A DNA stretch of 64,000 nucleotides from Hydrogenophaga sp. (GTDB lineage Bacteria > Pseudomonadota > Gammaproteobacteria > Burkholderiales > Burkholderiaceae_C). This document shows, piece by piece, positions 1-64,000 of this stretch. The DNA is taken from assembly GCA_018993155.1 (NCBI GenBank), contig JAGKSX010000065.1:1-64000 (forward strand), read 5' to 3'. Numbering within the stretch: position 1 is the first letter of the stretch; the number at the start of each line of letters is the position of its first letter. The position numbers and the translations under genes were made by a program. The notes under the pieces were generated by a model. It was not told where the DNA came from. It saw only the letters and a list, made by a program, of their open reading frames with translations, and did not search any database.

Positions 1-527
1 AGCAACAGGTGCAGCCCGGCCCAGCCCAGGCAGGCACCGCGCCAGCCCCAGGCGGTGCCCATCCAGCCGCTGAGCGGCCAACCCACGGCGCTGGCGAAGC
101 CGCCCAGCAGCGTGATCCCCGTGATGGACGCGCGGGCGACATGTCCCTTGAGCCGCACCAGCGCGGCAAAGGCGGCGTCGTACAGGCCGCCGCCCATGAC
201 GATGCCCAGCAACAGCCAGCCCAGCACCAGCCCCGCCGTGCCCTGCGCTTGCGACAGCACCGCCAGGCCCGCAGCGGCGAGCAGGCTGGTGCCCGTGAGC
301 ACCGGGCGACCACCCCAGCGGTCGATGGCGCGGCCGGCCCAGGGGCCCAGCGCCGCGGCCAGCAGCATCGCGGCCGTGACCGCGCCCCAGACGTGGGACG
401 CCGGCACGCCCAAGCCCCGGGCCATGGGTGCGGCCAGCAGGGCCGGCAGGTAGTAGGTGGAGGCCCAGGCCAGCGTCTGCGCCGTGCCCAGACGCAGCAC
501 CAGGGGCCAGTCGCGTGCCGAGCCCAT
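1..527 (-). CDS. MFS transporter, N-terminal part (runs off the window)
   Basis: The minus strand is open from an ATG at 527 to the window edge, about 175 codons. The protein is very hydrophobic with several membrane segments. A loop carrying GRAIDRWGGRPVL resembles the conserved MFS loop 2-3 motif (G-x-x-x-D-R-x-G-R-R/P), and Trp-Gly/Trp-Arg turns fit a later loop. It should be an inner-membrane secondary transporter, with no substrate deducible. The start lies 9 nt after the NUDIX stop, so the two genes are probably cotranscribed. The C-terminal half is outside the window. Confidence 0.75.
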   Translation of the reverse strand, partial: MGSARDWPLVLRLGTAQTLAWASTYYLPALLAAPMARGLGVPASHVWGAVTAAMLLAAALGPWAGRAIDRWGGRPVLTGTSLLAAAGLAVLSQAQGTAGLVLGWLLLGIVMGGGLYDAAFAALVRLKGHVARASITGITLLGGFASAVGWPLSGWMGTAWGWRGACLGWAGLHLL

Positions 528-535
528 GCCGCTGC

Positions 536-1090
536 TCAGGCGATGTCGAAGGCGTGGAAGCCGAAGCGGCCCTGCCGGCGATCGGCGAAGTAGTGTTCCA
601 GCGTTTCCTTGACGGTGCGGAAGGCGATCTCGTCCCAGGGAATCTGGTCTTCGGTGAACAGCCGTGCCTCGATGGTTTCGTGGCCGGGGTCGAAGCGGTC
701 GCTCAGCAGCCGGGCGCGGTAGTAGATGTGCACCTGGCCCACGCGCGCCACGTTCATCAGCGTGAAGATGTCGCCGAGTTCGAACTGCGCGCCGGCTTCT
801 TCGTCGGTCTCGCGGGCCGCGCCTTCGGCGGTGGTTTCACCGAGCTCCATGAAGCCGGCCGGCAGCGTCCATTTGCCCCAGCGCGGTTCGATGTTGCGCT
901 TGCAGAGCAGCACGTACTCGCCCGTCTCGCCCCACACCGGCACGGTGCCGACAACGTTGAGCGGGTTCTCGTAGTGCACCGTGTGGCAGGTGGGGCAGAC
1001 GGCGCGGATCTTGGTGTCGCCGTCGTCGGGCAGGCGCATGTCGACGGCGGTGCCGCAGTTGCGGCAGTGTTTGGGGGGTGTGCGCAGCAT
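536..1090 (-). CDS. NUDIX hydrolase with N-terminal zinc ribbon
   Basis: A 184-residue protein. The NUDIX box is complete at about residues 79-101 (G-x5-E-x7-R-E-x2-E-E-x-G: GFMELGE then RETDEEAG). An N-terminal zinc ribbon uses Cys9/Cys12 and Cys32/Cys35, as in the NudC/NADH-pyrophosphatase-like branch. It is expected to hydrolyse a nucleoside-diphosphate-linked compound in the cytoplasm with Mg2+. The exact substrate cannot be read from sequence. It begins with ATG at 1090 and is followed 9 nt later by the MFS gene. A terminator at 1214-1239 separates it from the catabolic operon upstream. Confidence 0.9.
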   Translation of the reverse strand: MLRTPPKHCRNCGTAVDMRLPDDGDTKIRAVCPTCHTVHYENPLNVVGTVPVWGETGEYVLLCKRNIEPRWGKWTLPAGFMELGETTAEGAARETDEEAGAQFELGDIFTLMNVARVGQVHIYYRARLLSDRFDPGHETIEARLFTEDQIPWDEIAFRTVKETLEHYFADRRQGRFGFHAFDIA

Positions 1091-1109
1091 CGCGGCAGTG
1101 TAAGAGAAC

Positions 1110-1195
1110 CCACCCCTGCAGCGCTGCGCGCCTCCCCCTCAAGGGGGCAACGCTGGCAGACTGGCAGAGCCGGATCTGCGGCGTTCTGGAAGGTT
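1110..1195. repeat. Dispersed three-hairpin intergenic element, copy A
   Basis: This is the most divergent of four related copies (see 14070, 28651, 37264). In order it holds a small palindrome GCAGCGCTGC, a strong hairpin CCCCC-TCAA-GGGGG (1134-1147), and a third hairpin GCAGA-GCCGGA-TCTGC, ending in TTCTGGA. The order of the parts and the end sequence match the other copies. It lies between the NUDIX gene and the TRAP gene. Confidence 0.55.
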
Positions 1196-1213
1196 CGCTC
1201 GCTTCGGGTGGGC

Positions 1214-1239
1214 AAAAAAAACCGGGCGACAGCCCGGTT
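1214..1239 (-). terminator. Rho-independent terminator of the Rieske/TRAP operon
   Basis: AACCGGGC (1220-1227) pairs with GCCCGGTT (1232-1239) around a GACA loop. On the minus strand this 8-bp stem is followed by a run of T residues (the complement of the A-tract at 1214-1221). It sits 18 nt beyond the TRAP gene stop and marks the end of the five-gene operon that starts at 6366. Confidence 0.85.
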
Positions 1240-1256
1240 CTTTGCGTGATGAAGGC

Positions 1257-2303
1257 TCAGGCCTTCTTGCCGTGCTTGGCGATCAGGGCCTTGGCGGTTT
1301 CGAGCAGCTTCTTGCCGTCGAAGCCGCGCTTGTCCATGTCCTGCACCCACTCCACTTCCACCAGGCGCGCCTTGCGCTTGAATTCCTGCGCTTCGGCCGA
1401 GGGGATGGTGTAGATGGTGTTGCCCTGCTTGACGGCGGCTTCACGGCCGGGCGCATCGCCGGCCTGCTGCACCTTGCCCAGCCAGCCGGAGGTCTCGATG
1501 CCCGAGTTCTTGTCGATGACGGCCTTGAGGTCGGGCGGCAGCGAGGCGTACTTGTTGCGGTTCATGCCCATCACGAAGGTGGTGGTGTAGAGCGCGCCGC
1601 CAGCGGGGTCGAACTCGCTGTGGAACTTGGTGAGCTCGTGCACCTTGACCGAGGGCACCACTTCCCAGGGGATCACGCAGCCGTCGATCACGCCCTTGGA
1701 GAGCGCATCGGGGATCTGCGGCAGCGGCATGCCCACGGGGATGGCGCCGAGGTAGCCCAGCATCTTGGTGATCTGGCGGGTCGGGCCGCGCACCTTGGAG
1801 CCGCGCAGGTCTTCCGCGGTCTTGATCTGCTTGCTGCGCATGTGGAACATGCCGGGGCCGTGCACCTGCAGGGCGATCGGCTGCACTTCCTTGTACTCGT
1901 CGGGGGCCATCGTGGTGATGTACTCCCAGAAGGCCCTGGAGGTGGCTTCGGCGTTGTTCATCATGAACGGCAGCTCGAACACTTCGGTGCGCGGGAAGCG
2001 GCCCGGGGTGTTGCCCGGCAGGGTCCAGACGATGTCCACCACGCCGTCGCGGGCCTGGTCGAACAGCTGCACGGGCGTGCCGCCCAGTTGCATGGCGGGA
2101 TAACCTTCGAACTTGATCCGGCCGCCGGATTCCTTCTCGACCTTGTCCATCCATGCCTTGTGCATGTTGATGTACACGTTGGACTGAGGCGCCATGAACG
2201 TGTGGAACTTGAGCGTGACGCTTTGTTGGGCGAAGCCTGTGAGCGCGGGTGCGCCGAGGGCCACGGCCGCACCGGACTGGAGCAGGGTTCTGCGTTGAAT
2301 CAT
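1257..2303 (-). CDS. TRAP transporter substrate-binding protein, DctP family
   Basis: A 348-residue exported protein. The N-terminus has paired arginines and a hydrophobic stretch (MIQRRTLLQSGAAVALG) ending near FAQ, a Sec or Tat type signal. The mature part has the DctP-family layout, including VDIVWTLPGNTPGRFP and the region around the conserved binding arginine (LRGSKVRGPTRQ). It would capture a carboxylate or other organic anion in the periplasm. No DctQ/DctM membrane genes are in the window, so its permease must be elsewhere. It is the last gene of the minus-strand operon, 102 nt after the FAH-family gene, which suggests that it delivers the substrate of that pathway. Confidence 0.85.
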   Translation of the reverse strand: MIQRRTLLQSGAAVALGAPALTGFAQQSVTLKFHTFMAPQSNVYINMHKAWMDKVEKESGGRIKFEGYPAMQLGGTPVQLFDQARDGVVDIVWTLPGNTPGRFPRTEVFELPFMMNNAEATSRAFWEYITTMAPDEYKEVQPIALQVHGPGMFHMRSKQIKTAEDLRGSKVRGPTRQITKMLGYLGAIPVGMPLPQIPDALSKGVIDGCVIPWEVVPSVKVHELTKFHSEFDPAGGALYTTTFVMGMNRNKYASLPPDLKAVIDKNSGIETSGWLGKVQQAGDAPGREAAVKQGNTIYTIPSAEAQEFKRKARLVEVEWVQDMDKRGFDGKKLLETAKALIAKHGKKA

Positions 2304-2405
2304 GTTGAAAGTCTCCTGGGGTCAAAGAAAAACGGGAAAAGCATATGTCAGGCCAGGTCGTTTTCGTGAGAGGTCTAACCCTCGGATGCGACCTGCGTCA
2401 CGTTC

Positions 2406-3110
2406 TCACACCACGCGCACCGAAACGGGCGTGAGGCCGTCCACGCCGCCGTGCAGGGTGTCGCCGCTCACCACCGCTGCCACGCCTTCGGGCGTGCCGG
2501 TGTAGATCAGGTCGCCGGGTTGCAGTTCCCAGGCGGCCGACAGGTGTTCGATGGTCTCGGCCACATTCCAGATCAGCTTGGCCACGGTGCTGCGCTGGCG
2601 GTCCGCGCCATTGACCTGCAACCAGATCGGCGCCTCGTTCACGTTGCCGGCCTGCGCGGCCGGGGTGATGGGGCCGATGGGCGCGGACTGGTCGTAGGCC
2701 TTGCCGATGCACCAGGGGCGGCCCTGCTTCTTCATGTCGTTCTGCAGGTCGCGGCGCGTCATGTCCAGGCCCACGGCATAACCCCAGATGTGCTTCGCGG
2801 CATCGGCGGCTTTGATGTTCTTGCCGCCCACGCCGATGGCCACCACGAGTTCGATCTCGTGGTGCAGGTTGCCGGTGAGGCTGGGGTAGGGCATGGACGC
2901 GGTCTGGCCTGCCTCGGCGACCACGATGGCATCGGCCGGCTTGAGGAAGAAGAAGGGCGGCTCGCGGCCGGTGAAGCCCATCTCCTTGGCGTGCTCTTCG
3001 TAGTTGCGGCCTACGCAGTAGATGCGGTGCACGGGGAAGCGCTCGGCACGCCCGACCACGGGCACGCTCACGGTGGCCGGGGGGGCAAAGAGGTAGGAGG
3101 TGTCTGGCAT
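2406..3110 (-). CDS. Fumarylacetoacetate hydrolase family protein (fumarylpyruvate hydrolase-like)
   Basis: A 234-residue, single-domain FAH-family enzyme. It has the family's [16 protein letters not shown] entry motif, [10 protein letters not shown], the metal-binding [11 protein letters not shown] segment (Glu and Glu-x ligands) and the YTGTPEGV turn. The family cleaves C-C bonds in beta-diketo acids or decarboxylates them in aromatic-ring catabolism. The length and N-terminus resemble fumarylpyruvate hydrolases of gentisate pathways. It follows the ferredoxin gene by about 70 nt in the same operon. That position implies a late step acting on a ring-cleavage product of the oxygenase's substrate. 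The substrate assignment is inference. Confidence 0.85.
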
Positions 3111-3179
3111 GGCGGATGGTTTTGTTGGAATCGAAGATCACCAGTGTGCCATGGGCGCAGACCGCCTTTCGGTGCGTCC

Positions 3180-3503
3180 TCAATGCTGGGACGCGGGCAG
3201 CCGGACCTCCATGCCATCCATCTCCGGCGTGAGCTTGATCTGGCAACTCAGGCGGCTGTCAGCCTCCACCGGGCTGGACGCGAAGTCCAGCATGTCGATC
3301 TCGTCGGGCACCGGGGTGCTCAGCATGGCGGCCCAGGGCGCCCCGATCATCACGTGGCAGGTGGCGCAGGTGAGGCTGCCGCCGCAGTCGGCCTCGACGC
3401 CCTGGATGTTCGCGTCCACCGCGGCCTTCATCAGGCTCTGGCCGGGCTCGGCCTGGATGGCCTGCACCGTGCCATCGGCGTTGAGGAATCGGATCGAGAT
3501 CAT
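3180..3503 (-). CDS. 2Fe-2S ferredoxin, plant/adrenodoxin type
   Basis: A 107-residue protein with cluster ligands Cys40, Cys46, Cys49 and Cys87 (C-G-G-S-L-T-C-A-T-C, then the distal LSC), the spacing of vertebrate/bacterial adrenodoxin-like ferredoxins. It probably passes electrons to the Rieske oxygenase encoded two genes upstream. I chose ATG 3503, 8 nt after the glutamine-synthetase-like stop. A TTG at 3515 would add four residues but overlaps the preceding stop and adds nothing conserved. No ferredoxin reductase is encoded nearby, so a shared cellular reductase must supply electrons. Confidence 0.9.
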   Translation of the reverse strand: MISIRFLNADGTVQAIQAEPGQSLMKAAVDANIQGVEADCGGSLTCATCHVMIGAPWAAMLSTPVPDEIDMLDFASSPVEADSRLSCQIKLTPEMDGMEVRLPASQH

Positions 3504-3511
3504 GGGCGGGC

Positions 3512-4990
3512 TCAAGTCCTGGCGAAGTACTCGCGGCGCTCGAAGTCGGTCTTGTCTTCGGCTTGCGCGTGGCGGTCGATCTCGCTTTGCTTGATGCGGC
3601 AGAAGTAGCGCACGAAGTCGTCACCCAGCGCTGCGCACAGCGCGCTGTCGGCGCGCAGCGCATCCAGGCCTTCACCCAGCGAAGAGGGCAGCTTCTGGTT
3701 GTCGGCCGCGTAGGGCGATTCGCTCGCGGGCGGCGGCAGCGTGGCGCGGGCCAGGCCGTCGAGTCCGGCGTGGATCTGCGCGGCCATGTAGAGGTAGGGG
3801 TTGGCGGCGGGCTCACCCACGCGGTTCTCGATGCGGGTGGCGTTGTCGCCGGCCGCACCCACCACGCGCAGCATGGCGCCCCGGTTGTCCTGCCCCCACA
3901 GCGCGGCCTGCGGCGCGAGCGCGTTGGGCCGGAAGCGGGCAAAGCCGTTGATGGTGGGCGTGCACAGCACCGTCATGCCGCGCGCGTGCGACAGCAGGCC
4001 GGCAAGCCAGTGCGCGCCCGCCCCGGACAGCGTGTGCGTGGCGTCGGTGCGGGTGGTGCCGGGTGCGGGCGTGTCGCGCACGCAGGCGTTGCGGCCGGTC
4101 CGCAGGTCCACCAGCGACTGGTGCAGGTGCCAGCCGCTGGACATGATGTTGGGGAACGGCGGGCGGCACATGAAGGTGGCGTGGTATCCCGCGCGCCGCA
4201 GCGCCTGGCGCACACCGTTGCGGAACAGCACCATCTGGTCGGCGGCGGTGAGGGCGTCGGTGGCGTCGAACACCGCTTCCACCTGGCTCGGGCCGAGTTC
4301 GATCTCCAGCGACTGCAGCGGCAGGCCCAAAGCCTGCGCGGTGCGCTGCACGATGCGCAGCGGCTCGTCGCTCATGTCGCCCATGGCCTCGGCCTGCAGG
4401 TTGTAGCCGGGGTGGATCATCTCCACCGTGGGCGGCAGGCCGGGCCAGGCCGCGAGTTCGGGGTCGAGCTGAGGGCGGGTGTCGGTGATGCGGTAGATGT
4501 GGAATTCCACCTCCAGCCCGGTCTTGAGGCCGTAGCCGGCCTGGCCCAGTTTGGCCAGCGCGGTCTGCAGCATGCCGCGCGCGTCCAGCGGCACCGGCGT
4601 GCCGTCGGCGAACCAGGGCTGGCAGCGCAGCCAGCCGGTGCGCTCCAGCCAGGGCAGCACGGTGAAACTCTGCGGATCGGGCATGAGCATGAGGTTGGCC
4701 GCGCCGGCGAAGCCGGGCAGGCCGTCGGCGCCACCGGGCTCGAACACCTTCCAGGCCGTGCGGTCGGCCGTGTCCTTGAGCATCAGCGTGCCCACCATGC
4801 CCACGCCGTCGTTCAGCGCGCGCAGCGCTGCCTTGGCGGTGAGCGTCTTGCCGCGCAGCATGCCGTGGGCGTCGCCCCAGCCGAAGCGCACCAGCTCGAT
4901 GCCGCTGGCTTCAATGAGTTGGGCCACGCGCCGGCATTCGGCGTCGCGTTCGGGGGATTCGAGGCCGCAGCGTTGGGCGAACGACGTCAT
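3512..4990 (-). CDS. Glutamine synthetase-like gamma-glutamyl ligase
   Basis: A 492-residue protein of the glutamine synthetase fold. Recognisable catalytic pieces, in order: LEVEFHIY (metal-binding Glu pair), IELGPSQVEAVFD, SGWHLHQSL (GS nucleotide/metal His segment) and RIENRVGEPAANPYLYMAA (the C-terminal Arg/Asn motif). It is not a housekeeping GlnA in context: it overlaps the Rieske oxygenase gene by 4 nt (ATGA) and is followed by a ferredoxin. GS-like enzymes of this kind (TdnQ/AtdA1 in aniline catabolism) gamma-glutamylate an amine before oxygenation. A role here on an amine or arylamine is inference. ATG 4990 is fixed by the overlap; the frame extends further upstream but only as an antisense-like extension. 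Confidence 0.85.
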   Translation of the reverse strand: MTSFAQRCGLESPERDAECRRVAQLIEASGIELVRFGWGDAHGMLRGKTLTAKAALRALNDGVGMVGTLMLKDTADRTAWKVFEPGGADGLPGFAGAANLMLMPDPQSFTVLPWLERTGWLRCQPWFADGTPVPLDARGMLQTALAKLGQAGYGLKTGLEVEFHIYRITDTRPQLDPELAAWPGLPPTVEMIHPGYNLQAEAMGDMSDEPLRIVQRTAQALGLPLQSLEIELGPSQVEAVFDATDALTAADQMVLFRNGVRQALRRAGYHATFMCRPPFPNIMSSGWHLHQSLVDLRTGRNACVRDTPAPGTTRTDATHTLSGAGAHWLAGLLSHARGMTVLCTPTINGFARFRPNALAPQAALWGQDNRGAMLRVVGAAGDNATRIENRVGEPAANPYLYMAAQIHAGLDGLARATLPPPASESPYAADNQKLPSSLGEGLDALRADSALCAALGDDFVRYFCRIKQSEIDRHAQAEDKTDFERREYFART

Positions 4991-6366
4991 TTGGCGCCCG
5001 CCGTTTCCTCGGCGGAGGCCTTCTGGTGCCAGGGCGCGCCTTCGCGCTTCTCGCGCACCGCGTCCTGCCACCAGGTTTCCCAGCCCTGCGCGGGGGCGAT
5101 GCCGTCCACCGTGTCGGGGCCGGCAATGGCGCCGTGCAAGGCGGGGTCGGCCACGCCGGGGGCGGTGCCGCCTTGCTCCACAGCGTCGATGGCCTGCAGC
5201 AGCATGCGGCGGTTCGCCATCACCACCTTGTCGGTGGTGCCCAGGTGTTCGCGCGTGCGGTCCTGGATCGGGCCCATGCTCTCGCAGGCCCACTGGTCGT
5301 GCACGTTGATGTCGTCCTCGCCCATGCCGAGGTAGGTGCGGGTCTGCTGCTCTTCGGCGTTGAAGCCCCAGTTGTTGTGGCGGCCCGCCTTCGGGATGTA
5401 GTCGGGCAGGGTCACGGCCTGCAGGCGCGGCGTGCGCATGGCGTCCTTGTCCACCGGGCCGGTGAAGCTGGTGAAGAAGGCGTACCAGTAGTTGTGGGTG
5501 TCGTCCACCGGCACGTGCATCTGCGTGATGGTCATGGTCTCCGACAGCGGGATCACGAAGGTCTGCGGGAACACGGCATTGGTCACGCGCACGTGGGTCA
5601 GCTCGTCGGTCATGGGGCGCAGCGCGGTGAGCTGCAGGCCATAGGGCTTGGGCTCGAAGCTGATGAGGGGCTGGCCGAATTCGCGCATCACGCGCGTCAT
5701 GGGCCAGCGTTCGCCGCCCACGTCACCGGCGCTGGCGCCGCGGAACTGCTTGCCGTAGCTGTCTTCCAGCGAGCCGTCGTTGAAGAAGCGGTGCAGGTAG
5801 GAGGCGTGGGCCGGGTCGATGCCCACTTCCAGCGACTGGAGCCAGTTGCAGTGCCACAGGCCCTTGAAGGCGAAGGTGTGGCTTTCGGGCGCGGTGAAGC
5901 AGTCCAGCTCGGGGAAGGGCGGGGGCGTCTGGCCTTCGGGGCCGAACCAGCCGAACAGCACGCCGCTGCGCTGCACCAGCGGGTAGCTGCGCTGCTTGAT
6001 GCGCGTGCACATCTTGCTGCCGGCCGGTTCGGCCGGGGTGTCGATGCACTGGCCCGTGGTGTCGAACTTCCAGCCGTGGAAGGGGCAGCGGATGCCATCG
6101 CCTTCGTTGCGGCCGAAGGCGAGGTCGGCGCCGCGGTGCGGGCAGTCGCGATCGAGCAGGCCGAACTCGCCCTGGGCGTCGCGGAACAGCACGAAGTTCT
6201 GGCCCAGCACGCGCACCGCCTTCACGGGACGCACGGCCATCTGGGGATCCAGCGCGGGGTTGAATTCGTCCATCAGCGCCACCGGCTGCCAGTAGCGGCG
6301 CAGCAGCTCGCCACCGGGCGTGCCCGGTCCGACCTGGGTCATGCGTTGATTGAGTTCGGCTTTCAT
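4987..6366 (-). CDS. Rieske non-haem iron ring-hydroxylating oxygenase, alpha subunit
   Basis: A 459-residue oxygenase. The Rieske 2Fe-2S ligands are Cys75/His77 and Cys94/His97 (CPH, then CPFH). The mononuclear iron site follows with Asp184, His187 and His192 (D-P-A-H-A-S-Y-L-H). The family hydroxylates aromatic or alicyclic carbons using O2 and electrons from a ferredoxin. The sequence resembles the phenoxybenzoate-dioxygenase-like group, and no beta subunit is present. ATG 6366 has a GGAG ribosome site about 8 nt upstream; an in-frame start further out at 6447 lies beyond the promoter and is unlikely. It is the first gene of the operon and is divergent from a GntR regulator. Confidence 0.88.
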   Translation of the reverse strand: MKAELNQRMTQVGPGTPGGELLRRYWQPVALMDEFNPALDPQMAVRPVKAVRVLGQNFVLFRDAQGEFGLLDRDCPHRGADLAFGRNEGDGIRCPFHGWKFDTTGQCIDTPAEPAGSKMCTRIKQRSYPLVQRSGVLFGWFGPEGQTPPPFPELDCFTAPESHTFAFKGLWHCNWLQSLEVGIDPAHASYLHRFFNDGSLEDSYGKQFRGASAGDVGGERWPMTRVMREFGQPLISFEPKPYGLQLTALRPMTDELTHVRVTNAVFPQTFVIPLSETMTITQMHVPVDDTHNYWYAFFTSFTGPVDKDAMRTPRLQAVTLPDYIPKAGRHNNWGFNAEEQQTRTYLGMGEDDINVHDQWACESMGPIQDRTREHLGTTDKVVMANRRMLLQAIDAVEQGGTAPGVADPALHGAIAGPDTVDGIAPAQGWETWWQDAVREKREGAPWHQKASAEETAGAK

Positions 6367-6407
6367 GGGGGAATCTCCGGCAATAAAACGGGGTGGGGTA
6401 TCGAAAT

Positions 6408-6436
6408 GGTATACCGTTTTTTGATTTCGGTGTACA
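6408..6436. promoter_or_regulatory. Divergent promoter with two GntR-like operator repeats
   Basis: On the minus strand TGTACA (6431-6436) and TATACC (6408-6413) are separated by exactly 17 nt and form a plausible -35/-10 pair for the oxygenase operon. Two related sites, GGTATACC (6408-6415) and GGTGTACA (6429-6436), begin 21 bp apart, two helical turns. They cover both promoter boxes, as expected for a repressor. The adjacent regulator at 6446 is the obvious candidate to bind here. Confidence 0.5.
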
Positions 6437-6445
6437 TTTTGTGCC

Positions 6446-7165
6446 ATGAGCCTGCAAGAAACCGTTTTGATGCAATTGCGCGACCTGATCCTGAGCGGTC
6501 AGTTCGAACCCGGCCAGCGCCTGGCCGAGCAACAGCTGGCCGAGCGCCTGGGCGCCTCGCGCACGCCAGTGCGCGCCGCGCTGGTCACGCTGGAGCAGGA
6601 GGGCCTGGTGCAGGCCAACGAGACCGGCAAGTACCTGGTGCGCCAGTTCACCGCGCAGGAAGTGATCGACGCCATCGCGGTGCGCGGCCACCTCGAAGGC
6701 ATGGCCGCGCGCCTGGTGGCCGAACACGGCGTGTCTCGACAGTTGCAAGGCCAGCTCCAGACCGTGCTCGACGAGGGAGACCGCCTGCTCGCGGACAACC
6801 CGCTGACCATCGAAAGCTACGCGGCCTACGCCTTGATGAACGACCGCTTCCACGCGCTGATCCTCGATGCCTGCGGCAACCGGGCCTTGCAGCGCTCGGT
6901 GGAGCTCAACGACAAGCTGCCGTTCGCCCCGGCCTCGGCCATGCTGCCCATGCAAGGCACGGTGACCATGGATCGCGACTGGATGCTGTACGCGCACCGC
7001 CAGCACCACATGCTGTTCGATGCCCTGCGGCGCGGCGAAAGCGCGCGCGCCCAGGCGCTCGCGGTGGAGCACACGGAAGTGGCGCAGATGAACATGCGCC
7101 TGGCGCTGGAGCGGCGCGCCGAGTCCGAGCAGGTGCTGCCCGGCATCCGCCTGGTGGTGGGCTGA
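6446..7165 (+). CDS. GntR family transcriptional regulator, FCD (FadR) type
   Basis: A 239-residue regulator. The N-terminal winged helix-turn-helix spans about residues 1-70 (LRDLILSGQFEPGQRL...LAERLGASRTPVRAAL), followed by an all-helical FCD ligand domain. That domain includes the metal-ligand-type residues Asp/His (NDRFHALIL, then YAHRQHHMLFDAL). FCD regulators are typically repressors released by a catabolic intermediate, often a carboxylate. It diverges from the Rieske/GS operon across a 79-bp gap with two matching operator-like sites, so it very likely controls that operon and itself. The effector is unknown. Confidence 0.9.
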   Translation: MSLQETVLMQLRDLILSGQFEPGQRLAEQQLAERLGASRTPVRAALVTLEQEGLVQANETGKYLVRQFTAQEVIDAIAVRGHLEGMAARLVAEHGVSRQLQGQLQTVLDEGDRLLADNPLTIESYAAYALMNDRFHALILDACGNRALQRSVELNDKLPFAPASAMLPMQGTVTMDRDWMLYAHRQHHMLFDALRRGESARAQALAVEHTEVAQMNMRLALERRAESEQVLPGIRLVVG

Positions 7166-7275
7166 TCGTTCAGCACAAGTGCGGCGGGTCTGCCGTGGGG
7201 GTTTGAGCGCTCCCCGGGAAGCGTCGGAGGTGGCTGCACACTATGGGCCATCGTTCAACCCGCTTCCTTTCCCGC

Positions 7276-8379
7276 ATGACCCGTCTTTTCGAGCCCACCA
7301 CCGCCGGCCAGCTGTCGTTGGCCAACCGTGTCGTCATGGCACCGCTCACGCGCAACCGCGCGCCCAATGCCGTGCCCACGCCGCTCATGGCCACCTATTA
7401 CCAGCAGCGCGCCAGCGCTGGCCTGCTGATCACCGAAGCCACCGCGATCAGCCACCAGGGCCAGGGTTATGCCGATGTACCGGGCCTGTACGCGCCCGAA
7501 CAGGTGGAGGGCTGGAAGCGCGTGACCGCGGCCGTGCACACCGCCGGCGGCAAGATCGTCACCCAGCTCTGGCACGTGGGCCGCGTCTCGCACACCGAAC
7601 TGCAACCCAACGGCGGCGCCCCCGTGGCGCCCTCGGCCATTGCCGCCAGGACCAAGACGGTGCTGATCAAGGACGGTGTGCCCACGTTCGTGGAAACCTC
7701 CGCGCCGCGCGCGCTCGATGCGGCCGAACTGCCCGGCATCGTCGAGGACTACCGCAAGGCCGCGCTGGCCGCCATCGAGGCTGGCTTCGACGGGGTCGAA
7801 ATCCACGCGGCCAATGGCTACCTGATTGACGAGTTCCTCAAGACCGGCAGCAACCACCGCACCGATGCCTACGGCGGCGGCATCGAGAACCGTGCGCGCC
7901 TGCTGCTGGAAGTGGTCCAGGCCGTGACCGATGCGATCGGCGCGGCACGCACTGGCATCCGCCTTTCGCCCGTGACGCCGGCCAACGACGTGGTCGACGC
8001 CGACCCGCAGCCGCTCTTCACCTGCGTGGTGCGCGAGCTGGCGCGTTTCGATCTGGCTTATGTGCATTTCATCGAAGGCGCCACGGGTGGCCCGCGCGAG
8101 ATCCCCGATCGCCCGTTCGACTACGCCGCGCTGCGCGCCACCTACCGCGCGGCCGGCGGCCGTGCGGCCTGGATGGTCAACAACGGCTACGACCTCGCGC
8201 TGGCGCAGAAGGCCCTGGACGACGGCGCCGACCTCGTGGCCTTCGGCAAGAGCTACATCGCCAACCCCGATCTCGTGGCCCGGCTCCAGCAGGGTGGCCC
8301 GTTCAACCAGCCCGACAAGGCCACGTTCTACGGCGGCGGCGAGAAGGGCTACACCGACTACCCCGCGTTGACGGCCTGA
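7276..8379 (+). CDS. nemA: Old yellow enzyme family flavin oxidoreductase (alkene reductase)
   Basis: A 367-residue FMN enzyme of the NemA/OYE type. TIM-barrel features are present: APLTRNRA near the N-terminus, QLWHVGR, the HAANGYL substrate-binding His/Asn pair, and the FMN-phosphate segment near FGKSYIANPDLVARL. Such enzymes reduce activated C=C bonds and nitro groups with NAD(P)H in the cytoplasm. I place the start at ATG 7276 (MTRLFEPTTAG), the family's usual N-terminus. An ATG at 7243 adds 11 non-conserved residues. It precedes maiA on the same strand by 34 nt. Confidence 0.88.
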   Translation: MTRLFEPTTAGQLSLANRVVMAPLTRNRAPNAVPTPLMATYYQQRASAGLLITEATAISHQGQGYADVPGLYAPEQVEGWKRVTAAVHTAGGKIVTQLWHVGRVSHTELQPNGGAPVAPSAIAARTKTVLIKDGVPTFVETSAPRALDAAELPGIVEDYRKAALAAIEAGFDGVEIHAANGYLIDEFLKTGSNHRTDAYGGGIENRARLLLEVVQAVTDAIGAARTGIRLSPVTPANDVVDADPQPLFTCVVRELARFDLAYVHFIEGATGGPREIPDRPFDYAALRATYRAAGGRAAWMVNNGYDLALAQKALDDGADLVAFGKSYIANPDLVARLQQGGPFNQPDKATFYGGGEKGYTDYPALTA

Positions 8380-8413
8380 CGGGCCCAGCCGCTGCGGGTT
8401 TATCCTTGGGGCC

Positions 8414-9055
8414 ATGAAGCTCTACAACTACTTCCGCTCCTCGGCCTCGTTTCGCGTGCGCATCGCGCTCGCGCTCAAGGGCATTGCCTACGACTACGTG
8501 CCCGTGCACATCGCGCGCGGCGACCACAAGCTGCCGGCCTTCACCGACAAGGCGGTCGAAGGTCTAGTGCCTCTGCTGGAGCTGGACGACGGCACGCGCC
8601 TGACCCAGTCGATGGCGATCATCGAGTACCTGGACGAGGTGCAGCCCGCGCCCGCGCTGCTGCCGGCCGACGCGCTGGGCCGTGCGCGCGTGCGCGCGCT
8701 CTCGCAGATCGTGGCCTGCGAGATCCACCCCATCAACAACCTGCGCGTGCTCAAGTACCTGACCAAGGAACTGAAGGTGGAAGAGGAGCCCAAGAACGTC
8801 TGGTACCGCCACTGGGTGCGCAGCGGCCTGGAGTCCTTCGAGCGCCAGCTCGCGCTGCAGCCCGAGTCCACCTACTGCGCGGGTGACACGCCCACCATGG
8901 CCGATTGCTGCCTGGTGCCGCAGATCTTCAACGGCCAGCGCTTCAACACCGACTTCAGCGGCCTGCCGCGCACCATGGCGGCGTTCGAGGCCTGCATGGC
9001 CTTGCCTGCGTTCCAGCAGGCCCAGCCGTCGGCCTGCCCGGACGCCGAGGGCTGA
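8414..9055 (+). CDS. maiA: Maleylacetoacetate isomerase (zeta-class glutathione transferase)
   Basis: A 213-residue zeta-class GST. The N-terminal thioredoxin-like domain carries the signature RSSASFRVRIALALKG with the catalytic Ser-Ser, then EGLVPLLELDDG and QSMAIIEYLDE for glutathione binding. A helical C-terminal domain includes GDTPTMADCCLVPQ. It isomerises maleylacetoacetate, or maleylpyruvate in the gentisate route, to the fumaryl form using glutathione. Its product type fits an FAH-family hydrolase, and one is encoded about 5 kb away in the opposite direction. Its stop overlaps the pgeF start (TGATG). Confidence 0.88.
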   Translation: MKLYNYFRSSASFRVRIALALKGIAYDYVPVHIARGDHKLPAFTDKAVEGLVPLLELDDGTRLTQSMAIIEYLDEVQPAPALLPADALGRARVRALSQIVACEIHPINNLRVLKYLTKELKVEEEPKNVWYRHWVRSGLESFERQLALQPESTYCAGDTPTMADCCLVPQIFNGQRFNTDFSGLPRTMAAFEACMALPAFQQAQPSACPDAEG

Positions 9056-9828
9056 TGCCCCAGTCCCCGGACTGCCTGGTTCCCGACTGGCCCGCACCAC
9101 CGGGCGTGCGGGCGCTGTTCACCACGCGCGATGGTGGTGTGTCGGCCCCGCCGTTCAACAGCTTCAACCTGGGCGACCACGTGCGCGACGACCCGCTTGC
9201 CGTGGCCGCCAACCGCGCCCGCCTGGCCTCGCTGACCGCGCCCGCACGTCCCGTGTTTCTTCAGCAGGTCCATGGCACCGGGGTGGTGCGGCTGGACCGC
9301 GCGACGCCGGACGGCGCCGAGGCCGATGGCTGTGTGGTGCAAGGGCCCGGCCTGGCCGCCACCATCATGGTGGCCGATTGCCTGCCGGTGCTGTTCGCCC
9401 ATGCCTCGGGCCAGGTGGTGGCCGCTGCGCACGCGGGCTGGCGCGGGCTGGCGAACGGTGTGCTCGAGGCCACGCTGCGCGCCTTGCGCGAAGCGGCGGG
9501 CGAGGGTGAGGTGGTGGCCTGGCTCGGCCCCTGCATCGGACCGTCGGCGTTCGAAGTCGGCGCGGAAGTGAAGGACGCCTTCGTCCTGGCCGATGTCGAA
9601 GCCGCTCCCTGTTTTCGGTCTCATGGGCGAGACGGCAAATCTTTGGCGGACCTGCCCGCGCTCGCGCGGCGCCGGCTTCAGGCCGCGGGTGTGGCACAGG
9701 TGCACGGCAACGACGGCAGCGCCGCGTGGTGCACCGTCACGCAGGCCTCAAGGTTCTTTTCTCACCGGCGCGATGCCGTCCCTCTCGGCAGCACCGGGCG
9801 CATGGCCGCCTGCATCTGGATCGGCTGA
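9055..9828 (+). CDS. pgeF: PgeF/YfiH family purine nucleoside phosphorylase, laccase-domain protein
   Basis: A 257-residue YfiH-family protein. Metal and active-site segments are QQVHGTGVV, VADCLPVLFA, AAHAGWRGLANGVLEATL and WLGPCIGPSAFEVG, which supply the conserved His/Cys set. Members were first called multicopper polyphenol oxidases. They are now described as adenosine/purine nucleoside phosphorylase-deaminases and as a peptidoglycan-editing factor. The start ATG at 9055 overlaps the maiA stop by one base. The last 81 nt overlap, on the other strand, the end of a small membrane-protein gene. Confidence 0.88.
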   Translation: MPQSPDCLVPDWPAPPGVRALFTTRDGGVSAPPFNSFNLGDHVRDDPLAVAANRARLASLTAPARPVFLQQVHGTGVVRLDRATPDGAEADGCVVQGPGLAATIMVADCLPVLFAHASGQVVAAAHAGWRGLANGVLEATLRALREAAGEGEVVAWLGPCIGPSAFEVGAEVKDAFVLADVEAAPCFRSHGRDGKSLADLPALARRRLQAAGVAQVHGNDGSAAWCTVTQASRFFSHRRDAVPLGSTGRMAACIWIG

Positions 9829-10038
9829 AGCTGTGGGCGAGGTCGTCGCGGCCCGCTGTGCTTCGAGCTCGGCGGCCTCGCGCGCCTTGATCGCTTTGCG
9901 CCTTTGTGGCGTGAGCATCAGGTAAACCACCAGTGCGACCGGCAGCAAACCGTAAAGAAAAAAGGTCACAATGGCTCCCAGCACAGAGCCTGTGGTGTTG
10001 GTCGCTTCGGCCACCGACATCATGAGCACCACGTACAT
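9748..10038 (-). CDS. Small hypothetical membrane protein
   Basis: A 96-residue protein that I do not recognise as a named family. Two hydrophobic segments occupy about residues 1-12 and 22-42 (GAIVTFFLYGLLPVALVVYL). A basic, Glu/Ala-rich stretch follows (RRKAIKAREAAELEAQRA), then a disordered Pro/Ala/Asp-rich tail, a two-helix membrane anchor with a cytoplasmic tail. The start is taken as ATG 10038, where the conserved-looking part begins. The same frame stays open upstream to 10314, but that part is not protein-like. Its 3' end overlaps the end of pgeF by 81 bp. Confidence 0.6.
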   Translation of the reverse strand: MYVVLMMSVAEATNTTGSVLGAIVTFFLYGLLPVALVVYLMLTPQRRKAIKAREAAELEAQRAATTSPTASADPDAGGHAPGAAERDGIAPVRKEP

Positions 10039-10193
10039 CCAACCGATCACCACCAGATACACAACATTCCTTGCAGCCCGGACCACCCGTGTCAGCCTGC
10101 TGGATGCTGATACGAAAAACCTGGGGAAGATCCGGAATCTCTCCCCCGAGGGCTGCCCATGATAAGTCGCAGGCAACACCCTAGGAGACCAGC

Positions 10194-12038
10194 ATGACAT
10201 CGGGCAAGAACCCTTCTTCAGACTGGCTGGAAACCGCGCAACAGTTCCAGCAGAACCTCGTTCAACAGTGGACGCAGATGGCCCAGGCCTTTCCCGGGGC
10301 CTCAGCCCCACCATCCGCCGCCAGCGACCCTTTTGCCGCGTTCAAGGCGTTCATGCCGAAAGCGGGCGCGGCCAACCCCTTCGGCATGGCCATGCCCACG
10401 GGCGCCGCCGCCTTCCCCGGCATGCCGGCCGTGGGCGACATCTTCAGCCAGGCCAGCCAGGGCCAGGCGGTCAGCTTCGACCCGGCCCAGCTGCTGGAGA
10501 TCCAGAACACCTACCTCCAGGAACTGGCCGGGTTGTGGAACCAGGGGCCGAACGTGAAGCCTGCGGGCGATCGGCGCTTCGCGTCCGATGCCTGGGCCAG
10601 CAACCCCATGGCGGCCTTCGCGGCCGCAACCTACCTGCTCAACGCCCGCACCCTCATGGCCATGGCCGAGGCGGTGCAGGGCGACGCCAAGGCGCGAACG
10701 CGCGTTCGTTTTGCCGTGCAGCAGTGGATCGACGCCAGCGCGCCCAGCAATTTCCTGGCATTCAACGCCGAAGCCCAGAAGAAGGCGATCGAGACGCAGG
10801 GTGAGAGCATCGCCAAGGGCGTGGCCAACCTGCTGCACGACATGAAGCAGGGCCACGTGTCCATGACGGACGAGAGCGTGTTCGAGGTCGGCAAGAATGT
10901 CGCCACCACCGAAGGCGCCGTGGTGTTCGAGAACGAGCTGTTCCAGCTCATCGAGTACAAGCCCCTGACCGCCAAGGTGTATGAGCGGCCTTTCCTGCTG
11001 GTGCCGCCTTGCATCAACAAGTTCTACATCCTCGACCTGCAGCCCGAGAACTCGCTGATCCGCTACTGTGTGGAGCAGGGCCATCGCACCTTCGTGGTGA
11101 GCTGGCGCAACCCCGACGAATCGCTGTCGAAGAAGACCTGGGACGAGTACATCGAGGACGCGGTCATCAAGGCCATTGCGGTCACGCAGGACATCACCGG
11201 CGCCGAGACCATCAACGCCTTGGGCTTCTGCGTGGGCGGCACCATGCTGGGCACGGCGCTGGCCGTGCTGGCCGCGCGGGGCGAGACGCCGGTGAACAGC
11301 GCGACCTTCCTCACCACGCTGCTCGACTTCACCGACACAGGCATCCTCGACGTGTTCATCGACGAGAACTTCGTGAAGTTCCGTGAGATGCAGTTCGCCG
11401 ATGGCGGCCTCATGCCCGGGCGCGACCTCGCCACCACCTTCAGCTTCCTGCGCCCGAACGACCTGGTGTGGAATTACGTGGTGGGCAACTACCTCAAGGG
11501 CGAGACGCCGCCGCCGTTCGATCTGCTGTACTGGAACTCCGACAGCACCAACCTGCCCGGACCGTACTACGCCTGGTACCTGCGTCAGATGTACCTGGAG
11601 AACAACCTGGTCAAGCCGGGCAAGGTCACGGTGTGCGGCGAGAAGATCGACTTCCGCCAGGTCAAGCTGCCGGTCTACATCTACGGCTCGCGCGAAGACC
11701 ACATCGTGCCCATCGGCGGGTCCTACGGCAGCACGCAGATCTTCCCGGGCAAGAAGCGCTTCGTGATGGGCGCCTCGGGCCACATCGCGGGCGTGATCAA
11801 CCCCGCATCGAAGAACAAGCGCAGCCACTGGATCGGCCCGGCGGGCAAGTTCCCGGCCGACGTGAAGGACTGGATCGCCAGCGCCACCGAACACCCCGGC
11901 AGCTGGTGGACCGACTGGTCCGCCTGGCTCAAGCCGCTGGCTGGCAAGCAAATTGCTGCGCCCAAGGCGTATGGCAAGGCCAAGCGCTACACCGCCATCG
12001 AGCCCGCACCCGGCCGTTACGTCAAAGCCAAAGCCTGA
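10194..12038 (+). CDS. phaC: Class I polyhydroxyalkanoate synthase
   Basis: A 614-residue PHA synthase. The lipase-like box GFCVGG holds the nucleophile Cys346. The other catalytic residues lie in YGSREDHIVP (Asp) and GASGHIAGV (His). The N-terminal 150 residues are the variable PhaC N-domain. It polymerises (R)-3-hydroxybutyryl-CoA into granules in the cytoplasm. The ribosome site AGGAGA lies 5 nt before ATG 10194. It leads the phaC-phaA-phaB operon. The N-terminus is Ala/Pro/Met-rich and a little longer than the classic 589-residue Cupriavidus enzyme. Confidence 0.96.
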   Translation: MTSGKNPSSDWLETAQQFQQNLVQQWTQMAQAFPGASAPPSAASDPFAAFKAFMPKAGAANPFGMAMPTGAAAFPGMPAVGDIFSQASQGQAVSFDPAQLLEIQNTYLQELAGLWNQGPNVKPAGDRRFASDAWASNPMAAFAAATYLLNARTLMAMAEAVQGDAKARTRVRFAVQQWIDASAPSNFLAFNAEAQKKAIETQGESIAKGVANLLHDMKQGHVSMTDESVFEVGKNVATTEGAVVFENELFQLIEYKPLTAKVYERPFLLVPPCINKFYILDLQPENSLIRYCVEQGHRTFVVSWRNPDESLSKKTWDEYIEDAVIKAIAVTQDITGAETINALGFCVGGTMLGTALAVLAARGETPVNSATFLTTLLDFTDTGILDVFIDENFVKFREMQFADGGLMPGRDLATTFSFLRPNDLVWNYVVGNYLKGETPPPFDLLYWNSDSTNLPGPYYAWYLRQMYLENNLVKPGKVTVCGEKIDFRQVKLPVYIYGSREDHIVPIGGSYGSTQIFPGKKRFVMGASGHIAGVINPASKNKRSHWIGPAGKFPADVKDWIASATEHPGSWWTDWSAWLKPLAGKQIAAPKAYGKAKRYTAIEPAPGRYVKAKA

Positions 12039-12071
12039 ACTTTTTTTTCATCCGCACCCAGGAGACATTGC

Positions 12072-13250
12072 ATGGAAGACATCGTCATCGTTTCAGCCGC
12101 CCGCACCGCCGTGGGCAAGTTCGGCGGCACGCTCGCCAAGACGCCGGCCACCGAGCTGGGCAGCATCGTCATCAAGGCGCTGCTGGAGCGCACCGGCCTG
12201 CCGGCCGACGCCATCGGTGAAGTGATCATGGGCCAGGTGCTGGCCGCTGGCGTGGGCCAGAACCCGGCCCGCCAGGCCATGATGAAGGCCGGTGTGGCCA
12301 AGGAAACGCCGGCGCTCACCATCAACGCCGTGTGCGGCTCCGGCCTCAAGGCCGTGATGCTGGCCGCGCAGGCCGTGGCCTGGGGCGACAGCGAGATCGT
12401 GATCGCTGGTGGCCAGGAGAACATGAGCGCCTCGCCGCATGTGCTCAACGGCAGCCGCGACGGCCAGCGCATGGGCGACTGGAAGATGACCGACACCATG
12501 ATCGTCGACGGCCTGTGGGACGTGTACAACCAGTACCACATGGGCATCACCGCCGAAAACGTGGCCAAGGAGCACGGCATCAGCCGCGACGCGCAGGACG
12601 CGCTTGCGCTGGGCAGCCAGCAGAAGGCCAGCGCCGCGCAGGACGCCGGCAAGTTCAAGGACGAGATCGTGGGCGTGAGCATTGCGCAACGCAAGGGCGA
12701 CCCCATCGTTTTCGACACCGACGAGTTCATCAACAAGAAGACCAGCGCCGAAGCCCTGGCCGGCCTGCGCCCCGCGTTCGACAAGGGCGGCTCGGTGACG
12801 GCGGGCAACGCCTCGGGCATCAACGACGGCGCCGCCGCGGTGGTGGTGATGACCGCCAAGAAGGCCGCAGCGCTGGGCCTCAAGCCGCTGGCGCGCATCG
12901 CCGCCTTCGGCACCAGCGGCCTGGACCCGGCCACCATGGGCATGGGCCCGGTGCCGGCGTCGAAGAAGGCCCTGGCGCGCGCTGGCTGGAAGGCCAGCGA
13001 CGTGGATCTGTTCGAGCTCAACGAAGCCTTCGCGGCCCAGGCTTGCGCCGTCAACAAGGCGTTGGACATCGATCCGGCGCGCGTGAACGTCAACGGCGGT
13101 GCGATCGCCATCGGCCACCCCATTGGTGCGTCCGGCTGCCGCATCCTCGTGACGCTGCTGCACGAAATGCAGCGCCGCGATGCCAAAAAGGGTCTTGCTG
13201 CTTTGTGCATCGGTGGCGGCATGGGGGTTTCCCTCGCGGTCGAACGCTGA
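12072..13250 (+). CDS. phaA: Acetyl-CoA acetyltransferase (beta-ketothiolase)
   Basis: A 392-residue thiolase. The acylated nucleophile is Cys88 in NAVCGSGLKAV, and the second active site is GHPIGASGCRIL (His and Cys). The NEAFAAQ motif is present. It condenses two acetyl-CoA into acetoacetyl-CoA, the first step of polyhydroxybutyrate synthesis. It lies 33 nt after phaC with a good AGGAGA ribosome site (12060-12065). A run of eight T residues at 12041-12048 just after the phaC stop has no strong stem before it, so I do not call a terminator there. Confidence 0.95.
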   Translation: MEDIVIVSAARTAVGKFGGTLAKTPATELGSIVIKALLERTGLPADAIGEVIMGQVLAAGVGQNPARQAMMKAGVAKETPALTINAVCGSGLKAVMLAAQAVAWGDSEIVIAGGQENMSASPHVLNGSRDGQRMGDWKMTDTMIVDGLWDVYNQYHMGITAENVAKEHGISRDAQDALALGSQQKASAAQDAGKFKDEIVGVSIAQRKGDPIVFDTDEFINKKTSAEALAGLRPAFDKGGSVTAGNASGINDGAAAVVVMTAKKAAALGLKPLARIAAFGTSGLDPATMGMGPVPASKKALARAGWKASDVDLFELNEAFAAQACAVNKALDIDPARVNVNGGAIAIGHPIGASGCRILVTLLHEMQRRDAKKGLAALCIGGGMGVSLAVER

Positions 13251-13330
13251 ATTCACGGTTAAATCAACAACGGATGACCGGAGGGAGGGCCTTCCGGTCA
13301 CCATCGCCAAAGGCACAAGGAGCACAAGAG

Positions 13331-14068
13331 ATGAGCAAGAAAGTCGCGTACGTCACGGGCGGCATGGGTGGCATCGGAACGGCCATCTGCCAGCGCCTGC
13401 ACAAGGAAGGTTTCACGGTCATTGCGGGCTGCGGCCCCACGCGCGACTTCAAGAAGTGGCTCGACGAGCAGAAGGCTCAGGGCTACACCTTCCACGCCTC
13501 GGTCGGCAATGTCGGCGACTGGGATTCCACCGTGGAAGCCTTCACCAAGACCAAGGCGGAACACGGCACGATCGACGTGCTGGTGAACAACGCCGGCATC
13601 ACGCGCGATCGCATGTTCCTGAAAATGTCGCGCGACGACTGGGACGCGGTGATCGAGACCAACCTGAACTCCATGTTCAACGTGACCAAGCAGGTCGTGG
13701 CCGACATGGTGGAAAAGGGCTGGGGCCGCATCATCAACATCTCGTCGGTCAACGGTGAGAAGGGCCAGGCTGGGCAGACCAACTACTCGGCCGCCAAGGC
13801 CGGCATGCACGGCTTCTCGATGGCGCTGGCGCAGGAACTGGCGACCAAGGGTGTCACGGTCAACACCGTGAGCCCGGGCTACATCGGCACGGACATGGTC
13901 AAGGCCATCCGCCCCGACGTGCTGGACAAGATCGTGGCCACGGTGCCGGTCAAGCGCCTGGGCGAGCCGAGCGAGATCGCGTCCATCATCGCCTGGCTGG
14001 CCAGCGAGGAGGGCGGCTACGCCACCGGTGCGGACTTCTCCGTCAACGGCGGCCTCCACATGGGCTGA
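13331..14068 (+). CDS. phaB: Acetoacetyl-CoA reductase, NADPH dependent
   Basis: A 245-residue short-chain dehydrogenase. Motifs: TGGMGGIG nucleotide loop at the N-terminus, LVNNAGITRD, and the catalytic Tyr152/Lys156 in NYSAAKAG. It reduces acetoacetyl-CoA to (R)-3-hydroxybutyryl-CoA for PhaC. ATG 13331 follows an AAGGAG ribosome site (13317-13322). It is the last gene of phaCAB. A UUCG-loop terminator and a dispersed repeat follow. The phaR regulator gene often found next in Cupriavidus is not here. Confidence 0.96.
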   Translation: MSKKVAYVTGGMGGIGTAICQRLHKEGFTVIAGCGPTRDFKKWLDEQKAQGYTFHASVGNVGDWDSTVEAFTKTKAEHGTIDVLVNNAGITRDRMFLKMSRDDWDAVIETNLNSMFNVTKQVVADMVEKGWGRIINISSVNGEKGQAGQTNYSAAKAGMHGFSMALAQELATKGVTVNTVSPGYIGTDMVKAIRPDVLDKIVATVPVKRLGEPSEIASIIAWLASEEGGYATGADFSVNGGLHMG

Positions 14069-14069
14069 A

Positions 14070-14160
14070 TGCGTTCCCCCCGCGCCAGGCTCGCGCAGCG
14101 AGCCTGTCACCCCCCGGGGGGGCGGCACTGCCGGCCGGCGAAGCCGGACCGGCGTTGCCT
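14070..14160. repeat. Dispersed three-hairpin intergenic element, copy B
   Basis: It starts directly after the phaB stop. Parts in order: a long hairpin CAGGCTCGC-GCA-GCGAGCCTG, a C-run/G-run hairpin (CCCCCC then GGGGGGG), and CCGG-CGAA-CCGG. The loop and stem sequences of the first hairpin differ from those of the other copies while pairing is kept. Confidence 0.6.
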
Positions 14161-14190
14161 TGGCCAGGGAGGCTGCGCCGCTCGACGTGC

Positions 14191-14212
14191 AACCCGCTTC
14201 GGCGGGTTTTTT
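14191..14212 (+). terminator. Rho-independent terminator of phaCAB
   Basis: AACCCGC (14191-14197), loop TTCG, GCGGGTT (14202-14208), then a T run to 14212. This is a 7-bp stem closed by a stable UUCG tetraloop. It lies about 120 nt after the phaB stop and ends the PHB operon before the antiporter gene. Confidence 0.88.
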
Positions 14213-14294
14213 GTTGCGGGCATGGTTCGTGCGAAAGCGTGGTGTAAATTCGACCGCACCCCCCACCCCATTTCCGCCAAGGAGTTTCCGGCCG

Positions 14295-16013
14295 ATGCCG
14301 CACAGCGTTTCACTGATCAACACCATTGCTGCGGGCCTGGGTCTGGCACTGATCCTCGGCTTCCTGGCGGCCAAGGTGCGCCTGCCCGCGCTGGTGGGCT
14401 ACCTGCTGGCGGGGGTGATCATCGGACCGTTCACGCCGGGCTTCGTGGCCGACGCCGGCATCGCTGCCCAGCTCGCCGAGATCGGTGTGATGCTGCTGAT
14501 GTTCGGCGTGGGCTTGCATTTTTCCCTGGAAGACCTGCTCTCGGTGCGCAAGATCGCCTTGCCCGGCGCGGTGGTGCAGATGGCGGTCGCCACGCTGATG
14601 GGCATTGGCATGGCCATGTGGTGGTGGGACTGGAGCTTCGGCTCGGCGCTGGTCTTCGGCGTGTCGCTTTCGGTGGCCAGCACGGTGGTGCTGCTGCGGG
14701 CGCTGGAGAGCCTGGGCATTCTCGATTCCTTCACCGGCCGCATCGCGGTGGGCTGGCTGGTGGTGGAAGACCTGGCCATGGTCCTGGTGCTGGTGCTGCT
14801 GCCGCCGCTGGCGGGCTTCCTGGGCGGCAAGGGCTCGGACGGCGATCTCGATTCCATCTGGCGCACGCTGGGCTTCACCTTGCTGCAGGTGGGCGGCTTT
14901 GTGGCGCTGATGCTGGTGGTGGGGCGCCGGGTGTTCCCCTGGCTGCTCTGGCAGGTCACACGCACCGGCTCGCGCGAGTTGTTCACGCTGTGCGTGGTGG
15001 CGGCGGCGGTGAGCATCGCGTTCGCCTCGGCGGCGCTGTTCGGCGTGTCGTTCGCGCTGGGTGCCTTCTTCGCCGGCATGGTGCTGCGCGAATCGGAGTT
15101 CAGCCACCGCGCGGCCGAAGAGTCGCTGCCGCTGCGCGACGCCTTCGCGGTGCTGTTCTTTGTCTCGGTGGGCATGCTGTTCAACCCTGCGGTGCTGATC
15201 GAGCGCCCGTTGCAGGTGCTCGGCGTCGTGCTGATCATCATCGTGGGCAAGTCGGTGGCCGCCGCCGCCCTCGTGGTGGCCATGCGCTACCCGCTCAACA
15301 CCGCGCTCACCGTCTCCGCCAGCCTGGCGCAGATCGGCGAGTTCTCCTTCATCCTGGTCGGCCTGGGGGCATCGCTGGGCCTGCTGCCGCCCGAGGGGCA
15401 GAGCCTGGTGCTGGCTGGTGCGCTCATCTCCATCGCCACCAACCCGCTGTGGTTCAAGGCCATCAACCCGCTGCAGGAATGGCTGCGCAAGAACTCCGAG
15501 TTCGCGCGCAAGCTGGAGCAGCGCGACGACCCGCTGGCCGAACTGCCCATGACCACGCACGAGAAATTTCTCTCGCGCCAGGTGGTGCTGGTGGGTTACG
15601 GCCGGGTGGGGCGGCGCATCGCCGCCGCGCTGGATGAACAGCATTTGCCCTATGTGGTGGCCGAAGAGAACCGCGACATCGTCGAGCGACTGCGCGAGCG
15701 CGGCATCGCTGCCGTGTTCGGCGACGCGGCGGACCCGGCGGTGCTGATCCAGGCCCACATCGCGCGCGCCGGCATGCTGGTGATCGCCACGCCCGACACG
15801 CTCAACGTGCGGCAGATGATCGCCACCGCCCGCGCCCTCAACCCCGAGATCCAGACCGTGGTGCGCACACACAGCGAGGAAGAGGCCGGCCTGCTCGAGA
15901 AGGAAGTCGCCGGCAAGGTCTTCCTGGGTGAGGAAGAACTGGCGCAGTCGATGACGCGCTACGTGATCGAGCACTCCCGGCTCGCGAACCCGGGCGCGCG
16001 CGCCGCCGCCTGA
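14295..16013 (+). CDS. CPA2 family cation:proton antiporter with RCK domain (Kef/YbaL type)
   Basis: A 572-residue protein. Residues about 10-380 form a Na+/H+-exchanger domain with roughly twelve hydrophobic segments, including ALVGYLLAGVIIGPFTPG and LMLFGVGLHFSLEDL. Residues about 415-535 are a TrkA-N/RCK nucleotide-binding domain (VVLVGYGRVGRR). It should exchange K+ or another cation for protons at the inner membrane under NAD(H)-linked control. The layout matches YbaL/KefB-like proteins; the ion is not certain. ATG 14295 has AAGGAG about 10 nt upstream. It stands alone between a terminator and an unknown gene. Confidence 0.9.
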   Translation: MPHSVSLINTIAAGLGLALILGFLAAKVRLPALVGYLLAGVIIGPFTPGFVADAGIAAQLAEIGVMLLMFGVGLHFSLEDLLSVRKIALPGAVVQMAVATLMGIGMAMWWWDWSFGSALVFGVSLSVASTVVLLRALESLGILDSFTGRIAVGWLVVEDLAMVLVLVLLPPLAGFLGGKGSDGDLDSIWRTLGFTLLQVGGFVALMLVVGRRVFPWLLWQVTRTGSRELFTLCVVAAAVSIAFASAALFGVSFALGAFFAGMVLRESEFSHRAAEESLPLRDAFAVLFFVSVGMLFNPAVLIERPLQVLGVVLIIIVGKSVAAAALVVAMRYPLNTALTVSASLAQIGEFSFILVGLGASLGLLPPEGQSLVLAGALISIATNPLWFKAINPLQEWLRKNSEFARKLEQRDDPLAELPMTTHEKFLSRQVVLVGYGRVGRRIAAALDEQHLPYVVAEENRDIVERLRERGIAAVFGDAADPAVLIQAHIARAGMLVIATPDTLNVRQMIATARALNPEIQTVVRTHSEEEAGLLEKEVAGKVFLGEEELAQSMTRYVIEHSRLANPGARAAA

Positions 16014-16121
16014 CCTCGGGTCGGCGCCAGGGCCGGTCCTACACGCCTTCGCGCACCCGTCCGACAGGCGCCCATGAAGGCGCCACCCATGATGGCCTGA
16101 CATTCCAACAGGAGGCCCATC

Positions 16122-17060
16122 ATGGCATTGACCCATTCGCCCACATTCGACGACATCGCCGTGGCACCGGCATCCGAGCACGCGGTGTCCTGGCCTGCGG
16201 TGTTCGCTGGCGCAGCCGGCGCGGCCGCGCTCTCACTGATCCTGCTCATCCTGGGCACGGGCCTGGGAATGGCATCGGTCTCGCCCTGGGTGCAGCAGGG
16301 CATCGGTGCCGCTGCCTTTGGCGTCTCGACCATCCTCTGGATTTCCTTCACCCAACTGGTGGCCTCTGGCATGGGCGGGTATCTGGCAGGTCGGCTGCGC
16401 ACGCGCTGGGCCGGCGCGCAGGCCGACGAGGTCTACTTCCGCGACACCGCGCACGGCTTCCTGGCCTGGGCGGTCGCGACCCTGGCCACGGCCACGCTGC
16501 TCACCTCGGTGATCGGCGCGATCGTGGGCACCGGTGTGAACGCCGGTGCCACGGTGGCGGCCGGTGGCGCGGGTGCGGCTGGTGCAGCTGTGTCCCAGGT
16601 GGCGGGCCAGGCGGCCGGTGAAAAGGACGGAGAGGCCGACCTGGACTACTTTGTCGGCACGCTGTTCCGGACCGACGCGGCCGCCGCGTCGACGGCCGGG
16701 GCCCCGGGCGTGCTGATGGTGAACCCGTCGCCCGCCGCGATGGCCGCGGAGGCCTCGGGCATTTTTCTGACGGCCCTGAAGAACGGCGCCTTGCCGCCTG
16801 AGGACGCCAGCTACCTTGGCCAGCAGGTGGCCTTGCGCACGGGTGTCAGCGCGCAGGAAGCGCAGAAGCGCGTGACCGACACCTTTGGGCGCATGCAGGT
16901 CAAGGCCCGTGAAGCCGAAACCGCCGCGCGCGAGGCGGCCGACAAGGCGCGCAAGGCCACCGCCTATGGTTCGTTGTGGCTGTTCGTCTCGCTGCTGATC
17001 GGCGCCTTTTTCGCCAGTCTCGCCGCAACCTTCGGCGGCCGTCAGCGTGATCGCGCCTGA
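16122..17060 (+). CDS. Hypothetical multi-pass membrane protein
   Basis: A 312-residue protein of unknown function. Hydrophobic segments lie near residues 24-47, 58-85, 108-130 and 285-307, so an N-terminal three-helix block and one C-terminal helix are likely. Between them sits a long Ala/Glu/Lys-rich stretch (about residues 225-280, QAEAQKRV...AREAETAAREAADKARK-like) that looks helical or coiled-coil. The ribosome site AGGAGG (16110-16115) is strong. It is followed 36 nt later by a tiny membrane-protein gene with an equally strong ribosome site, so the two are probably one operon. Confidence 0.75.
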   Translation: MALTHSPTFDDIAVAPASEHAVSWPAVFAGAAGAAALSLILLILGTGLGMASVSPWVQQGIGAAAFGVSTILWISFTQLVASGMGGYLAGRLRTRWAGAQADEVYFRDTAHGFLAWAVATLATATLLTSVIGAIVGTGVNAGATVAAGGAGAAGAAVSQVAGQAAGEKDGEADLDYFVGTLFRTDAAAASTAGAPGVLMVNPSPAAMAAEASGIFLTALKNGALPPEDASYLGQQVALRTGVSAQEAQKRVTDTFGRMQVKAREAETAAREAADKARKATAYGSLWLFVSLLIGAFFASLAATFGGRQRDRA

Positions 17061-17096
17061 GTCGCACCACCCCCTCAACCTTACAAGGAGCCTTCC

Positions 17097-17168
17097 ATGC
17101 AATCGCTGCTGCTGTTTTTCCTCGGTGTCCCGATTCCCATCATCATCTTGCTGGCCCTGCTGTTTTGA
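17097..17168 (+). CDS. 23-residue single-helix membrane protein
   Basis: An ATG at 17097 opens a 23-codon frame ending TGA at 17166-17168. AAGGAG (17085-17090) stands 6 nt before the start. Nearly every residue is hydrophobic (LLLFFLGVPIPIIILLALLF is its last 20), so it is one transmembrane helix with a Pro-Ile-Pro kink. It lies 36 nt after the 312-residue membrane protein and probably works with it or is a small membrane regulator. Function unknown. The strong ribosome site and the uninterrupted hydrophobic frame are the evidence that it is real. Confidence 0.6.
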   Translation: MQSLLLFFLGVPIPIIILLALLF

Positions 17169-17195
17169 CCACTGGACGGCGGCGCGAAGCGAATG

Positions 17196-18857
17196 TCAGG
17201 TGGAGGCGAGGTGGACCGCTTCGGTGAGCGTGGCCACCCCGAAAGGCTTCTTCAGGATGGACTTCGCGCCCAGCACCTTGCCGACACTTTCCATGTCGGC
17301 GTAGCCGGTGGCAAGAATGATGGGAATGTGGGGCCAGGAGGCCTGCACGTGGCCGATCAACTCCGCACCATTCATGCCCGGCATCACGTAGTCCACGATC
17401 AGAAGATCCGGCAGCGATTCGCGCAGTGACGCCAGCGCGGCAGCCCCGTTGCTCACCGAGGCAACCTGATGCCCCATGACCTCCAGGCTCTGCACGATGG
17501 ACTGCCGGACATCCTGATCGTCTTCCACCACCAGAATGTGCTTGCGGGGCGTCGCGGCATGCGAGGGCGGTGGTTCAATCTCTTCCCGCGCGGCATCGGC
17601 CAACAAGGGAAACAGCAAGTGGATCCGGGTGCCCGAACCCATCGAGCTTTCGATCCGCGCATCACCACCGGACTGGCGGGCGAAACCATAAACCTGGGCC
17701 AATCCCAGGCCGGTGCCACTGCCCATTGGCTTGGTGGTGAAGAACGGCTCGAACACCTTTTCCTGAATCGAAGCGGGAATGCCATTGCCGGTGTCGGCAA
17801 TCGTGAGGCGCACGGCCGGGACCAAGGCGCCACCGTCCAGGCCGATGCTCGCCTCTCGAGTCGAGATGGTCAGGGTCCCGCCGTCCTGCATGGCATCGCG
17901 CGCGTTGAGCACGAGGTTGAGCACGGACATTTCCAGCTGATTGGGGTCGAGCAGCGTCACCGCCTGCGGGTGGGTGAGATCGAAGCGCAGCTCGATGCGC
18001 GATCCAACGGACGTGACGATCAGTTCGCGCATGCCGTTCAGCAAAGCGTGGACGTCCGTCGGACTGGGCAGCAGCGACTGGGCCCGCGCAAATGCCAGGA
18101 GCTGGGCCGTCAATTGTGCGCCTCGCTTCACCGTGCGCCGCGCCACTTCGACCACCCGCGTGGCCTGCGGCGTCTTCTCAATGCGGGAGAGCAAGTCGAG
18201 GTTCACGCCGATGACATGAAGCAGGTTATTGAAATCGTGCGCGATACCACCCGTGAGGTGGCCGATGGCCTCCATCTTCTGCACCTGGAGCAAGGCCGAC
18301 TGGGCCCGTTCGCGCTCGGCGATCTCGTTCATGAGCCGGTTGTTGGCGTCCGAGAGCTGGTGAGTGCGCCTTTCGATGCGTATTTCCAGCTCGCGGTTGA
18401 GCTGGCCCACCTTGTCGCGTGTCTCGCTCAGTTCCTGCAGCATGGCCCGCGTCGAATACTGGCGCGCCCGCGCGCGCACCGCAGCCTCCACCGCGCTGTG
18501 CAGCGTCTCGGGACTCAGGGGCCGCTCCAGCAGGATGACGTTGCCCATCAGGCGCAGCGATGCGAGCGCATTGATGGGGCGGCGTCCCGTGCGCTTGCTG
18601 CCCAGCACGACAAAAGGAAAGTCGGACCAGGATGGTTGCGAGCGCAGCCAGAGGTCCAAAGGGCTCCCGGCGAACACGGTGAACGCTTCTTCGGTGACCA
18701 CGGCGGCGGCGGCACCTTGCAACATCGCGTCGAACAATGCCTCCGTGGTGAAGACCGCCTCGGCCCGGCCAAGGCCGTTGATTACTTCGCAGATGACCTG
18801 CGCATCTCGGCCGCGCGGTGCCATCACCAGAACGCGGTCTTCGGCTGAGGAGGTCAT
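17196..18857 (-). CDS. Hybrid sensor histidine kinase/response regulator
   Basis: A 553-residue cytoplasmic kinase with no membrane segment. Residues about 1-120 look like a degenerate receiver. A coiled coil follows (about 125-185), then an H-box GIAHDFNNLL with His207, and an ATPase domain with N, G1 and G2 boxes (NLVLNARDAM, DTGNGI, GTGLGL). The C-terminal receiver starts near 435 and has Asp489 in LLIVDYVMPG. The H-box type (HDFNN) is that of HisKA/RpfC-like hybrid kinases. Its ATG overlaps the stop of the KaiC-like gene by 4 nt, so the ATPase and kinase are translationally coupled and likely form one signalling unit. Confidence 0.9.
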   Translation of the reverse strand: MTSSAEDRVLVMAPRGRDAQVICEVINGLGRAEAVFTTEALFDAMLQGAAAAVVTEEAFTVFAGSPLDLWLRSQPSWSDFPFVVLGSKRTGRRPINALASLRLMGNVILLERPLSPETLHSAVEAAVRARARQYSTRAMLQELSETRDKVGQLNRELEIRIERRTHQLSDANNRLMNEIAERERAQSALLQVQKMEAIGHLTGGIAHDFNNLLHVIGVNLDLLSRIEKTPQATRVVEVARRTVKRGAQLTAQLLAFARAQSLLPSPTDVHALLNGMRELIVTSVGSRIELRFDLTHPQAVTLLDPNQLEMSVLNLVLNARDAMQDGGTLTISTREASIGLDGGALVPAVRLTIADTGNGIPASIQEKVFEPFFTTKPMGSGTGLGLAQVYGFARQSGGDARIESSMGSGTRIHLLFPLLADAAREEIEPPPSHAATPRKHILVVEDDQDVRQSIVQSLEVMGHQVASVSNGAAALASLRESLPDLLIVDYVMPGMNGAELIGHVQASWPHIPIILATGYADMESVGKVLGAKSILKKPFGVATLTEAVHLAST

Positions 18858-20365
18858 CGTGGTGCGGTGTTGTCTGCCAGCAACGCGAGATTGCCGGTGT
18901 AACGGGACACACCGGCCACCACGCCTTCAAAGTCGGTCAGCGCCTCGCCTACCTCGACCCCATCGGGGCCGAGTCGGAACTCGTGGATGGTGGTGGCGTG
19001 CTGGCTGGTGCGGCTCTTCGTGACCGATAGCGCCTTGAGCAGATTTCCCCGGGCCTCGAAATAGCGGAACATCACCACCGCATCGCTGAGATAGCTCAGA
19101 TCGATGTCCTGGCGACCTTCGCCGAGCACACCGTGTTGGCCCAGCACCAGGATGGTGATGATGCCGCGCTGGTTCAGGTAGGTCAGCAATTCGTGCATCT
19201 GCAGCAGAAGGAACTTGCTGCCGGGCATGGCCTGGAGGTAGGCGTTCAGACTGTCGATCACCACCGCCCTGACGCCGTCCACCTCTACCGCGTGCCGCAC
19301 CCTCGCCGCGAATTCGCCGGCCGTGACTTCCGCCGGATCGAGCGTGCTGATGAGGAAGTTGCCGCGTTCCATGGCTTCCTCGAGGCGGTAGCCCAATGCA
19401 TTGGCGCGAGGCAACAAGGTGCCCAGGCCTTCGTCGAAGAGGTAGTAAGCCGCCTTTTCACCGCGTTGCATGGCGGTGTACACACAGGCCAGGGCGGTGG
19501 TGGTCTTGCCCACGCCAGAAGGCCCGACGAACAGCGTGTTGCTGCCCCGGGCCAGGCCGCCACCGAGGGCCGCGTCGAATGCCGCATTGCCGGTGCTCAC
19601 GCTCTCCGCGTGGAACACCTTGTGGTGCTCGGCGGCCACCAGGCGCGGAAACACCTGAATGCCGCCGGTGTCCAGCGTGAAATCATGTTCGCCGCTGCGG
19701 AATTTGATGCCACGCATCTTGGCCACGCGCAGGTAGCGCTTGTCCGCGCCGTATTCGCCGACCACCTGGTGCAGCCAGATCACGCCGTGCGCGATGCTGC
19801 GCAATTGCATGTCCCCGGTGCGGGCGCTCAGGTCGTCCAGCATCAGCACGGTGCAGCCATGGCGCGCGAAGAAGTGCTTGAGTGCGAGCACCTGGCGGCG
19901 GTAGCGCAGTGGGTCCTGCGCCAGCAGGCGCATTTCAGAGAGGCTGTCGAAAACGACCCGTTTAGGCCTTGTGGCCTGCACCTGTTTCATCACTCCTTGC
20001 ACGGTCTCGCTCAGCTCGAGTTCGGCCGGATGGATGATCGATTGCTCGGCTTCGGGGCCCAGTTCGTCGGCGCTGACCAGCTCGAAGATGCTCAGGCCCG
20101 GCTGCTCCAGATCCCAACCGTGGGACTGCGCGACGGTCTTGAGTTCCTCTCCGGTTTCGGACAGGGTCACGTACAGGCCCGTTTCGCCGACCTTCAGGCC
20201 GGCAAGCAGGAAATGGATGCCCAGGGTGGTCTTCCCTGTGCCGGGTTCACCTTCGAACAGATAGAGATGGCCGCCGGGCAAGCCTCCGTGCAGGACGTTG
20301 TCCAGACCGGTGATGCCGGTGGATGCGCGCGTTTCAAGGGGGTGGATCTTGGAGAGGGTGGGCAT
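18854..20365 (-). CDS. KaiC-like double-domain ATPase
   Basis: A 503-residue protein of two RecA/KaiC domains. Walker A motifs are GEPGTGKTT (residues 39-47) and GPSGVGKTT (about 279-287). Each domain begins with the KaiC-type entry (S-T-G-I-T-G-L-D and ST-GNAAFDAALGGG). Near the end is a Ser/Thr-rich stretch (VTKSRTSQHATTIHEF) where KaiC hexamers meet. Cyanobacterial KaiC keeps circadian time with KaiA/KaiB, neither of which is here. Proteobacterial relatives instead sit beside histidine kinases, as here, with a 4-nt ATGA overlap. A signalling or stress-timing role is inference. Confidence 0.88.
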   Translation of the reverse strand: MPTLSKIHPLETRASTGITGLDNVLHGGLPGGHLYLFEGEPGTGKTTLGIHFLLAGLKVGETGLYVTLSETGEELKTVAQSHGWDLEQPGLSIFELVSADELGPEAEQSIIHPAELELSETVQGVMKQVQATRPKRVVFDSLSEMRLLAQDPLRYRRQVLALKHFFARHGCTVLMLDDLSARTGDMQLRSIAHGVIWLHQVVGEYGADKRYLRVAKMRGIKFRSGEHDFTLDTGGIQVFPRLVAAEHHKVFHAESVSTGNAAFDAALGGGLARGSNTLFVGPSGVGKTTTALACVYTAMQRGEKAAYYLFDEGLGTLLPRANALGYRLEEAMERGNFLISTLDPAEVTAGEFAARVRHAVEVDGVRAVVIDSLNAYLQAMPGSKFLLLQMHELLTYLNQRGIITILVLGQHGVLGEGRQDIDLSYLSDAVVMFRYFEARGNLLKALSVTKSRTSQHATTIHEFRLGPDGVEVGEALTDFEGVVAGVSRYTGNLALLADNTAPR

Positions 20366-20404
20366 GCGACTTGAAGAATCGACTGTCTGGTATCGACCGG
20401 ACCT

Positions 20405-20911
20405 TTATCGGCTGCCCGGCGACGCGCTGATGTCTCTGGCGTGGGTTTCCAGGCACCGCGAGACGATGAGCTGGACCGCGCTGGTGGCATCGGGTGTCAG
20501 ACTGGCGGTGTTGTGCACCCGGGTGCGCACGGGCCGCCCCACTTCACCACCCACGCGCACCTGCGATTCCACGGTGCAGGAGAGCTCATCCCCCGACGCC
20601 AGGCCGCCCTGGTGTTCCACTTCCATGCGCAGCAAGCCCACGTAAAAAGGCTGGGGCCCGCTGTAGCTCGCCGCCACCCAGTTCCGCAGGGCCTCGGCGA
20701 CCGGAGGCCGCATCTCGATAGGCAGGTTGCCGTTCGCCGTTCGAACCTTCAAATCGGTGTCATGCCGTGAATCCTGTACCTGCACGCCAGCCTCAGCGGC
20801 CGCCGGAGGTTGAAGGTCCACCTTTTGTTCTGCCGTGGCACAACCAGCAAGCGCCAGTGCGATGAGGGCAGAAGCCAAAAGACCCGAACGATGTGGTGAA
20901 AGTGTTTCCAT
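20405..20911 (-). CDS. Hypothetical lipoprotein
   Basis: A 168-residue protein with a type II signal peptide ending in the lipobox LALAGC near residues 17-22, so it is exported and lipidated. The mature part has a conserved-looking NLPIEMRPPVAEALRNWV helix and a region resembling a YajG-like or outer-membrane-assembly lipoprotein (EVEHQGGLASGDELSC...VESQVRV). I do not assign a family. ATG 20911 is the first good start. It lies 39 nt upstream (in transcription, downstream order) of nothing cotranscribed with certainty: the KaiC gene ahead of it starts at 20365 in the same direction. Confidence 0.65.
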   Translation of the reverse strand: METLSPHRSGLLASALIALALAGCATAEQKVDLQPPAAAEAGVQVQDSRHDTDLKVRTANGNLPIEMRPPVAEALRNWVAASYSGPQPFYVGLLRMEVEHQGGLASGDELSCTVESQVRVGGEVGRPVRTRVHNTASLTPDATSAVQLIVSRCLETHARDISASPGSR

Positions 20912-20934
20912 GGCCCATTGTGGTGTTGCAAAAC

Positions 20935-21115
20935 GGCCGATTCCACCCCGGCGAGGGCGAATCTCCTCGCGTCCTACAAGCCCGTCGGCCACTCTCCGAC
21001 AAGGCGACAGCACCTTCGTCGGAATACTGGCCTCACTGTCACACCAGGTCTCCGAAGCTCCCTCCCCCGAGCTTCCCTCCGCCAGGAGGTTCAACCCGCT
21101 TCGGCGGGTTTTCTT
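20935..21115 (+). ncRNA. Candidate small RNA or structured leader with terminator
   Basis: Five successive hairpins occupy this non-coding stretch. (1) GCGAGG/CCTCGC (20951-20970). (2) A long one with stems GGCCA/TGGCC, TCCGAC/GTCGGA and AAGG/CCTT (20987-21032). (3) GAAGCTC/GAGCTTC (21054-21075) with loop CCTCCCCC. (4) CCTCC/GGAGG (21076-21089). (5) A terminator AACCCGC-TTCG-GCGGGTT with a T-rich tail (21093-21115). No protein frame is convincing. The loop of hairpin 3 is complementary to Shine-Dalgarno sequences. The 5' end is a guess. It could be a free sRNA or an attenuated leader of dusA. Confidence 0.45.
21093..21115 (+). terminator. Rho-independent terminator upstream of dusA
   Basis: AACCCGC (21093-21099), loop TTCG, GCGGGTT (21104-21110), followed by TTCTTTT. 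It is the same stem and loop as the terminator after phaB. No protein gene on the plus strand ends here, so it must stop a non-coding transcript or attenuate dusA. Confidence 0.75.
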
Positions 21116-21147
21116 TTGCCCGCTTGCCGGAGTGAGAAAATACCGGG

Positions 21148-22173
21148 GTGCAATCACATCCCACCCTGCAAGTTCCGAGTCCCTGGCGCCTGTCCGTCGC
21201 GCCCATGATGGACTGGACCGATCGCCACTGCCGCTACCTCCATCGCCTGCTCTCGACGCACACCTTGCTGTACACCGAGATGGTGACCACGGGCGCGCTC
21301 ACCCACGGCAGCGTGCAACGCCACCTGCGTTTCAACGCCGAGGAACACCCGGTGGCCTTGCAGCTCGGGGGCAGCGACGCCGCCGAGCTCGCCAGCGCCG
21401 CGCGCCTGGGCGAACAATGGGGCTACGACGAGATCAACCTCAATTGCGGCTGTCCGAGCGACCGCGTGCAGCGCGGGGCCTTCGGCGCCTGCCTGATGGC
21501 CGAGCCGCAGACCGTGGCCGACGGGGTCAAGGCCATGGTGGATGCGGTGTCGATTCCCGTCACGGTCAAACACCGCATCGGCATCGACCGGGTCGAGAGC
21601 TACGACTTCGTGCGCGATTTCGTCGGCACCGTGAGCGAGGCGGGCTGCGGCGTGTTCCTGGTGCACGCGCGCAACGCCTGGCTGGACGGCCTCTCGCCCA
21701 AGGAGAACCGCGAGATTCCGCCGCTGCGCTACGAACTCGCGCACCGCCTCAAGCAGGACTTTCCGCAACTCACCTTTGCCATCAATGGCGGCTTCACCAC
21801 CAACGCGCAGATCGCCGAGCACCTGCGGGCGGTCGATGGCGTGATGGTCGGCCGCGAGGCGTACCACAACCCCTGGGTGCTCACCGGCTGGGACGAGGCC
21901 TTCTTCGGCGCCGCGCCGTCCACCGTGACGCGCGAAGCGGTGGAAGAGCAGATGGTGGCCTACATGGAGCGCGCCTTCCTGGAAGACGGTTGCCCCTGGT
22001 ACGCGATCGCGCGCCACATGCTGGGCCTGCGCCACGGGTTGCGCGGCGCGCGCCGCTGGCGCCAGGTGTGGAGCGATCACCGCTTGAAACCACTGCCTCC
22101 GCGCGAGGTGTGGGCCATGGCCCAGGCCCACGTGGGCCAGGAAGCCGAAACCGACGGCCTGGTGGGCGCCTGA
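21148..22173 (+). CDS. dusA: tRNA-dihydrouridine(20/20a) synthase
   Basis: A 341-residue FMN enzyme. It opens with SVAPMMDWTDRHCRYL and LLYTEMVTTGALTHG, and continues with LNCGCPSDRVQRGAFGACLM (catalytic Cys in NCGCPS) and the later FAINGGF and MVGREAYHNPW. These are DusA rather than DusB/C signatures. It reduces uridines 20/20a in the tRNA D-loop. No ATG precedes the essential first beta strand, so I take GTG 21148. The next ATG (about 21205) would remove SVAP. It converges on the DyP gene, with 3 nt between the stops. Confidence 0.9.
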   Translation: MQSHPTLQVPSPWRLSVAPMMDWTDRHCRYLHRLLSTHTLLYTEMVTTGALTHGSVQRHLRFNAEEHPVALQLGGSDAAELASAARLGEQWGYDEINLNCGCPSDRVQRGAFGACLMAEPQTVADGVKAMVDAVSIPVTVKHRIGIDRVESYDFVRDFVGTVSEAGCGVFLVHARNAWLDGLSPKENREIPPLRYELAHRLKQDFPQLTFAINGGFTTNAQIAEHLRAVDGVMVGREAYHNPWVLTGWDEAFFGAAPSTVTREAVEEQMVAYMERAFLEDGCPWYAIARHMLGLRHGLRGARRWRQVWSDHRLKPLPPREVWAMAQAHVGQEAETDGLVGA

Positions 22174-22176
22174 AGC

Positions 22177-23061
22177 TCAGAGCCCCACGGCGCGCAGGTC
22201 GATGCGGCCCTGGTGCAGGGGCGGGCACCAGAAGTAGGCCCCGGTTTCCGGTTCCGTGAAGGAAAAGAGACCGTCAACCACGCCGTCTTCCGCGCCCGAC
22301 ATGCGGCGCAGCAGGGCTTCGTAGGCATCGAACGAGTGGCCGAAGGCGGTGAACATGGAGCCGCCTTCGTTGCCTTCCGCCCAGGGCATGGCACGGCGCA
22401 GCACGAACGCCGGCGGCTCGAAGTCCTCCTGGGCCGTGCGCTTCACGTGCGCCGAGGCCGGTGCGTCGTCGAGTTCTTCGTTGTTGTGGTGGGCGCGGCC
22501 GAAGACGTGGTCGCGTTGCAGTTCGGGCATGGCGGCGAAATGGCTCAAATGGTGGCGCCAGCGCTGCACCGCCAGGAAGCTGCTGCCCGCAAGCGGGCCC
22601 TGGGCAACGAGGGCCGCGGCGAGCGCGTCCTCGCCCTGCGGGTTTTCCGTGCCGTCTTCGTAGCCGCTGAGGTCGCGGTTGGTGCGGTGGCTGAAGGCGT
22701 CGGTGATGGCGCGCAGCTCGAAGGCTGGCGCCAGCAAGGCCTCCAGCTGGCGGCTGCGCAGCAGCAGCTCGCCCCGGTCGTTGCCGCGCAACCAGATCAG
22801 CAGGTCGATGGGCGTGGCCGGCAGTTTGACGAGCGCGCCCTCGATCTGGGGGAAGCTCCTGAGGCCGGGCACCTGCTTGCCGAGCACGCGCACCAGCGAC
22901 TCGCCCAGGCCGACGACGGTCGCTTCGCCATCGGCGAAAGCAGCGAGTTCGCTCAGCACGGTTTGTGGTGCAGCGCCGACGCGCAACTGGCAACTGAGGT
23001 AGCGGGCCTGGGTGGGAATGGGCTGGAGGATGCCGGGTTGAGCGGGGAGTGGGGCGGACAT
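22177..23061 (-). CDS. DyP-type haem peroxidase (YfeX-like)
   Basis: A 294-residue dye-decolorising peroxidase. It carries the distal GxxDG motif ([10 protein letters not shown]), the axial haem histidine in SAHVKR, and a C-terminal [16 protein letters not shown] segment. No signal peptide is visible, so it acts in the cytoplasm like YfeX or the type B/P group. It oxidises phenolic or porphyrin-like substrates with H2O2; the natural substrate is unknown. It lies tail-to-tail with dusA and about 100 nt after the GntR gene, in the same direction. Confidence 0.9.
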
Positions 23062-23163
23062 GGGCTGTTCTTGGGAAGGGCGATGGCGGCGCGCCGAGCG
23101 GGCGCAAGCCGCGCGGCAGAAAGGAAGGCGGGACTTTACCAGCGGCCCGTGGGCCGGGACCGG

Positions 23164-23799
23164 TCAGGCCGCGGCTTCCAGGCCGTTCTCGAAGTGCTCG
23201 CGCATGCGCTGCACCGTCAACGCGGCGTCGCGCTGCGTGAGCGCGGCCACGATGGCGCGGTGCTCGGCCAGCGACTCTTCGATGCGCCCGCTCTTGAGCA
23301 GCGAGTTGTGGCGGTTGAGCTTCATCACCTTGCGCAGGTCGGCCACCATCTGCTCGCGCCAGCGGTTGCGCGCGAGTTCGAGCACGCGCATGTGGAACTG
23401 CTCGTTGAGCGCGAAGAAGCGGTCGCGCTCGCCCGCGGCGGCCTCCAGTTCCTGGTGCAGGGCCTGCAGGCTGGCCAGCTCCTCGTCGCTGGCGCGCGCG
23501 GCCACCACGCCGGCCGCATCCGATTCCAGCAGGGCCAGCAGGTGGTAGACATCTGCGAGGTCTTTCTCGGACACTTCGGTGACGTAGGCGCCGCGCCGTA
23601 CCTTCATCGTGACCAGGCCCTCGGCGGCCAACACCTTGAGCGCTTCGCGCAACGGGGTGCGGCTGATGCCGTATTCCTCGGCGAGCTTGAGCTCGTCGAT
23701 CCAGCTGCCGGGCTCGAGCTCGCGGCGGAAGATGCGCTGGCGCAGCAGCTCGGCGACTTCTTCGTACAGGGCGCGGGGCGAAAGCGACAAAGCGGACAT
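23164..23799 (-). CDS. GntR family regulator, FCD type, of the methylmalonyl-CoA locus
   Basis: A 211-residue regulator. The N-terminal winged helix is [21 protein letters not shown]...[21 protein letters not shown], followed by an FCD domain with Asp/His metal-type ligands ([27 protein letters not shown]). I use ATG 23799 ([11 protein letters not shown]); an ATG at 23844 would add 15 residues and run into the divergent promoter. It is head-to-head with the methylmalonyl-CoA mutase operon and is the best candidate to control it. The effector is not known. Confidence 0.88.
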
Positions 23800-23842
23800 G
23801 GTCAGAGAGGGGGTCAATCGGAAGCGGGTGACATCGGCCGGC

Positions 23843-23894
23843 ATTGTAAGGCAATAGGAATATTTTGCATCAATAATTATGAATCATGTAGAAT
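23843..23894 (+). promoter_or_regulatory. Promoter and operator-like repeats of the methylmalonyl-CoA mutase operon
   Basis: TTGCAT (23865-23870), an 18-nt spacer and TAGAAT (23889-23894) form a good sigma70 promoter 38 nt before the mutase ATG, in an AT-rich patch unlike its surroundings. Inverted repeats overlap it: ATTG-TAAGG-CAAT (23843-23855), TTG-CAT-CAA (23865-23873) and ATAATTAT (23873-23880). The divergent GntR regulator could bind one or more of these. Confidence 0.55.
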
Positions 23895-23931
23895 CCCGGC
23901 GGTCCTGATCCCGTCCAAACCGAGTTTTGCC

Positions 23932-26088
23932 ATGAGCCAGAAACAGCCCGAATTCAACGCAGCCACCCTGGAAGCCTGGGCTCAGGCGGCACGCAAATCC
24001 GCACCCGGTGGCGATGTCTCTGCGCTGGACTGGGTCACGCCCGACGGCATCCGCGTCAAGCCGCTGTACACCGCCGAAGACACGGCCGGGCTGCCGCACA
24101 CCAACACCCTGCCGGGCTTCGAGCCCTTCATCCGTGGTCCGCAGGCCACCATGTACGCGGTGCGACCGTGGACGATCCGCCAATACGCGGGCTTCTCCAC
24201 CGCCGAAGAGAGCAACGCCTTCTACCGCAAGGCCCTGGCCGCGGGCGGGCAGGGGGTCTCGGTCGCGTTCGACCTGGCCACCCACCGGGGCTACGACAGC
24301 GACCACCCGCGAGTGACCGGCGACGTGGGCAAGGCCGGCGTGGCGATCGACAGCGTGGAGGACATGAAGATCCTGTTCGACCAGATCCCATTGGACAAGG
24401 TGAGCGTGTCCATGACCATGAACGGCGCGGTGCTGCCGGTGCTGGCGGGCTACGTGGTGGCGGCCGAAGAGCAGGGCGTGGGACAGGACAAGCTGAGTGG
24501 AACCATCCAGAACGACATCCTCAAGGAGTTCATGGTCCGCAACACCTACATCTTCCCGCCCGAGCCGTCGATGAAGATCATCGGCGACATCATCGAGTAC
24601 ACGGCGCAGCACATGCCGAAGTTCAACTCGATCTCGATCTCGGGTTACCACATGCAGGAAGCCGGCGCCAATCAGGCGCTGGAGCTGGCCTTCACGCTGG
24701 CCGATGGCAAGGAGTATGTGAAGACCGCGATCGCCAAGGGCATGGACGTGGACGACTTCGCCGGCCGCCTGTCGTTCTTCTGGGCGATCGGCATGAACTT
24801 CTACCTGGAGATCGCCAAGATGCGCGCGGCCCGCCTGCTGTGGACGCGCATCATGAAGGGCTTCAACGCCAGGAACCCCAAGAGCCTGATGCTGCGCACG
24901 CACTGCCAGACCTCGGGCTGGTCGCTCACCGAGCAGGACCCCTACAACAACGTGGTGCGCACCGCCATCGAGGCCATGGCCGCGGTGTTCGGCGGCACGC
25001 AGTCGCTGCACACCAACTCGTTCGACGAGGCCATCGCGCTGCCCACCGAGTTCAGCGCGCGCATCGCGCGCAACACGCAGCTCATCATCCAGGAAGAGAC
25101 GCACATCACCAATGTGGTGGACCCCTGGGCCGGCAGCTACATGATGGAGAGCCTCACGCAGGAGATGGCCGACAAGGCCTGGGCCATCATCGAGGAAGTC
25201 GAGGCCATGGGCGGCATGACCAAGGCGGTGGACAGCGGCTGGGCCAAGCTCAAGATCGAGGCCGCCGCCGCCGAGAAGCAGGCGCGCATCGACTCCGGCA
25301 AGGACGTGATCGTCGGCGTCAACAAGTACAAGCTGGGCAAGGAAGACCCGATCGAGGCGCGCGACATCGACAACGTGGCCGTGCGCGACGGGCAGATCGC
25401 CCGCCTGAAACAGATCAAGGCCACGCGCGACGCGGCGAAGGTGCAGGCCGCGCTGGAGGCGCTCACCGCCGCCGCCGAGAGCGGTGAGGGCAACCTGCTG
25501 GATCTGTCGATCCAGGCCATCCGCCTGCGCGCCACGGTGGGCGAGGTGAGCGATGCGCTGGAAAAGGTTTACGGGCGCCACCGCGCCGACACGCAAAAGG
25601 TGACCGGTGTGTACGCAGCTGCCTACGATTCCGCCGAGGGCTGGGACGCCCTCAAGACCGAGATCAATGCCTTTGCCGAAGAGCAGGGTCGCCGCCCGCG
25701 AGTGATGATCAGCAAGCTCGGGCAGGACGGCCACGACCGGGGTGCCAAAGTGGTGGCCACGGCGTTCGCCGACCTCGGCTTCGACGTCGACATGGGTCCG
25801 CTGTTCCAGACGCCCGAAGAATGCGCGCGCCAGGCGATCGAGAACGACGTGCACGCGGTGGGCGTGTCCACCCTGGCCGCCGGCCACAAGACCCTGGTGC
25901 CAGCCATCATCGCCGAGCTGAAGAAGCAGGGCGCGGACGACATCATCGTGTTCGTGGGTGGCGTCATTCCCCGGCAGGACTACGAGTTCCTGTACGAGTC
26001 GGGCGTCAAGGGCATCTACGGCCCGGGCACGCCGATCCCGGCCAGCGCGAAGGACGTTCTGGAACAGATCCGGAAGGCCCAGGGGTGA
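23932..26088 (+). CDS. scpA: Methylmalonyl-CoA mutase, single large subunit
   Basis: A 718-residue adenosylcobalamin enzyme. The N-terminal TIM barrel holds the CoA/substrate pieces ([40 protein letters not shown]). The C-terminal cobalamin domain has the DxHxxG motif in QDGHDRGAK, with His601 the lower axial ligand. It interconverts (R)-methylmalonyl-CoA and succinyl-CoA in propionate, odd-chain and branched amino acid catabolism. Length and layout fit the homodimeric ScpA/Mcm-type mutase. The frame is open far upstream, but ATG 23932 follows directly from the promoter. Its stop overlaps the meaB GTG start (GTGA). Confidence 0.96.
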
Positions 26089-27089
26089 CCCCTCAGGCAT
26101 TGCTTGATGGCATCGTGCGCGGCGAACCCGCCGCGCAGCGCCGCGCCATGGCCAAGGCCATCACGCTGCTGGAGTCCACCCGCGCGGACCACCGTGCCCA
26201 GGGCGACGAGCTGCTCACCGCCTTGCTGCCGCACACCGGGAACGCATTGCGCCTGGGCATCAGCGGCGTGCCGGGCGTGGGCAAGAGCACCTTCATCGAG
26301 GCGCTGGGCCTGTACCTGATCGGGAAGGGGCACCGCGTGGCGGTGCTGACCATCGACCCGTCCTCTTCCGTCTCGGGCGGCTCGATCCTGGGCGACAAGA
26401 CGCGCATGGAAAAACTCTCGGTGCACGACCAGGCCTACATCCGGCCCAGCCCGAGCAGCGGCACGCTGGGCGGCGTGGCCGAGAAAACGCGCGAGGCCAT
26501 GCTGGTCTGCGAAGCGGCCGGCCACGACATCGTGATCGTCGAGACCGTGGGCGTGGGCCAGAGCGAGACCGCCGTGAGCGGCATGACCGACATGTTCGTG
26601 CTGATGCAGCTGCCCAACGCTGGCGACGACCTGCAGGCGATCAAGAAGGGCGTGATGGAGCTGGCCGACCTGGTGGTCATCAACAAGGCCGATCTCGACC
26701 CCGACGCCGCCACGCGCGCGCGCGCCCAGATCACTTCCTCGCTGCGCCTGCTCGGCTTGCACGGCCACCCCGAACACGCCCACCACAACGACGGCCTCTG
26801 GCATCCGCAGGTGATCCAGCTCAGCGCCCTTCATGGGCGGGGCGTGGACGCCTTCTGGGCCGAGGTCTCGCGGTTTCGCACGCTGCAGACCGCCAACGGC
26901 CAGCTCGCCCAGCGCCGCCAGCAACAGGCCCGCGCCTGGATGTGGGAGCGCATCGACGCCGGTCTCAAGCAACGTTTTCGCGCCCACCCCGGGGTGCGCG
27001 CCAACCTCGACGAGACCACCCGCCGGGTGCTGGCGGGCGAACTGCCGCCGTCCACCGCGGCGCGCCAGCTGCTCGACCTCTTTGACTGA
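26085..27089 (+). CDS. meaB: Methylmalonyl-CoA mutase chaperone GTPase (MeaB/ArgK)
   Basis: A 334-residue G3E GTPase. Motifs: Walker [25 protein letters not shown] (switch region), [10 protein letters not shown] and NKADLD. It loads and protects adenosylcobalamin in the mutase, replacing inactivated cofactor at the cost of GTP. GTG 26085 overlaps the mutase stop by four bases, so translation is coupled. Older databases call this family ArgK/LAO transport ATPase, which the context argues against. Confidence 0.93.
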
Positions 27090-27115
27090 CCGAACGTTTC
27101 CTCCGGAGAACCACC

Positions 27116-28648
<1,533 letters not shown>

Positions 28649-28650
28649 AC

Positions 28651-28745
28651 AGGCCCACCCCCCGCGCCGCGCTTCGCGCGTCACCCCCTCAAGGGGGCAG
28701 CGCCAGCGGCCCGGCAAAGCCGGTTCCGCGGCACTTCTGGAATGT
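28651..28745. repeat. Dispersed three-hairpin intergenic element, copy C
   Basis: It sits between pccB and pccA. Parts: CGCG-CTT-CGCG, CCCCC-TCAA-GGGGG (28684-28697), then CCGGC-AAA-GCCGG, ending CTTCTGGAA. It is nearly identical to copy D from CCAGCGGCCCGGC onward. Being inside an operon, it could change the ratio of the two carboxylase subunits. Confidence 0.65.
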
Positions 28746-28783
28746 TGCTCCGGACATGAGTCGGTAAAGAACAGATTGGACAA

Positions 28784-30835
<2,052 letters not shown>

Positions 30836-30918
30836 GGCGCCGTTGAGCACCTTTGGATACGGACAGCGGGCCGTGAAATGCGCTAACCTGCAAAGCCACC
30901 CGGCTCTGAAGGATTCGC

Positions 30919-31506
30919 ATGAAGCATGGTCTGGCTTTCGCCCTGGGATGTTTGCGCGATCCGCGCCGCATGGGTGCCATCGCACCGGCTTCCCGGGCGC
31001 TGGCCCGGGCCATCGTGAGCGAGGTCTGGCGCAGCCAGCCGGGCGTGCTGATCGAGGTGGGCGCGGGCACCGGCGCCATCACGCGCGAGCTGGCCATGTC
31101 GTTCGCGGCGCTGGAGCGTTTCGTGGTGATCGAGCGCGACCCCGACTTTGCCCGCCTGCTGCGCCACGCCTTCCCGTTGGCCGAGGTGCTCAACCACTGT
31201 GCCTCCGACGTGAACCAGCTCACGATCGAGGCGCGCTCGCCCGTCACGCTGGTGTCGTCCCTGCCGCTGCTGTCCATGCCGCGTGACGAAGCCCGCGAGT
31301 GCGTGAGCGCCATGCTGACCTTGATCGGCCGCCAGCCGGGCTCGCGCCTGATCCAGTACACCTACGCGGCGCCGCACCTGCGGCCCTTCAACGGCATCCC
31401 CCCGGGCTGGCATTGGCGGCGCTCGGCCTCGGTCTGGGCCAACCTGCCGCCGGCCACGGTCTGGGCGCTGGAGCGCGCGCCCGTTTCCCTCAACGGAGTT
31501 CATTGA
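30919..31506 (+). CDS. Class I SAM-dependent methyltransferase, phospholipid N-methyltransferase-like
   Basis: A 195-residue protein with a Rossmann methyltransferase core. The SAM-binding loop is VLIEVGAGTGAIT, followed by an acidic strand end (VVIERDPDFARLL). The opening RDPRRMGAIAPASRALAR resembles rRNA-dimethylase/PmtA-like proteins that methylate phosphatidylethanolamine. It is preceded by AAGGA. It lies 83 nt after pccA and 3 nt before the epimerase-like gene. The substrate is not established by sequence. Confidence 0.75.
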   Translation: MKHGLAFALGCLRDPRRMGAIAPASRALARAIVSEVWRSQPGVLIEVGAGTGAITRELAMSFAALERFVVIERDPDFARLLRHAFPLAEVLNHCASDVNQLTIEARSPVTLVSSLPLLSMPRDEARECVSAMLTLIGRQPGSRLIQYTYAAPHLRPFNGIPPGWHWRRSASVWANLPPATVWALERAPVSLNGVH

Positions 31507-31509
31507 GAC

Positions 31510-32001
31510 ATGCCTTCCTCCTCACGTCCTTTCAAGGTGCTGGGCATCCAGCAGATCGCCATTGGCGGGCCTGACAAGCAGCGCCTGCAGAAGCTCTGGG
31601 TCGACATGCTGGGCCTGGAGATCACGGGCACCTTCCGCAGCGAACGCGAGAACGTGGACGAGGACATCTGCGCCATCGGCTCCGGCCCGTTCAAGGTCGA
31701 GGTCGACCTGATGCAGCCGCTGGACCCCGAGAAGAAGCCGGCGGTGCACACCACGCCGCTCAACCACATCGGGCTGTGGATCGACAACCTGCCCACCGCC
31801 GTGCAGTGGCTCAGCGCCCAGGGCGTGCGTTTCGCGCCGGGCGGCATCCGAAAGGGCGCGGCGGGCTTCGACATCACCTTCCTGCACCCCAAGGCGAATG
31901 AGGAATTCCCGATCGCGGGTGAGGGCGTGCTGATCGAATTGGTGCAGGCGCCCCCCGAGGTGGTGAGCGCTTTCGCTCGACTGGCCGCCCAGCCGGTCTG
32001 A
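31510..32001 (+). CDS. VOC family protein, methylmalonyl-CoA epimerase-like
   Basis: A 163-residue vicinal-oxygen-chelate protein with the two-module fold. The second-module ligands of methylmalonyl-CoA epimerase are kept: His86 in LNHIGLWID and Glu143 in [10 protein letters not shown]. The first-module His is replaced by Gln15 (IQQIAIG), and the usual metal Gln appears as Glu or Asp in VEVDLMQPL. Context favours the epimerase that converts (S)- to (R)-methylmalonyl-CoA between PccAB and the mutase. A lactoylglutathione-lyase-like activity is the alternative. The start lies 3 nt after the methyltransferase stop. Confidence 0.75.
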
Positions 32002-32150
32002 TTCCCGGGACGGGTGGCGCAGCGCCCGGAGCAGGGCGGCTTTTCGGGTGCTGTTCGGCGCACCGCGGCCCGGGCCGCGAACTTAATCTTGTGACCTGTG
32101 AAGGCTGTGCCAGGGTTGGTGCGGCCCACCCCTTGTCGCAGGAGTTCCGC

Positions 32151-32438
32151 ATGAACCCGTCACCCGGCCAAGATTCGAAAGACCTCGCCCGCGCGTCCGG
32201 CTGGCTGGGGCGAGGCATGGCGCCCGCCTGGCCGGCCGAACTGCTGGAGCCCTTCTGCCTGCGCATGTCGTCCCAGGGCATGTGCGTGAGCCGGGCGCTG
32301 ATGATCTGCGACCGCCGCTACGCGCTGGAACAACTCGCGCATGCCCACAACATGGCCGACGACACGCTGCGGATGATGGCCGTGCAGCTGTTCCGGCATT
32401 TCGAAGCCCGCCAGTCCGGCATCGCCGGTCTGCATTGA
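32151..32438 (+). CDS. Hypothetical protein
   Basis: A 95-residue soluble protein that I do not recognise. The central part is Cys/Met-rich and probably helical (LRMSSQGMCVSRALMICDRRYALEQLAHAHNMADDTLRMMAVQLFRHFEAR in three pieces). Two Cys sit about eight residues apart, so a metal or redox role is possible but unproved. ATG 32151 has AGGAG (32140-32144) 6 nt upstream; an ATG at 32091 adds 20 residues without a ribosome site. It stands alone before the chemoreceptor gene. Confidence 0.6.
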   Translation: MNPSPGQDSKDLARASGWLGRGMAPAWPAELLEPFCLRMSSQGMCVSRALMICDRRYALEQLAHAHNMADDTLRMMAVQLFRHFEARQSGIAGLH

Positions 32439-32458
32439 GCCCACGGGGTTTCCCCGGC

Positions 32459-32485
32459 TCAAGGCCGATGGCGCGGCACCGATAA
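32459..32485 (+). promoter_or_regulatory. Sigma28 (FliA)-type promoter of the chemoreceptor gene
   Basis: TCAAGGCC (32459-32466), exactly 11 nt, then ACCGATAA (32478-32485). The flagellar sigma28 consensus is TAAAGTTT-N11-GCCGATAA. The -10 box matches 7 of 8 and the -35 keeps T-AAG. The gene behind it is a chemoreceptor, so both position and content agree. Confidence 0.65.
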
Positions 32486-32516
32486 GAACCCATCTACACC
32501 GAGGAGCGGTACACCC

Positions 32517-34037
32517 ATGTCCGGATTCCATCCGCTGTTGCCAGGCATTGCCCTGCTGCGCCGGTTCCGCCTGCGCGGCAAGCTTCTGCTGCTCGCGGCC
32601 TTGTCGGTCCTGCCCCCGCTGCTCGCCTGGGGCCTGCAAGGCCCTGACGGGCTGCACGGCAGCGCCCTGATGGTCGCGATCGCGGGCCTGGCCCTGCTGG
32701 CCTACCTCATGGTCTCGTTCTATGTCAGCTTCACCGCCGACTTCCAGCAGGTGCTCGGTGCCATGGGGCAGACGGTGTCGGGCAACCTTCGGTCCACCAT
32801 CCGCGTGCAGGGCGACGACGAACTGGCCGAGCTGGCCCGCCTGCTGGACCGCACAATCGGCAACCTCTCGGCCATGGTGGCCGAGGTGCGCAGCAATTCC
32901 GCGCTCGTCGCCCACGCCGGCAAGAGCCTGGCGATCGGCAACCGAGACCTCGCCGACCGCACGGAGCAGCAGGCCGCGAACCTGGAGCAGACGGCGGCCA
33001 GCGTGCACGAGCTCTCAGGCACGGTGCAGCAGAACGCCCGCACCGCAGGCGAGTCCGACCAGCAGGCCGCGCAGGTGCGCGATGTGGCCGAGTCGGGCGC
33101 GAAGTACATGGGTCATGCGGTCGAGTCGGTCGAAGGCATCCAGAAGAGCGCGCAGCAGATGAACGAGATCATCGGCGTGATCGACAGCATCGCGTTCCAG
33201 ACCAACATCCTCGCGCTGAACGCGGCGGTGGAAGCCGCGCGCGCCGGTGAACAGGGTCGGGGTTTCGCGGTGGTGGCCGCCGAGGTGCGCACGCTGGCAC
33301 AGCGCTCGTCCGCCTCGGCCAAGGAAATCCGCGAGCTGATCGAGGCCTCGCGCAGCCAGGTGGAGGCGGGCGTGGCCCAGATCCGCACGGCCGGCAACAG
33401 CATTGGACAGATCGTCACCGGCGTGCGCGGTGTGGCGGCCAACATGTCGCTGATCTCGGCGTCGAGCGCCGAGCAGAGCACCGGCCTGAGCGAGATCTCG
33501 GCGGCCGTGACCCAGCTCGACCAGATCACCCAGCACAACGCCCAGATGGTGGAACGCGCGGTGCAGCAGGCCAACCAGCTGGAACAGCGCGCGGCCCACC
33601 TGTCGAAGGCGGTGTCGTCCTTCATGCTGCAGCAGGGCACGGCCGACGAGGCCATGCAGCTGGTGAGCCGTGCCTTGGCCCAGCGCAAACAAGGCGGGCG
33701 CGAGGCGTTTTCGCGCTCGATCACCGAACCCTCCGGCGGCTTCCACGACCGCGACATGTACGTCTTCGCGCTCGACAGCACCGGCGTCTACCGCGCCTTT
33801 GGCGGCAAGCCCGAGAAGGTGGGCAGCCGGGTGCAGGACATCGCGGGCGTCGACGGCCAGGCCTTGCTAAACGCGATCATCGCGCAGGGCGAGGCGGGTG
33901 AGGGCTGGGTGGAGTACGACATCGCCAACCCGGTCACCGGCGCCATCCAGGCCAAGATGTCCTACGTGATGAAGATCGACGATCTCTACGTGGGCTGCGG
34001 CGTCTACAAGACCGTGGCCGCGCGCCAGGGCGCCTGA
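32517..34037 (+). CDS. Methyl-accepting chemotaxis protein with C-terminal Cache-like domain
   Basis: A 506-residue chemoreceptor. Two membrane helices (about 22-42 and 49-71) are joined by a very short loop, so there is no periplasmic sensor. A HAMP-like linker follows, then the cytoplasmic signalling hairpin with tip [36 protein letters not shown] in three overlapping motifs. The C-terminal 100 residues ([18 protein letters not shown]...VYKTVAA) look like a single Cache_2-type ligand domain, placed in the cytoplasm. GAGGAG (32501-32506) is its ribosome site. A sigma28-like promoter ties it to flagellar control. Confidence 0.9.
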
Positions 34038-34046
34038 AGGGGCGGG

Positions 34047-34709
34047 TCAGCCGCCGGTCTGCCCGCGCCTGGCTCGGGAACGGGCCAGCGCGGCTTCGAT
34101 CACGGCGCGCTTCTTGTCCAGCACGGCCTCGTCGCTGATCTTCGAGTGCGCGGCCAGATCGGCCAGTTTCTCGCGCGCCTTCGTTTCAAGCCGCGCCTCG
34201 TGTTCCCGCTTCTCGCGCGCCAGGCGCTGCTGCCGCAGGGTGTAGCGCTCGCGCCCCTGCGCGGCCTGTTCGGCCGACCAGGCCTGCCAGCCGGTGCGCT
34301 CACCGCTCACGATCTCCAGCGAGATGCAGTCCACCGGGCAGACCGGCAGGCACAGCTCGCAGCCGGTGCAATAGGGCTCCACCACGGTGTGCATGCGCTT
34401 GTGGATGCCGAGGATGGCGTCGGTGGGGCAGGCCTGGATGCACAGCGTGCAGCCGATGCACCAGGCCTCGTCGATCACCGCCACGGTGACCGGGCCTTCG
34501 ATGCCAAAGCGGTGGTCCAGCGGCTGCACGGGCTGGCCGGTGAGGGCGGAAAGCCGCTCGATGCCTTCGGCCCCGCCGGGCGGACACTGGTTGATGCCCG
34601 CTTCGCCGTGCGCGATGGCCTGCGCATAGCTCGCGCAGTCGGGGTAACCGCAACGCGTGCACTGGGTCTGCGGCAGGGCGGCGTCGATGCGCCGGGCGAG
34701 GTCGTTCAT
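34047..34709 (-). CDS. RnfB-like 4Fe-4S ferredoxin, stand-alone
   Basis: A 220-residue iron-sulfur protein. The Rnf-type 4Fe-4S motif uses Cys17, Cys20, Cys25 and Cys42. Two bacterial ferredoxin clusters follow ([12 protein letters not shown] and [12 protein letters not shown]). The usual RnfB N-terminal membrane anchor is absent, and a charged, helical tail of about 70 residues is added. None of the rnfA, C, D, G or E genes is nearby. It is therefore a soluble electron carrier of the RnfB/RsxB family common in betaproteobacteria, partner unknown. It converges on the chemoreceptor gene. Confidence 0.85.
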
Positions 34710-34755
34710 GCCCGCGAATATACCGGCGCCGCCAGGGCGCCGTGGGCTTCGCCGC

Positions 34756-36150
34756 TCAGGCCTTGGCGGCCTTGCGGCTGGCCGTCTTGCGGGCCGCTGC
34801 CGGTGCTTTGGCGGCCGGTTTGCGCGCCACGGCCTTGGGGGCCACTTTCACGGCCGGCTTCGCGGCGGCAGGCGCGGCATCCGCGGCGGGCTGGTGCGCG
34901 CGGATGAAGGTCTTGACCACCGGGTGCACCATGTCGCGCCAGCGCCGGCCGCTGAAAATGCCGTAGTGGCCGGCGCCCTGCGCCTCGTAGTGCATCTGGT
35001 GCGTCTTGGGGATGCCGGTGCACAGGTCGTGCGCGGCGGCCGTCTGCCCGGAGCCGGAAATGTCGTCGAGTTCGCCTTCCACCGTGAGCAGGGCGGTGCG
35101 TTTGATGTCCTGCGGACGCACGCGCTCCAGCGCACCCTGTTCGTTCTTCACGTCCCAGGTGCCGTTGACCAGCTTGAATTCCTGGAACACCGTCTCGATG
35201 GTTTCGAGGTAGTAGTCGGCGTCCATGTCGAGCACGGCGTTGTACTCGTCGTAGAACTTGCGGTGGCTCTCGGCGCTGGAGTTGTCGCCCTTGATCAGGT
35301 CCTTGAAATAGTCGTAGTGGCTCGACGCATGGCGGTCGGGGTTCATGGCCACGAAACCGGTGTGCTGCAGGAAGCCCGGGTACACGCGGCGGCCGGCGCC
35401 GGGGAAGTTGTCGGGCACGCGGTAGATCACGTTGTTCTCGAACCACTGGTGGCTGCGCTGCGTGGCCAGGTTGTTCACCGCCGTGGGTGACTTGCGCGCG
35501 TCGATGGGGCCGCCCATCATGGTCATGGACAGTGGCGTGGTCTCGCCCCGGCTGGCCATCAGCGAGACCGCCGCGAGCACCGGCACGGTGGGCTGGCAGA
35601 CGCTCATCACATGGCAGTTGCCGTAGCCCTGCTGCAGGTAGCGGATGAACTCCTGGATGTAGTTCACGTAGTCGTCCAGATGGAACTCGCCATCGGCCAT
35701 CGGCACGAGGCGGGCGTTCTTCCAGTCGGTGATGTAGACCTTGTGGTCCTTGAGCATGGTGCGCACGGTGTCGCGCAGGAGCGTGGCGTAGTGGCCCGAG
35801 AGCGGGGCGACGATGAGCACCACCGGCTGGCCCTTGAGCTTGGCCAGCGTCTCGGTGTCGTCGGAGAAACGCTTGAAGCGGCGCAGTTCGCAGAACGGCT
35901 TGTCGATCTCGATGCGCTCGTGGATCGCGACGTCCACCCCATCCACATCCACGGTGTGGATGCCGAACACCGGCTTCTCGTAGTCCTTCCCCAGCCGGTG
36001 CATCAGGTCGTAACCGGCGGAAATGCGCTGGGCGCCCGGCAACTGGGCCAGGGGCAGCATGGGGTTGGTGAAGAGTTTGGACGCCACCTCGGCCAAGTCG
36101 GCGAACGGCTCCATGATCGAGCGCTGGGTTTCGTAAATCTGGTACAGCAT
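34756..36150 (-). CDS. phaZ: Intracellular polyhydroxybutyrate depolymerase with Lys/Ala/Pro-rich tail
   Basis: A 464-residue PhaZ. The nucleophile Cys185 lies in SVCQPTVP, as in the Cupriavidus PhaZ1 type. [19 protein letters not shown] and the C-terminal [10 protein letters not shown] (catalytic His) are typical. It breaks down stored PHB made by phaCAB. Residues from about 412 on form a basic repeat-like tail ([19 protein letters not shown] and on) like histone H1 or PhaM tails, beyond the normal family end. ATG 36150 is used; the open frame upstream to 36327 crosses the promoter. It lies alone on the minus strand. Confidence 0.92.
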
Positions 36151-36171
36151 GGGGCGTCGAAACTGGTTATG

Positions 36172-36182
36172 TTGCAGTGCAA
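36172..36182. promoter_or_regulatory. Palindrome upstream of phaZ, possible PhaR-type site
   Basis: A perfect inverted repeat TTGCA-G-TGCAA lies 22 nt before the phaZ start. It contains TGC-AGT-GCA, the spacing reported for PHB-responsive PhaR binding sites (TGC-N3-GCA). A second GCA-TGTGCA stretch follows at 36189-36198. No phaR gene is in the window, so the assignment is inference. Confidence 0.4.
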
Positions 36183-36321
36183 TATAGCAGCATGTGCAAG
36201 CCCTTGTGAGGGTGAAAACACTATACCCCCGGGTGTTGTTGTCACCTTCGTGAAAGAATCCTGCCGGACGGAACTTCGCGCCGGGCGGCCGGCTCCATGG
36301 CTTTTCCGTCCGCTCCCTACC

Positions 36322-37257
36322 ATGCAACGTCGCCCCCTATTGATGGCGGGCGGGGCCCTCGCGGTCACCGCCCTTGGAACCTACATGAGCACCTCGGCCT
36401 CCGCCCCTTCCTCCGCCGCCGGTCTGGCCGATCTGGCCGCCGCGCTGCCCGCCACCGAGCGCATGCCGGTGTTGTTCCTGGGGCATGGCAGCCCCATGAA
36501 CGCGATCGAGGACAACACCTGGCGCCGCAGCTGGCAGGCCCTGGGCCAGGAACTGCGCGCGCGGGGCACGCAGCCCAGCCTGATCCTCTGCATCTCGGCC
36601 CATTGGCTGACCCCCGGCTGGCAGCTGACCGCCATGAGCCAGCCGCCGACCATCCACGACTTCGGTGGCTTTCCACAGGCCCTGTTCGACCAGCAGTACC
36701 CGGCGCCGGGTTCGCCAACCATGGCGCGCGCCATCAGCGCCGCGGTGCGGCAGCCGGACTCCGGCCGTGCGCTGGACCTGGACGAGCGCGAATGGGGCCT
36801 GGACCACGGCACGTGGTCGGTGCTCAAGCCCATGTTCCCGGAGGCGAAGATCCCGGTCATCCAGCTCAGCATGGACTACCGCCGGCCCGCCGCCGAGCAC
36901 TTCGCGGTCGGCCGCCAGCTGGCGCAGCTGCGCGAGCGGGGTGTGCTGATCGTGGGCAGCGGCAACATCGTTCACAACCTGCGCACCATGCGGCGCGATG
37001 CGGCCGACAACCAGGCCTACGAGTGGGCGATCGAGTTCGACCGCATCACGGCCGAGCATCTCGCGCAGGGGCGGCTGGAAGCGCTCAACGACTTCCAGCA
37101 ACTGGGGGCCGTGGCGCAGATGGCGCACCCGAGCTGGGAGCACTACCTGCCGCTGCTGTACACGGCGGGTGCCGTGACCGACAAGGAGGAACCGCGCTTC
37201 TTCAACGACGGTTTCCAGGGCGCATCGATCTCCATGCGCTCGGTCGTCTGGAGCTAG
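36322..37257 (+). CDS. DODA-type extradiol ring-cleavage dioxygenase family protein (LigB superfamily)
   Basis: A 311-residue protein. The metal-site pieces of the 4,5-DOPA dioxygenase family (YgiD) are present: FLGHGSPMNAIEDN, CISAHWLTPG, LDHGTWSVLKPMFP and SGNIVHNLR, which give three His. It starts with MQRRPLLMAGGALAVTALG, a short twin-arginine-like signal not usual in YgiD, so it may be exported. A later ATG at 36385 would give a cytoplasmic form. No strong ribosome site precedes either. Substrate unknown; it should open or modify a catechol ring with a metal. Confidence 0.82.
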   Translation: MQRRPLLMAGGALAVTALGTYMSTSASAPSSAAGLADLAAALPATERMPVLFLGHGSPMNAIEDNTWRRSWQALGQELRARGTQPSLILCISAHWLTPGWQLTAMSQPPTIHDFGGFPQALFDQQYPAPGSPTMARAISAAVRQPDSGRALDLDEREWGLDHGTWSVLKPMFPEAKIPVIQLSMDYRRPAAEHFAVGRQLAQLRERGVLIVGSGNIVHNLRTMRRDAADNQAYEWAIEFDRITAEHLAQGRLEALNDFQQLGAVAQMAHPSWEHYLPLLYTAGAVTDKEEPRFFNDGFQGASISMRSVVWS

Positions 37258-37263
37258 ACAGGC

Positions 37264-37350
37264 TCACCCCGCGCCGGGCCTTCAGCCCGTCACCCCTTCC
37301 AGCGGCAACACCAGCGGCCCGGCGAAGCCGGTTCCGCGGTGTTCTGGAAC
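37264..37350. repeat. Dispersed three-hairpin intergenic element, copy D
   Basis: It follows the dioxygenase stop by 7 nt. Parts: GGGC-CTTCA-GCCC, a degenerate CCCC-run, then CCGGC-GAA-GCCGG with the shared end GGTTCCGCGGTGTTCTGGAA. It lies between two convergent genes and might act as a two-way terminator. Confidence 0.65.
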
Positions 37351-37358
37351 GGGAGCGC

Positions 37359-38555
37359 TCAGACCACCTTGGCGATGGCCTGGCAGACGTAGTCGATGTT
37401 CTTGCTGTTGAGCGCGGCCACGCACATGCGGCCGGTGTCGGTGCCGTAGACGCCGAACTCGCTGCGCAGGCGCACCATCTGGTCCTTGGTCAGGCCGGAG
37501 TAGCTGAACATGCCGATCTGGCTGGTGATGAAGCCCATGTCCTGCTTCACGCCGGCGGCCTTGAGGCCGTCCACCAGCTTCTGGCGCATGGCTTTGATGC
37601 GCACGCGCATCTCGCCGAGTTCCTTTTCCCACAGGGCGCGCAGCTCGGGGTTGTTCAGGACGGCGGCCACCACCGCGCCACCGTGGATGGGCGGGTTGGA
37701 GTAGTTGGTGCGGATCACGATCTTGAGTTGCGACAGCACGCGCGAGGCTTCCTCGGCGTTTTCGCACAGCACCGACAGGGCGCCCACGCGCTCGCCGTAG
37801 AGGCTGAAGCTCTTGGAAAACGAGGTCGAGACGAAGAAGGTCAGGCCAGCGGCGACAAACTTGCCGATGACCGCGCCGTCTTCGGCAATGCCGTGGCCAA
37901 AGCCCTGGTAGGCCATGTCCAGGAAGGGCGTGAGGCCGCGGGCCTTGACGGTGGCGATGACCTGGTCCCATTGGGCCGGGGTGATGTCGTAGCCGGTCGG
38001 GTTGTGGCAGCAGGCGTGCAGCACGGCGATGGTGCCGGGCTGCGCGGCGTTCAGGCTGGCCAGCATGCCGTCGAAGTTGACGCCGCGCTTGTCGGCGTCG
38101 TAGTAGGCGTAGCTGTCGACCGTGAAACCGGCGTTGGTGAACAGGGCGCGGTGGTTTTCCCAGCTCGGGTCGCTGATCAGGACCTTGGCGTTCGGGTTGA
38201 GGCGCTTGAGGAAGTCGGCGCCGATCTTGAGGCCCCCGGTGCCGCCGATGGCTTGCACCGTGGCCACGCGGCCGGATTTCACCGGCTCCGAATCGCTGCC
38301 GAACACCAGGCTCTTGACGGCCGCGTCGTAGGCCGCGATGCCGTCGATGGGCAGGTAGCCGCGCGCGGCGGGCTTGTCCATCATGGTCTTCTCGGCCGCC
38401 TGCACGCATTGCAGCAGCGGCAGCTTGCCGTTGTCGTCGAAGTAGACACCGACGCCGAGGTTGACTTTGTTGGGGTTGGTGTCGGCGGCAAACTGTTCGT
38501 TCAGACCCAGAATCGGGTCGCGCGGCGCCATTTCGACGGCGGAGAAGAGGGACAT
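37359..38555 (-). CDS. Class I aminotransferase, aromatic amino acid/aspartate type
   Basis: A 398-residue PLP enzyme of the AspC/TyrB branch. It has NKVNLGVGVYFDDNGKLP, the ARGYLPIDG segment, CCHNPTGYDIT, FLDMAYQGFG, and the PLP lysine in STSFSKSFSLYGERVG (about residue 245). A C-terminal arginine contacts the substrate carboxylate near TGRMCVAAL. It transfers amino groups between 2-oxoglutarate and aspartate, tyrosine or phenylalanine. TyrB and AspC cannot be told apart by eye. It is transcribed away from the EPS operon. Confidence 0.9.
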   Translation of the reverse strand: MSLFSAVEMAPRDPILGLNEQFAADTNPNKVNLGVGVYFDDNGKLPLLQCVQAAEKTMMDKPAARGYLPIDGIAAYDAAVKSLVFGSDSEPVKSGRVATVQAIGGTGGLKIGADFLKRLNPNAKVLISDPSWENHRALFTNAGFTVDSYAYYDADKRGVNFDGMLASLNAAQPGTIAVLHACCHNPTGYDITPAQWDQVIATVKARGLTPFLDMAYQGFGHGIAEDGAVIGKFVAAGLTFFVSTSFSKSFSLYGERVGALSVLCENAEEASRVLSQLKIVIRTNYSNPPIHGGAVVAAVLNNPELRALWEKELGEMRVRIKAMRQKLVDGLKAAGVKQDMGFITSQIGMFSYSGLTKDQMVRLRSEFGVYGTDTGRMCVAALNSKNIDYVCQAIAKVV

Positions 38556-38736
38556 GCTGGGTTTCCTGGGTTGAGGTCGGGAGCAACCGGCATTTTAGCG
38601 GCCGGGCGTGTTGCGTTCCTGATGCCAAATGGCGTGCCCGTCGCGGCCTTCGCATGCATGTTTTCGCCACAAGCGTGCGCTTCCTCATGACAGAGGAGGG
38701 TTTGGGTATTCGTTACCGTTTACAAGCGTTCCATTG

Positions 38737-38756
38737 CCGCATGTCTGCGGTATATT
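38737..38756 (+). promoter_or_regulatory. Probable EPS operon promoter with operator-like inverted repeat
   Basis: TATATT (38751-38756) is a good -10 box 54 nt before the first EPS gene, but no -35 box stands at the right distance. In its place is an inverted repeat CCGCA-TGTC-TGCGG (38737-38750), suggesting dependence on an activator. A second repeat GTTAA-N6-TTAAC (38766-38781) lies downstream. The rest of the 255-nt gap 38556-38810 holds nothing else I can name. Confidence 0.4.
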
Positions 38757-38810
38757 CAAAAGGGCGTTAACTTTTATTAACATTTCACCGTTCCATGGAG
38801 GAAATGGGTC

Positions 38811-39446
38811 ATGCGAAAACATACTTCCGGTCTCGTTCGTGTTCTCGCCATTGGCGCCGCTGCAACCGCGTTGTTGGTGGGTGTCAGTGGCTGCGCGAGC
38901 AACAGCAACCTGCCGGCCGCGCCGGTGGTGGCCAGCACCGCCAACTACAACTACCTGGTGGGACCGGGCGACACGCTGAACATCACCGTGTGGCGCAACC
39001 CCGAGCTTTCGCTGACGGTGCCCGTGCGCCCCGATGGCAAGGTGTCCGCGCCGCTGGTCGACGAACTCGTCGCGCAGGGCAAGACGTCCTCCGAAATCGC
39101 CCGCGATGTCGAGAAGGCGCTGGGCAAGTTCGTGCGTGATCCCGTCGTGACGGTGATCGTCACCAACTTCGTCGGTCCCTACAGCGAGCAGATTCGCGTG
39201 GTGGGTGAAGCCACCAAGCCGCAGTTCCTGCCCTACAAGCAGAAGATGACGGTCATGGACGTGATGATCGCGGTGGGCGGGCTGACCGACTTCGCTGACG
39301 GCAACAAGGCCACCATCGTGCGCGCCGCTGAGAGCAACAAGCGCTACAGCGTGCGGCTGCAGGACCTGGTCAAGCGCGGCGACATTTCCGCCAACGTGGA
39401 AATGCTGCCCGGCGACATTCTCATCATCCCGCAGGGCTGGTTCTAA
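38811..39446 (+). CDS. Polysaccharide export lipoprotein, exosortase A locus type
   Basis: A 211-residue outer-membrane export protein (Wza-like, short form). It has a lipobox VSGC near residue 28, then a poly-export domain starting YLVGPGDTLNITVWRNPELS and a SLBB-type domain with the conserved PYSEQIRVVGEATKPQ. It would form the periplasmic/outer-membrane part of the exopolysaccharide export channel. GGAGG sits 9 nt before ATG 38811. It is the first gene of the 20-kb operon; 81 nt with a hairpin separates it from the chain-length gene. Confidence 0.9.
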   Translation: MRKHTSGLVRVLAIGAAATALLVGVSGCASNSNLPAAPVVASTANYNYLVGPGDTLNITVWRNPELSLTVPVRPDGKVSAPLVDELVAQGKTSSEIARDVEKALGKFVRDPVVTVIVTNFVGPYSEQIRVVGEATKPQFLPYKQKMTVMDVMIAVGGLTDFADGNKATIVRAAESNKRYSVRLQDLVKRGDISANVEMLPGDILIIPQGWF

Positions 39447-39469
39447 GGCCGCCGTCCGGTCGGCCTCGG

Positions 39470-39489
39470 GGTTGGTCGGGCGACCAGCC
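39470..39489 (+). other. Hairpin between the first two EPS genes
   Basis: GGTTGGTC pairs with GACCAGCC around GGGC (one G-T pair) in the gap after the export lipoprotein. There is no T run, so it is not a normal terminator. It may protect the first gene's mRNA or tune expression of the rest. Confidence 0.4.
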
Positions 39490-39527
39490 AGTTCCTCGCT
39501 GTTCTGCTGTCACACACAGATTTCTGC

Positions 39528-41084
39528 ATGCATGATCTCCTGAACCAAATCTCCACCACCCTGCGGGGCATGTGGAAATACCGCCGACTCGGGGTGCTGA
39601 TCGCCTGGATCGTGGCCGCTGTGGGTGCCGCTGGCGTGTTGATGATCCCCGATCGCTACGAGGCGACGTCGCGGGTGTACGTCGACACCCAGTCGATCCT
39701 GCGCCCTCTCATGACCGGTCTGGCGATCCAGCCCGATGTGGAGCAGCAGGTCGCCATGCTCAGCCGCACGCTGATCAACCGCCCGACGGTGGAAAAGCTC
39801 ATGCAGATGGCCCAGCTGGAAACCGCGGGCCAGACCAAGGCGCAGCGCGATGCCCTGGTGGACAACCTGTTCAAGTCGCTCGCCATCCGCTCGACGGGGC
39901 GCGACAACCTCTACACCCTGTCGTACCGCGACGAGAACCCCGAGCGTTCGCTGCAGGTGGTCAAGTCGCTGCTGACGATCTTTGTCGAGTCGGGCAAGGG
40001 CGCCGCCGGCACCGATTCCGACAACGCCCGCAAGTTCATCGAAGAACAGATCAAGAACTACGAGAACAAGCTGTCCGAAGCCGAATCCCGCCTGAAGGAT
40101 TTCCGCCTGCGCAACCTGGAGATGCAAGGGCAGGGAGGTCTCGATGTGGCTGGCCGCATGGCCGAGATGCTGAGCACGCTCAGCCAGGCCCGCCTGGAAC
40201 TGCGCGAAGCCGAGAGCGCCCGCGAGGCCGCGCGCAAGCAGCTGGAGCAGGCCCGCGCCATGGCGCGCACCGCGCCCGACACCTCGTCGCTGAACCTGGC
40301 CACGCCCGACCTGGATTCCCGCATCGATGCGCTCAAGCGCAGCCTGGACGCCCTGCTGCAACGCTTCACGGACCAGCACCCGGACGTGCTCAACACGCGC
40401 CGCCTGATCAAGGAACTGGAAGACCAGAAGCGCCGCGAGATCGCCGAAATGCGCCGCGCCGCCGCGGCCTCGCCCACGTCGCCGGTGGTGGAGAACAACC
40501 CGGCCATCGTGGAAATCACACGCACGCTGGCCTCGGCCGAAGTGCAGGTGGCGTCCCTGCGCGCCCGTGTCGGTGAATACGAAGGCCGCTCGGCCCGCCT
40601 GCGCGAGCAGCTCAAGGTGGCGCCGCAGATGGAAGCCGAGCTGGCCCAGCTCAACCGCGACTACGAAATCCACCGCAAGAACTACCAGGACCTGGTGTCG
40701 CGCCGCGAGACCGTGTTGATGAGCGGCGAACTGGAAAGCACCTCCAACCTGGCCGACTTCCGCGTGGTCGAACCGCCGCAGGTCTCGCGCCGCCCGGTGG
40801 CGCCCAACCGGGCCCTGCTGTTGCCCGTGGCCCTGCTGGCCGCGCTGGCCGCAGGTGTTGGCGTGACCTTCCTGGTCAGTCAGCTGCGCCCGGTGTTCTT
40901 CGATGCCTCGGCCTTGCGCGGTGCCACCGAGCTGCCCCTGCTGGGGGTGGTGACCCTGGTCAAGAACGACGCCATGCGCCGGCGCGAATCCCGAAGCCTG
41001 CGGCGTTTCCTGCTGGCCATCATGGCCTTGGTCGTGTTGTTCCTCATCGGTATGGTGACCTTGTCGTACCGATCGAGCCTTTGA
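39528..41084 (+). CDS. Polysaccharide chain-length determinant (Wzz/GNVR type), exosortase A locus subfamily
   Basis: A 518-residue inner-membrane protein. Membrane helices lie near residues 24-44 and at the C-terminus (about 425-445 and 492-512). Between them is a large periplasmic part with long coiled coils (EQIKNYENKLSEAESRLKDF, ARLELREAESAREAARKQLE) and a GNVR-like end (NYQDLVSRRETVLMSGELE). It sets polymer length and works with the BY-kinase encoded next (15 nt away). The Lys-Tyr kinase part is separate, as in proteobacterial exosortase-type loci. Confidence 0.9.
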   Translation: MHDLLNQISTTLRGMWKYRRLGVLIAWIVAAVGAAGVLMIPDRYEATSRVYVDTQSILRPLMTGLAIQPDVEQQVAMLSRTLINRPTVEKLMQMAQLETAGQTKAQRDALVDNLFKSLAIRSTGRDNLYTLSYRDENPERSLQVVKSLLTIFVESGKGAAGTDSDNARKFIEEQIKNYENKLSEAESRLKDFRLRNLEMQGQGGLDVAGRMAEMLSTLSQARLELREAESAREAARKQLEQARAMARTAPDTSSLNLATPDLDSRIDALKRSLDALLQRFTDQHPDVLNTRRLIKELEDQKRREIAEMRRAAAASPTSPVVENNPAIVEITRTLASAEVQVASLRARVGEYEGRSARLREQLKVAPQMEAELAQLNRDYEIHRKNYQDLVSRRETVLMSGELESTSNLADFRVVEPPQVSRRPVAPNRALLLPVALLAALAAGVGVTFLVSQLRPVFFDASALRGATELPLLGVVTLVKNDAMRRRESRSLRRFLLAIMALVVLFLIGMVTLSYRSSL

Positions 41085-41099
41085 AGGTGATCTGAAAAC

Positions 41100-42050
41100 A
41101 TGTCCAGCTTGATTGAAAAAGCAGCCCAACGGCTTGAGCAACTGCGACAGGCCGGCGCCGACATGCCGGCGGTGCCCGATGCCGCCGCGGCGCCCGCCAG
41201 CCCACCTGAAACCGCAGCGCCTGTGGCCGCTGCCGCCAAGCCTGCGCCCGTCGTGATGAAAGAGGCCGCCAAGACCGTCTCCAAGAGCGTGCGCCTCGAT
41301 CTGGCCGGGCTCACGGAGGCGGGCTTCGTCACGCCGAACGCGCCGCGCGCCGCCATCGCCGACCAGTACCGCGTCATCAAACGCCCCCTGATCGCCAATG
41401 CCACCGGCAAGGGGGCCTCGGTCGTGCAGCATGGCAACCGCATCATGGTGACCAGCGCCATGCCCGGCGAAGGCAAGAGCTTCACCGCCATCAACCTGGC
41501 GATGAGCATCGCCATGGAACTGGACTACACGGTCCTGCTGGTCGATGCCGACGTGTCCCGCCCGTCGATCATGAAAACGCTGGGGCTGCCGCCCGGCCCC
41601 GGCCTGCTGGACCTGCTGACGAACAAGCAGATGGAGATGTCCGACACGCTGCTGCGCACCAACGTGGACAAGCTCAGTCTGCTGCCCAGCGGCACGCCGC
41701 ATCCGCGCGCCACGGAGCTGCTGGCCAGCGACGCGATGACCGACCTCATCGAAGAGATGGGTCACCGCTACCCCGACCGCATCATCATTTTCGATTCGCC
41801 ACCCCTGCTGCTGACCACCGAGTCGCGCGTGCTGGCCACGCACATGGGCCAGATCGTGGTGGTGGTGCAGGCCGAGAAGACCCTGCAGTCCCAGGTCCGG
41901 CACGCACTGACGACGATCGAGTCGTGCCCGATCAAGCTGATGGTGCTCAACCAGGTGCACGGCGGCGATCAGGATGCCTATGGGTACGGCTACGGCTACG
42001 GGCATGGGGCGTCTAGTGACGCCCCGGTCTCAGAGACCACGCCGGCTTGA
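41100..42050 (+). CDS. Bacterial tyrosine autokinase (BY-kinase), XrtA-associated type
   Basis: A 316-residue cytoplasmic kinase. Walker A is MPGEGKSFTAINLA with Lys126, Walker A' is LLVDADVSRPS, and Walker B is IIIFDSPPLL. The C-terminus has a tyrosine cluster of four Tyr alternating with Gly (AYGYGYGYGYG-like), the expected site of trans-autophosphorylation. It controls polymerisation and export together with the Wzz-like protein. An Ala/Pro-rich N-terminal linker of about 60 residues precedes the kinase core. Confidence 0.9.
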   Translation: MSSLIEKAAQRLEQLRQAGADMPAVPDAAAAPASPPETAAPVAAAAKPAPVVMKEAAKTVSKSVRLDLAGLTEAGFVTPNAPRAAIADQYRVIKRPLIANATGKGASVVQHGNRIMVTSAMPGEGKSFTAINLAMSIAMELDYTVLLVDADVSRPSIMKTLGLPPGPGLLDLLTNKQMEMSDTLLRTNVDKLSLLPSGTPHPRATELLASDAMTDLIEEMGHRYPDRIIIFDSPPLLLTTESRVLATHMGQIVVVVQAEKTLQSQVRHALTTIESCPIKLMVLNQVHGGDQDAYGYGYGYGHGASSDAPVSETTPA

Positions 42051-42072
42051 ATCGGTTCACGGAGGTTTCCCA

Positions 42073-43653
42073 GTGACACATCGATCATCCCGCCGGCCCA
42101 CATCGTTCCCGGTGGCCACGCTGGTGCAGGCCTTGTCGGGCCTGCTCGTGCTGTCGCTGCATGCCCAGGTGAGGGCGCAGGAAGTCGGTCCCGCAGGGGA
42201 TCTGGTGGAGGTGGAGACGCCGGTGGCGCCGCCCCCCGCCATCTGGGTGACGCCCCGCATCTCCGTGAGCCAGGGCTTTTCCAACAACGGCGATCTCTCC
42301 ACGCAGAACCGCCAGAACGAGCAGATCACCGAAATCAGCCCGGGCATTGGCGTGGTGGTCAACAAGCCGCGCCTCAAAGGCTTCTTCGACTACTCGCTGC
42401 GCGGCATCTACGACGCGCGCAACACGGTGCAGGACAACATCCAGCAGTCCCTGAACACCAATGGCACGTTCGAGGCCTGGGACAACCGCGCCTTCATCGA
42501 TTTCTCCGGGATCATCGGCCAGCAGGCCATCTCGGCATTCGAGTCGCCGAGCATCGACGCCCTGGGCAACGACAACCTGTCGGAGACCTCGAGTTTCCGG
42601 TTCTCGCCCTACCTGCGCGGCAGCCTGATGGGTTCGGTGGACTACGAGCTGCGCTACGCCTACCAGACCACCCGCACCGACACGCGGCTGCGTTCCGACA
42701 TCAGCTCCGAAGAGGGCCTGGCGCGGCTGTCGCGTCAGGTGACCGGGCAGTCGCTGGGCTGGACGCTCGAAGCGGGTCGCACGCAGCTCGACTACAGCTT
42801 CGGACAGCGGCAGACCATGGACGCGGTGAATGGCCGGCTGTTCTACGCGCTGAACCCGACGCTGACCCTGTCGGCGCTGCTCGGCGTGGAGTCCAACGAC
42901 CTGCTGACCCCCGACATGAAGTCGTACCGCTCCACCGGGCTGGGGGTCGAATGGCGGCCCTCCGATCGCACGCGCGTCTTCGCCGAGCGGTCCAACCGCT
43001 ATTTCGGCAATGGCCACAACGTCGAGGTCGAGTACCGCAGCCGGCGCGCGATCTGGCGCTATGTGGACACCCGCGACGTGGTCACCAGCCAGCTGGATGC
43101 CGCGGGTGCGTCCCAGGGTTCGCTCTATGGCCTGATTGACGCGCTGTCCAACGAGCCCGATCCAGTGCGGCGGGCGCAGCAGGTGAATGCCGAGCTGCAG
43201 CGCCTGGGCCTGCCGGCCGATTTCCAGCTCAACCCGGGCTTCCTCACCTCGTCGGCGTCGGTGCAACGCCTGCAGGAGCTTTCGCTGGGCCTGTTCGGTC
43301 CCCGCGATGCCTTTGTGGTGGCCGTGGCCCGCAACACGGGGCGCCGCCTCAATCCGGTGATCACGCTCAGCGACGACTTCAACATCGCCTCCGACATTGT
43401 CGAGAAGGCCTGGCGGGTCACCTATGCCCACCGCCTGACGCGGCTGACCTCGGCCAACGTGTCCTTCACGCGCCAGACGAACGAAGGCATCAACACCTCG
43501 TTCAGCAACACCCTCAAGACCTTGACGTTCGGCGTCAGCACGCGCCTGGCCGCCCGCACCAGCGGCAGCGTGCAGCTCCGGCGTTCGCTCTACAGCGGCA
43601 CCTTCCCCTACAAGGAAACCGCCATCCTGGGCGTGGTCACCCACCGGTTCTGA
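42073..43653 (+). CDS. Outer-membrane beta-barrel protein of the exosortase A EPS locus (TIGR03016-like)
   Basis: A 526-residue exported protein. A signal peptide ends near AQVRAQ. Many alternating amphipathic strands follow (IWVTPRISVSQGFSNN, LRGSLMGSVDYELRYAYQ, RSTGLGVEWRPSDRTRVFAERSN), and the last residue is Phe, the usual barrel end signal. It is likely the outer-membrane pore or anchor for the polysaccharide. GTG 42073 has GGAGG 7 nt upstream and is preferred to an upstream ATG at 41974 that lies inside the kinase gene. Confidence 0.85.
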   Translation: MTHRSSRRPTSFPVATLVQALSGLLVLSLHAQVRAQEVGPAGDLVEVETPVAPPPAIWVTPRISVSQGFSNNGDLSTQNRQNEQITEISPGIGVVVNKPRLKGFFDYSLRGIYDARNTVQDNIQQSLNTNGTFEAWDNRAFIDFSGIIGQQAISAFESPSIDALGNDNLSETSSFRFSPYLRGSLMGSVDYELRYAYQTTRTDTRLRSDISSEEGLARLSRQVTGQSLGWTLEAGRTQLDYSFGQRQTMDAVNGRLFYALNPTLTLSALLGVESNDLLTPDMKSYRSTGLGVEWRPSDRTRVFAERSNRYFGNGHNVEVEYRSRRAIWRYVDTRDVVTSQLDAAGASQGSLYGLIDALSNEPDPVRRAQQVNAELQRLGLPADFQLNPGFLTSSASVQRLQELSLGLFGPRDAFVVAVARNTGRRLNPVITLSDDFNIASDIVEKAWRVTYAHRLTRLTSANVSFTRQTNEGINTSFSNTLKTLTFGVSTRLAARTSGSVQLRRSLYSGTFPYKETAILGVVTHRF

Positions 43654-43656
43654 TAC

Positions 43657-44775
43657 ATGTACGAAGCCTATTACGGGTTGACCAGCAAACCCTTCCAACT
43701 CAATCCCGACCCGCGTTTCTATTACAGCAGCAAGCCGCACCGGCGCGCGCGCTCGTACCTGGTGTACGGCGTCATGCGCGGCGAAGGCTTCATCGTCATC
43801 ACCGGTGAGGTAGGCGCCGGCAAGACCACCATCGTGCGCGACCTGCTCGACAGCCTGGAAAACGGCTCGGTGGTGGCGGCCCACCTGGTGAGCACCCAGC
43901 TGGGCGCCGAAGACGCGCTGAAACTGGTCTGCGCGGCCTTTGGCGTGCCCGTGCGCGGCACCGGCAAGGCCGACATGCTGATGGCGCTGGAGGCCTTCTT
44001 CATCACCCAGACGACCCAGGGCAAGCGCTGCCTGCTGATCGTGGACGAAGCGCAGAACCTGCAGCCGCTGGCGGTGGAAGAGCTGCGCATGCTGTCGAAC
44101 TTCCAGTTCGGCGAGCAGGCCCTGCTGCAGACCTTCCTGGTCGGGCAACCCGAGTTCCGCACCATCCTGCAGGGCCCGGGCATGCTGCAGCTGCGCCAGC
44201 GCGTCACCGCGCGCTGCCACCTCGGCCCGCTGGACGAGGAGGACACCCGCGCCTACATCGAGCACCGGCTCAAGTGCGCCGGCGCGGTGGACAAGCCGGT
44301 CTTCGAGCCGGCGGTGTTCGCCGGCATCTTCCAGCACAGCGGTGGCATTCCGCGCCGCATCAACACCCTGTGCGACCGCCTGCTGCTGCAGGGCTACCTG
44401 TCCGAATCACCGACCCTGACGCTGGATGCGCTCAACGAGGTGGTCGCGGAGATGCACGCCGAGAGCGCGGTGCCCGCGCCGGACCACCAGGGCAGCGACG
44501 ACCGCTGGGCCCACCTGCCCAAGGCAGGCGAGGGCGCCGAGCCCCGCCCTTCGCTGGTCGATGGCATCGGCCCTGAAGACCTCGACCTGGACCCGGGCGT
44601 GGTGGACGGCATCGGCGAAGAACTCACCCGCGTGACGGCCGAGCAGCTCAGCACCCGCCTGCTGCGCATGGAGCGCAGCGTGCTGCGCCAGGAGCGGGTG
44701 AGCCTGGAGATCCTCGGTGCCTTGAGGAAGATCGTCGCGGCCACCCGCAAGTCGCGCAACAACGGCAGCAACTGA
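43657..44775 (+). CDS. ExeA/GspA-like AAA ATPase of the EPS locus (TIGR03015-like)
   Basis: A 372-residue protein. It begins YYGLTSKPFQLNPDPRFYY, the usual entry of ExeA-like ATPases. Walker A is ITGEVGAGKTT, Walker B is LLIVDEAQNL, and a sensor region is LVGQPEFRTIL. The last 100 residues are charged and poorly conserved. In exosortase A loci this gene always lies between the barrel and the deacetylase, as here. Its role is unknown but probably concerns energy-driven assembly at the envelope. Confidence 0.9.
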   Translation: MYEAYYGLTSKPFQLNPDPRFYYSSKPHRRARSYLVYGVMRGEGFIVITGEVGAGKTTIVRDLLDSLENGSVVAAHLVSTQLGAEDALKLVCAAFGVPVRGTGKADMLMALEAFFITQTTQGKRCLLIVDEAQNLQPLAVEELRMLSNFQFGEQALLQTFLVGQPEFRTILQGPGMLQLRQRVTARCHLGPLDEEDTRAYIEHRLKCAGAVDKPVFEPAVFAGIFQHSGGIPRRINTLCDRLLLQGYLSESPTLTLDALNEVVAEMHAESAVPAPDHQGSDDRWAHLPKAGEGAEPRPSLVDGIGPEDLDLDPGVVDGIGEELTRVTAEQLSTRLLRMERSVLRQERVSLEILGALRKIVAATRKSRNNGSN

Positions 44776-44791
44776 TCCCAAGGGGGTTCCC

Positions 44792-45655
44792 ATGCCATCC
44801 AACGCACCCATCGAAAACGCCCTGACCATCGACGTCGAAGACTACTTCCAGGTCTCGGCCATGGCGCCCTACATCGACCGCGCCGATTGGGACCGCTGCG
44901 AGTGCCGGGTCGAACACAACATCGACCGCATCCTGCAGCTGCTCGCGGCGAAGAAGACCCACGCCACTTTCTTCACCCTGGGCTGGATCGCCGAGCGCTA
45001 CCCCGACATGGTGCGCCGCATCGTGCGCGAAGGCCATGAACTCGCCAGCCATGGTTATGGGCACCAGCGGGTGAGCGACCTCACCGAGGCCGAGTTCTTC
45101 GACGACATCACGCGCTCCAAGGGCCTGCTGGAAGACCTGGGCGGCCAAGCCGTCTGGGGCTATCGGGCGCCGAGCTTCTCCATCGGTGCGAAGAACCTGT
45201 GGGCGCTCGACACCCTGCAGCGCGCGGGCTACCGCTACAGCTCCAGCATCTACCCCGTCAAGCACGACCACTACGGCATGCCCGATGCACCGCGCTTCGC
45301 CTACGAGACGCCCGGCGGCATGATGGAAGTGCCGCCGACCACGCTGCGCATGTTCAACCGCAACCTGCCGTCCAGCGGCGGCGGTTATTTCCGCCTCATG
45401 CCCTATGCGCTCTCGCGCTGGATGCTGCAGCAGGTGAACAGGCAGGACGAGCAATCCGCCATCTTCTACTTCCACCCCTGGGAGATCGACCCCGGGCAAC
45501 CGCGCGTGGCCGGCATCGACCTCAAGACCCGCTTTCGCCACTACGTCAACATCGGCCGCACGGAACAGCGCCTCGCGCGCCTGCTGGACGATTTCCAGTG
45601 GGGCCGCATGGACCAGATCTTCATCGGCGAGCGCAAAGAGGTGCCCGTTGTCTGA
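44792..45655 (+). CDS. Polysaccharide deacetylase (NodB fold, DUF3473 type)
   Basis: A 287-residue protein. The NodB motifs are TIDVEDYFQ (catalytic Asp, metal Asp), HELASHGYGHQRV (metal His-x3-His) and RAPSFSIG, with a C-terminal extension typical of exosortase A loci (YFHPWEIDPGQPR). It would remove N-acetyl groups from the exopolysaccharide or its lipid-linked precursor. No signal peptide is seen, so it acts in the cytoplasm. Its end overlaps the start of the FemAB-like gene. Confidence 0.9.
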   Translation: MPSNAPIENALTIDVEDYFQVSAMAPYIDRADWDRCECRVEHNIDRILQLLAAKKTHATFFTLGWIAERYPDMVRRIVREGHELASHGYGHQRVSDLTEAEFFDDITRSKGLLEDLGGQAVWGYRAPSFSIGAKNLWALDTLQRAGYRYSSSIYPVKHDHYGMPDAPRFAYETPGGMMEVPPTTLRMFNRNLPSSGGGYFRLMPYALSRWMLQQVNRQDEQSAIFYFHPWEIDPGQPRVAGIDLKTRFRHYVNIGRTEQRLARLLDDFQWGRMDQIFIGERKEVPVV

Positions 45656-46700
45656 GCCCTCGCCACTCCGCATCCACCGCCTCGACAGCGCCCAAGCCGA
45701 TCTCGTCGCCCGCTGGGACGCCTTCGTCCTGGCGCAGCCCCAGGCCACGTTCTTCCACCGCGCGGGCTGGCAGACGGTCATCCGCGACGTCTTCCGCCAC
45801 GACACCTACTTTCTCTACGCCGAGTCCGCTGGCGAGATCCAGGGCGTGCTGCCGCTGGCCCATGTCAACAGCCGCCTGTTCGGCAACGCGCTGACCGGCC
45901 TGCCGTTCGCGGTGTACGGCGGCGTGGCCGCCGCGACCCCCGAGGCCGCCGCCGCGCTCGAAGCCGAGGCCCAGCGCCTGGCCGTCGAGCTCGGCACCGA
46001 CCACCTGGAGCTGCGCCACATCGAGCGCCGCCACACCGACTGGCCGGTGCAGGAGCTTTACGTCACCTTCCGCAAGGCCATCCTGCCCAAGGAAGAGGAC
46101 AACATGCTGGCCATCCCGCGCAAGCAGCGCGCGATGGTGCGCAAGGGCATCAAGAACGGCCTGACCTCGCACATCGACCCGACCGTCGACCGCTTCTTCG
46201 CCCTGTACGCCGACAACGTGCACCGCCACGGCACGCCGGCCATGCCCAAGCGCTACTTCCAGACCCTGCTCAAGACCTTCGGCGCCGACGCCGAGGTGCT
46301 CACCGTGTGCTCGGCCGAAGGCACGCCGCTGTCCAGCGTGCTCAGCTTCTACTTCCGCGACGAGGTGCTGCCGTACTACGCGGGCGACGACGAGGCCGCC
46401 CGCGATCTGGCCGCCAACGACTTCAAGTACTGGGAGCTCATGCGCCTGGCCTGCGCGCGCGGGCTCAAGGTGTTCGACTACGGGCGCAGCAAGGAAGGCA
46501 CTGGCCCTTACGCGTTCAAGAAGAACTGGGGCTTCGAGCCCACGCCGCTGAACTACGAGTACCGCCTGTACAAGCGCGAGGGCATTCCGCAGAACAACCC
46601 GGCCAACGCCAAGTACAAGCTGCTGATCGCCACCTGGCGGCGCCTGCCCATTGGCGTGGCCAATTGGCTGGGCCCGTTCATCGTGCGCAATCTGGGCTGA
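45648..46700 (+). CDS. FemAB-like acyltransferase of the exosortase A EPS locus (TIGR03019-like)
   Basis: A 350-residue protein of the GNAT/FemAB class, with RKQRAMVRKGIKNGL, VLSFYFRDEVLPYYAGDDEAARDL and FDYGRSKEGTGPYAFKKNWGFEP, all conserved in the EPS-linked group. It probably transfers an acyl or aminoacyl group onto a sugar. TTG 45648 overlaps the deacetylase stop by 8 nt and has AGAGG 7 nt ahead; no ATG is near, so the rare start is accepted. Confidence 0.85.
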   Translation: MSEPSPLRIHRLDSAQADLVARWDAFVLAQPQATFFHRAGWQTVIRDVFRHDTYFLYAESAGEIQGVLPLAHVNSRLFGNALTGLPFAVYGGVAAATPEAAAALEAEAQRLAVELGTDHLELRHIERRHTDWPVQELYVTFRKAILPKEEDNMLAIPRKQRAMVRKGIKNGLTSHIDPTVDRFFALYADNVHRHGTPAMPKRYFQTLLKTFGADAEVLTVCSAEGTPLSSVLSFYFRDEVLPYYAGDDEAARDLAANDFKYWELMRLACARGLKVFDYGRSKEGTGPYAFKKNWGFEPTPLNYEYRLYKREGIPQNNPANAKYKLLIATWRRLPIGVANWLGPFIVRNLG

Positions 46701-46721
46701 GCGACGCCACCTTGACGCACC

Positions 46722-47957
46722 ATGGCCAACCTGCTGTACCTCGTTCACCGCCTTCCGTATCCGCCCAACAAGGGCGACAAGGTGCGCTCGTACCACCTGT
46801 TGCGCCACCTATTGCAGAAGCACCGCGTGTTCCTGGGCACCTTCATCGACGACCCCGACGACGAGCAGCACCTGCCCACGCTGAAGGCCTTGTGCCCGGA
46901 CCTGCACGTCGAGCGCATCGCGCCGCGCCGGGCCAAGCTGATGAGCGCCACCGGCCTGCTGCGCGGCGAGGCGCTGACGCTGGCCTACTACCGCAATGCC
47001 GGGATGCGGCGCTGGGTCGAGCAGGTGGCCCAGGCCCATGAACTGCAGGCCAGCGTGGTGTTCTCGGGCGCCATGGCGCAGTACGCGCAGCCGCTGGCGC
47101 CGGCCGTGCCCATGCTGGTCGATTTCGTCGACGTGGATTCGGCCAAGTGGACGCAGTACGCCCCCGCGCACCGCTGGCCGATGTCGGCCGTGTACCGGCG
47201 CGAAGGCGAACGCCTGCTGGCCTACGAACGCGAGGTGGCCTCGCAGGCCCGCCGCTCCTTCTTCGTCACGCCGAACGAGACCGCGCTGTTTCTCTCGCAC
47301 GCGCCCGAGGCCCAGGGCCATGTGCAGTCCCTCAGCAACGGCGTGGAAGCCGATTTCTTCGCCCCCGATCCCGCGCGCGCCAACCCGTTCGCGGCGAACG
47401 AGCAGGCGATCGTGTTCACCGGTGCCATGGACTACTGGCCCAACATCGATGGTGTGAGCTGGTTCGTCTCGGACATGCTGCCGCGCCTGCGCGCGCACTG
47501 GCCGCGGGCGCGCTTCTACATCGTGGGCCGCAGTCCTTCGCCGCAGGTGCAGGCCCTGGCCGGCCAGCATGTGGTGGTCACCGGCACCGTGCCCGACGTG
47601 CGGCCCTACCTGCAGCACGCCGCCGCGGTCGTGGCGCCGCTGCGTGTGGCGCGCGGCATCCAGAACAAGATCCTCGAAGCCATGGCCATGGAGCAGGCGG
47701 TGATCACCGTGCCTTCCTGCGCCGAAGCCATCGGCGCCAGCAGCGCGCAGGGTTTGCTGCGCGCCGAGGATGCCGACGGCTTCCTGCAGGCGCTGCAGCA
47801 ACTGCTCGATGCGCCGCCAGCCCAGGCCGCCGCGCTCGGCCGCGAGGCCCGCCGCTTCGTGCTGCAAGGCTTCAGCTGGCAGGCCCACCTGAGCGGCATC
47901 GACGCCTGCCTGGACGACCCCCACCACCTCAACGCCACCGTTCAGGAGGCCCACTGA
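46722..47957 (+). CDS. Glycosyltransferase family 4, exosortase A locus type (TIGR03087-like)
   Basis: A 411-residue GT-B enzyme. It opens LLYLVHRLPYPPNKGDKVRS, the characteristic start of this EPS-locus group. The nucleotide-sugar domain has FTGAMDYWPNIDGV, YIVGRSPSPQV and GIQNKILEAMAMEQAV (E-x7-E region). It adds a sugar to the undecaprenyl-linked repeat unit in the cytoplasm. In most XrtA loci the exosortase gene follows this one; here the amidotransferase starts one base after the stop. Confidence 0.9.
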   Translation: MANLLYLVHRLPYPPNKGDKVRSYHLLRHLLQKHRVFLGTFIDDPDDEQHLPTLKALCPDLHVERIAPRRAKLMSATGLLRGEALTLAYYRNAGMRRWVEQVAQAHELQASVVFSGAMAQYAQPLAPAVPMLVDFVDVDSAKWTQYAPAHRWPMSAVYRREGERLLAYEREVASQARRSFFVTPNETALFLSHAPEAQGHVQSLSNGVEADFFAPDPARANPFAANEQAIVFTGAMDYWPNIDGVSWFVSDMLPRLRAHWPRARFYIVGRSPSPQVQALAGQHVVVTGTVPDVRPYLQHAAAVVAPLRVARGIQNKILEAMAMEQAVITVPSCAEAIGASSAQGLLRAEDADGFLQALQQLLDAPPAQAAALGREARRFVLQGFSWQAHLSGIDACLDDPHHLNATVQEAH

Positions 47958-47958
47958 C

Positions 47959-49869
47959 ATGTGCGGCATTTCCGGCCTGTTCGACACCCAGGGTCTGCGC
48001 AGCTACGACCGCGCGCTGGTGTCCCGCATCAACGACATCCAGGCCCACCGCGGCCCGGACGAGGACGACCTGCACCTCGAACCCGGCCTGGCGCTGGGCC
48101 ACCGGCGCCTGTCGGTGATCGACCTGGCCACGGGCCAGCAGCCGCAGTTCAACGCCGACGCCAGCGTGGGCATCGTCTTCAACGGCGAGATCTACAACTT
48201 CCAGGAACTCGTGCCCGAGCTCAAGGCCCTGGGCTGCGTGTTCCGCACGCGCAGCGACACCGAGGTGATCGTGCACGCCTGGTCGGCCTGGGGCACGGCC
48301 TGCGTGCACCGCCTGCGTGGCATGTTCGCCTTCGCCATCTGGGACCGCGCGCAGCAGTCCTTGTTCCTCGCGCGCGACCGCATGGGCGTCAAGCCCATGC
48401 ACTACGCCTGGCTGCCCGACGGCAGTTTCATCTTCGGCTCCGAACTCAAGGTGATCACGGCCCACCCGGGCTTCGTGCGCGAGATCGATCCGAAGGCGGT
48501 GGAAGACTATTTCTCGTTCGGCTACGTCCCCGACCCGCGTTGCATCTACCGCAATGCCCACAAGCTGCCGGCGGCGCACACGCTGCTGCTGCGCCGGGGT
48601 GAAGCCGACCAGCCCGCGCCCGTGCCGTACTGGGACGTGCAGTTCACCAACGACAACCCGATCGAGCAGGCCGATGCCGAGGTCGAGCTGCGCGATCGCG
48701 TGCGCGAGTCCGTCAAGCTGCGCCTGATCGCCGACGTGCCGCTGGGTGCCTTCCTCTCGGGCGGGGTCGATTCCAGCGCCGTGGTCGCGACCATGGCCGG
48801 CCTGTCCGACACGCCGGTGCAGACCTGCGCGATCGGTTTCGACGACCCGCGCTTCAACGAGTCCGAGTTCGCCCAGCAGGTCGCCGACCGCTACCAGACC
48901 GACCACCGGCTGGAGATTGTCAAGAGCGACGACTTCGACCTGATCGACACCCTGGCGTGGCTGTACGACGAACCCTACGCCGACAGCTCCGCCATCCCGA
49001 CCTACCGCGTCTGCGAGATGGCGCGCAAGCACGTCACCGTGGCGCTCTCGGGCGACGGCGGCGACGAAAGCCTGGGCGGCTACCGGCGCTACCGCATGCA
49101 CCTGGGCGAGGAGCGCGTGCGCAACCGACTGCCGCACGGCCTGCGCCAGTCGGTGTTCGGCACGCTGGGCCGGCTCTACCCCAAGGCCGACTGGGCGCCG
49201 CGCATGTTCCGCGCCAAGACCACCTTCCAGGCCATGGCCATGGACAGCGTGCAGGCCTACCACCACAGCATGTCGCACCTGCGCGCCGACCAGCGCGCGC
49301 GCCTGTTCTCGCCCGCGTTCCAGCGCGAACTGGGTGGCTACAACGCCATCGAGGTGTTCCGCGAGCACGCCCAGCGCGCGCAGACCGACGACCCGCTCGC
49401 GCTGATCCAGTACCTGGACTACAAGACCTGGCTGGTCGGTGACATCAACACCAAGGTGGACCGTGCCGCCATGGCGCACTCGCTGGAGGTGCGCGAACCC
49501 CTGATGGACCACCAGCTCATCGAGTGGCTGGCCACGCTGCCCAGCGATCTGAAGATCCAGGGCGGGGAGGGCAAGGCGGTGTTCAAGAAGGCTTTCGAGC
49601 CGCTGCTGCCGCACGACGTGCTGTACCGGCCCAAGATGGGCTTCTCGGTGCCCCTGGCGAAGTGGCTGCGCGGGCCGTTGGCGCAGCGCATGCGCGAATC
49701 GGTGCTGAGCCCGCGCATGCTGGACTCGGGCTACTTCAATGCCACCGTGCTCGAGCGCATGGTGAAAGAGCACCTGAGCGGCCAGTCCGACCATTCCACG
49801 CCCTTGTGGATGCTGATCATGTTCGATGCGTTCCTGCGACAGAACGAGAAGCGCGCGCCCGCCGTCTGA
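47959..49869 (+). CDS. Asparagine synthase-like amidotransferase of the EPS locus (TIGR03108-like)
   Basis: A 636-residue enzyme. Cys2 (MCGISGLFD) is the glutaminase nucleophile. The N-terminal domain has FNGEIYNF and the synthase domain has LSGGVDSSAV (PP-loop, about residue 268). It would amidate a carboxyl of an uronic acid or peptide-like group on the polymer, using glutamine. It is not a normal AsnB because it sits amid sugar enzymes in one operon. ATG 47959 follows the previous stop by one base. Confidence 0.9.
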   Translation: MCGISGLFDTQGLRSYDRALVSRINDIQAHRGPDEDDLHLEPGLALGHRRLSVIDLATGQQPQFNADASVGIVFNGEIYNFQELVPELKALGCVFRTRSDTEVIVHAWSAWGTACVHRLRGMFAFAIWDRAQQSLFLARDRMGVKPMHYAWLPDGSFIFGSELKVITAHPGFVREIDPKAVEDYFSFGYVPDPRCIYRNAHKLPAAHTLLLRRGEADQPAPVPYWDVQFTNDNPIEQADAEVELRDRVRESVKLRLIADVPLGAFLSGGVDSSAVVATMAGLSDTPVQTCAIGFDDPRFNESEFAQQVADRYQTDHRLEIVKSDDFDLIDTLAWLYDEPYADSSAIPTYRVCEMARKHVTVALSGDGGDESLGGYRRYRMHLGEERVRNRLPHGLRQSVFGTLGRLYPKADWAPRMFRAKTTFQAMAMDSVQAYHHSMSHLRADQRARLFSPAFQRELGGYNAIEVFREHAQRAQTDDPLALIQYLDYKTWLVGDINTKVDRAAMAHSLEVREPLMDHQLIEWLATLPSDLKIQGGEGKAVFKKAFEPLLPHDVLYRPKMGFSVPLAKWLRGPLAQRMRESVLSPRMLDSGYFNATVLERMVKEHLSGQSDHSTPLWMLIMFDAFLRQNEKRAPAV

Positions 49870-49901
49870 CGGGCCAAGAATTCATTTCCAGGAGGATGTT
49901 T

Positions 49902-52013
49902 GTGAGCAACAAGAAGAAGGTGCTGCTGGTCGGCGCCGGCAATATCGCCAAGACCCACGCGGCCGCGCTGCGCGAGATCCCGGGTGTGGAGCTGTACGGC
50001 GTGTTCGACGTGAACGCCGCCACCGCCCAGGGCCTGGCCAAGGAATTCGGCGCGGGCCGCGTGTTCAACTCGATCGATGAAGCCGCCGCCTCGGACGCCG
50101 ACACCGTGCACGTGCTGACGCCGCCGGACTTCCACCTGTCTTCCGCCATGCCCTTCGTGGCTGCGGGCAAGACCGTGCTGCTGGAAAAACCGGTGGGCGT
50201 GAGCACCGCCGAATGCGAGCAGCTGCGCGAGGCCGCCAACCACGCCGGCGCCGTGATCGGCGTGAACCAGAACCTGGTGTTCAACCCCGCCTACGTGCAG
50301 CTCAAGGAAGCCATCGCGTCGGGCCGCCTGGGCAAGCCGCGCTACCTCGACTACGTGTACGAAGTGCCGCTGCGCCAGCTGGCCGCGCGCCAGTTCGGCC
50401 ATTGGATGTTCCGCAAGCCGCTCAACATTCTGCTGGAGCAGGCGGTGCATCCGCTGTCGCAGGTGCTCGACCTCGCCGGTTCGGTGCGCGAGCTCTCGGT
50501 GCTGGCCGAGGACCCGGTGGAAATCTCGCCCGGCGTCGGCCTTCACAACGCCTGTCAAGTGTCGCTGCGCTGCGAGCGCATGCCCGCCCACATGCGCTTC
50601 CATGTGGGCGCCGAGTTCACCGTGTGCCGCATGACCGTGGTCTGCGACGACGGCGTGGCGGTGGCCGACATGTTCGCCAACCAGTTCCACACCCTGGAAC
50701 GCACGGCCTACATGGAACCGGTGGATGCGTGGCTCTCGGCGCGCGCCACGGGCAGGCAGGTGAAGTCGCAAGGCTTTTCGGTGCTGCGCGACTACGTCAT
50801 GGCCACGGCCAAGCTCAAGCCGCGCTCCGATGCGTTCTACCTGGGCATGAAGGGCAGCCTGCGGGCCTTCTACCAGGAGCTGCAGAGCCAGGGCAAGCCC
50901 CGCATCGACCTCGACTTCGGTGCCGAGCTGGTCTCGGTCTGCGAGCAGATGGCCGCGGCCTTCAAGCCCTTGCCCGCGCGCGCCACGCCGGTGGCCGAGC
51001 CTGCGCCCACGGGTGACCTGGTCGTGGTGCTGGGCGGCACCGGTTTCATCGGCTCGCACACCGTGGCGGCTTTGCTGGGCCAGGGCCACCGCGTGCGCGT
51101 GATGGCGCGCGGCGTGAGCAACCTGCAGCCGGTGTTCTACCGTCCCGGCGTCGAGATCGTGCGCGGCGACGTGAAGAACAAGGCCGACCTGGAGCGCGCG
51201 ATCGCCGGCGCGCCCTACGTGATCAACCTCGCGCACGGTGGCGGTGGCGCGAACTTCGAGGCCATCCGCGCCGCGATGGTGGACTCCGCCGTGATGGTGG
51301 CCGAGGTGTGCCGCGCGGCCGGTGTGCAGCGCATGGTGCACGTGGGCTCCATCGCCAGCCTGTTCCTGGGCGATGCGGGCGAGACCATCACCGGCGCCAC
51401 GCCGCCGGACCCCCGGCCCGAGACGCGCGCCGACTACGCGCGCGCCAAGGCCCTGGCCGACCAGGCCTTGATGGACATCCATCAGAAGACCGGCTTCCCC
51501 ATCGTGCTGATGCGCCCCGGCCTCGTGGTGGGCGCGGGCACCTCGCCCTTCCACAGCGGCCTGGGCTTCTTCAACAACGACCAGTACTGCGTCGGCTGGA
51601 ACGGCGGCGAGAACCCCTTGCCCTGGGTTCTGGTGGGCGACTGCGCCTCGGCCATCGTGGCCGGCGTGACCGCGCCTGCCGCGCCGGGCCGGGCGTACAA
51701 CCTGGTCGGTGACGTGCGCCCGAGCGCGCGTCAGTACCTGGCCGACCTGTCGCGCACCATCGGCCGTCCGCTGAAGTTCGTGCCGTCTTCCCCCACCGGT
51801 CTGTGGCTGGTGGAGATGGGCAAGTGGCTGATCAAGCGCGTGACCGGCCGCGCCGTGGCCCGACCGTTCAAGCGCGACCTGATGTCGCGCGGCCTGCTGG
51901 CCAACATCGACTGCAGCAACGCCAAACAGGACCTGGGCTGGCAGCCGGTGGGCGATGCCGCCACCTTCCACCGCCAGGCCATGGCCGTGCACGCCGGAGA
52001 AGGTTCTGCATGA
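49902..52013 (+). CDS. Fused Gfo/Idh/MocA oxidoreductase and NAD-dependent epimerase
   Basis: A 703-residue two-enzyme fusion. Residues about 1-365 are a Gfo/Idh/MocA sugar oxidoreductase (LLVGAGNIAKTH, the LLEKPVG motif). Residues about 376-700 are an extended SDR epimerase/dehydratase (VVLGGTGFIGSHTVAALL, Y-A-R-A-K catalytic pair). Together they could convert a nucleotide sugar in two linked steps. GTG 49902 has AGGAGG 6 nt upstream; the ATG at 49896 is too close to that site. Its end overlaps the next gene by ATGA. Confidence 0.88.
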   Translation: MSNKKKVLLVGAGNIAKTHAAALREIPGVELYGVFDVNAATAQGLAKEFGAGRVFNSIDEAAASDADTVHVLTPPDFHLSSAMPFVAAGKTVLLEKPVGVSTAECEQLREAANHAGAVIGVNQNLVFNPAYVQLKEAIASGRLGKPRYLDYVYEVPLRQLAARQFGHWMFRKPLNILLEQAVHPLSQVLDLAGSVRELSVLAEDPVEISPGVGLHNACQVSLRCERMPAHMRFHVGAEFTVCRMTVVCDDGVAVADMFANQFHTLERTAYMEPVDAWLSARATGRQVKSQGFSVLRDYVMATAKLKPRSDAFYLGMKGSLRAFYQELQSQGKPRIDLDFGAELVSVCEQMAAAFKPLPARATPVAEPAPTGDLVVVLGGTGFIGSHTVAALLGQGHRVRVMARGVSNLQPVFYRPGVEIVRGDVKNKADLERAIAGAPYVINLAHGGGGANFEAIRAAMVDSAVMVAEVCRAAGVQRMVHVGSIASLFLGDAGETITGATPPDPRPETRADYARAKALADQALMDIHQKTGFPIVLMRPGLVVGAGTSPFHSGLGFFNNDQYCVGWNGGENPLPWVLVGDCASAIVAGVTAPAAPGRAYNLVGDVRPSARQYLADLSRTIGRPLKFVPSSPTGLWLVEMGKWLIKRVTGRAVARPFKRDLMSRGLLANIDCSNAKQDLGWQPVGDAATFHRQAMAVHAGEGSA

Positions 52014-53131
52014 GCGAGGGCGCACGCCCCCCGCGCGTGCTGCTGCACGCCTTCTCGACCTTCAAGCTGGGCGGGCCGCAGGCGCGCTTCGTGCAACTGG
52101 CCAATGCCCTCGGGCCGGGCTACCGCCACCTCATCGTGGCGATGGACAACTGTTTCGACGCCGGTGAGCGGCTCGATCCGGCGGTGAACTGGGCGCCGAT
52201 GCGGCTCGAGGTGGTCAAGGGCGGGGCGCTGGCCAACCGGGGCGCCTTTCGCGCCTTGCTGCAGCGCCTGAAACCCGACCTGCTGCTGTCCTACAACTGG
52301 GGCGCCATCGAATGGGCGGCGGCCAACCTGCCGCGCGTGGTGCCGCACGTGCACGTGGAAGACGGCTTCGGCCCCGAAGAGGCGGCCCGGCAACTGCCGC
52401 GCCGCGTCTGGATGCGGCGCGTGCTGCTGGGCTGGAACCGCGTCTCGGTGGTGGTGGCCTCGCGCAACCTGGAGCGTTTGGCCACGGGCGTGTGGAAGCT
52501 GCCGGCGCGCCGGGTCACCTTCATCCCCAACGGCGTGGACATTCCCGCGGCGGCGCGCGCGGTGTCGGCGGAAGAAGGCCGGCCGGTGTGCATCGGCACG
52601 GTGGCCGGGCTTCGGCCGGAGAAAAACATCGCCCGCCTCATCCGCGCCTTCGCCGACGTGCGGGCCCGGCGTGCCGCCCGCCTCATCGTGGTCGGCGACG
52701 GCGCGCAGCGCGGCGAGCTGGAAGCGCTGGCGCAGCAGCTTGGCGTCGCCGCCGAGGTGGAATTCACCGGCTACCTCAAGGACCCGTCCGCGCGCCTGAC
52801 GGACTTCGATCTGTTCGCCCTGTCGTCGGACACCGAGCAACTGCCGATCGCGCTGCTCGAAGCCATGGCGGTGGGCATGCCCGTGGTGGCCACGCGCGTG
52901 GGCGACGTGGGTGACATCCTCTCGGACGTGTCGCCCGACACCCTCTGCGAGCCGCAGGACGGCGCGTTCGCCGCCGCCCTGTCGCGCGCCCTGGACCAGC
53001 AGCCCCTGTGGCCGGCGTGGGCCCGGGCCGGCCGCGAGAAGGTGCAGGCCTCGTACGCCAAAGCCCTGATGACCGCCCAATGGAAGCGGGTCTTCGATGG
53101 CCAACTTCACCGATCCTCTGCGGCGGCCTGA
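52010..53131 (+). CDS. Glycosyltransferase family 4
   Basis: A 373-residue GT-B transferase. The acceptor half opens PRVLLHAFSTFKLGGPQARF. The donor half has FIPNGVDIPAAARAV, TVAGLRPEKNIARLI, VVGDGAQRGELEAL and the E-x7-E region ALLEAMAVGMPVVATRVGD. It probably extends the EPS repeat. ATG 52010 overlaps the fusion gene's stop by 4 nt, so it is translationally coupled. Its sugar specificity is not readable. Confidence 0.88.
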   Translation: MSEGARPPRVLLHAFSTFKLGGPQARFVQLANALGPGYRHLIVAMDNCFDAGERLDPAVNWAPMRLEVVKGGALANRGAFRALLQRLKPDLLLSYNWGAIEWAAANLPRVVPHVHVEDGFGPEEAARQLPRRVWMRRVLLGWNRVSVVVASRNLERLATGVWKLPARRVTFIPNGVDIPAAARAVSAEEGRPVCIGTVAGLRPEKNIARLIRAFADVRARRAARLIVVGDGAQRGELEALAQQLGVAAEVEFTGYLKDPSARLTDFDLFALSSDTEQLPIALLEAMAVGMPVVATRVGDVGDILSDVSPDTLCEPQDGAFAAALSRALDQQPLWPAWARAGREKVQASYAKALMTAQWKRVFDGQLHRSSAAA

Positions 53132-53144
53132 GGCCGTTCGACCC

Positions 53145-54344
53145 ATGAAAATTCTGTACCACCACCGCACGGCATCGAAAGACGGCCAGGCCGTGCACAT
53201 CGAAGAGATGATCGAGGCCTTGCGCAGCGAGGGGCATGAGGTGCGCGTGGTCAGTCCGGGTGGCGACGAGCCCGAAGGCAGTGCGCCAGGGCAGGGCGGC
53301 AATGGCCAGATGGGCAGCGACATGGGCTGGGTGCACCGCCTCAAGGCCCTGATGCCCAAGGCCTTGTACGAACTCATGGAGCTGGCTTACAGCGTGCTGG
53401 CCTACCGCAAGCTGATGAAGGCCGCGAAAGACTTCCGGCCCGACGTCATCTACGAGCGCTACAACCTCTTCCTGCTCAGCGGCCTGATGGCCAAGAAGCG
53501 GCTCGGCATTCCCCTGCTGCTGGAGGTGAACGCGCCGCTGGTGTTCGAACGCTCGCAGCACAGTGGTGGCCTGGCCCTGCAGGCGCTGGCCCGCTGGGCC
53601 GAGGGCGTGGCCTGGCGCGGCGCGGACTGCGTGCTGCCCGTGACCAATGTGCTGGCCGACCACGTGCGCGCCCGCGGCGTGCCCGACTCGCGCATCCAGG
53701 TCATTCCCAACGGCATCAACCGCGCGCATTTCGCCCAGGCCCCGACCCAGGAGACCGCCAAGGCCCACCTCGGCCTGCAGGGCCGCCTGGTGCTGGGCTT
53801 CACCGGCTTCGTGCGCGACTGGCATGGCGTGGACCGCATCGTCGACTGGATGGCGTCCCCGCAGGCGCCGTCCCACACCCACCTGCTGGTGGTGGGGGAC
53901 GGCCCGGTGCGCGAAGCGCTCGAGCAGCAGGCCCGGCGCCTGGGCCTGGCCGACCGCGTGACCTTCACCGGCGTGATCCACCGCGACCGGGTGCCCGCGC
54001 ACGTGGCCGCCTTCGACGTCGCCCTGCAGCCCGCCGTGACGCCCTATGCCTCGCCCCTGAAGCTGATGGAATACCTGGTGCTGGGCAAGGCCGTCGTGGC
54101 GCCCGCCACCCCCAACCTGCAGGAAGTGCTGACCCACGAGGACAACGCCCTGTTGTTCGACGAGGCCTCGCCCACCGGCATGCAGGACGCCCTGACCCGG
54201 CTCTGCACCGACGACAGCCTGCGCGAGCGGCTGGCCGTCGCGGCGCACGACACCATCGAGCGCCTCGGCCTCACCTGGACGGGCAACGCCCGGCGGGTGG
54301 TGGCGCTGTCGACCTCCCTGGCCCAGGCTTCCCCGACGAGGTGA
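53145..54344 (+). CDS. Glycosyltransferase family 4
   Basis: A 399-residue GT-B transferase. It starts MKILYHHRTASKDGQAVH, includes VIPNGINRAHFAQ, LVVGDGPVREALEQQ, FTGVIHRDRVPAHVA and PLKLMEYLVLGKAVVAPAT (E-x-L, E region). It acts in the cytoplasm on the EPS repeat. I choose ATG 53145; an ATG at 53097 adds 16 residues within the preceding gene. It lies 14 nt after the previous gene and 3 nt before the next. Confidence 0.88.
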   Translation: MKILYHHRTASKDGQAVHIEEMIEALRSEGHEVRVVSPGGDEPEGSAPGQGGNGQMGSDMGWVHRLKALMPKALYELMELAYSVLAYRKLMKAAKDFRPDVIYERYNLFLLSGLMAKKRLGIPLLLEVNAPLVFERSQHSGGLALQALARWAEGVAWRGADCVLPVTNVLADHVRARGVPDSRIQVIPNGINRAHFAQAPTQETAKAHLGLQGRLVLGFTGFVRDWHGVDRIVDWMASPQAPSHTHLLVVGDGPVREALEQQARRLGLADRVTFTGVIHRDRVPAHVAAFDVALQPAVTPYASPLKLMEYLVLGKAVVAPATPNLQEVLTHEDNALLFDEASPTGMQDALTRLCTDDSLRERLAVAAHDTIERLGLTWTGNARRVVALSTSLAQASPTR

Positions 54345-54347
54345 ACC

Positions 54348-55889
54348 ATGACGACGCGAAGCACCGACCCTCTTTCGAGCAAGGCGGCCCTGGGCGGCCT
54401 GTTGCTGGTGCTGCTGGTCGCGTTCGGCTTGCGCTTCATGGCGATCCGGGCCGATGGGGGCCTCTGGTACGACGAGATCTTCGGGGCCAGCTACGTCAAC
54501 CTGAATCCGCTGGACGTGGTGGTCGCGGTGATGCGCTTCGACATCCATCCGCCGCTGTACTACCTCCAGCTCAACGCCTGGGGCGTGTTCTCGAAACAGG
54601 ACACCTGGCTGCTCCTGAACTCGGTGTTCTGGAGCCTGGCGTCGATCGGGGTGGTCTACCTCGGCGTGGCCGCGCGGGCCGGCCGCCGCGCCGCGCTGCT
54701 GGCCGCGGCCTTCACGGCGCTGCTGGGCAGCGAGATCTACTACGCCTCCGACCTGCGCATGTACGCCATGCTGGGCTGCAACGTGCTGCTGCTCTGGTAC
54801 TGCGTCGATCAGTGGCTGCTGCACGGGCGGCGCGGCCACTGGTGGGCCATGTGCCTGCTGGTGCTCTCGCTGTCCATGCTGCACAGCATCGCGTTCATCG
54901 CGGTGGGGTCGGTGCTGTGCTACACGCTGATCCGCTGCTGGGTGGCCGGCGAGCGCCACCGCCTCAAGCCCCTGCTGTGGTTCATCGGGATTTCGGGCGT
55001 GTTGCTGCTGCCCTGGCTGGCCAACGCCAGCTTCCGCTCCGTGTCGCACACCCGCATGCCGAGTTTCGACAACGTGGCCCAGACGATCGGCGGCTGGCTG
55101 CTGGGCTACTTCCCCGGGGCGACGACCACGCAGTACGCGGTGGCCGCCGCCCTGGTGCTGGCCCTGGTGCTCTACCTGCTGGTGTTCGGCTCGGCCTACG
55201 TGAGGGCCTGTGTGGTCTCGTTCGTGGTGCTGCCGGTGCTGGTGGTGGGCGTCATCTCGCTGGTGCTGCGGCCCATCTGGCTGGACCGCACGCTGGCCTA
55301 CACCGCGCCTTTCCTCGCCGTGGCGCTGGCAGTGCACCTGCACGAGCGCCTGCGGCCGGACGCACGCCTGCGGGTTTGGGGCTCTGTGCTGGTGGTGGCC
55401 TTTCTGGCTTTCGTGGTGGCCTATGGCGCCGGCTGGGAGCGGCTGCAGACCCCGCGCAAGATGGACTTCCACCAGGTCGCCCGGCACATCGCGCAGCACA
55501 ACACCGAGCGCCGCGACATCTACGTGCCCTCCAACGTGCGCTACTGGGCCACGGCCCGCTATCTCCAGGGGCCAGGCTGGGGCAGCCTGCTGGCCATCCA
55601 GGACCCGGCGAAGATCGACGACTCCGACACCTGGCGCCGGATCTACCAGAAGCTGGGCGACACCTGGCTGGAGCGGCTGCACCTGAAAGGCGCGGCGCGT
55701 TTCATCGACACGCCCCATGGACGGCTGTGGATCGGCCACAGCCCGCTGCCCGACGAGGTGGTGGCGCGCGGCTACTACCTGGTGGGCGACAACAACGACC
55801 GCGACAAGGCCCAGCCCTGCCCGCAGGGGCGCGAGACGTCCCGGAAAAGTTTTGAAGGTGTGATGGTGTTCGAATGCAAAAATCCTTGA
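54348..55889 (+). CDS. Integral-membrane glycosyltransferase, PMT/ArnT-like
   Basis: A 513-residue protein with about ten hydrophobic segments. The first loop has GGLWYDEIFGASYVNL and RFDIHPPLYYLQL. These match the Asp/Glu and His-Pro-Pro loops of GT39/GT83-type lipid-linked sugar transferases. A periplasmic C-terminal part of about 130 residues follows. It likely moves a sugar from an undecaprenyl carrier onto the growing polymer on the periplasmic side. It overlaps the next gene by 16 nt, ending FECKNP. Confidence 0.82.
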   Translation: MTTRSTDPLSSKAALGGLLLVLLVAFGLRFMAIRADGGLWYDEIFGASYVNLNPLDVVVAVMRFDIHPPLYYLQLNAWGVFSKQDTWLLLNSVFWSLASIGVVYLGVAARAGRRAALLAAAFTALLGSEIYYASDLRMYAMLGCNVLLLWYCVDQWLLHGRRGHWWAMCLLVLSLSMLHSIAFIAVGSVLCYTLIRCWVAGERHRLKPLLWFIGISGVLLLPWLANASFRSVSHTRMPSFDNVAQTIGGWLLGYFPGATTTQYAVAAALVLALVLYLLVFGSAYVRACVVSFVVLPVLVVGVISLVLRPIWLDRTLAYTAPFLAVALAVHLHERLRPDARLRVWGSVLVVAFLAFVVAYGAGWERLQTPRKMDFHQVARHIAQHNTERRDIYVPSNVRYWATARYLQGPGWGSLLAIQDPAKIDDSDTWRRIYQKLGDTWLERLHLKGAARFIDTPHGRLWIGHSPLPDEVVARGYYLVGDNNDRDKAQPCPQGRETSRKSFEGVMVFECKNP

Positions 55890-57064
55890 AGCCCCTTCGC
55901 ATCCTGCTGTTCTCCAGCCTGTACCCGAGCGAGGTGCGGCCCATCCACGGCATCTTCGTCGAGACACGCCTGCGCGAGCTGCTGAAAACCGGGCAGGTCC
56001 AGGCCAAGGTGGTGGCGCCAGTGCCCTGGTTCCCGCTGAAGTCGCCTCGCTTCGGTGAATACGCCCAGTTCGCGGCCACGCCTCGCCTGGAGCAGCGCAA
56101 CGGACTGGAAGTGCACCACCCGCGTTACCTGCTGCTGCCCAAGGTCGGCATGAATCTGGCGCCCTACACCATGGCCCTGGGGGCTCTGGCCACGGTGCGG
56201 CGCCTGCAGAAGCAGGGCTTCGATTTCGACCTGATCGACGCCCACTACTACTACCCCGATGGGGTGGCCGCCGGGCTGCTGGCGCGCTGGCTGAAAAAGC
56301 CGTTCGTCGTGACCGCGCGCGGCACCGACCTGAACCTCATTCCCGAGTACCCCTTTCCCCGCAAGCTCATCCTCCAGACCGCCCAACAAGCGCAGGCTTC
56401 CATCGGCGTGTGCCGTGCGCTCATGGATTCGCTCGCCGCCCTCGGCGCTGAGCCGGGCAAGCTCAACACCTTGCGCAACGGCGTCGACCTCGAGCGCTTC
56501 ACCCCCGAGCCGCGCGAGGCCGCGAGGCAGCGCCTGGGACTGGATGTGCAGGGGCCGTACCTGCTGTCGGTGGGCCACCTGATCGAGCGCAAGGGCCACC
56601 ACATCGCGATCGAGGCGCTGCCCGCCATGCCGGGCGTGACCTTGCTGGTGGCCGGGGGCGGGCCGGAGCAGGGCGCCTTGAAGGCGCTGGCGGCCCGCCT
56701 GGGCGTGAGCGATCGCGTGCGCTGGGTGGGCCTGGTGCCGCAGACCGAACTCAAGTGGTGGTACAGCGCGGCCGATGCGCTGGCCCTGTGTTCCAGCCGC
56801 GAAGGCTGGGCCAATGTGCTGCTGGAGGCCATGGCCTGTGGCACGCCCGTGATCGCCACCAACATCTGGGGCACGCCCGAGGTGGTCAGCCAGCACGCTG
56901 CCGGCCTGCTGATGGCGCGCCGTGACGGGCCGGCCCTGGCCGAGGCCTGGGAGCAGCTGATGGGCGACCTGCCCACGCGCGCGGCCACGCGCGCGCACGC
57001 CGAAACCTTTTCCTGGGATTCCACCACCCAGGGGCAGCTCGACATCTTCAGGAGATTCGCATGA
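55874..57064 (+). CDS. Glycosyltransferase family 4, exosortase A-associated (TIGR04063-like)
   Basis: A 396-residue GT-B enzyme. It opens RILLFSSLYPSEVRPIHGIF, the mark of the exosortase A-associated group. Later parts are VTARGTDLNLIPEYP, LRNGVDLERFTPEP, SVGHLIERKGHH and SREGWANVLLEAMACGTPVI. It adds a sugar to the EPS unit. It overlaps the genes on both sides (16 nt before, 4 nt after), so translation through this part of the operon is tightly coupled. Confidence 0.9.
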   Translation: MQKSLKPLRILLFSSLYPSEVRPIHGIFVETRLRELLKTGQVQAKVVAPVPWFPLKSPRFGEYAQFAATPRLEQRNGLEVHHPRYLLLPKVGMNLAPYTMALGALATVRRLQKQGFDFDLIDAHYYYPDGVAAGLLARWLKKPFVVTARGTDLNLIPEYPFPRKLILQTAQQAQASIGVCRALMDSLAALGAEPGKLNTLRNGVDLERFTPEPREAARQRLGLDVQGPYLLSVGHLIERKGHHIAIEALPAMPGVTLLVAGGGPEQGALKALAARLGVSDRVRWVGLVPQTELKWWYSAADALALCSSREGWANVLLEAMACGTPVIATNIWGTPEVVSQHAAGLLMARRDGPALAEAWEQLMGDLPTRAATRAHAETFSWDSTTQGQLDIFRRFA

Positions 57065-57222
57065 CCGAAGGCTTGCTGCTGTTGGCCGAACTGGTGCTGC
57101 TCGCGCTGCTCCTGCTGGCGGTGCTGCGCAAGGCCCGCGATCCGAAGGCACCCGACATGGGCTTCTTCTCCTACGAGGAGCTCACCGATGACGCACCGCC
57201 CGCGCCGAAGAAAAGGAACTAG
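57061..57222 (+). CDS. 53-residue membrane protein inside the EPS operon
   Basis: ATG 57061 overlaps the previous stop (ATGA), and the frame ends TAG at 57220-57222, nine nt before the polymerase gene. The first 25 residues are one Leu-rich helix (LLLLAELVLLALLLLAVL). The rest is hydrophilic with GFFSYEELTDD and a PAPKKRN end facing the cytoplasm. I do not recognise it. The tight overlaps and the fit between helix and tail favour a real small protein, perhaps a partner of the ligase or the flippase. Confidence 0.65.
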   Translation: MTEGLLLLAELVLLALLLLAVLRKARDPKAPDMGFFSYEELTDDAPPAPKKRN

Positions 57223-57230
57223 GAACCGCC

Positions 57231-58559
57231 ATGCGTGACCTGCTGGTCTTCGGGGCCGTGCTGCTCTTCGTGCCCCTGGGCTTTTCGAACGCCTTCATCG
57301 GCTACCTGCTGTGGGGTTGGGCCGGCCTGATCGCCATGAACAGCTACGTGCACGGCTTCATGGGCGCCGTGCCCTTCGTGCAGCTGTTCGCCCTGGTGAC
57401 CATGGCCTCGCTGCTGATGCGCCGGGGCGACCGCTTCGAGCGCATCGAGATCAACCGCACCACGGTGCTGATGATGCTGTTCGCGGTGCACGGCTTCTTT
57501 GTCGCGCTGTTCGCCTACCCAGGCCTGGACCGCAACTGGGAGCTCTTCGGAAACCTGGTCAAGACCGTGCTGTTCTGCCTGCTGATGCCGGTTTTCGTGA
57601 CCTCGCGTTACCGCATCCACGCCATGGTGGTGATGGTGGTGCTGGCAACGAGTTTTCACGGCGCCCTCGATGGTCTGAAATTCATTGCCAGCGGCGGCGG
57701 GCACAACGCGCGCGGCATCGCCAAGTTCGGGGACAACAACCACTTCGCGATGGTGCTGCTGATGGTGTTGCCGCTGCTGTACTACCTCTACCAGATCTCC
57801 TCGCGCAAGCTGGCCAAGATCGGCTTTGCCGTGCTGCTGCCGCTCACGGCCTTCGCCGTGGTGGCCACGGCCTCGCGCGGCGCCTTGATCGGCCTGTGCG
57901 TGATCGTCTTCTTCATCCTCATGAAGAGCCGCAACCGCATGATCGGCATCGTGATCGTGGCCATCAGCGTGGCGGTGGTGGTGCAGCTGGCGCCCGATTC
58001 GTGGTCCGAGCGCATGGAGACCATCAAGACCGCGAAGGAAGACGATTCCCTGCTGGGCCGTTTCGGCGCCTGGCGGGTGAGCTCGTCCATCGCCCTGTCC
58101 AACCCGGTCTTCGGGGGTGGTTTCCGGGCGGTGCAGTCGTCCGCGCTCTGGGAGACGTTCAAGGAGGGCCCCACCTTGCTGCCCTTCATCGAGGTCGCAC
58201 CAAGCAGCCCCTCGGGCCTGGCCGCGCACAGCATCTGGTTCGAGGTGATGGGCGACATGGGCTTCATCGGCTTCCTGCTGTTCGTCGCGCTGGTGGCCAA
58301 TGCCTTCCTCACGCGCCGGGAGATCCTGAAGCTGACCAAGGCGCGAGGGCCGTCGCTGCGCTGGGCGTCCGACCTGGCCGACATGCTGGGCGCCGCCCTG
58401 CTGGCCTTCGTGGTGACGGGCTCGCTGCTCAGCGCCGCCTACTTCGAGCTGCCTTACATCTTCCTGATCCTGATGGAGGTGCTCAAGCAGCACGTCCTCA
58501 AGACCGTGGCGGCCAGCAAGGTGCCGCCGCCCCCGCTCAGCCCGCCGCGTCCTTCTTGA
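57231..58559 (+). CDS. O-antigen ligase/polymerase-like membrane protein, exosortase A type (TIGR03097-like)
   Basis: A 442-residue protein with about eleven membrane helices. A long periplasmic loop contains GGFRAVQSSALWETFKEGPT and AHSIWFEVMGDMGFIGF, the Wzy_C-like His/Glu loop of ligases and polymerases. It should join repeat units or attach the polymer to a carrier on the periplasmic side. Its 3' end overlaps the convergent flippase gene by 23 bp. It is the last gene of the forward EPS operon. Confidence 0.88.
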   Translation: MRDLLVFGAVLLFVPLGFSNAFIGYLLWGWAGLIAMNSYVHGFMGAVPFVQLFALVTMASLLMRRGDRFERIEINRTTVLMMLFAVHGFFVALFAYPGLDRNWELFGNLVKTVLFCLLMPVFVTSRYRIHAMVVMVVLATSFHGALDGLKFIASGGGHNARGIAKFGDNNHFAMVLLMVLPLLYYLYQISSRKLAKIGFAVLLPLTAFAVVATASRGALIGLCVIVFFILMKSRNRMIGIVIVAISVAVVVQLAPDSWSERMETIKTAKEDDSLLGRFGAWRVSSSIALSNPVFGGGFRAVQSSALWETFKEGPTLLPFIEVAPSSPSGLAAHSIWFEVMGDMGFIGFLLFVALVANAFLTRREILKLTKARGPSLRWASDLADMLGAALLAFVVTGSLLSAAYFELPYIFLILMEVLKQHVLKTVAASKVPPPPLSPPRPS

Positions 58560-60033
58560 AGATCAAGGCCACCGCGCTGTCCTGGAAGCGCCGCAGCTCG
58601 GCCTCGATCGGCGGCTTCATCAGCATGATGCAGGCGTACCAGGCGGCGACGAACATCACGCCGTTGAACAGCAGGCTGAAGAAGATCGGGAAGTTGGGGT
58701 GCACGTAGGTCTTGAGCAGGTAGCTGAAGGTCCCGGTGATCAGCGAGATCAGCACGATGGGCACATTGCCCCGCAGCCACTGGCGCACGCCCAGCCCGAA
58801 GTAGACCTTGTTGACCATGACGTAGAGCGGGATGCCCACGATCTGGCCAACGGCCATGGCGATGCCGAAGCTCACCAGGGTGCCGTCGAACAGCATGATG
58901 GCCAGCACCACCTTGATCAGCAGCACCAGCAGCGAGGGCACGGCGGCCGCGTACGGCTTGCCGATGCTGGTGAGCGCGGGTGTGACCAGGCGAAAGAGGA
59001 TGCCGGCGGCCCCCGTGAGGCACAGCCAGGGGATCACGTCGATGCTGGCCACCCACTGCGGACCGAACAGGAACAGGATGATCTCCCGGTCCATCACCAT
59101 CATCCACACCATGGCGGGGATGATGACCACGGAGATGTACGAGGAAGCCTGCTGGATCGCCGCCGCCATGTCTTCGTTGGCGTGGTGCAGCTTGGAGAGG
59201 TAGGGCAGCGCGAAATAGTCGATGGTCGACTTGAGCACCGTGTAGGGCAGCGACACCGCCGAGGCGGCCTTGCTGAAATAGCCCACGGCCGCGGGCGTGC
59301 TCATCTTGCCCAGCATCACGTCGGGCAGCGCCGCGTCCAGGGCCGCGACGGTGGAGGTGACGATGGTGCCGGTGCCGAAGTGGGTGATCTTCTTCCAGCC
59401 CTTGAGGCTGGGCAGCCAGGGGATGGGCGTGGTGGAGTACCAGTGGTAGGCCGCGCCGGTGACGATGATGTTGACCAGGTTGGCCCAGGCCATGGTCATG
59501 TGGCCGTGGCCGGTGTAGGCCAGGGCGATGGTGGTGATGAAGTAGGTCACCACGGAGATCGCCATGACCTTGGAGGTGCGCTTGACCTCCAGGTTGCGCG
59601 TGAGCAGGGCGTAGGGGATGGAGCCGAACGGAATGAAGACGAAGCCGATGGCCAGCACCTTGACCACGTCGCCGACCTCGGGCGTCTTGAAGAACACCGA
59701 CCACACATCGGACGTGAAGAACAGGATGGCGGCCACCGTCCAGGACGTCACCAGCAGCACGCCCAGCGCGGTGCGAATGGTCTGCTGCGTGACCTCCTTC
59801 TCCTTGACGATGTAGGAGAACACACCGAAGTCGCGGAACACGTGCGCGAAGGTGATGAGGATGGCGCTCATCGAGAAGATGCCGATGTCCGTGGGGGTCA
59901 GCAGGCGCGCCAGGATGACCGACAGGGCGAAGTTGGCGACCGTGGCGCCATTGCTCACCAGAAACTGAAGGCCGATTTTTTTTCTTATGTTCAACGAAGA
60001 TTCCCGGATGGTCGTTGGGTCAGGGTGGCACAC
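58537..60033 (-). CDS. Wzx-like oligosaccharide flippase
   Basis: A protein of about 498 residues with 12-14 membrane helices, of the MOP/polysaccharide-synthase family (GLQFLVSNGATVANFALSV, ILARLLTPTDIGIFSMSA, PYLSKLHHANEDMA). It should flip the lipid-linked EPS unit across the inner membrane. Start choice is open: GTG 60033 gives the full frame; TTG 59994 gives MNIRKKIGLQ, closer to relatives; neither has a strong ribosome site. It is the only EPS gene on the minus strand and has its own promoter region. Confidence 0.88.
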   Translation of the reverse strand: MCHPDPTTIRESSLNIRKKIGLQFLVSNGATVANFALSVILARLLTPTDIGIFSMSAILITFAHVFRDFGVFSYIVKEKEVTQQTIRTALGVLLVTSWTVAAILFFTSDVWSVFFKTPEVGDVVKVLAIGFVFIPFGSIPYALLTRNLEVKRTSKVMAISVVTYFITTIALAYTGHGHMTMAWANLVNIIVTGAAYHWYSTTPIPWLPSLKGWKKITHFGTGTIVTSTVAALDAALPDVMLGKMSTPAAVGYFSKAASAVSLPYTVLKSTIDYFALPYLSKLHHANEDMAAAIQQASSYISVVIIPAMVWMMVMDREIILFLFGPQWVASIDVIPWLCLTGAAGILFRLVTPALTSIGKPYAAAVPSLLVLLIKVVLAIMLFDGTLVSFGIAMAVGQIVGIPLYVMVNKVYFGLGVRQWLRGNVPIVLISLITGTFSYLLKTYVHPNFPIFFSLLFNGVMFVAAWYACIMLMKPPIEAELRRFQDSAVALIFKKDAAG

Positions 60034-60248
60034 AGGGGCCGCGTTGGGGCGGTGACAGGTGCCTCTGGGCGGTTCACGGGGAGCTCAGATGTCGCGTCGC
60101 ATTGTAGTGAGCGGACATGACTCGCAGCGTTCTGGATCGAAGTGTTTCAGTGGGGTAGGGCAGTGTGTACGGGATTCTCGGCATTTGGTGGGTTCGAATC
60201 CTCGTCAGATGTGACGCAGTGCGGAATCCTGCCGATTTTGAGGCTTGA

Positions 60249-60280
60249 TTTGTCAACAGTTTGTTATCAACTATTTGTTA
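60249..60280 (+). promoter_or_regulatory. AT-rich upstream region with TTTGTYA repeats before the acyltransferase
   Basis: Three direct copies of TTTGTYA lie at 60249, 60260 and 60274 in an AT-rich stretch. A weak promoter (TTGTCA at 60250-60255 and TATTTG near 60272) overlaps them. The rest of the 281-nt gap between the flippase and acyltransferase starts (60034-60314) shows nothing certain. Confidence 0.35.
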
Positions 60281-60314
60281 CATTGGAGCATCCCCCCCCA
60301 CACGGAGTTCCTCC

Positions 60315-61472
60315 ATGACCGCGACCCGCGATGCCGCGCGCCCCGCCGCGACGATGACGCCCGCGCTCTCCGTCTGGCTGGATCTGTGCCGCGTTCTTGC
60401 GGCCCTGGCGGTCTACATCGGGCATTCGGTCTACCTCAAGGTGGCGCCATCGGCGCTCACGCTCACCTGGCACCGGTCGGCCGATGATGCGGTGATCGCC
60501 TTCTTCGTGATCTCCGGTCTGGTGATCGCGCACACCACCCGCGATCGCCAGCTCAGCGCAGGGCAGTACGCGCTGGCGCGCCTCTCGCGCGTGTACTCCG
60601 TCGCGCTGCCCGCGGTGCTGCTGGCCCTGGCCATCGATCTGGTCGGGATGCGGTTCAACCCCAGCCTGTACACCCCCGACTGGCAGTACCCCAGGCTCTG
60701 GTTCTACCTGCCGTTCCACTGGTTGTTTCTGGGTGAGACCTGGTTCGGCGCCATCCAGCCGTTCAGCATGGCGCCGTACTGGTCGCTCGGATACGAGGTC
60801 TGGTACTACGTGTTGTTCGGCGTGGCCCTGTTTCTGCGCGGGCCGCTGCGCTGGATCGCCCTGATCGGGGTATTGGCCGTGATGGGGCCGCGCATCGTGC
60901 TGCTGCTGCCGGTCTGGTTGCTGGGCGTCTGGCTCCAGCGGTGCCTGCCGGGCCTGCGGATGGGGCCGCGCGCCGCACGCGCGCTCATGGGCCTTGCAGT
61001 GGCCGCCTACCTGGTGTTCTTCCTGTCGGGTCTGCGGGGCGTGACCGATGAGGCATCGCGCCGCCTGTACGCCGGTTTCAGCCAGGTCTTGCCAGTGCCT
61101 TTCGACCCGGGTTCCACCGTCCATGTGCTGTCGGACTACCTGGTGGCCCTGATCTTCGCGGGCTTCGTCATCGGCTGCGCGCGTTGTGAATGGGATTTCA
61201 GGGGGGCCGGGGCGCGCTGGATCCAGCGGCTCGCCGGCTTCACCTTCAGCTTCTACCTGATCCATTTCACCCTGCTGGTGTTCGCCAGCGCACTGGGCCT
61301 GTCGCGGCCCGGCTGGGGCCTGTACGGCGTGCTCCTGCTGGCGGTGCTGGCCGCCACCTGGGCGCTGGCCCAGGTGGGCGAGCTGCGGCGCGACTGGTAC
61401 CGCGCGCGCCTGCTGAACCTGTGGAACGCCGGTGCCTGGTGGCGCCGCGACCGGCCGCGCGCGGGCGCCTGA
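60315..61472 (+). CDS. Acyltransferase 3 (OafA-like) membrane protein
   Basis: A 385-residue protein with about ten membrane helices. It has the acyltransferase-3 features: WLDLCRVLAALAVYIGHSVYL (conserved His), FFVISGLVIA, SRVYSVALPAV (R/K near loop), and a C-terminal FSFYLIHFTLLVF. It adds acetyl or other acyl groups to sugars across the inner membrane. GGAG is 7 nt before ATG 60315. It may decorate the EPS or serve the adjoining polyketide genes. Confidence 0.86.
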   Translation: MTATRDAARPAATMTPALSVWLDLCRVLAALAVYIGHSVYLKVAPSALTLTWHRSADDAVIAFFVISGLVIAHTTRDRQLSAGQYALARLSRVYSVALPAVLLALAIDLVGMRFNPSLYTPDWQYPRLWFYLPFHWLFLGETWFGAIQPFSMAPYWSLGYEVWYYVLFGVALFLRGPLRWIALIGVLAVMGPRIVLLLPVWLLGVWLQRCLPGLRMGPRAARALMGLAVAAYLVFFLSGLRGVTDEASRRLYAGFSQVLPVPFDPGSTVHVLSDYLVALIFAGFVIGCARCEWDFRGAGARWIQRLAGFTFSFYLIHFTLLVFASALGLSRPGWGLYGVLLLAVLAATWALAQVGELRRDWYRARLLNLWNAGAWWRRDRPRAGA

Positions 61473-61482
61473 CAGCCGCCCG

Positions 61483-62184
61483 CTACATCGCCAGGCGGTG
61501 GTCCGTGTCCGCCAGTCGCGCGCAGGCGGCCTGGCCGGGGAAGGGCAGCGCCAGGCTGTGCACCGCCATGGCGCAGGCCTGGCCCTGGACGTCGATCGCA
61601 GTGAACCGAGGCTCGGTCTCGATCCCCGCCTCGAACACCCCGGGCTCGATGGACAGGCCGCTGCCCAGGGCTTTGAGGCAGGCTTCCTTGCGGGTCCAGC
61701 AGCGCAGGAAGGCCTCCAGGCGCTGGTCCGGATCGACCGCGCACAGGGCCAAGAACTCGGCCGGGGAAAAATTGCGCTGCGCCAGCGATTCGAGGTCGCT
61801 CATCGGCCGTGGCACCTCGATGTCCACGCCGATCGGCGCGTCGGCGCAAAGCCCGATCAGCGCCCAGTCGCCGCTGTGGCTCATGTTGAAGTGGGGCTGC
61901 CCCTCGCCCCGCAGGCGGGGTTTGCCGAATGGGCCTTCGACGAAGCTCAGGACGCGCGCGGGCTGGCCCGTGACCTGCGCCAGCAGCTGACGCAGCGCCG
62001 TGTGGCTGGCGCGGTAACGGCGGGCATCGCGCTCGAAATGAAAGCGGCCGGCCTTGGCCCTTTCGGTCGCGCTGAGCAGCGCCATCTGGTCGGGATCGCC
62101 GGGGTCCGACGGGGGCAGGCTCAGGTCGACGAGCCAGAGGGTGATGCCGATGGCTTCGGGTGAGGTCAGGTGCGTGGCGGTCAT
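61483..62184 (-). CDS. 4'-phosphopantetheinyl transferase, Sfp type
   Basis: A 233-residue enzyme. Core motifs: GVDIEVPRPM (Mg2+ and CoA site) and the RCWTRKEACLKALGSGL signature of the Sfp/AcpT superfamily, with KPRL and FNMSHSGD upstream. It moves phosphopantetheine from CoA to carrier proteins, here presumably of the polyketide synthase encoded on the opposite strand. I take ATG 62184 (MTATHLTSP); an upstream start adds 31 unlike residues. It points away from the thioesterase. Confidence 0.9.
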   Translation of the reverse strand: MTATHLTSPEAIGITLWLVDLSLPPSDPGDPDQMALLSATERAKAGRFHFERDARRYRASHTALRQLLAQVTGQPARVLSFVEGPFGKPRLRGEGQPHFNMSHSGDWALIGLCADAPIGVDIEVPRPMSDLESLAQRNFSPAEFLALCAVDPDQRLEAFLRCWTRKEACLKALGSGLSIEPGVFEAGIETEPRFTAIDVQGQACAMAVHSLALPFPGQAACARLADTDHRLAM

Positions 62185-62450
62185 GCGGAAAAGGTGGCTT
62201 GAATGGTCATATTTCCGGGCTGGGAGGAGAAGCGATTCGTCTATAGTGCACGAGCACTTTCCAGTGCAGTGCGACAACCTAGTACTACCTCACTGCTACC
62301 CCGGCCTCAAGTGTGCGGAAATGCACTTAATGGCAGGTACTTTCGCGTTGTCACGATGCTACGTTTGGTAACATCATTCTTTCATGAAGGCAGAGACGTT
62401 CACGCCTCGCCGCGCGATGGTGGCGGGGGTGAATCGCAAGGGACGACACG
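62185..62450. promoter_or_regulatory. Divergent regulatory region of the PPTase and polyketide genes
   Basis: No convincing longer protein frame is found in this stretch. It holds a cluster of AGTGC/GCACT words: AGTGC-ACGA-GCACT (62245-62258), AGTGC twice (62263-62272), and AAGTG-N10-CACTT (62309-62328). Such packed copies look like an operator region for a regulator of the metabolite genes. A promoter cannot be fixed with confidence. Confidence 0.45.
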
Positions 62451-62540
62451 ATGAAACGCTGGACCGCTTCACATCCTGACCGCGGAACAACCGTGACCAT
62501 CGGGATGCCATCTTCAGCCTGGCTGCGGGGCGCGCGATGA
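62451..62540 (+). CDS. Possible 29-codon leader peptide ahead of the thioesterase
   Basis: ATG 62451 is 7 nt after AAGGGA and opens 29 codons ending TGA at 62538-62540, overlapping the thioesterase ATG (62537) as ATGA. The peptide is basic (Lys/Arg at both ends) and polar, with two Trp. It resembles nothing I know. It may be a translated leader that couples ribosomes to the thioesterase start, which lacks a good ribosome site of its own. It may also be chance. Confidence 0.4.
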   Translation: MKRWTASHPDRGTTVTIGMPSSAWLRGAR

Positions 62541-63316
62541 ACAGCCTGTGGTTGCAACGCTTCACACCCAGGCCGCAGGCGCGGGCCCGCCTGTTCTGCT
62601 TTCCCCATGCCGGGGTGGGTGCGGCCGTGTACCGGCCCTGGTCGCTTGCGCTGCCCGCCGATCTGGAACTGTGCGCGATCCAGCTGCCCGGCCGCGCCAA
62701 CCGCCTGAACGAGCCCGCGATGACGCACCTTCCCGAGCTCGTCAGCGCCGTGGTGGCCGCGCTGCAACCCCATCTCGATCTGCCGTTCGCCTTTTTTGGC
62801 CACAGCATGGGCGCGGTGCTCTCGAGTGAAGTGGCGCGTGCGCTGCACGCGAGCGGCGCGCCGACGCCGCGCCACCTGTTCGTCTCGGGCCGGCGTCCGC
62901 CGCACTGGCCCAACCCCGATCCCCTGCTGCACGTCCTGTCGGACGCCGATTTCGTGACGGAGATCAACCGCCGCTACGGTGGCATTCCGCCCGAGGTGGC
63001 CGAGCACGAGGAGCTGCTGGCGTTGCTGTTGCCCGCGCTGCGGGCCGACATCCACGCCCTGGAGACCCACCTGCCGCCGGCCTCCCGCGCGCCGCTGGCC
63101 TGCCCGGTCACGGTGTTCGGCGGCTCGGACGATCCGCTGACGCCGCGCGCCCACCTGGACGGCTGGCGCGGCGAAACCCAGGGCGCGTTCCGCGTGCGGG
63201 TGTTCCCGGGGGATCACTTCTACCTCCAGGCGCAGAAAGACCCGCTGCTGGCCGACCTGTCGGCCACGCTGGCGCCGCTGCTGGCCGAGGCCCGGCCGCG
63301 TGAGACCTCGGCATGA
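62537..63316 (+). CDS. Type II thioesterase (GrsT/RifR type)
   Basis: A 259-residue alpha/beta hydrolase. It opens with RLFCFPHAGVGAAVYRPWS, carries the nucleophile Ser90 in FFGHSMGAVL, and the Asp/His pair in FGGSDDPLTP and FPGDHFYLQ. Such enzymes remove wrong or stalled acyl groups from polyketide or non-ribosomal peptide carriers. It overlaps the polyketide synthase start by 4 nt (ATGA), so the two are made together. ATG 62537 itself overlaps the end of the possible leader. Confidence 0.92.
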   Translation: MNSLWLQRFTPRPQARARLFCFPHAGVGAAVYRPWSLALPADLELCAIQLPGRANRLNEPAMTHLPELVSAVVAALQPHLDLPFAFFGHSMGAVLSSEVARALHASGAPTPRHLFVSGRRPPHWPNPDPLLHVLSDADFVTEINRRYGGIPPEVAEHEELLALLLPALRADIHALETHLPPASRAPLACPVTVFGGSDDPLTPRAHLDGWRGETQGAFRVRVFPGDHFYLQAQKDPLLADLSATLAPLLAEARPRETSA

Positions 63317-64000
63317 ACCACCCCTCGAAGGAACCCGTCGCCATCGTGGGCATCGGGTGCCGCTTCCCGGGGGGCGTGATCGACCCCGCCAGTTTCTGGC
63401 GGCTCTTGAGCCAAGGGCAGGATGCGATTGGCGAGGTGCCGGCCGACCGCATCGACCTCCAGCGGTTTTTCGACGCGCGCCCCGCGACCCCGGGCCGCAT
63501 GATGTCGCGGCGCGGTGGCTTCCTCGATCGCATGGACCTGTTCGATGCCGATTTCTTCGGCATTTCGCCGCGCGAGGCACAGGTGATCGATCCCCAGCAG
63601 CGCGTGCTGCTGGAGACGGCCTGGGAGGCGCTGGAAGACGCCGGCCAGGATGTGCCGCAGCTCGAAGGCAGCGAGACCGCGGTCTACATCGGCCAGTGGG
63701 TCAGTGATTTCGAGTCCCGGCTGTTCGCCCAACCCGAGGCAATCGACTTCCCTTCCACGCTGGGCAGCGGGCGCTACGCCTCGTCGGGGCGCATCTCCTA
63801 CGTGTTCGGCTTTCGCGGGCCGAGCCTGACGATCGATTCGGCCTGCTCGTCGTCGCTGGCGGCGGTGCACCTGGCCGTGCGCAGCCTGCGCAGCGGTGAG
63901 ACGCGCCTGGCCCTGGCCGGCGGCGTGAACATGATCCTGCAGCCGCACATCACCATCGGCTACTCGCAGAGTCGCATGATGGCCGCCGACGGCCACTGCA
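63313..64000 (+). CDS. Type I polyketide synthase, N-terminal ketosynthase (runs off the window)
   Basis: At least 229 residues. The ketosynthase opens VAIVGIGCRFPGGV, then ISPREAQVIDPQQRVLLETAWEALEDAG in two pieces, and the active-site Cys178 in IDSACSSSLAAVHLA. It starts condensation of acyl units. The protein continues beyond the window; its other domains are unseen. Together with the thioesterase and the Sfp-type transferase it marks the edge of a polyketide or mixed polyketide/peptide cluster. Confidence 0.93.
   Translation, partial: MNHPSKEPVAIVGIGCRFPGGVIDPASFWRLLSQGQDAIGEVPADRIDLQRFFDARPATPGRMMSRRGGFLDRMDLFDADFFGISPREAQVIDPQQRVLLETAWEALEDAGQDVPQLEGSETAVYIGQWVSDFESRLFAQPEAIDFPSTLGSGRYASSGRISYVFGFRGPSLTIDSACSSSLAAVHLAVRSLRSGETRLALAGGVNMILQPHITIGYSQSRMMAADGHC

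What the first reader, a model, noticed from the sequence alone, without database searches (positions are those of the whole stretch)
1257..6366. Glutamine-synthetase-like ligase coupled to a Rieske oxygenase: possible glutamylation-dependent amine catabolism
Five genes run as one unit: Rieske alpha, GS-like ligase (4-nt overlap), ferredoxin, FAH hydrolase and TRAP binding protein, ended by a terminator. In aniline catabolism a GS-like enzyme (TdnQ/AtdA1) glutamylates the amine before the dioxygenase acts. Here the amidotransferase-like partner, the oxygenase beta subunit and the reductase are missing, and a single-subunit oxygenase with its own ferredoxin is present. This looks like a different pathway, substrate unknown.
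Basis: partly seen in the sequence, partly recalled or inferred. Interest (0 to 1): 0.72.

Follow-up and report, generated by a model that had tools for sequence, protein, structure and literature searches.

The report
Sulfanilate-type (sad) arylamine oxygenase operon
This is the Hydrogenophaga copy of a published gene set (sad) in which a glutamine-synthetase-like enzyme most likely tags an aromatic amine with glutamate so that an oxygenase can strip off the nitrogen; the design is known, and only its natural substrate is still open.

Summary
The genes are real and placed as described, but this is not a new system. RO–GS-like–ferredoxin (6366→3180, minus strand) is the Hydrogenophaga sad operon, which in H. 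intermedia PBC carries out the first deamination of 4-aminobenzenesulfonate and was reported fairly conserved in all 14 Hydrogenophaga genomes compared (PMC5632844). An H. intermedia locus (L023) has the same order, with 79% (RO), 75% (GS), 60% (ferredoxin) identity. FAH and the TRAP protein are not core: in Polaromonas and Ramlibacter they end a neighbouring 3-hydroxybenzoate/gentisate cluster. Missing beta subunit and amidotransferase are normal for this subtype. One addition: at the position of NpaA1 tunnel residue Phe75, all 111 examined loci with a single-subunit oxygenase carry Lys and none of 9 with an alpha-beta oxygenase do, which predicts anionic arylamines as substrates. The natural one may be 4-aminobenzoate (about 0.4): pnbB, nitroreductase or pca genes sit near a few distant members and this genome has LigAB, but gentisate-type neighbours and pABA auxotrophy in the genus speak against it.

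The parts
4987..6366 (-). SadA-like Rieske non-haem iron oxygenase, single alpha subunit (LigXa_C / phthalate 4,5-dioxygenase type), 459 aa
   Evidence: Pfam Rieske + LigXa_C; nearest PDB sequences 9ina, 7fhr, 7fjl; Rieske motif CPH-x-CPFH from residue 75, Fe site DPAHASYLH from 184, likely acid ligand D357 by alignment; 79% to H. intermedia L023
3512..4990 (-). SadB-like GS-like arylamine gamma-glutamyl ligase (GoaS class), 492 aa
   Evidence: Gln-synt_C; best PDB hit NpaA1 8wwu, E 2.6e-103 against 1.8e-46 for the next; tree; residues; 75% to L023
4775..4777 (-). Codon (AAG) of Lys72 of the GS-like protein, at the position of NpaA1 Phe75
   Evidence: K in 111 of 111 loci with single-subunit oxygenase, in 0 of 9 with alpha-beta oxygenase
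3180..3503 (-). [2Fe-2S] ferredoxin of putidaredoxin/adrenodoxin type (the ferredoxin of the sad operon), 107 aa
   Evidence: Fer2; nearest PDB sequence 1e9m ferredoxin VI, E 3e-27, with terpredoxin and putidaredoxin among the next; 60% to L023
6446..7165 (+). Divergent GntR/FCD regulator, likely regulator of the operon
   Evidence: GntR + FCD; divergent beside RO in 47 of 80 loci
6408..6415 (.). GGTATACC palindrome, likely GntR operator (consensus AACGGTATACCGTT)
   Evidence: GTATAC in 31 of 47 GntR/RO intergenic regions against 0.22 expected from the rate in the loci; position checked
2406..3110 (-). Fumarylpyruvate-hydrolase-like FAH protein; neighbour from a 3-hydroxybenzoate/gentisate cluster, not core
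   Evidence: PDB 6j5y 1.2e-91, 4maq 'putative fumarylpyruvate hydrolase' 2.3e-69; follows 3HB 6-hydroxylase and gentisate dioxygenase in L031, L035, L053
1257..2303 (-). TRAP solute-binding protein DctP; same neighbouring cluster, not core
   Evidence: DctP; a DctM-like gene was found in 22 of 80 loci, in none of those titled Hydrogenophaga
1214..1239 (-). Intrinsic terminator
   Evidence: z -4.66, hairpin then T-run

Best explanation
The window carries the sad operon of a Hydrogenophaga-type bacterium: sadA (Rieske oxygenase), sadB (GS-like ligase) and the sad ferredoxin. SadB spends ATP to join L-glutamate through its gamma-carboxyl to the amino group of an arylamine that bears a para acid group (4-aminobenzenesulfonate in H. 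intermedia; naturally perhaps 4-aminobenzoate). SadA, fed with electrons from an unlinked NAD(P)H reductase through the ferredoxin, adds O2 at the amide-bearing carbon and its neighbour. The diol then expels the nitrogen as glutamine and leaves a catechol (4-sulfocatechol, or protocatechuate from 4-aminobenzoate). Shown by sequence: gene order, families, orthology to an H. intermedia locus, ligase class, conserved catalytic residues. Shown by others in PBC: the sad operon is responsible for deamination of 4-aminobenzenesulfonate to 4-sulfocatechol. Inferred: glutamylation by SadB itself, electron path, release of glutamine, and regulation by GntR at the GGTATACC site.
For: Same order and orthologous proteins in H. 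intermedia MER 62, L023: RO 79, GS 75, Fd 60, GntR 90%. PMC5632844: sad operon (sadA, sadB glutamine synthetase, a ferredoxin) responsible for deamination of 4-aminobenzenesulfonate, fairly conserved in all 14 genomes compared. GS tree: window inside a 12-row Comamonadaceae clade (100/100), within a 26-row clade (100/98) whose recognised oxygenase partners are all single-subunit and which includes N. resinovorum SA1, named in PMC5632844 as a 4-aminobenzenesulfonate degrader; the pLME1 ligase and NpaA1 next, GlnA and PuuA outside a branch of 2.1. ATP, metal and glutamate residues kept (E129, E131, E212, E220, H269, R321, R339, R344, R355, E357, R359 in StGS numbering, a numbering and roles I recalled); Glu327 of the ammonia flap is Leu. 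The phmmer hit to NpaA1 is far ahead of all true GS.
Against: PBC's own SadA/B/D sequences were not compared; L023 is a proxy from a strain named as the same species. No activity data for this copy, and no paper that I could read shows SadB itself making a glutamyl amide. The operon lacks a linked reductase, and no Reductase_C (PF14759) ferredoxin reductase was found in this genome, which is 94% complete. No intradiol alpha/beta pair for 4-sulfocatechol was seen: three scattered PF00775 hits, of which the two scanned (L121, L123) fall below the protocatechuate cut-offs; L122 was not scanned. So this strain may not live on sulfanilate.
Confidence: 0.88

Rival explanations
1. It is an aniline-type dioxygenase (Tdn/Atd/Dca/Npa) that has lost parts.
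For: The GS-like protein is 42% identical to the ligase of pLME1 (which I take for DcaQ from recall; the record says only 'glutamine synthetase family protein') and 38% to NpaA1; same ligase class.
Against: The oxygenase is of another family (LigXa_C against Ring_hydroxyl_A); no beta subunit, amidotransferase or FNR-type reductase beside it; the two architectures fall in separate GS clades, differ at the Phe75/Lys position and coexist in genome G107.
Confidence: 0.05
2. The natural substrate is another acidic arylamine whose product enters a gentisate-type pathway, so that the FAH and TRAP genes do serve the same pathway in Hydrogenophaga.
For: 3-hydroxybenzoate 6-hydroxylase, gentisate dioxygenase and FAH lie next to the core in many Comamonadaceae loci (GDO hit in 27 of 80, FAH in 46); a gentisate-dioxygenase-like gene lies directly before RO-GS in L163 and near it in L159 and L161.
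Against: Dioxygenation at an amide carbon gives an ortho-diol, not gentisate (chemistry, recalled); the cluster has a MarR-type gene of its own and is absent beside the core in Limnohabitans and Tepidicella loci; the L163 cupin is below the gentisate cut-off (288.6 against 442.1 bits).
Confidence: 0.2
3. The GS-like protein is a polyamine or alkylamine glutamyl ligase (PuuA, IpuC or GMAS type) only incidentally beside an oxygenase.
For: NCBIfam gamma-glutamylputrescine synthetase is its best-scoring model (210 bits).
Against: The model's cut-off is 650 bits; E. coli PuuA is 26% identical and lies outside the clade; RO was found beside GS in 79 of 80 loci, with ATGA overlap in 70 of 80. IpuC and GMAS were not in the tree.
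Confidence: 0.03

Closest known systems
sad operon, 4-aminobenzenesulfonate 3,4-dioxygenase of Hydrogenophaga intermedia PBC (SadA, SadB, ferredoxin)
   Same: Same genus, gene order and families; L023 (H. intermedia MER 62) orthologous at 60-79% in the three core proteins.
   Different: In this genome no 4-sulfocatechol (type II pcaGH) pair was seen, and the reductase was not found; activity not tested.
Aniline / 1-naphthylamine dioxygenase systems (AtdA, TdnQTA1A2B, Dca, NpaA1-A5)
   Same: GS-like arylamine glutamyl ligase feeding a Rieske oxygenase; catechol-type product.
   Different: Those examined have an alpha-beta oxygenase, and five of nine also an amidotransferase-like protein and an FNR-type reductase; their ligases have Phe, Leu, Val or Met (one Asp, alignment uncertain), not Lys, at the tunnel position. 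TdnQ and AtdA1 themselves were not in the data.
RO-GS region of Novosphingobium resinovorum SA1 plasmid pSA3 (L098)
   Same: RO-GS with ferredoxin and FAD reductase nearby; ligase in the same clade; the strain is a known sulfanilate degrader.
   Different: 45% identity; ferredoxin and reductase lie apart on the other strand; a CHMI-family protein lies beside the ligase. That these genes act on sulfanilate was not shown by any search.
Phthalate 4,5-dioxygenase / LigXa family of single-subunit Rieske oxygenases
   Same: Oxygenase family; use of a separate putidaredoxin-type ferredoxin, as in LigXa (recalled).
   Different: Those act on free acids without a glutamyl ligase (recalled).

Membership tests
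sad operon (4-aminobenzenesulfonate 3,4-dioxygenase system) | Orthologues of SadA, SadB and the sad ferredoxin | tested here: met
   By proxy: H. intermedia MER 62 L023, 79/75/60%; the PBC proteins named in PMC5632844 were not themselves compared
sad operon (4-aminobenzenesulfonate 3,4-dioxygenase system) | Gene order oxygenase, GS-like, ferredoxin | tested here: met
sad operon (4-aminobenzenesulfonate 3,4-dioxygenase system) | A reductase encoded elsewhere in the genome | tested here: inconclusive
   No PF14759 protein in the genome; other reductase families not searched
sad operon (4-aminobenzenesulfonate 3,4-dioxygenase system) | Converts 4-aminobenzenesulfonate to 4-sulfocatechol | not testable with these tools
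   Needs enzyme or strain assay
GoaS (glutamyl organic amide synthetase; NpaA1, AtdA1) | Groups with GoaS, apart from GlnA | tested here: met
   Tree; PDB ranking
GoaS (glutamyl organic amide synthetase; NpaA1, AtdA1) | Amine-pocket loop present, ammonia-site residues of GS lost | tested here: met
   Loop aligned, F75 replaced by K; E327 to L, Y179 to L; the D50 column was not reliably aligned (G in the window, D in L006 and others)
Aniline dioxygenase system (Tdn/Atd/Dca/Npa) | Alpha-beta oxygenase, amidotransferase-like protein and FNR-type reductase | tested here: not met
   None beside the operon (probes on the window stretch L177)
True glutamine synthetase GlnA | Passes the GlnA model and groups with GlnA | tested here: not met
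   183 against cut-off 429 bits; own GlnA is L001, grouping with E. coli GlnA
PuuA (gamma-glutamylputrescine synthetase) | Passes the model NF045547 | tested here: not met
   210 against cut-off 650 bits

The most novel reading that the evidence does not exclude
sad operons are not sulfanilate genes by origin. They are an overlooked natural route, found in Comamonadaceae and scattered through other Burkholderiales and some Alphaproteobacteria, in which 4-aminobenzoate (vitamin precursor and folate breakdown product) is glutamylated and then dioxygenated to protocatechuate. A conserved Lys (window Lys72) in place of the tunnel Phe of NpaA1-type ligases would be the specificity switch for anionic arylamines, and could be used to predict substrates of unassigned arylamine ligases.
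Probability: 0.4. Interest if true: 0.55.

Novelty: already known. Interest (0 to 1): 0.3.

Why it matters
It settles a finding flagged as a new pathway: the locus is the sad operon. What it adds is a directly testable hint to a question the sad authors left open, namely which natural compound the enzyme evolved for. The single residue that separates the two architectures in the loci examined (Lys against Phe, Leu, Val or Met) offers a simple rule for the kind of amine, acidic or neutral, that such ligases may take, useful for predicting breakdown of dye, drug and herbicide amines.

Tried and rejected
GlnA and PuuA assignments: rejected. Degenerate aniline system: rejected. FAH and DctP as pathway members: rejected as core, since in Polaromonas and Ramlibacter loci they end a MarR / 3-hydroxybenzoate 6-hydroxylase / gentisate dioxygenase / FAH / DctM / DctP cluster and they were not found beside the core in Limnohabitans and Tepidicella loci. 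Whether Hydrogenophaga lost the middle genes or the others gained them was not resolved; L027 and L047 keep MarR, FAH, DctM and DctP but gave no hydroxylase or gentisate dioxygenase hit.

Led nowhere: a literature search by gene families and one for 3-aminobenzoate clusters; the promoter/terminator consensus scan (missed the terminator that folding supports); the LigB hit inside the window at 36472-37188, read by eye as a DODA/YgiD-type dioxygenase and unrelated. No structure was predicted: a monomer model would not show the inter-subunit amine pocket.
Full report
What is there. On the minus strand of window 1257-6366 lie a single-subunit Rieske oxygenase (RO, 459 aa), a glutamine-synthetase-like protein (492 aa), a putidaredoxin-type [2Fe-2S] ferredoxin (107 aa), a fumarylpyruvate-hydrolase-like FAH protein (234 aa) and a TRAP solute-binding protein (348 aa), closed by a strong intrinsic terminator. 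The RO stop and GS start share ATGA; the same 4-nt overlap is found in 70 of 80 related loci. A GntR/FCD regulator is divergent, and the 79-bp gap holds a GGTATACC palindrome. GTATAC occurs in 31 of 47 GntR/RO intergenic regions against 0.22 expected from the rate in the loci; in L023 the site reads AACGGGATACCGTT, one base off. The loci are related to one another, so this shows conservation rather than 31 independent events.

What it is. The ligase's closest solved relative is NpaA1 (8wwu, E 2.6e-103; the next, a true GS, 1.8e-46), the 1-naphthylamine glutamyl ligase of PMC11335346 (passages seen). A paper on Hydrogenophaga (PMC5632844; parts 1-3 of 4 read, passages) describes the sad operon of H. 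[quoted passage not shown] (Its figure legend calls the ferredoxin sadC, while the accessions listed are SadA, SadB and SadD.) It reports the operon as fairly conserved in all Hydrogenophaga genomes compared (14), and its authors suspect a natural substrate of similar shape. In an H. intermedia locus held here (L023, strain MER 62) order and proteins match: GntR 90, RO 79, GS 75, Fd 60, FAH 86, DctP 88, NUDIX 85%. The window is therefore an orthologue of the sad operon. From recall, not from a call: the 2012 cloning paper reported that sadB was essential for activity in E. coli, with the reductase gene found separately; that paper is not held.

Genus. The nearest loci are titled Hydrogenophaga. 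The same-genus genome G107 has a contig of 104808 bases, the length of plasmid NZ_CP044974.1 of Hydrogenophaga sp. PBL-H3.

Ligase tree and residues. In a tree of 39 GS proteins the window sits in a Comamonadaceae clade of 12 (100/100), inside a clade of 26 (100/98) with Cupriavidus, Caballeronia, Methylobacterium, Polaromonas JS666 and the sulfanilate degrader N. resinovorum SA1. The pLME1 ligase (DcaQ by recall) and NpaA1 lie in another clade, and GlnA, PuuA and the genome's four other GS proteins are outside on long branches whose own order is unsure. Residues for ATP, metals and glutamate are kept; the Glu327 ammonia flap is Leu (residue roles recalled). The curated GlnA and PuuA models are missed widely (183 of 429 bits and 210 of 650).

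Two builds. In 44 stretches probed, the window's own included, ligases of the window's clade go with single-subunit oxygenases and in some also a ferredoxin and FAD reductase; two of them (L111, L157) showed no oxygenase hit. Nine go with alpha-beta oxygenases, and of these L099, L100, L107, L108 and L167 also have an amidotransferase and an FNR-type reductase. In 123 loci the residue aligned with NpaA1 Phe75, one of three aromatic tunnel residues (F75A almost completely lost aniline activity), is Lys in 111 of 111 with single-subunit oxygenase, in 0 of 9 with alpha-beta oxygenase (4 F, 2 L, V, M, and one D that may be misaligned), and in 2 of 3 where no oxygenase was recognised. Caveats: 80 of the 123 are close Comamonadaceae relatives, one locus is in twice (L036 and L149), and the Lys clade may reflect a single event. 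Of the other two tunnel residues, Phe86 is kept in the window and Trp235 is Leu. Lys in the amine tunnel fits an anionic ring substituent such as sulfonate or carboxylate; this is inference.

Neighbours that are not part of it. In Polaromonas, Ramlibacter and others the ferredoxin is followed by MarR, 3-hydroxybenzoate 6-hydroxylase (548 bits, cut-off 459, in L035), gentisate 1,2-dioxygenase (528, cut-off 442, in L035), FAH, DctM and DctP. FAH was found in 46 of 80 loci, DctP in 42, gentisate dioxygenase in 27 (contig ends make these lower bounds). Limnohabitans and Tepidicella loci have the core without any of these. In the window's genome a 3-hydroxybenzoate 6-hydroxylase (710 bits), a gentisate-dioxygenase-like gene (244 bits, under the cut-off) and another FAH-like gene (by eye) sit on a different contig (L086).

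Spread. Ligase matches at E <= 1e-100 were found in 7 of 369 genomes of the class and 21 of 399 of the order, the window's own and G107 included in both. Of the 7, G345 is of the alpha-beta build and G213 showed no oxygenase hit; four of the 21 (G107, G747, G606, G378) also hold an alpha-beta type. So outside Hydrogenophaga the trait is patchy. The collection scan kept only the best 80 of 578 confirmed stretches.

Natural substrate. For 4-aminobenzoate: PnbB (4-hydroxylaminobenzoate lyase, confirmed by Pfam in L095 and L096; by tblastn elsewhere) is near the core in 4 of 44 stretches (L095, L096, L103, L104) and nitroreductase in 4 (L095, L096, L103, L105); protocatechuate genes are near in 2 (L111: pcaHGCDB annotated; L153: PcaB, C and D by tblastn at 34-37%). 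The window's genome has LigAB (PCA_ligA 236 bits, cut-off 109) with a LigI-like gene (by eye), and a second LigAB-like pair, but no intradiol pair for 4-sulfocatechol was seen. Against: most of the 44 stretches show neither pnbB nor pca genes; gentisate-type genes are the commoner neighbours; PBC needs 4-aminobenzoate as a vitamin and several Hydrogenophaga lack pabB, so degrading it would be odd; and LigAB is common in the family (recalled). No control for how often such genes turn up by chance near other loci was run. I give 4-aminobenzoate about 0.4.

Electron supply. No Reductase_C ferredoxin reductase was found in this genome, nor in 6 of 12 others searched out of the 20 further ligase-bearing genomes, so another reductase family must serve the ferredoxin, or an assembly gap hides it.

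Literature limits. Ten searches of the held open-access library were made. I saw no mention of the Lys/Phe difference in the passages read, but most subscription papers are not held, so I do not claim it is unpublished.

Noticed in passing
window 6408-6415 and the GntR/RO gap of 47 loci: A conserved AACGGTATACCGTT palindrome, likely the operator of the GntR/FCD regulator; exact GTATAC is missing from 16 of the 47 gaps, but one of these (L023) has a one-base variant.
   Followed up: partly
L163 11803-12783, also L159 and L161: A gentisate-dioxygenase-like cupin (289 bits, below cut-off) lies directly upstream of RO-GS in L163, and GDO-like hits lie near it in L159 and L161, hinting at another substrate for that subgroup.
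   Followed up: partly
L167 and L168 (genome G107): One genome holds both builds: a sad operon on its 4.4-Mb contig and an aniline-type cluster on a 104808-base contig that matches plasmid NZ_CP044974.1 in length.
   Followed up: partly
L024, L029, L041, L057, L060, L063, L068: RO-GS pairs without a recognisable ferredoxin beside them.
   Followed up: partly
L111 7382-7735 and L098 8569-8910: A small CHMI-family protein (PF02962, just above cut-off) follows the ligase in these alphaproteobacterial loci; role unknown.
   Followed up: no
window 36472-37188: LigB-family ORF, read by eye as a DODA/YgiD-type dioxygenase with an N-terminal signal-like stretch; unrelated to the finding.
   Followed up: no
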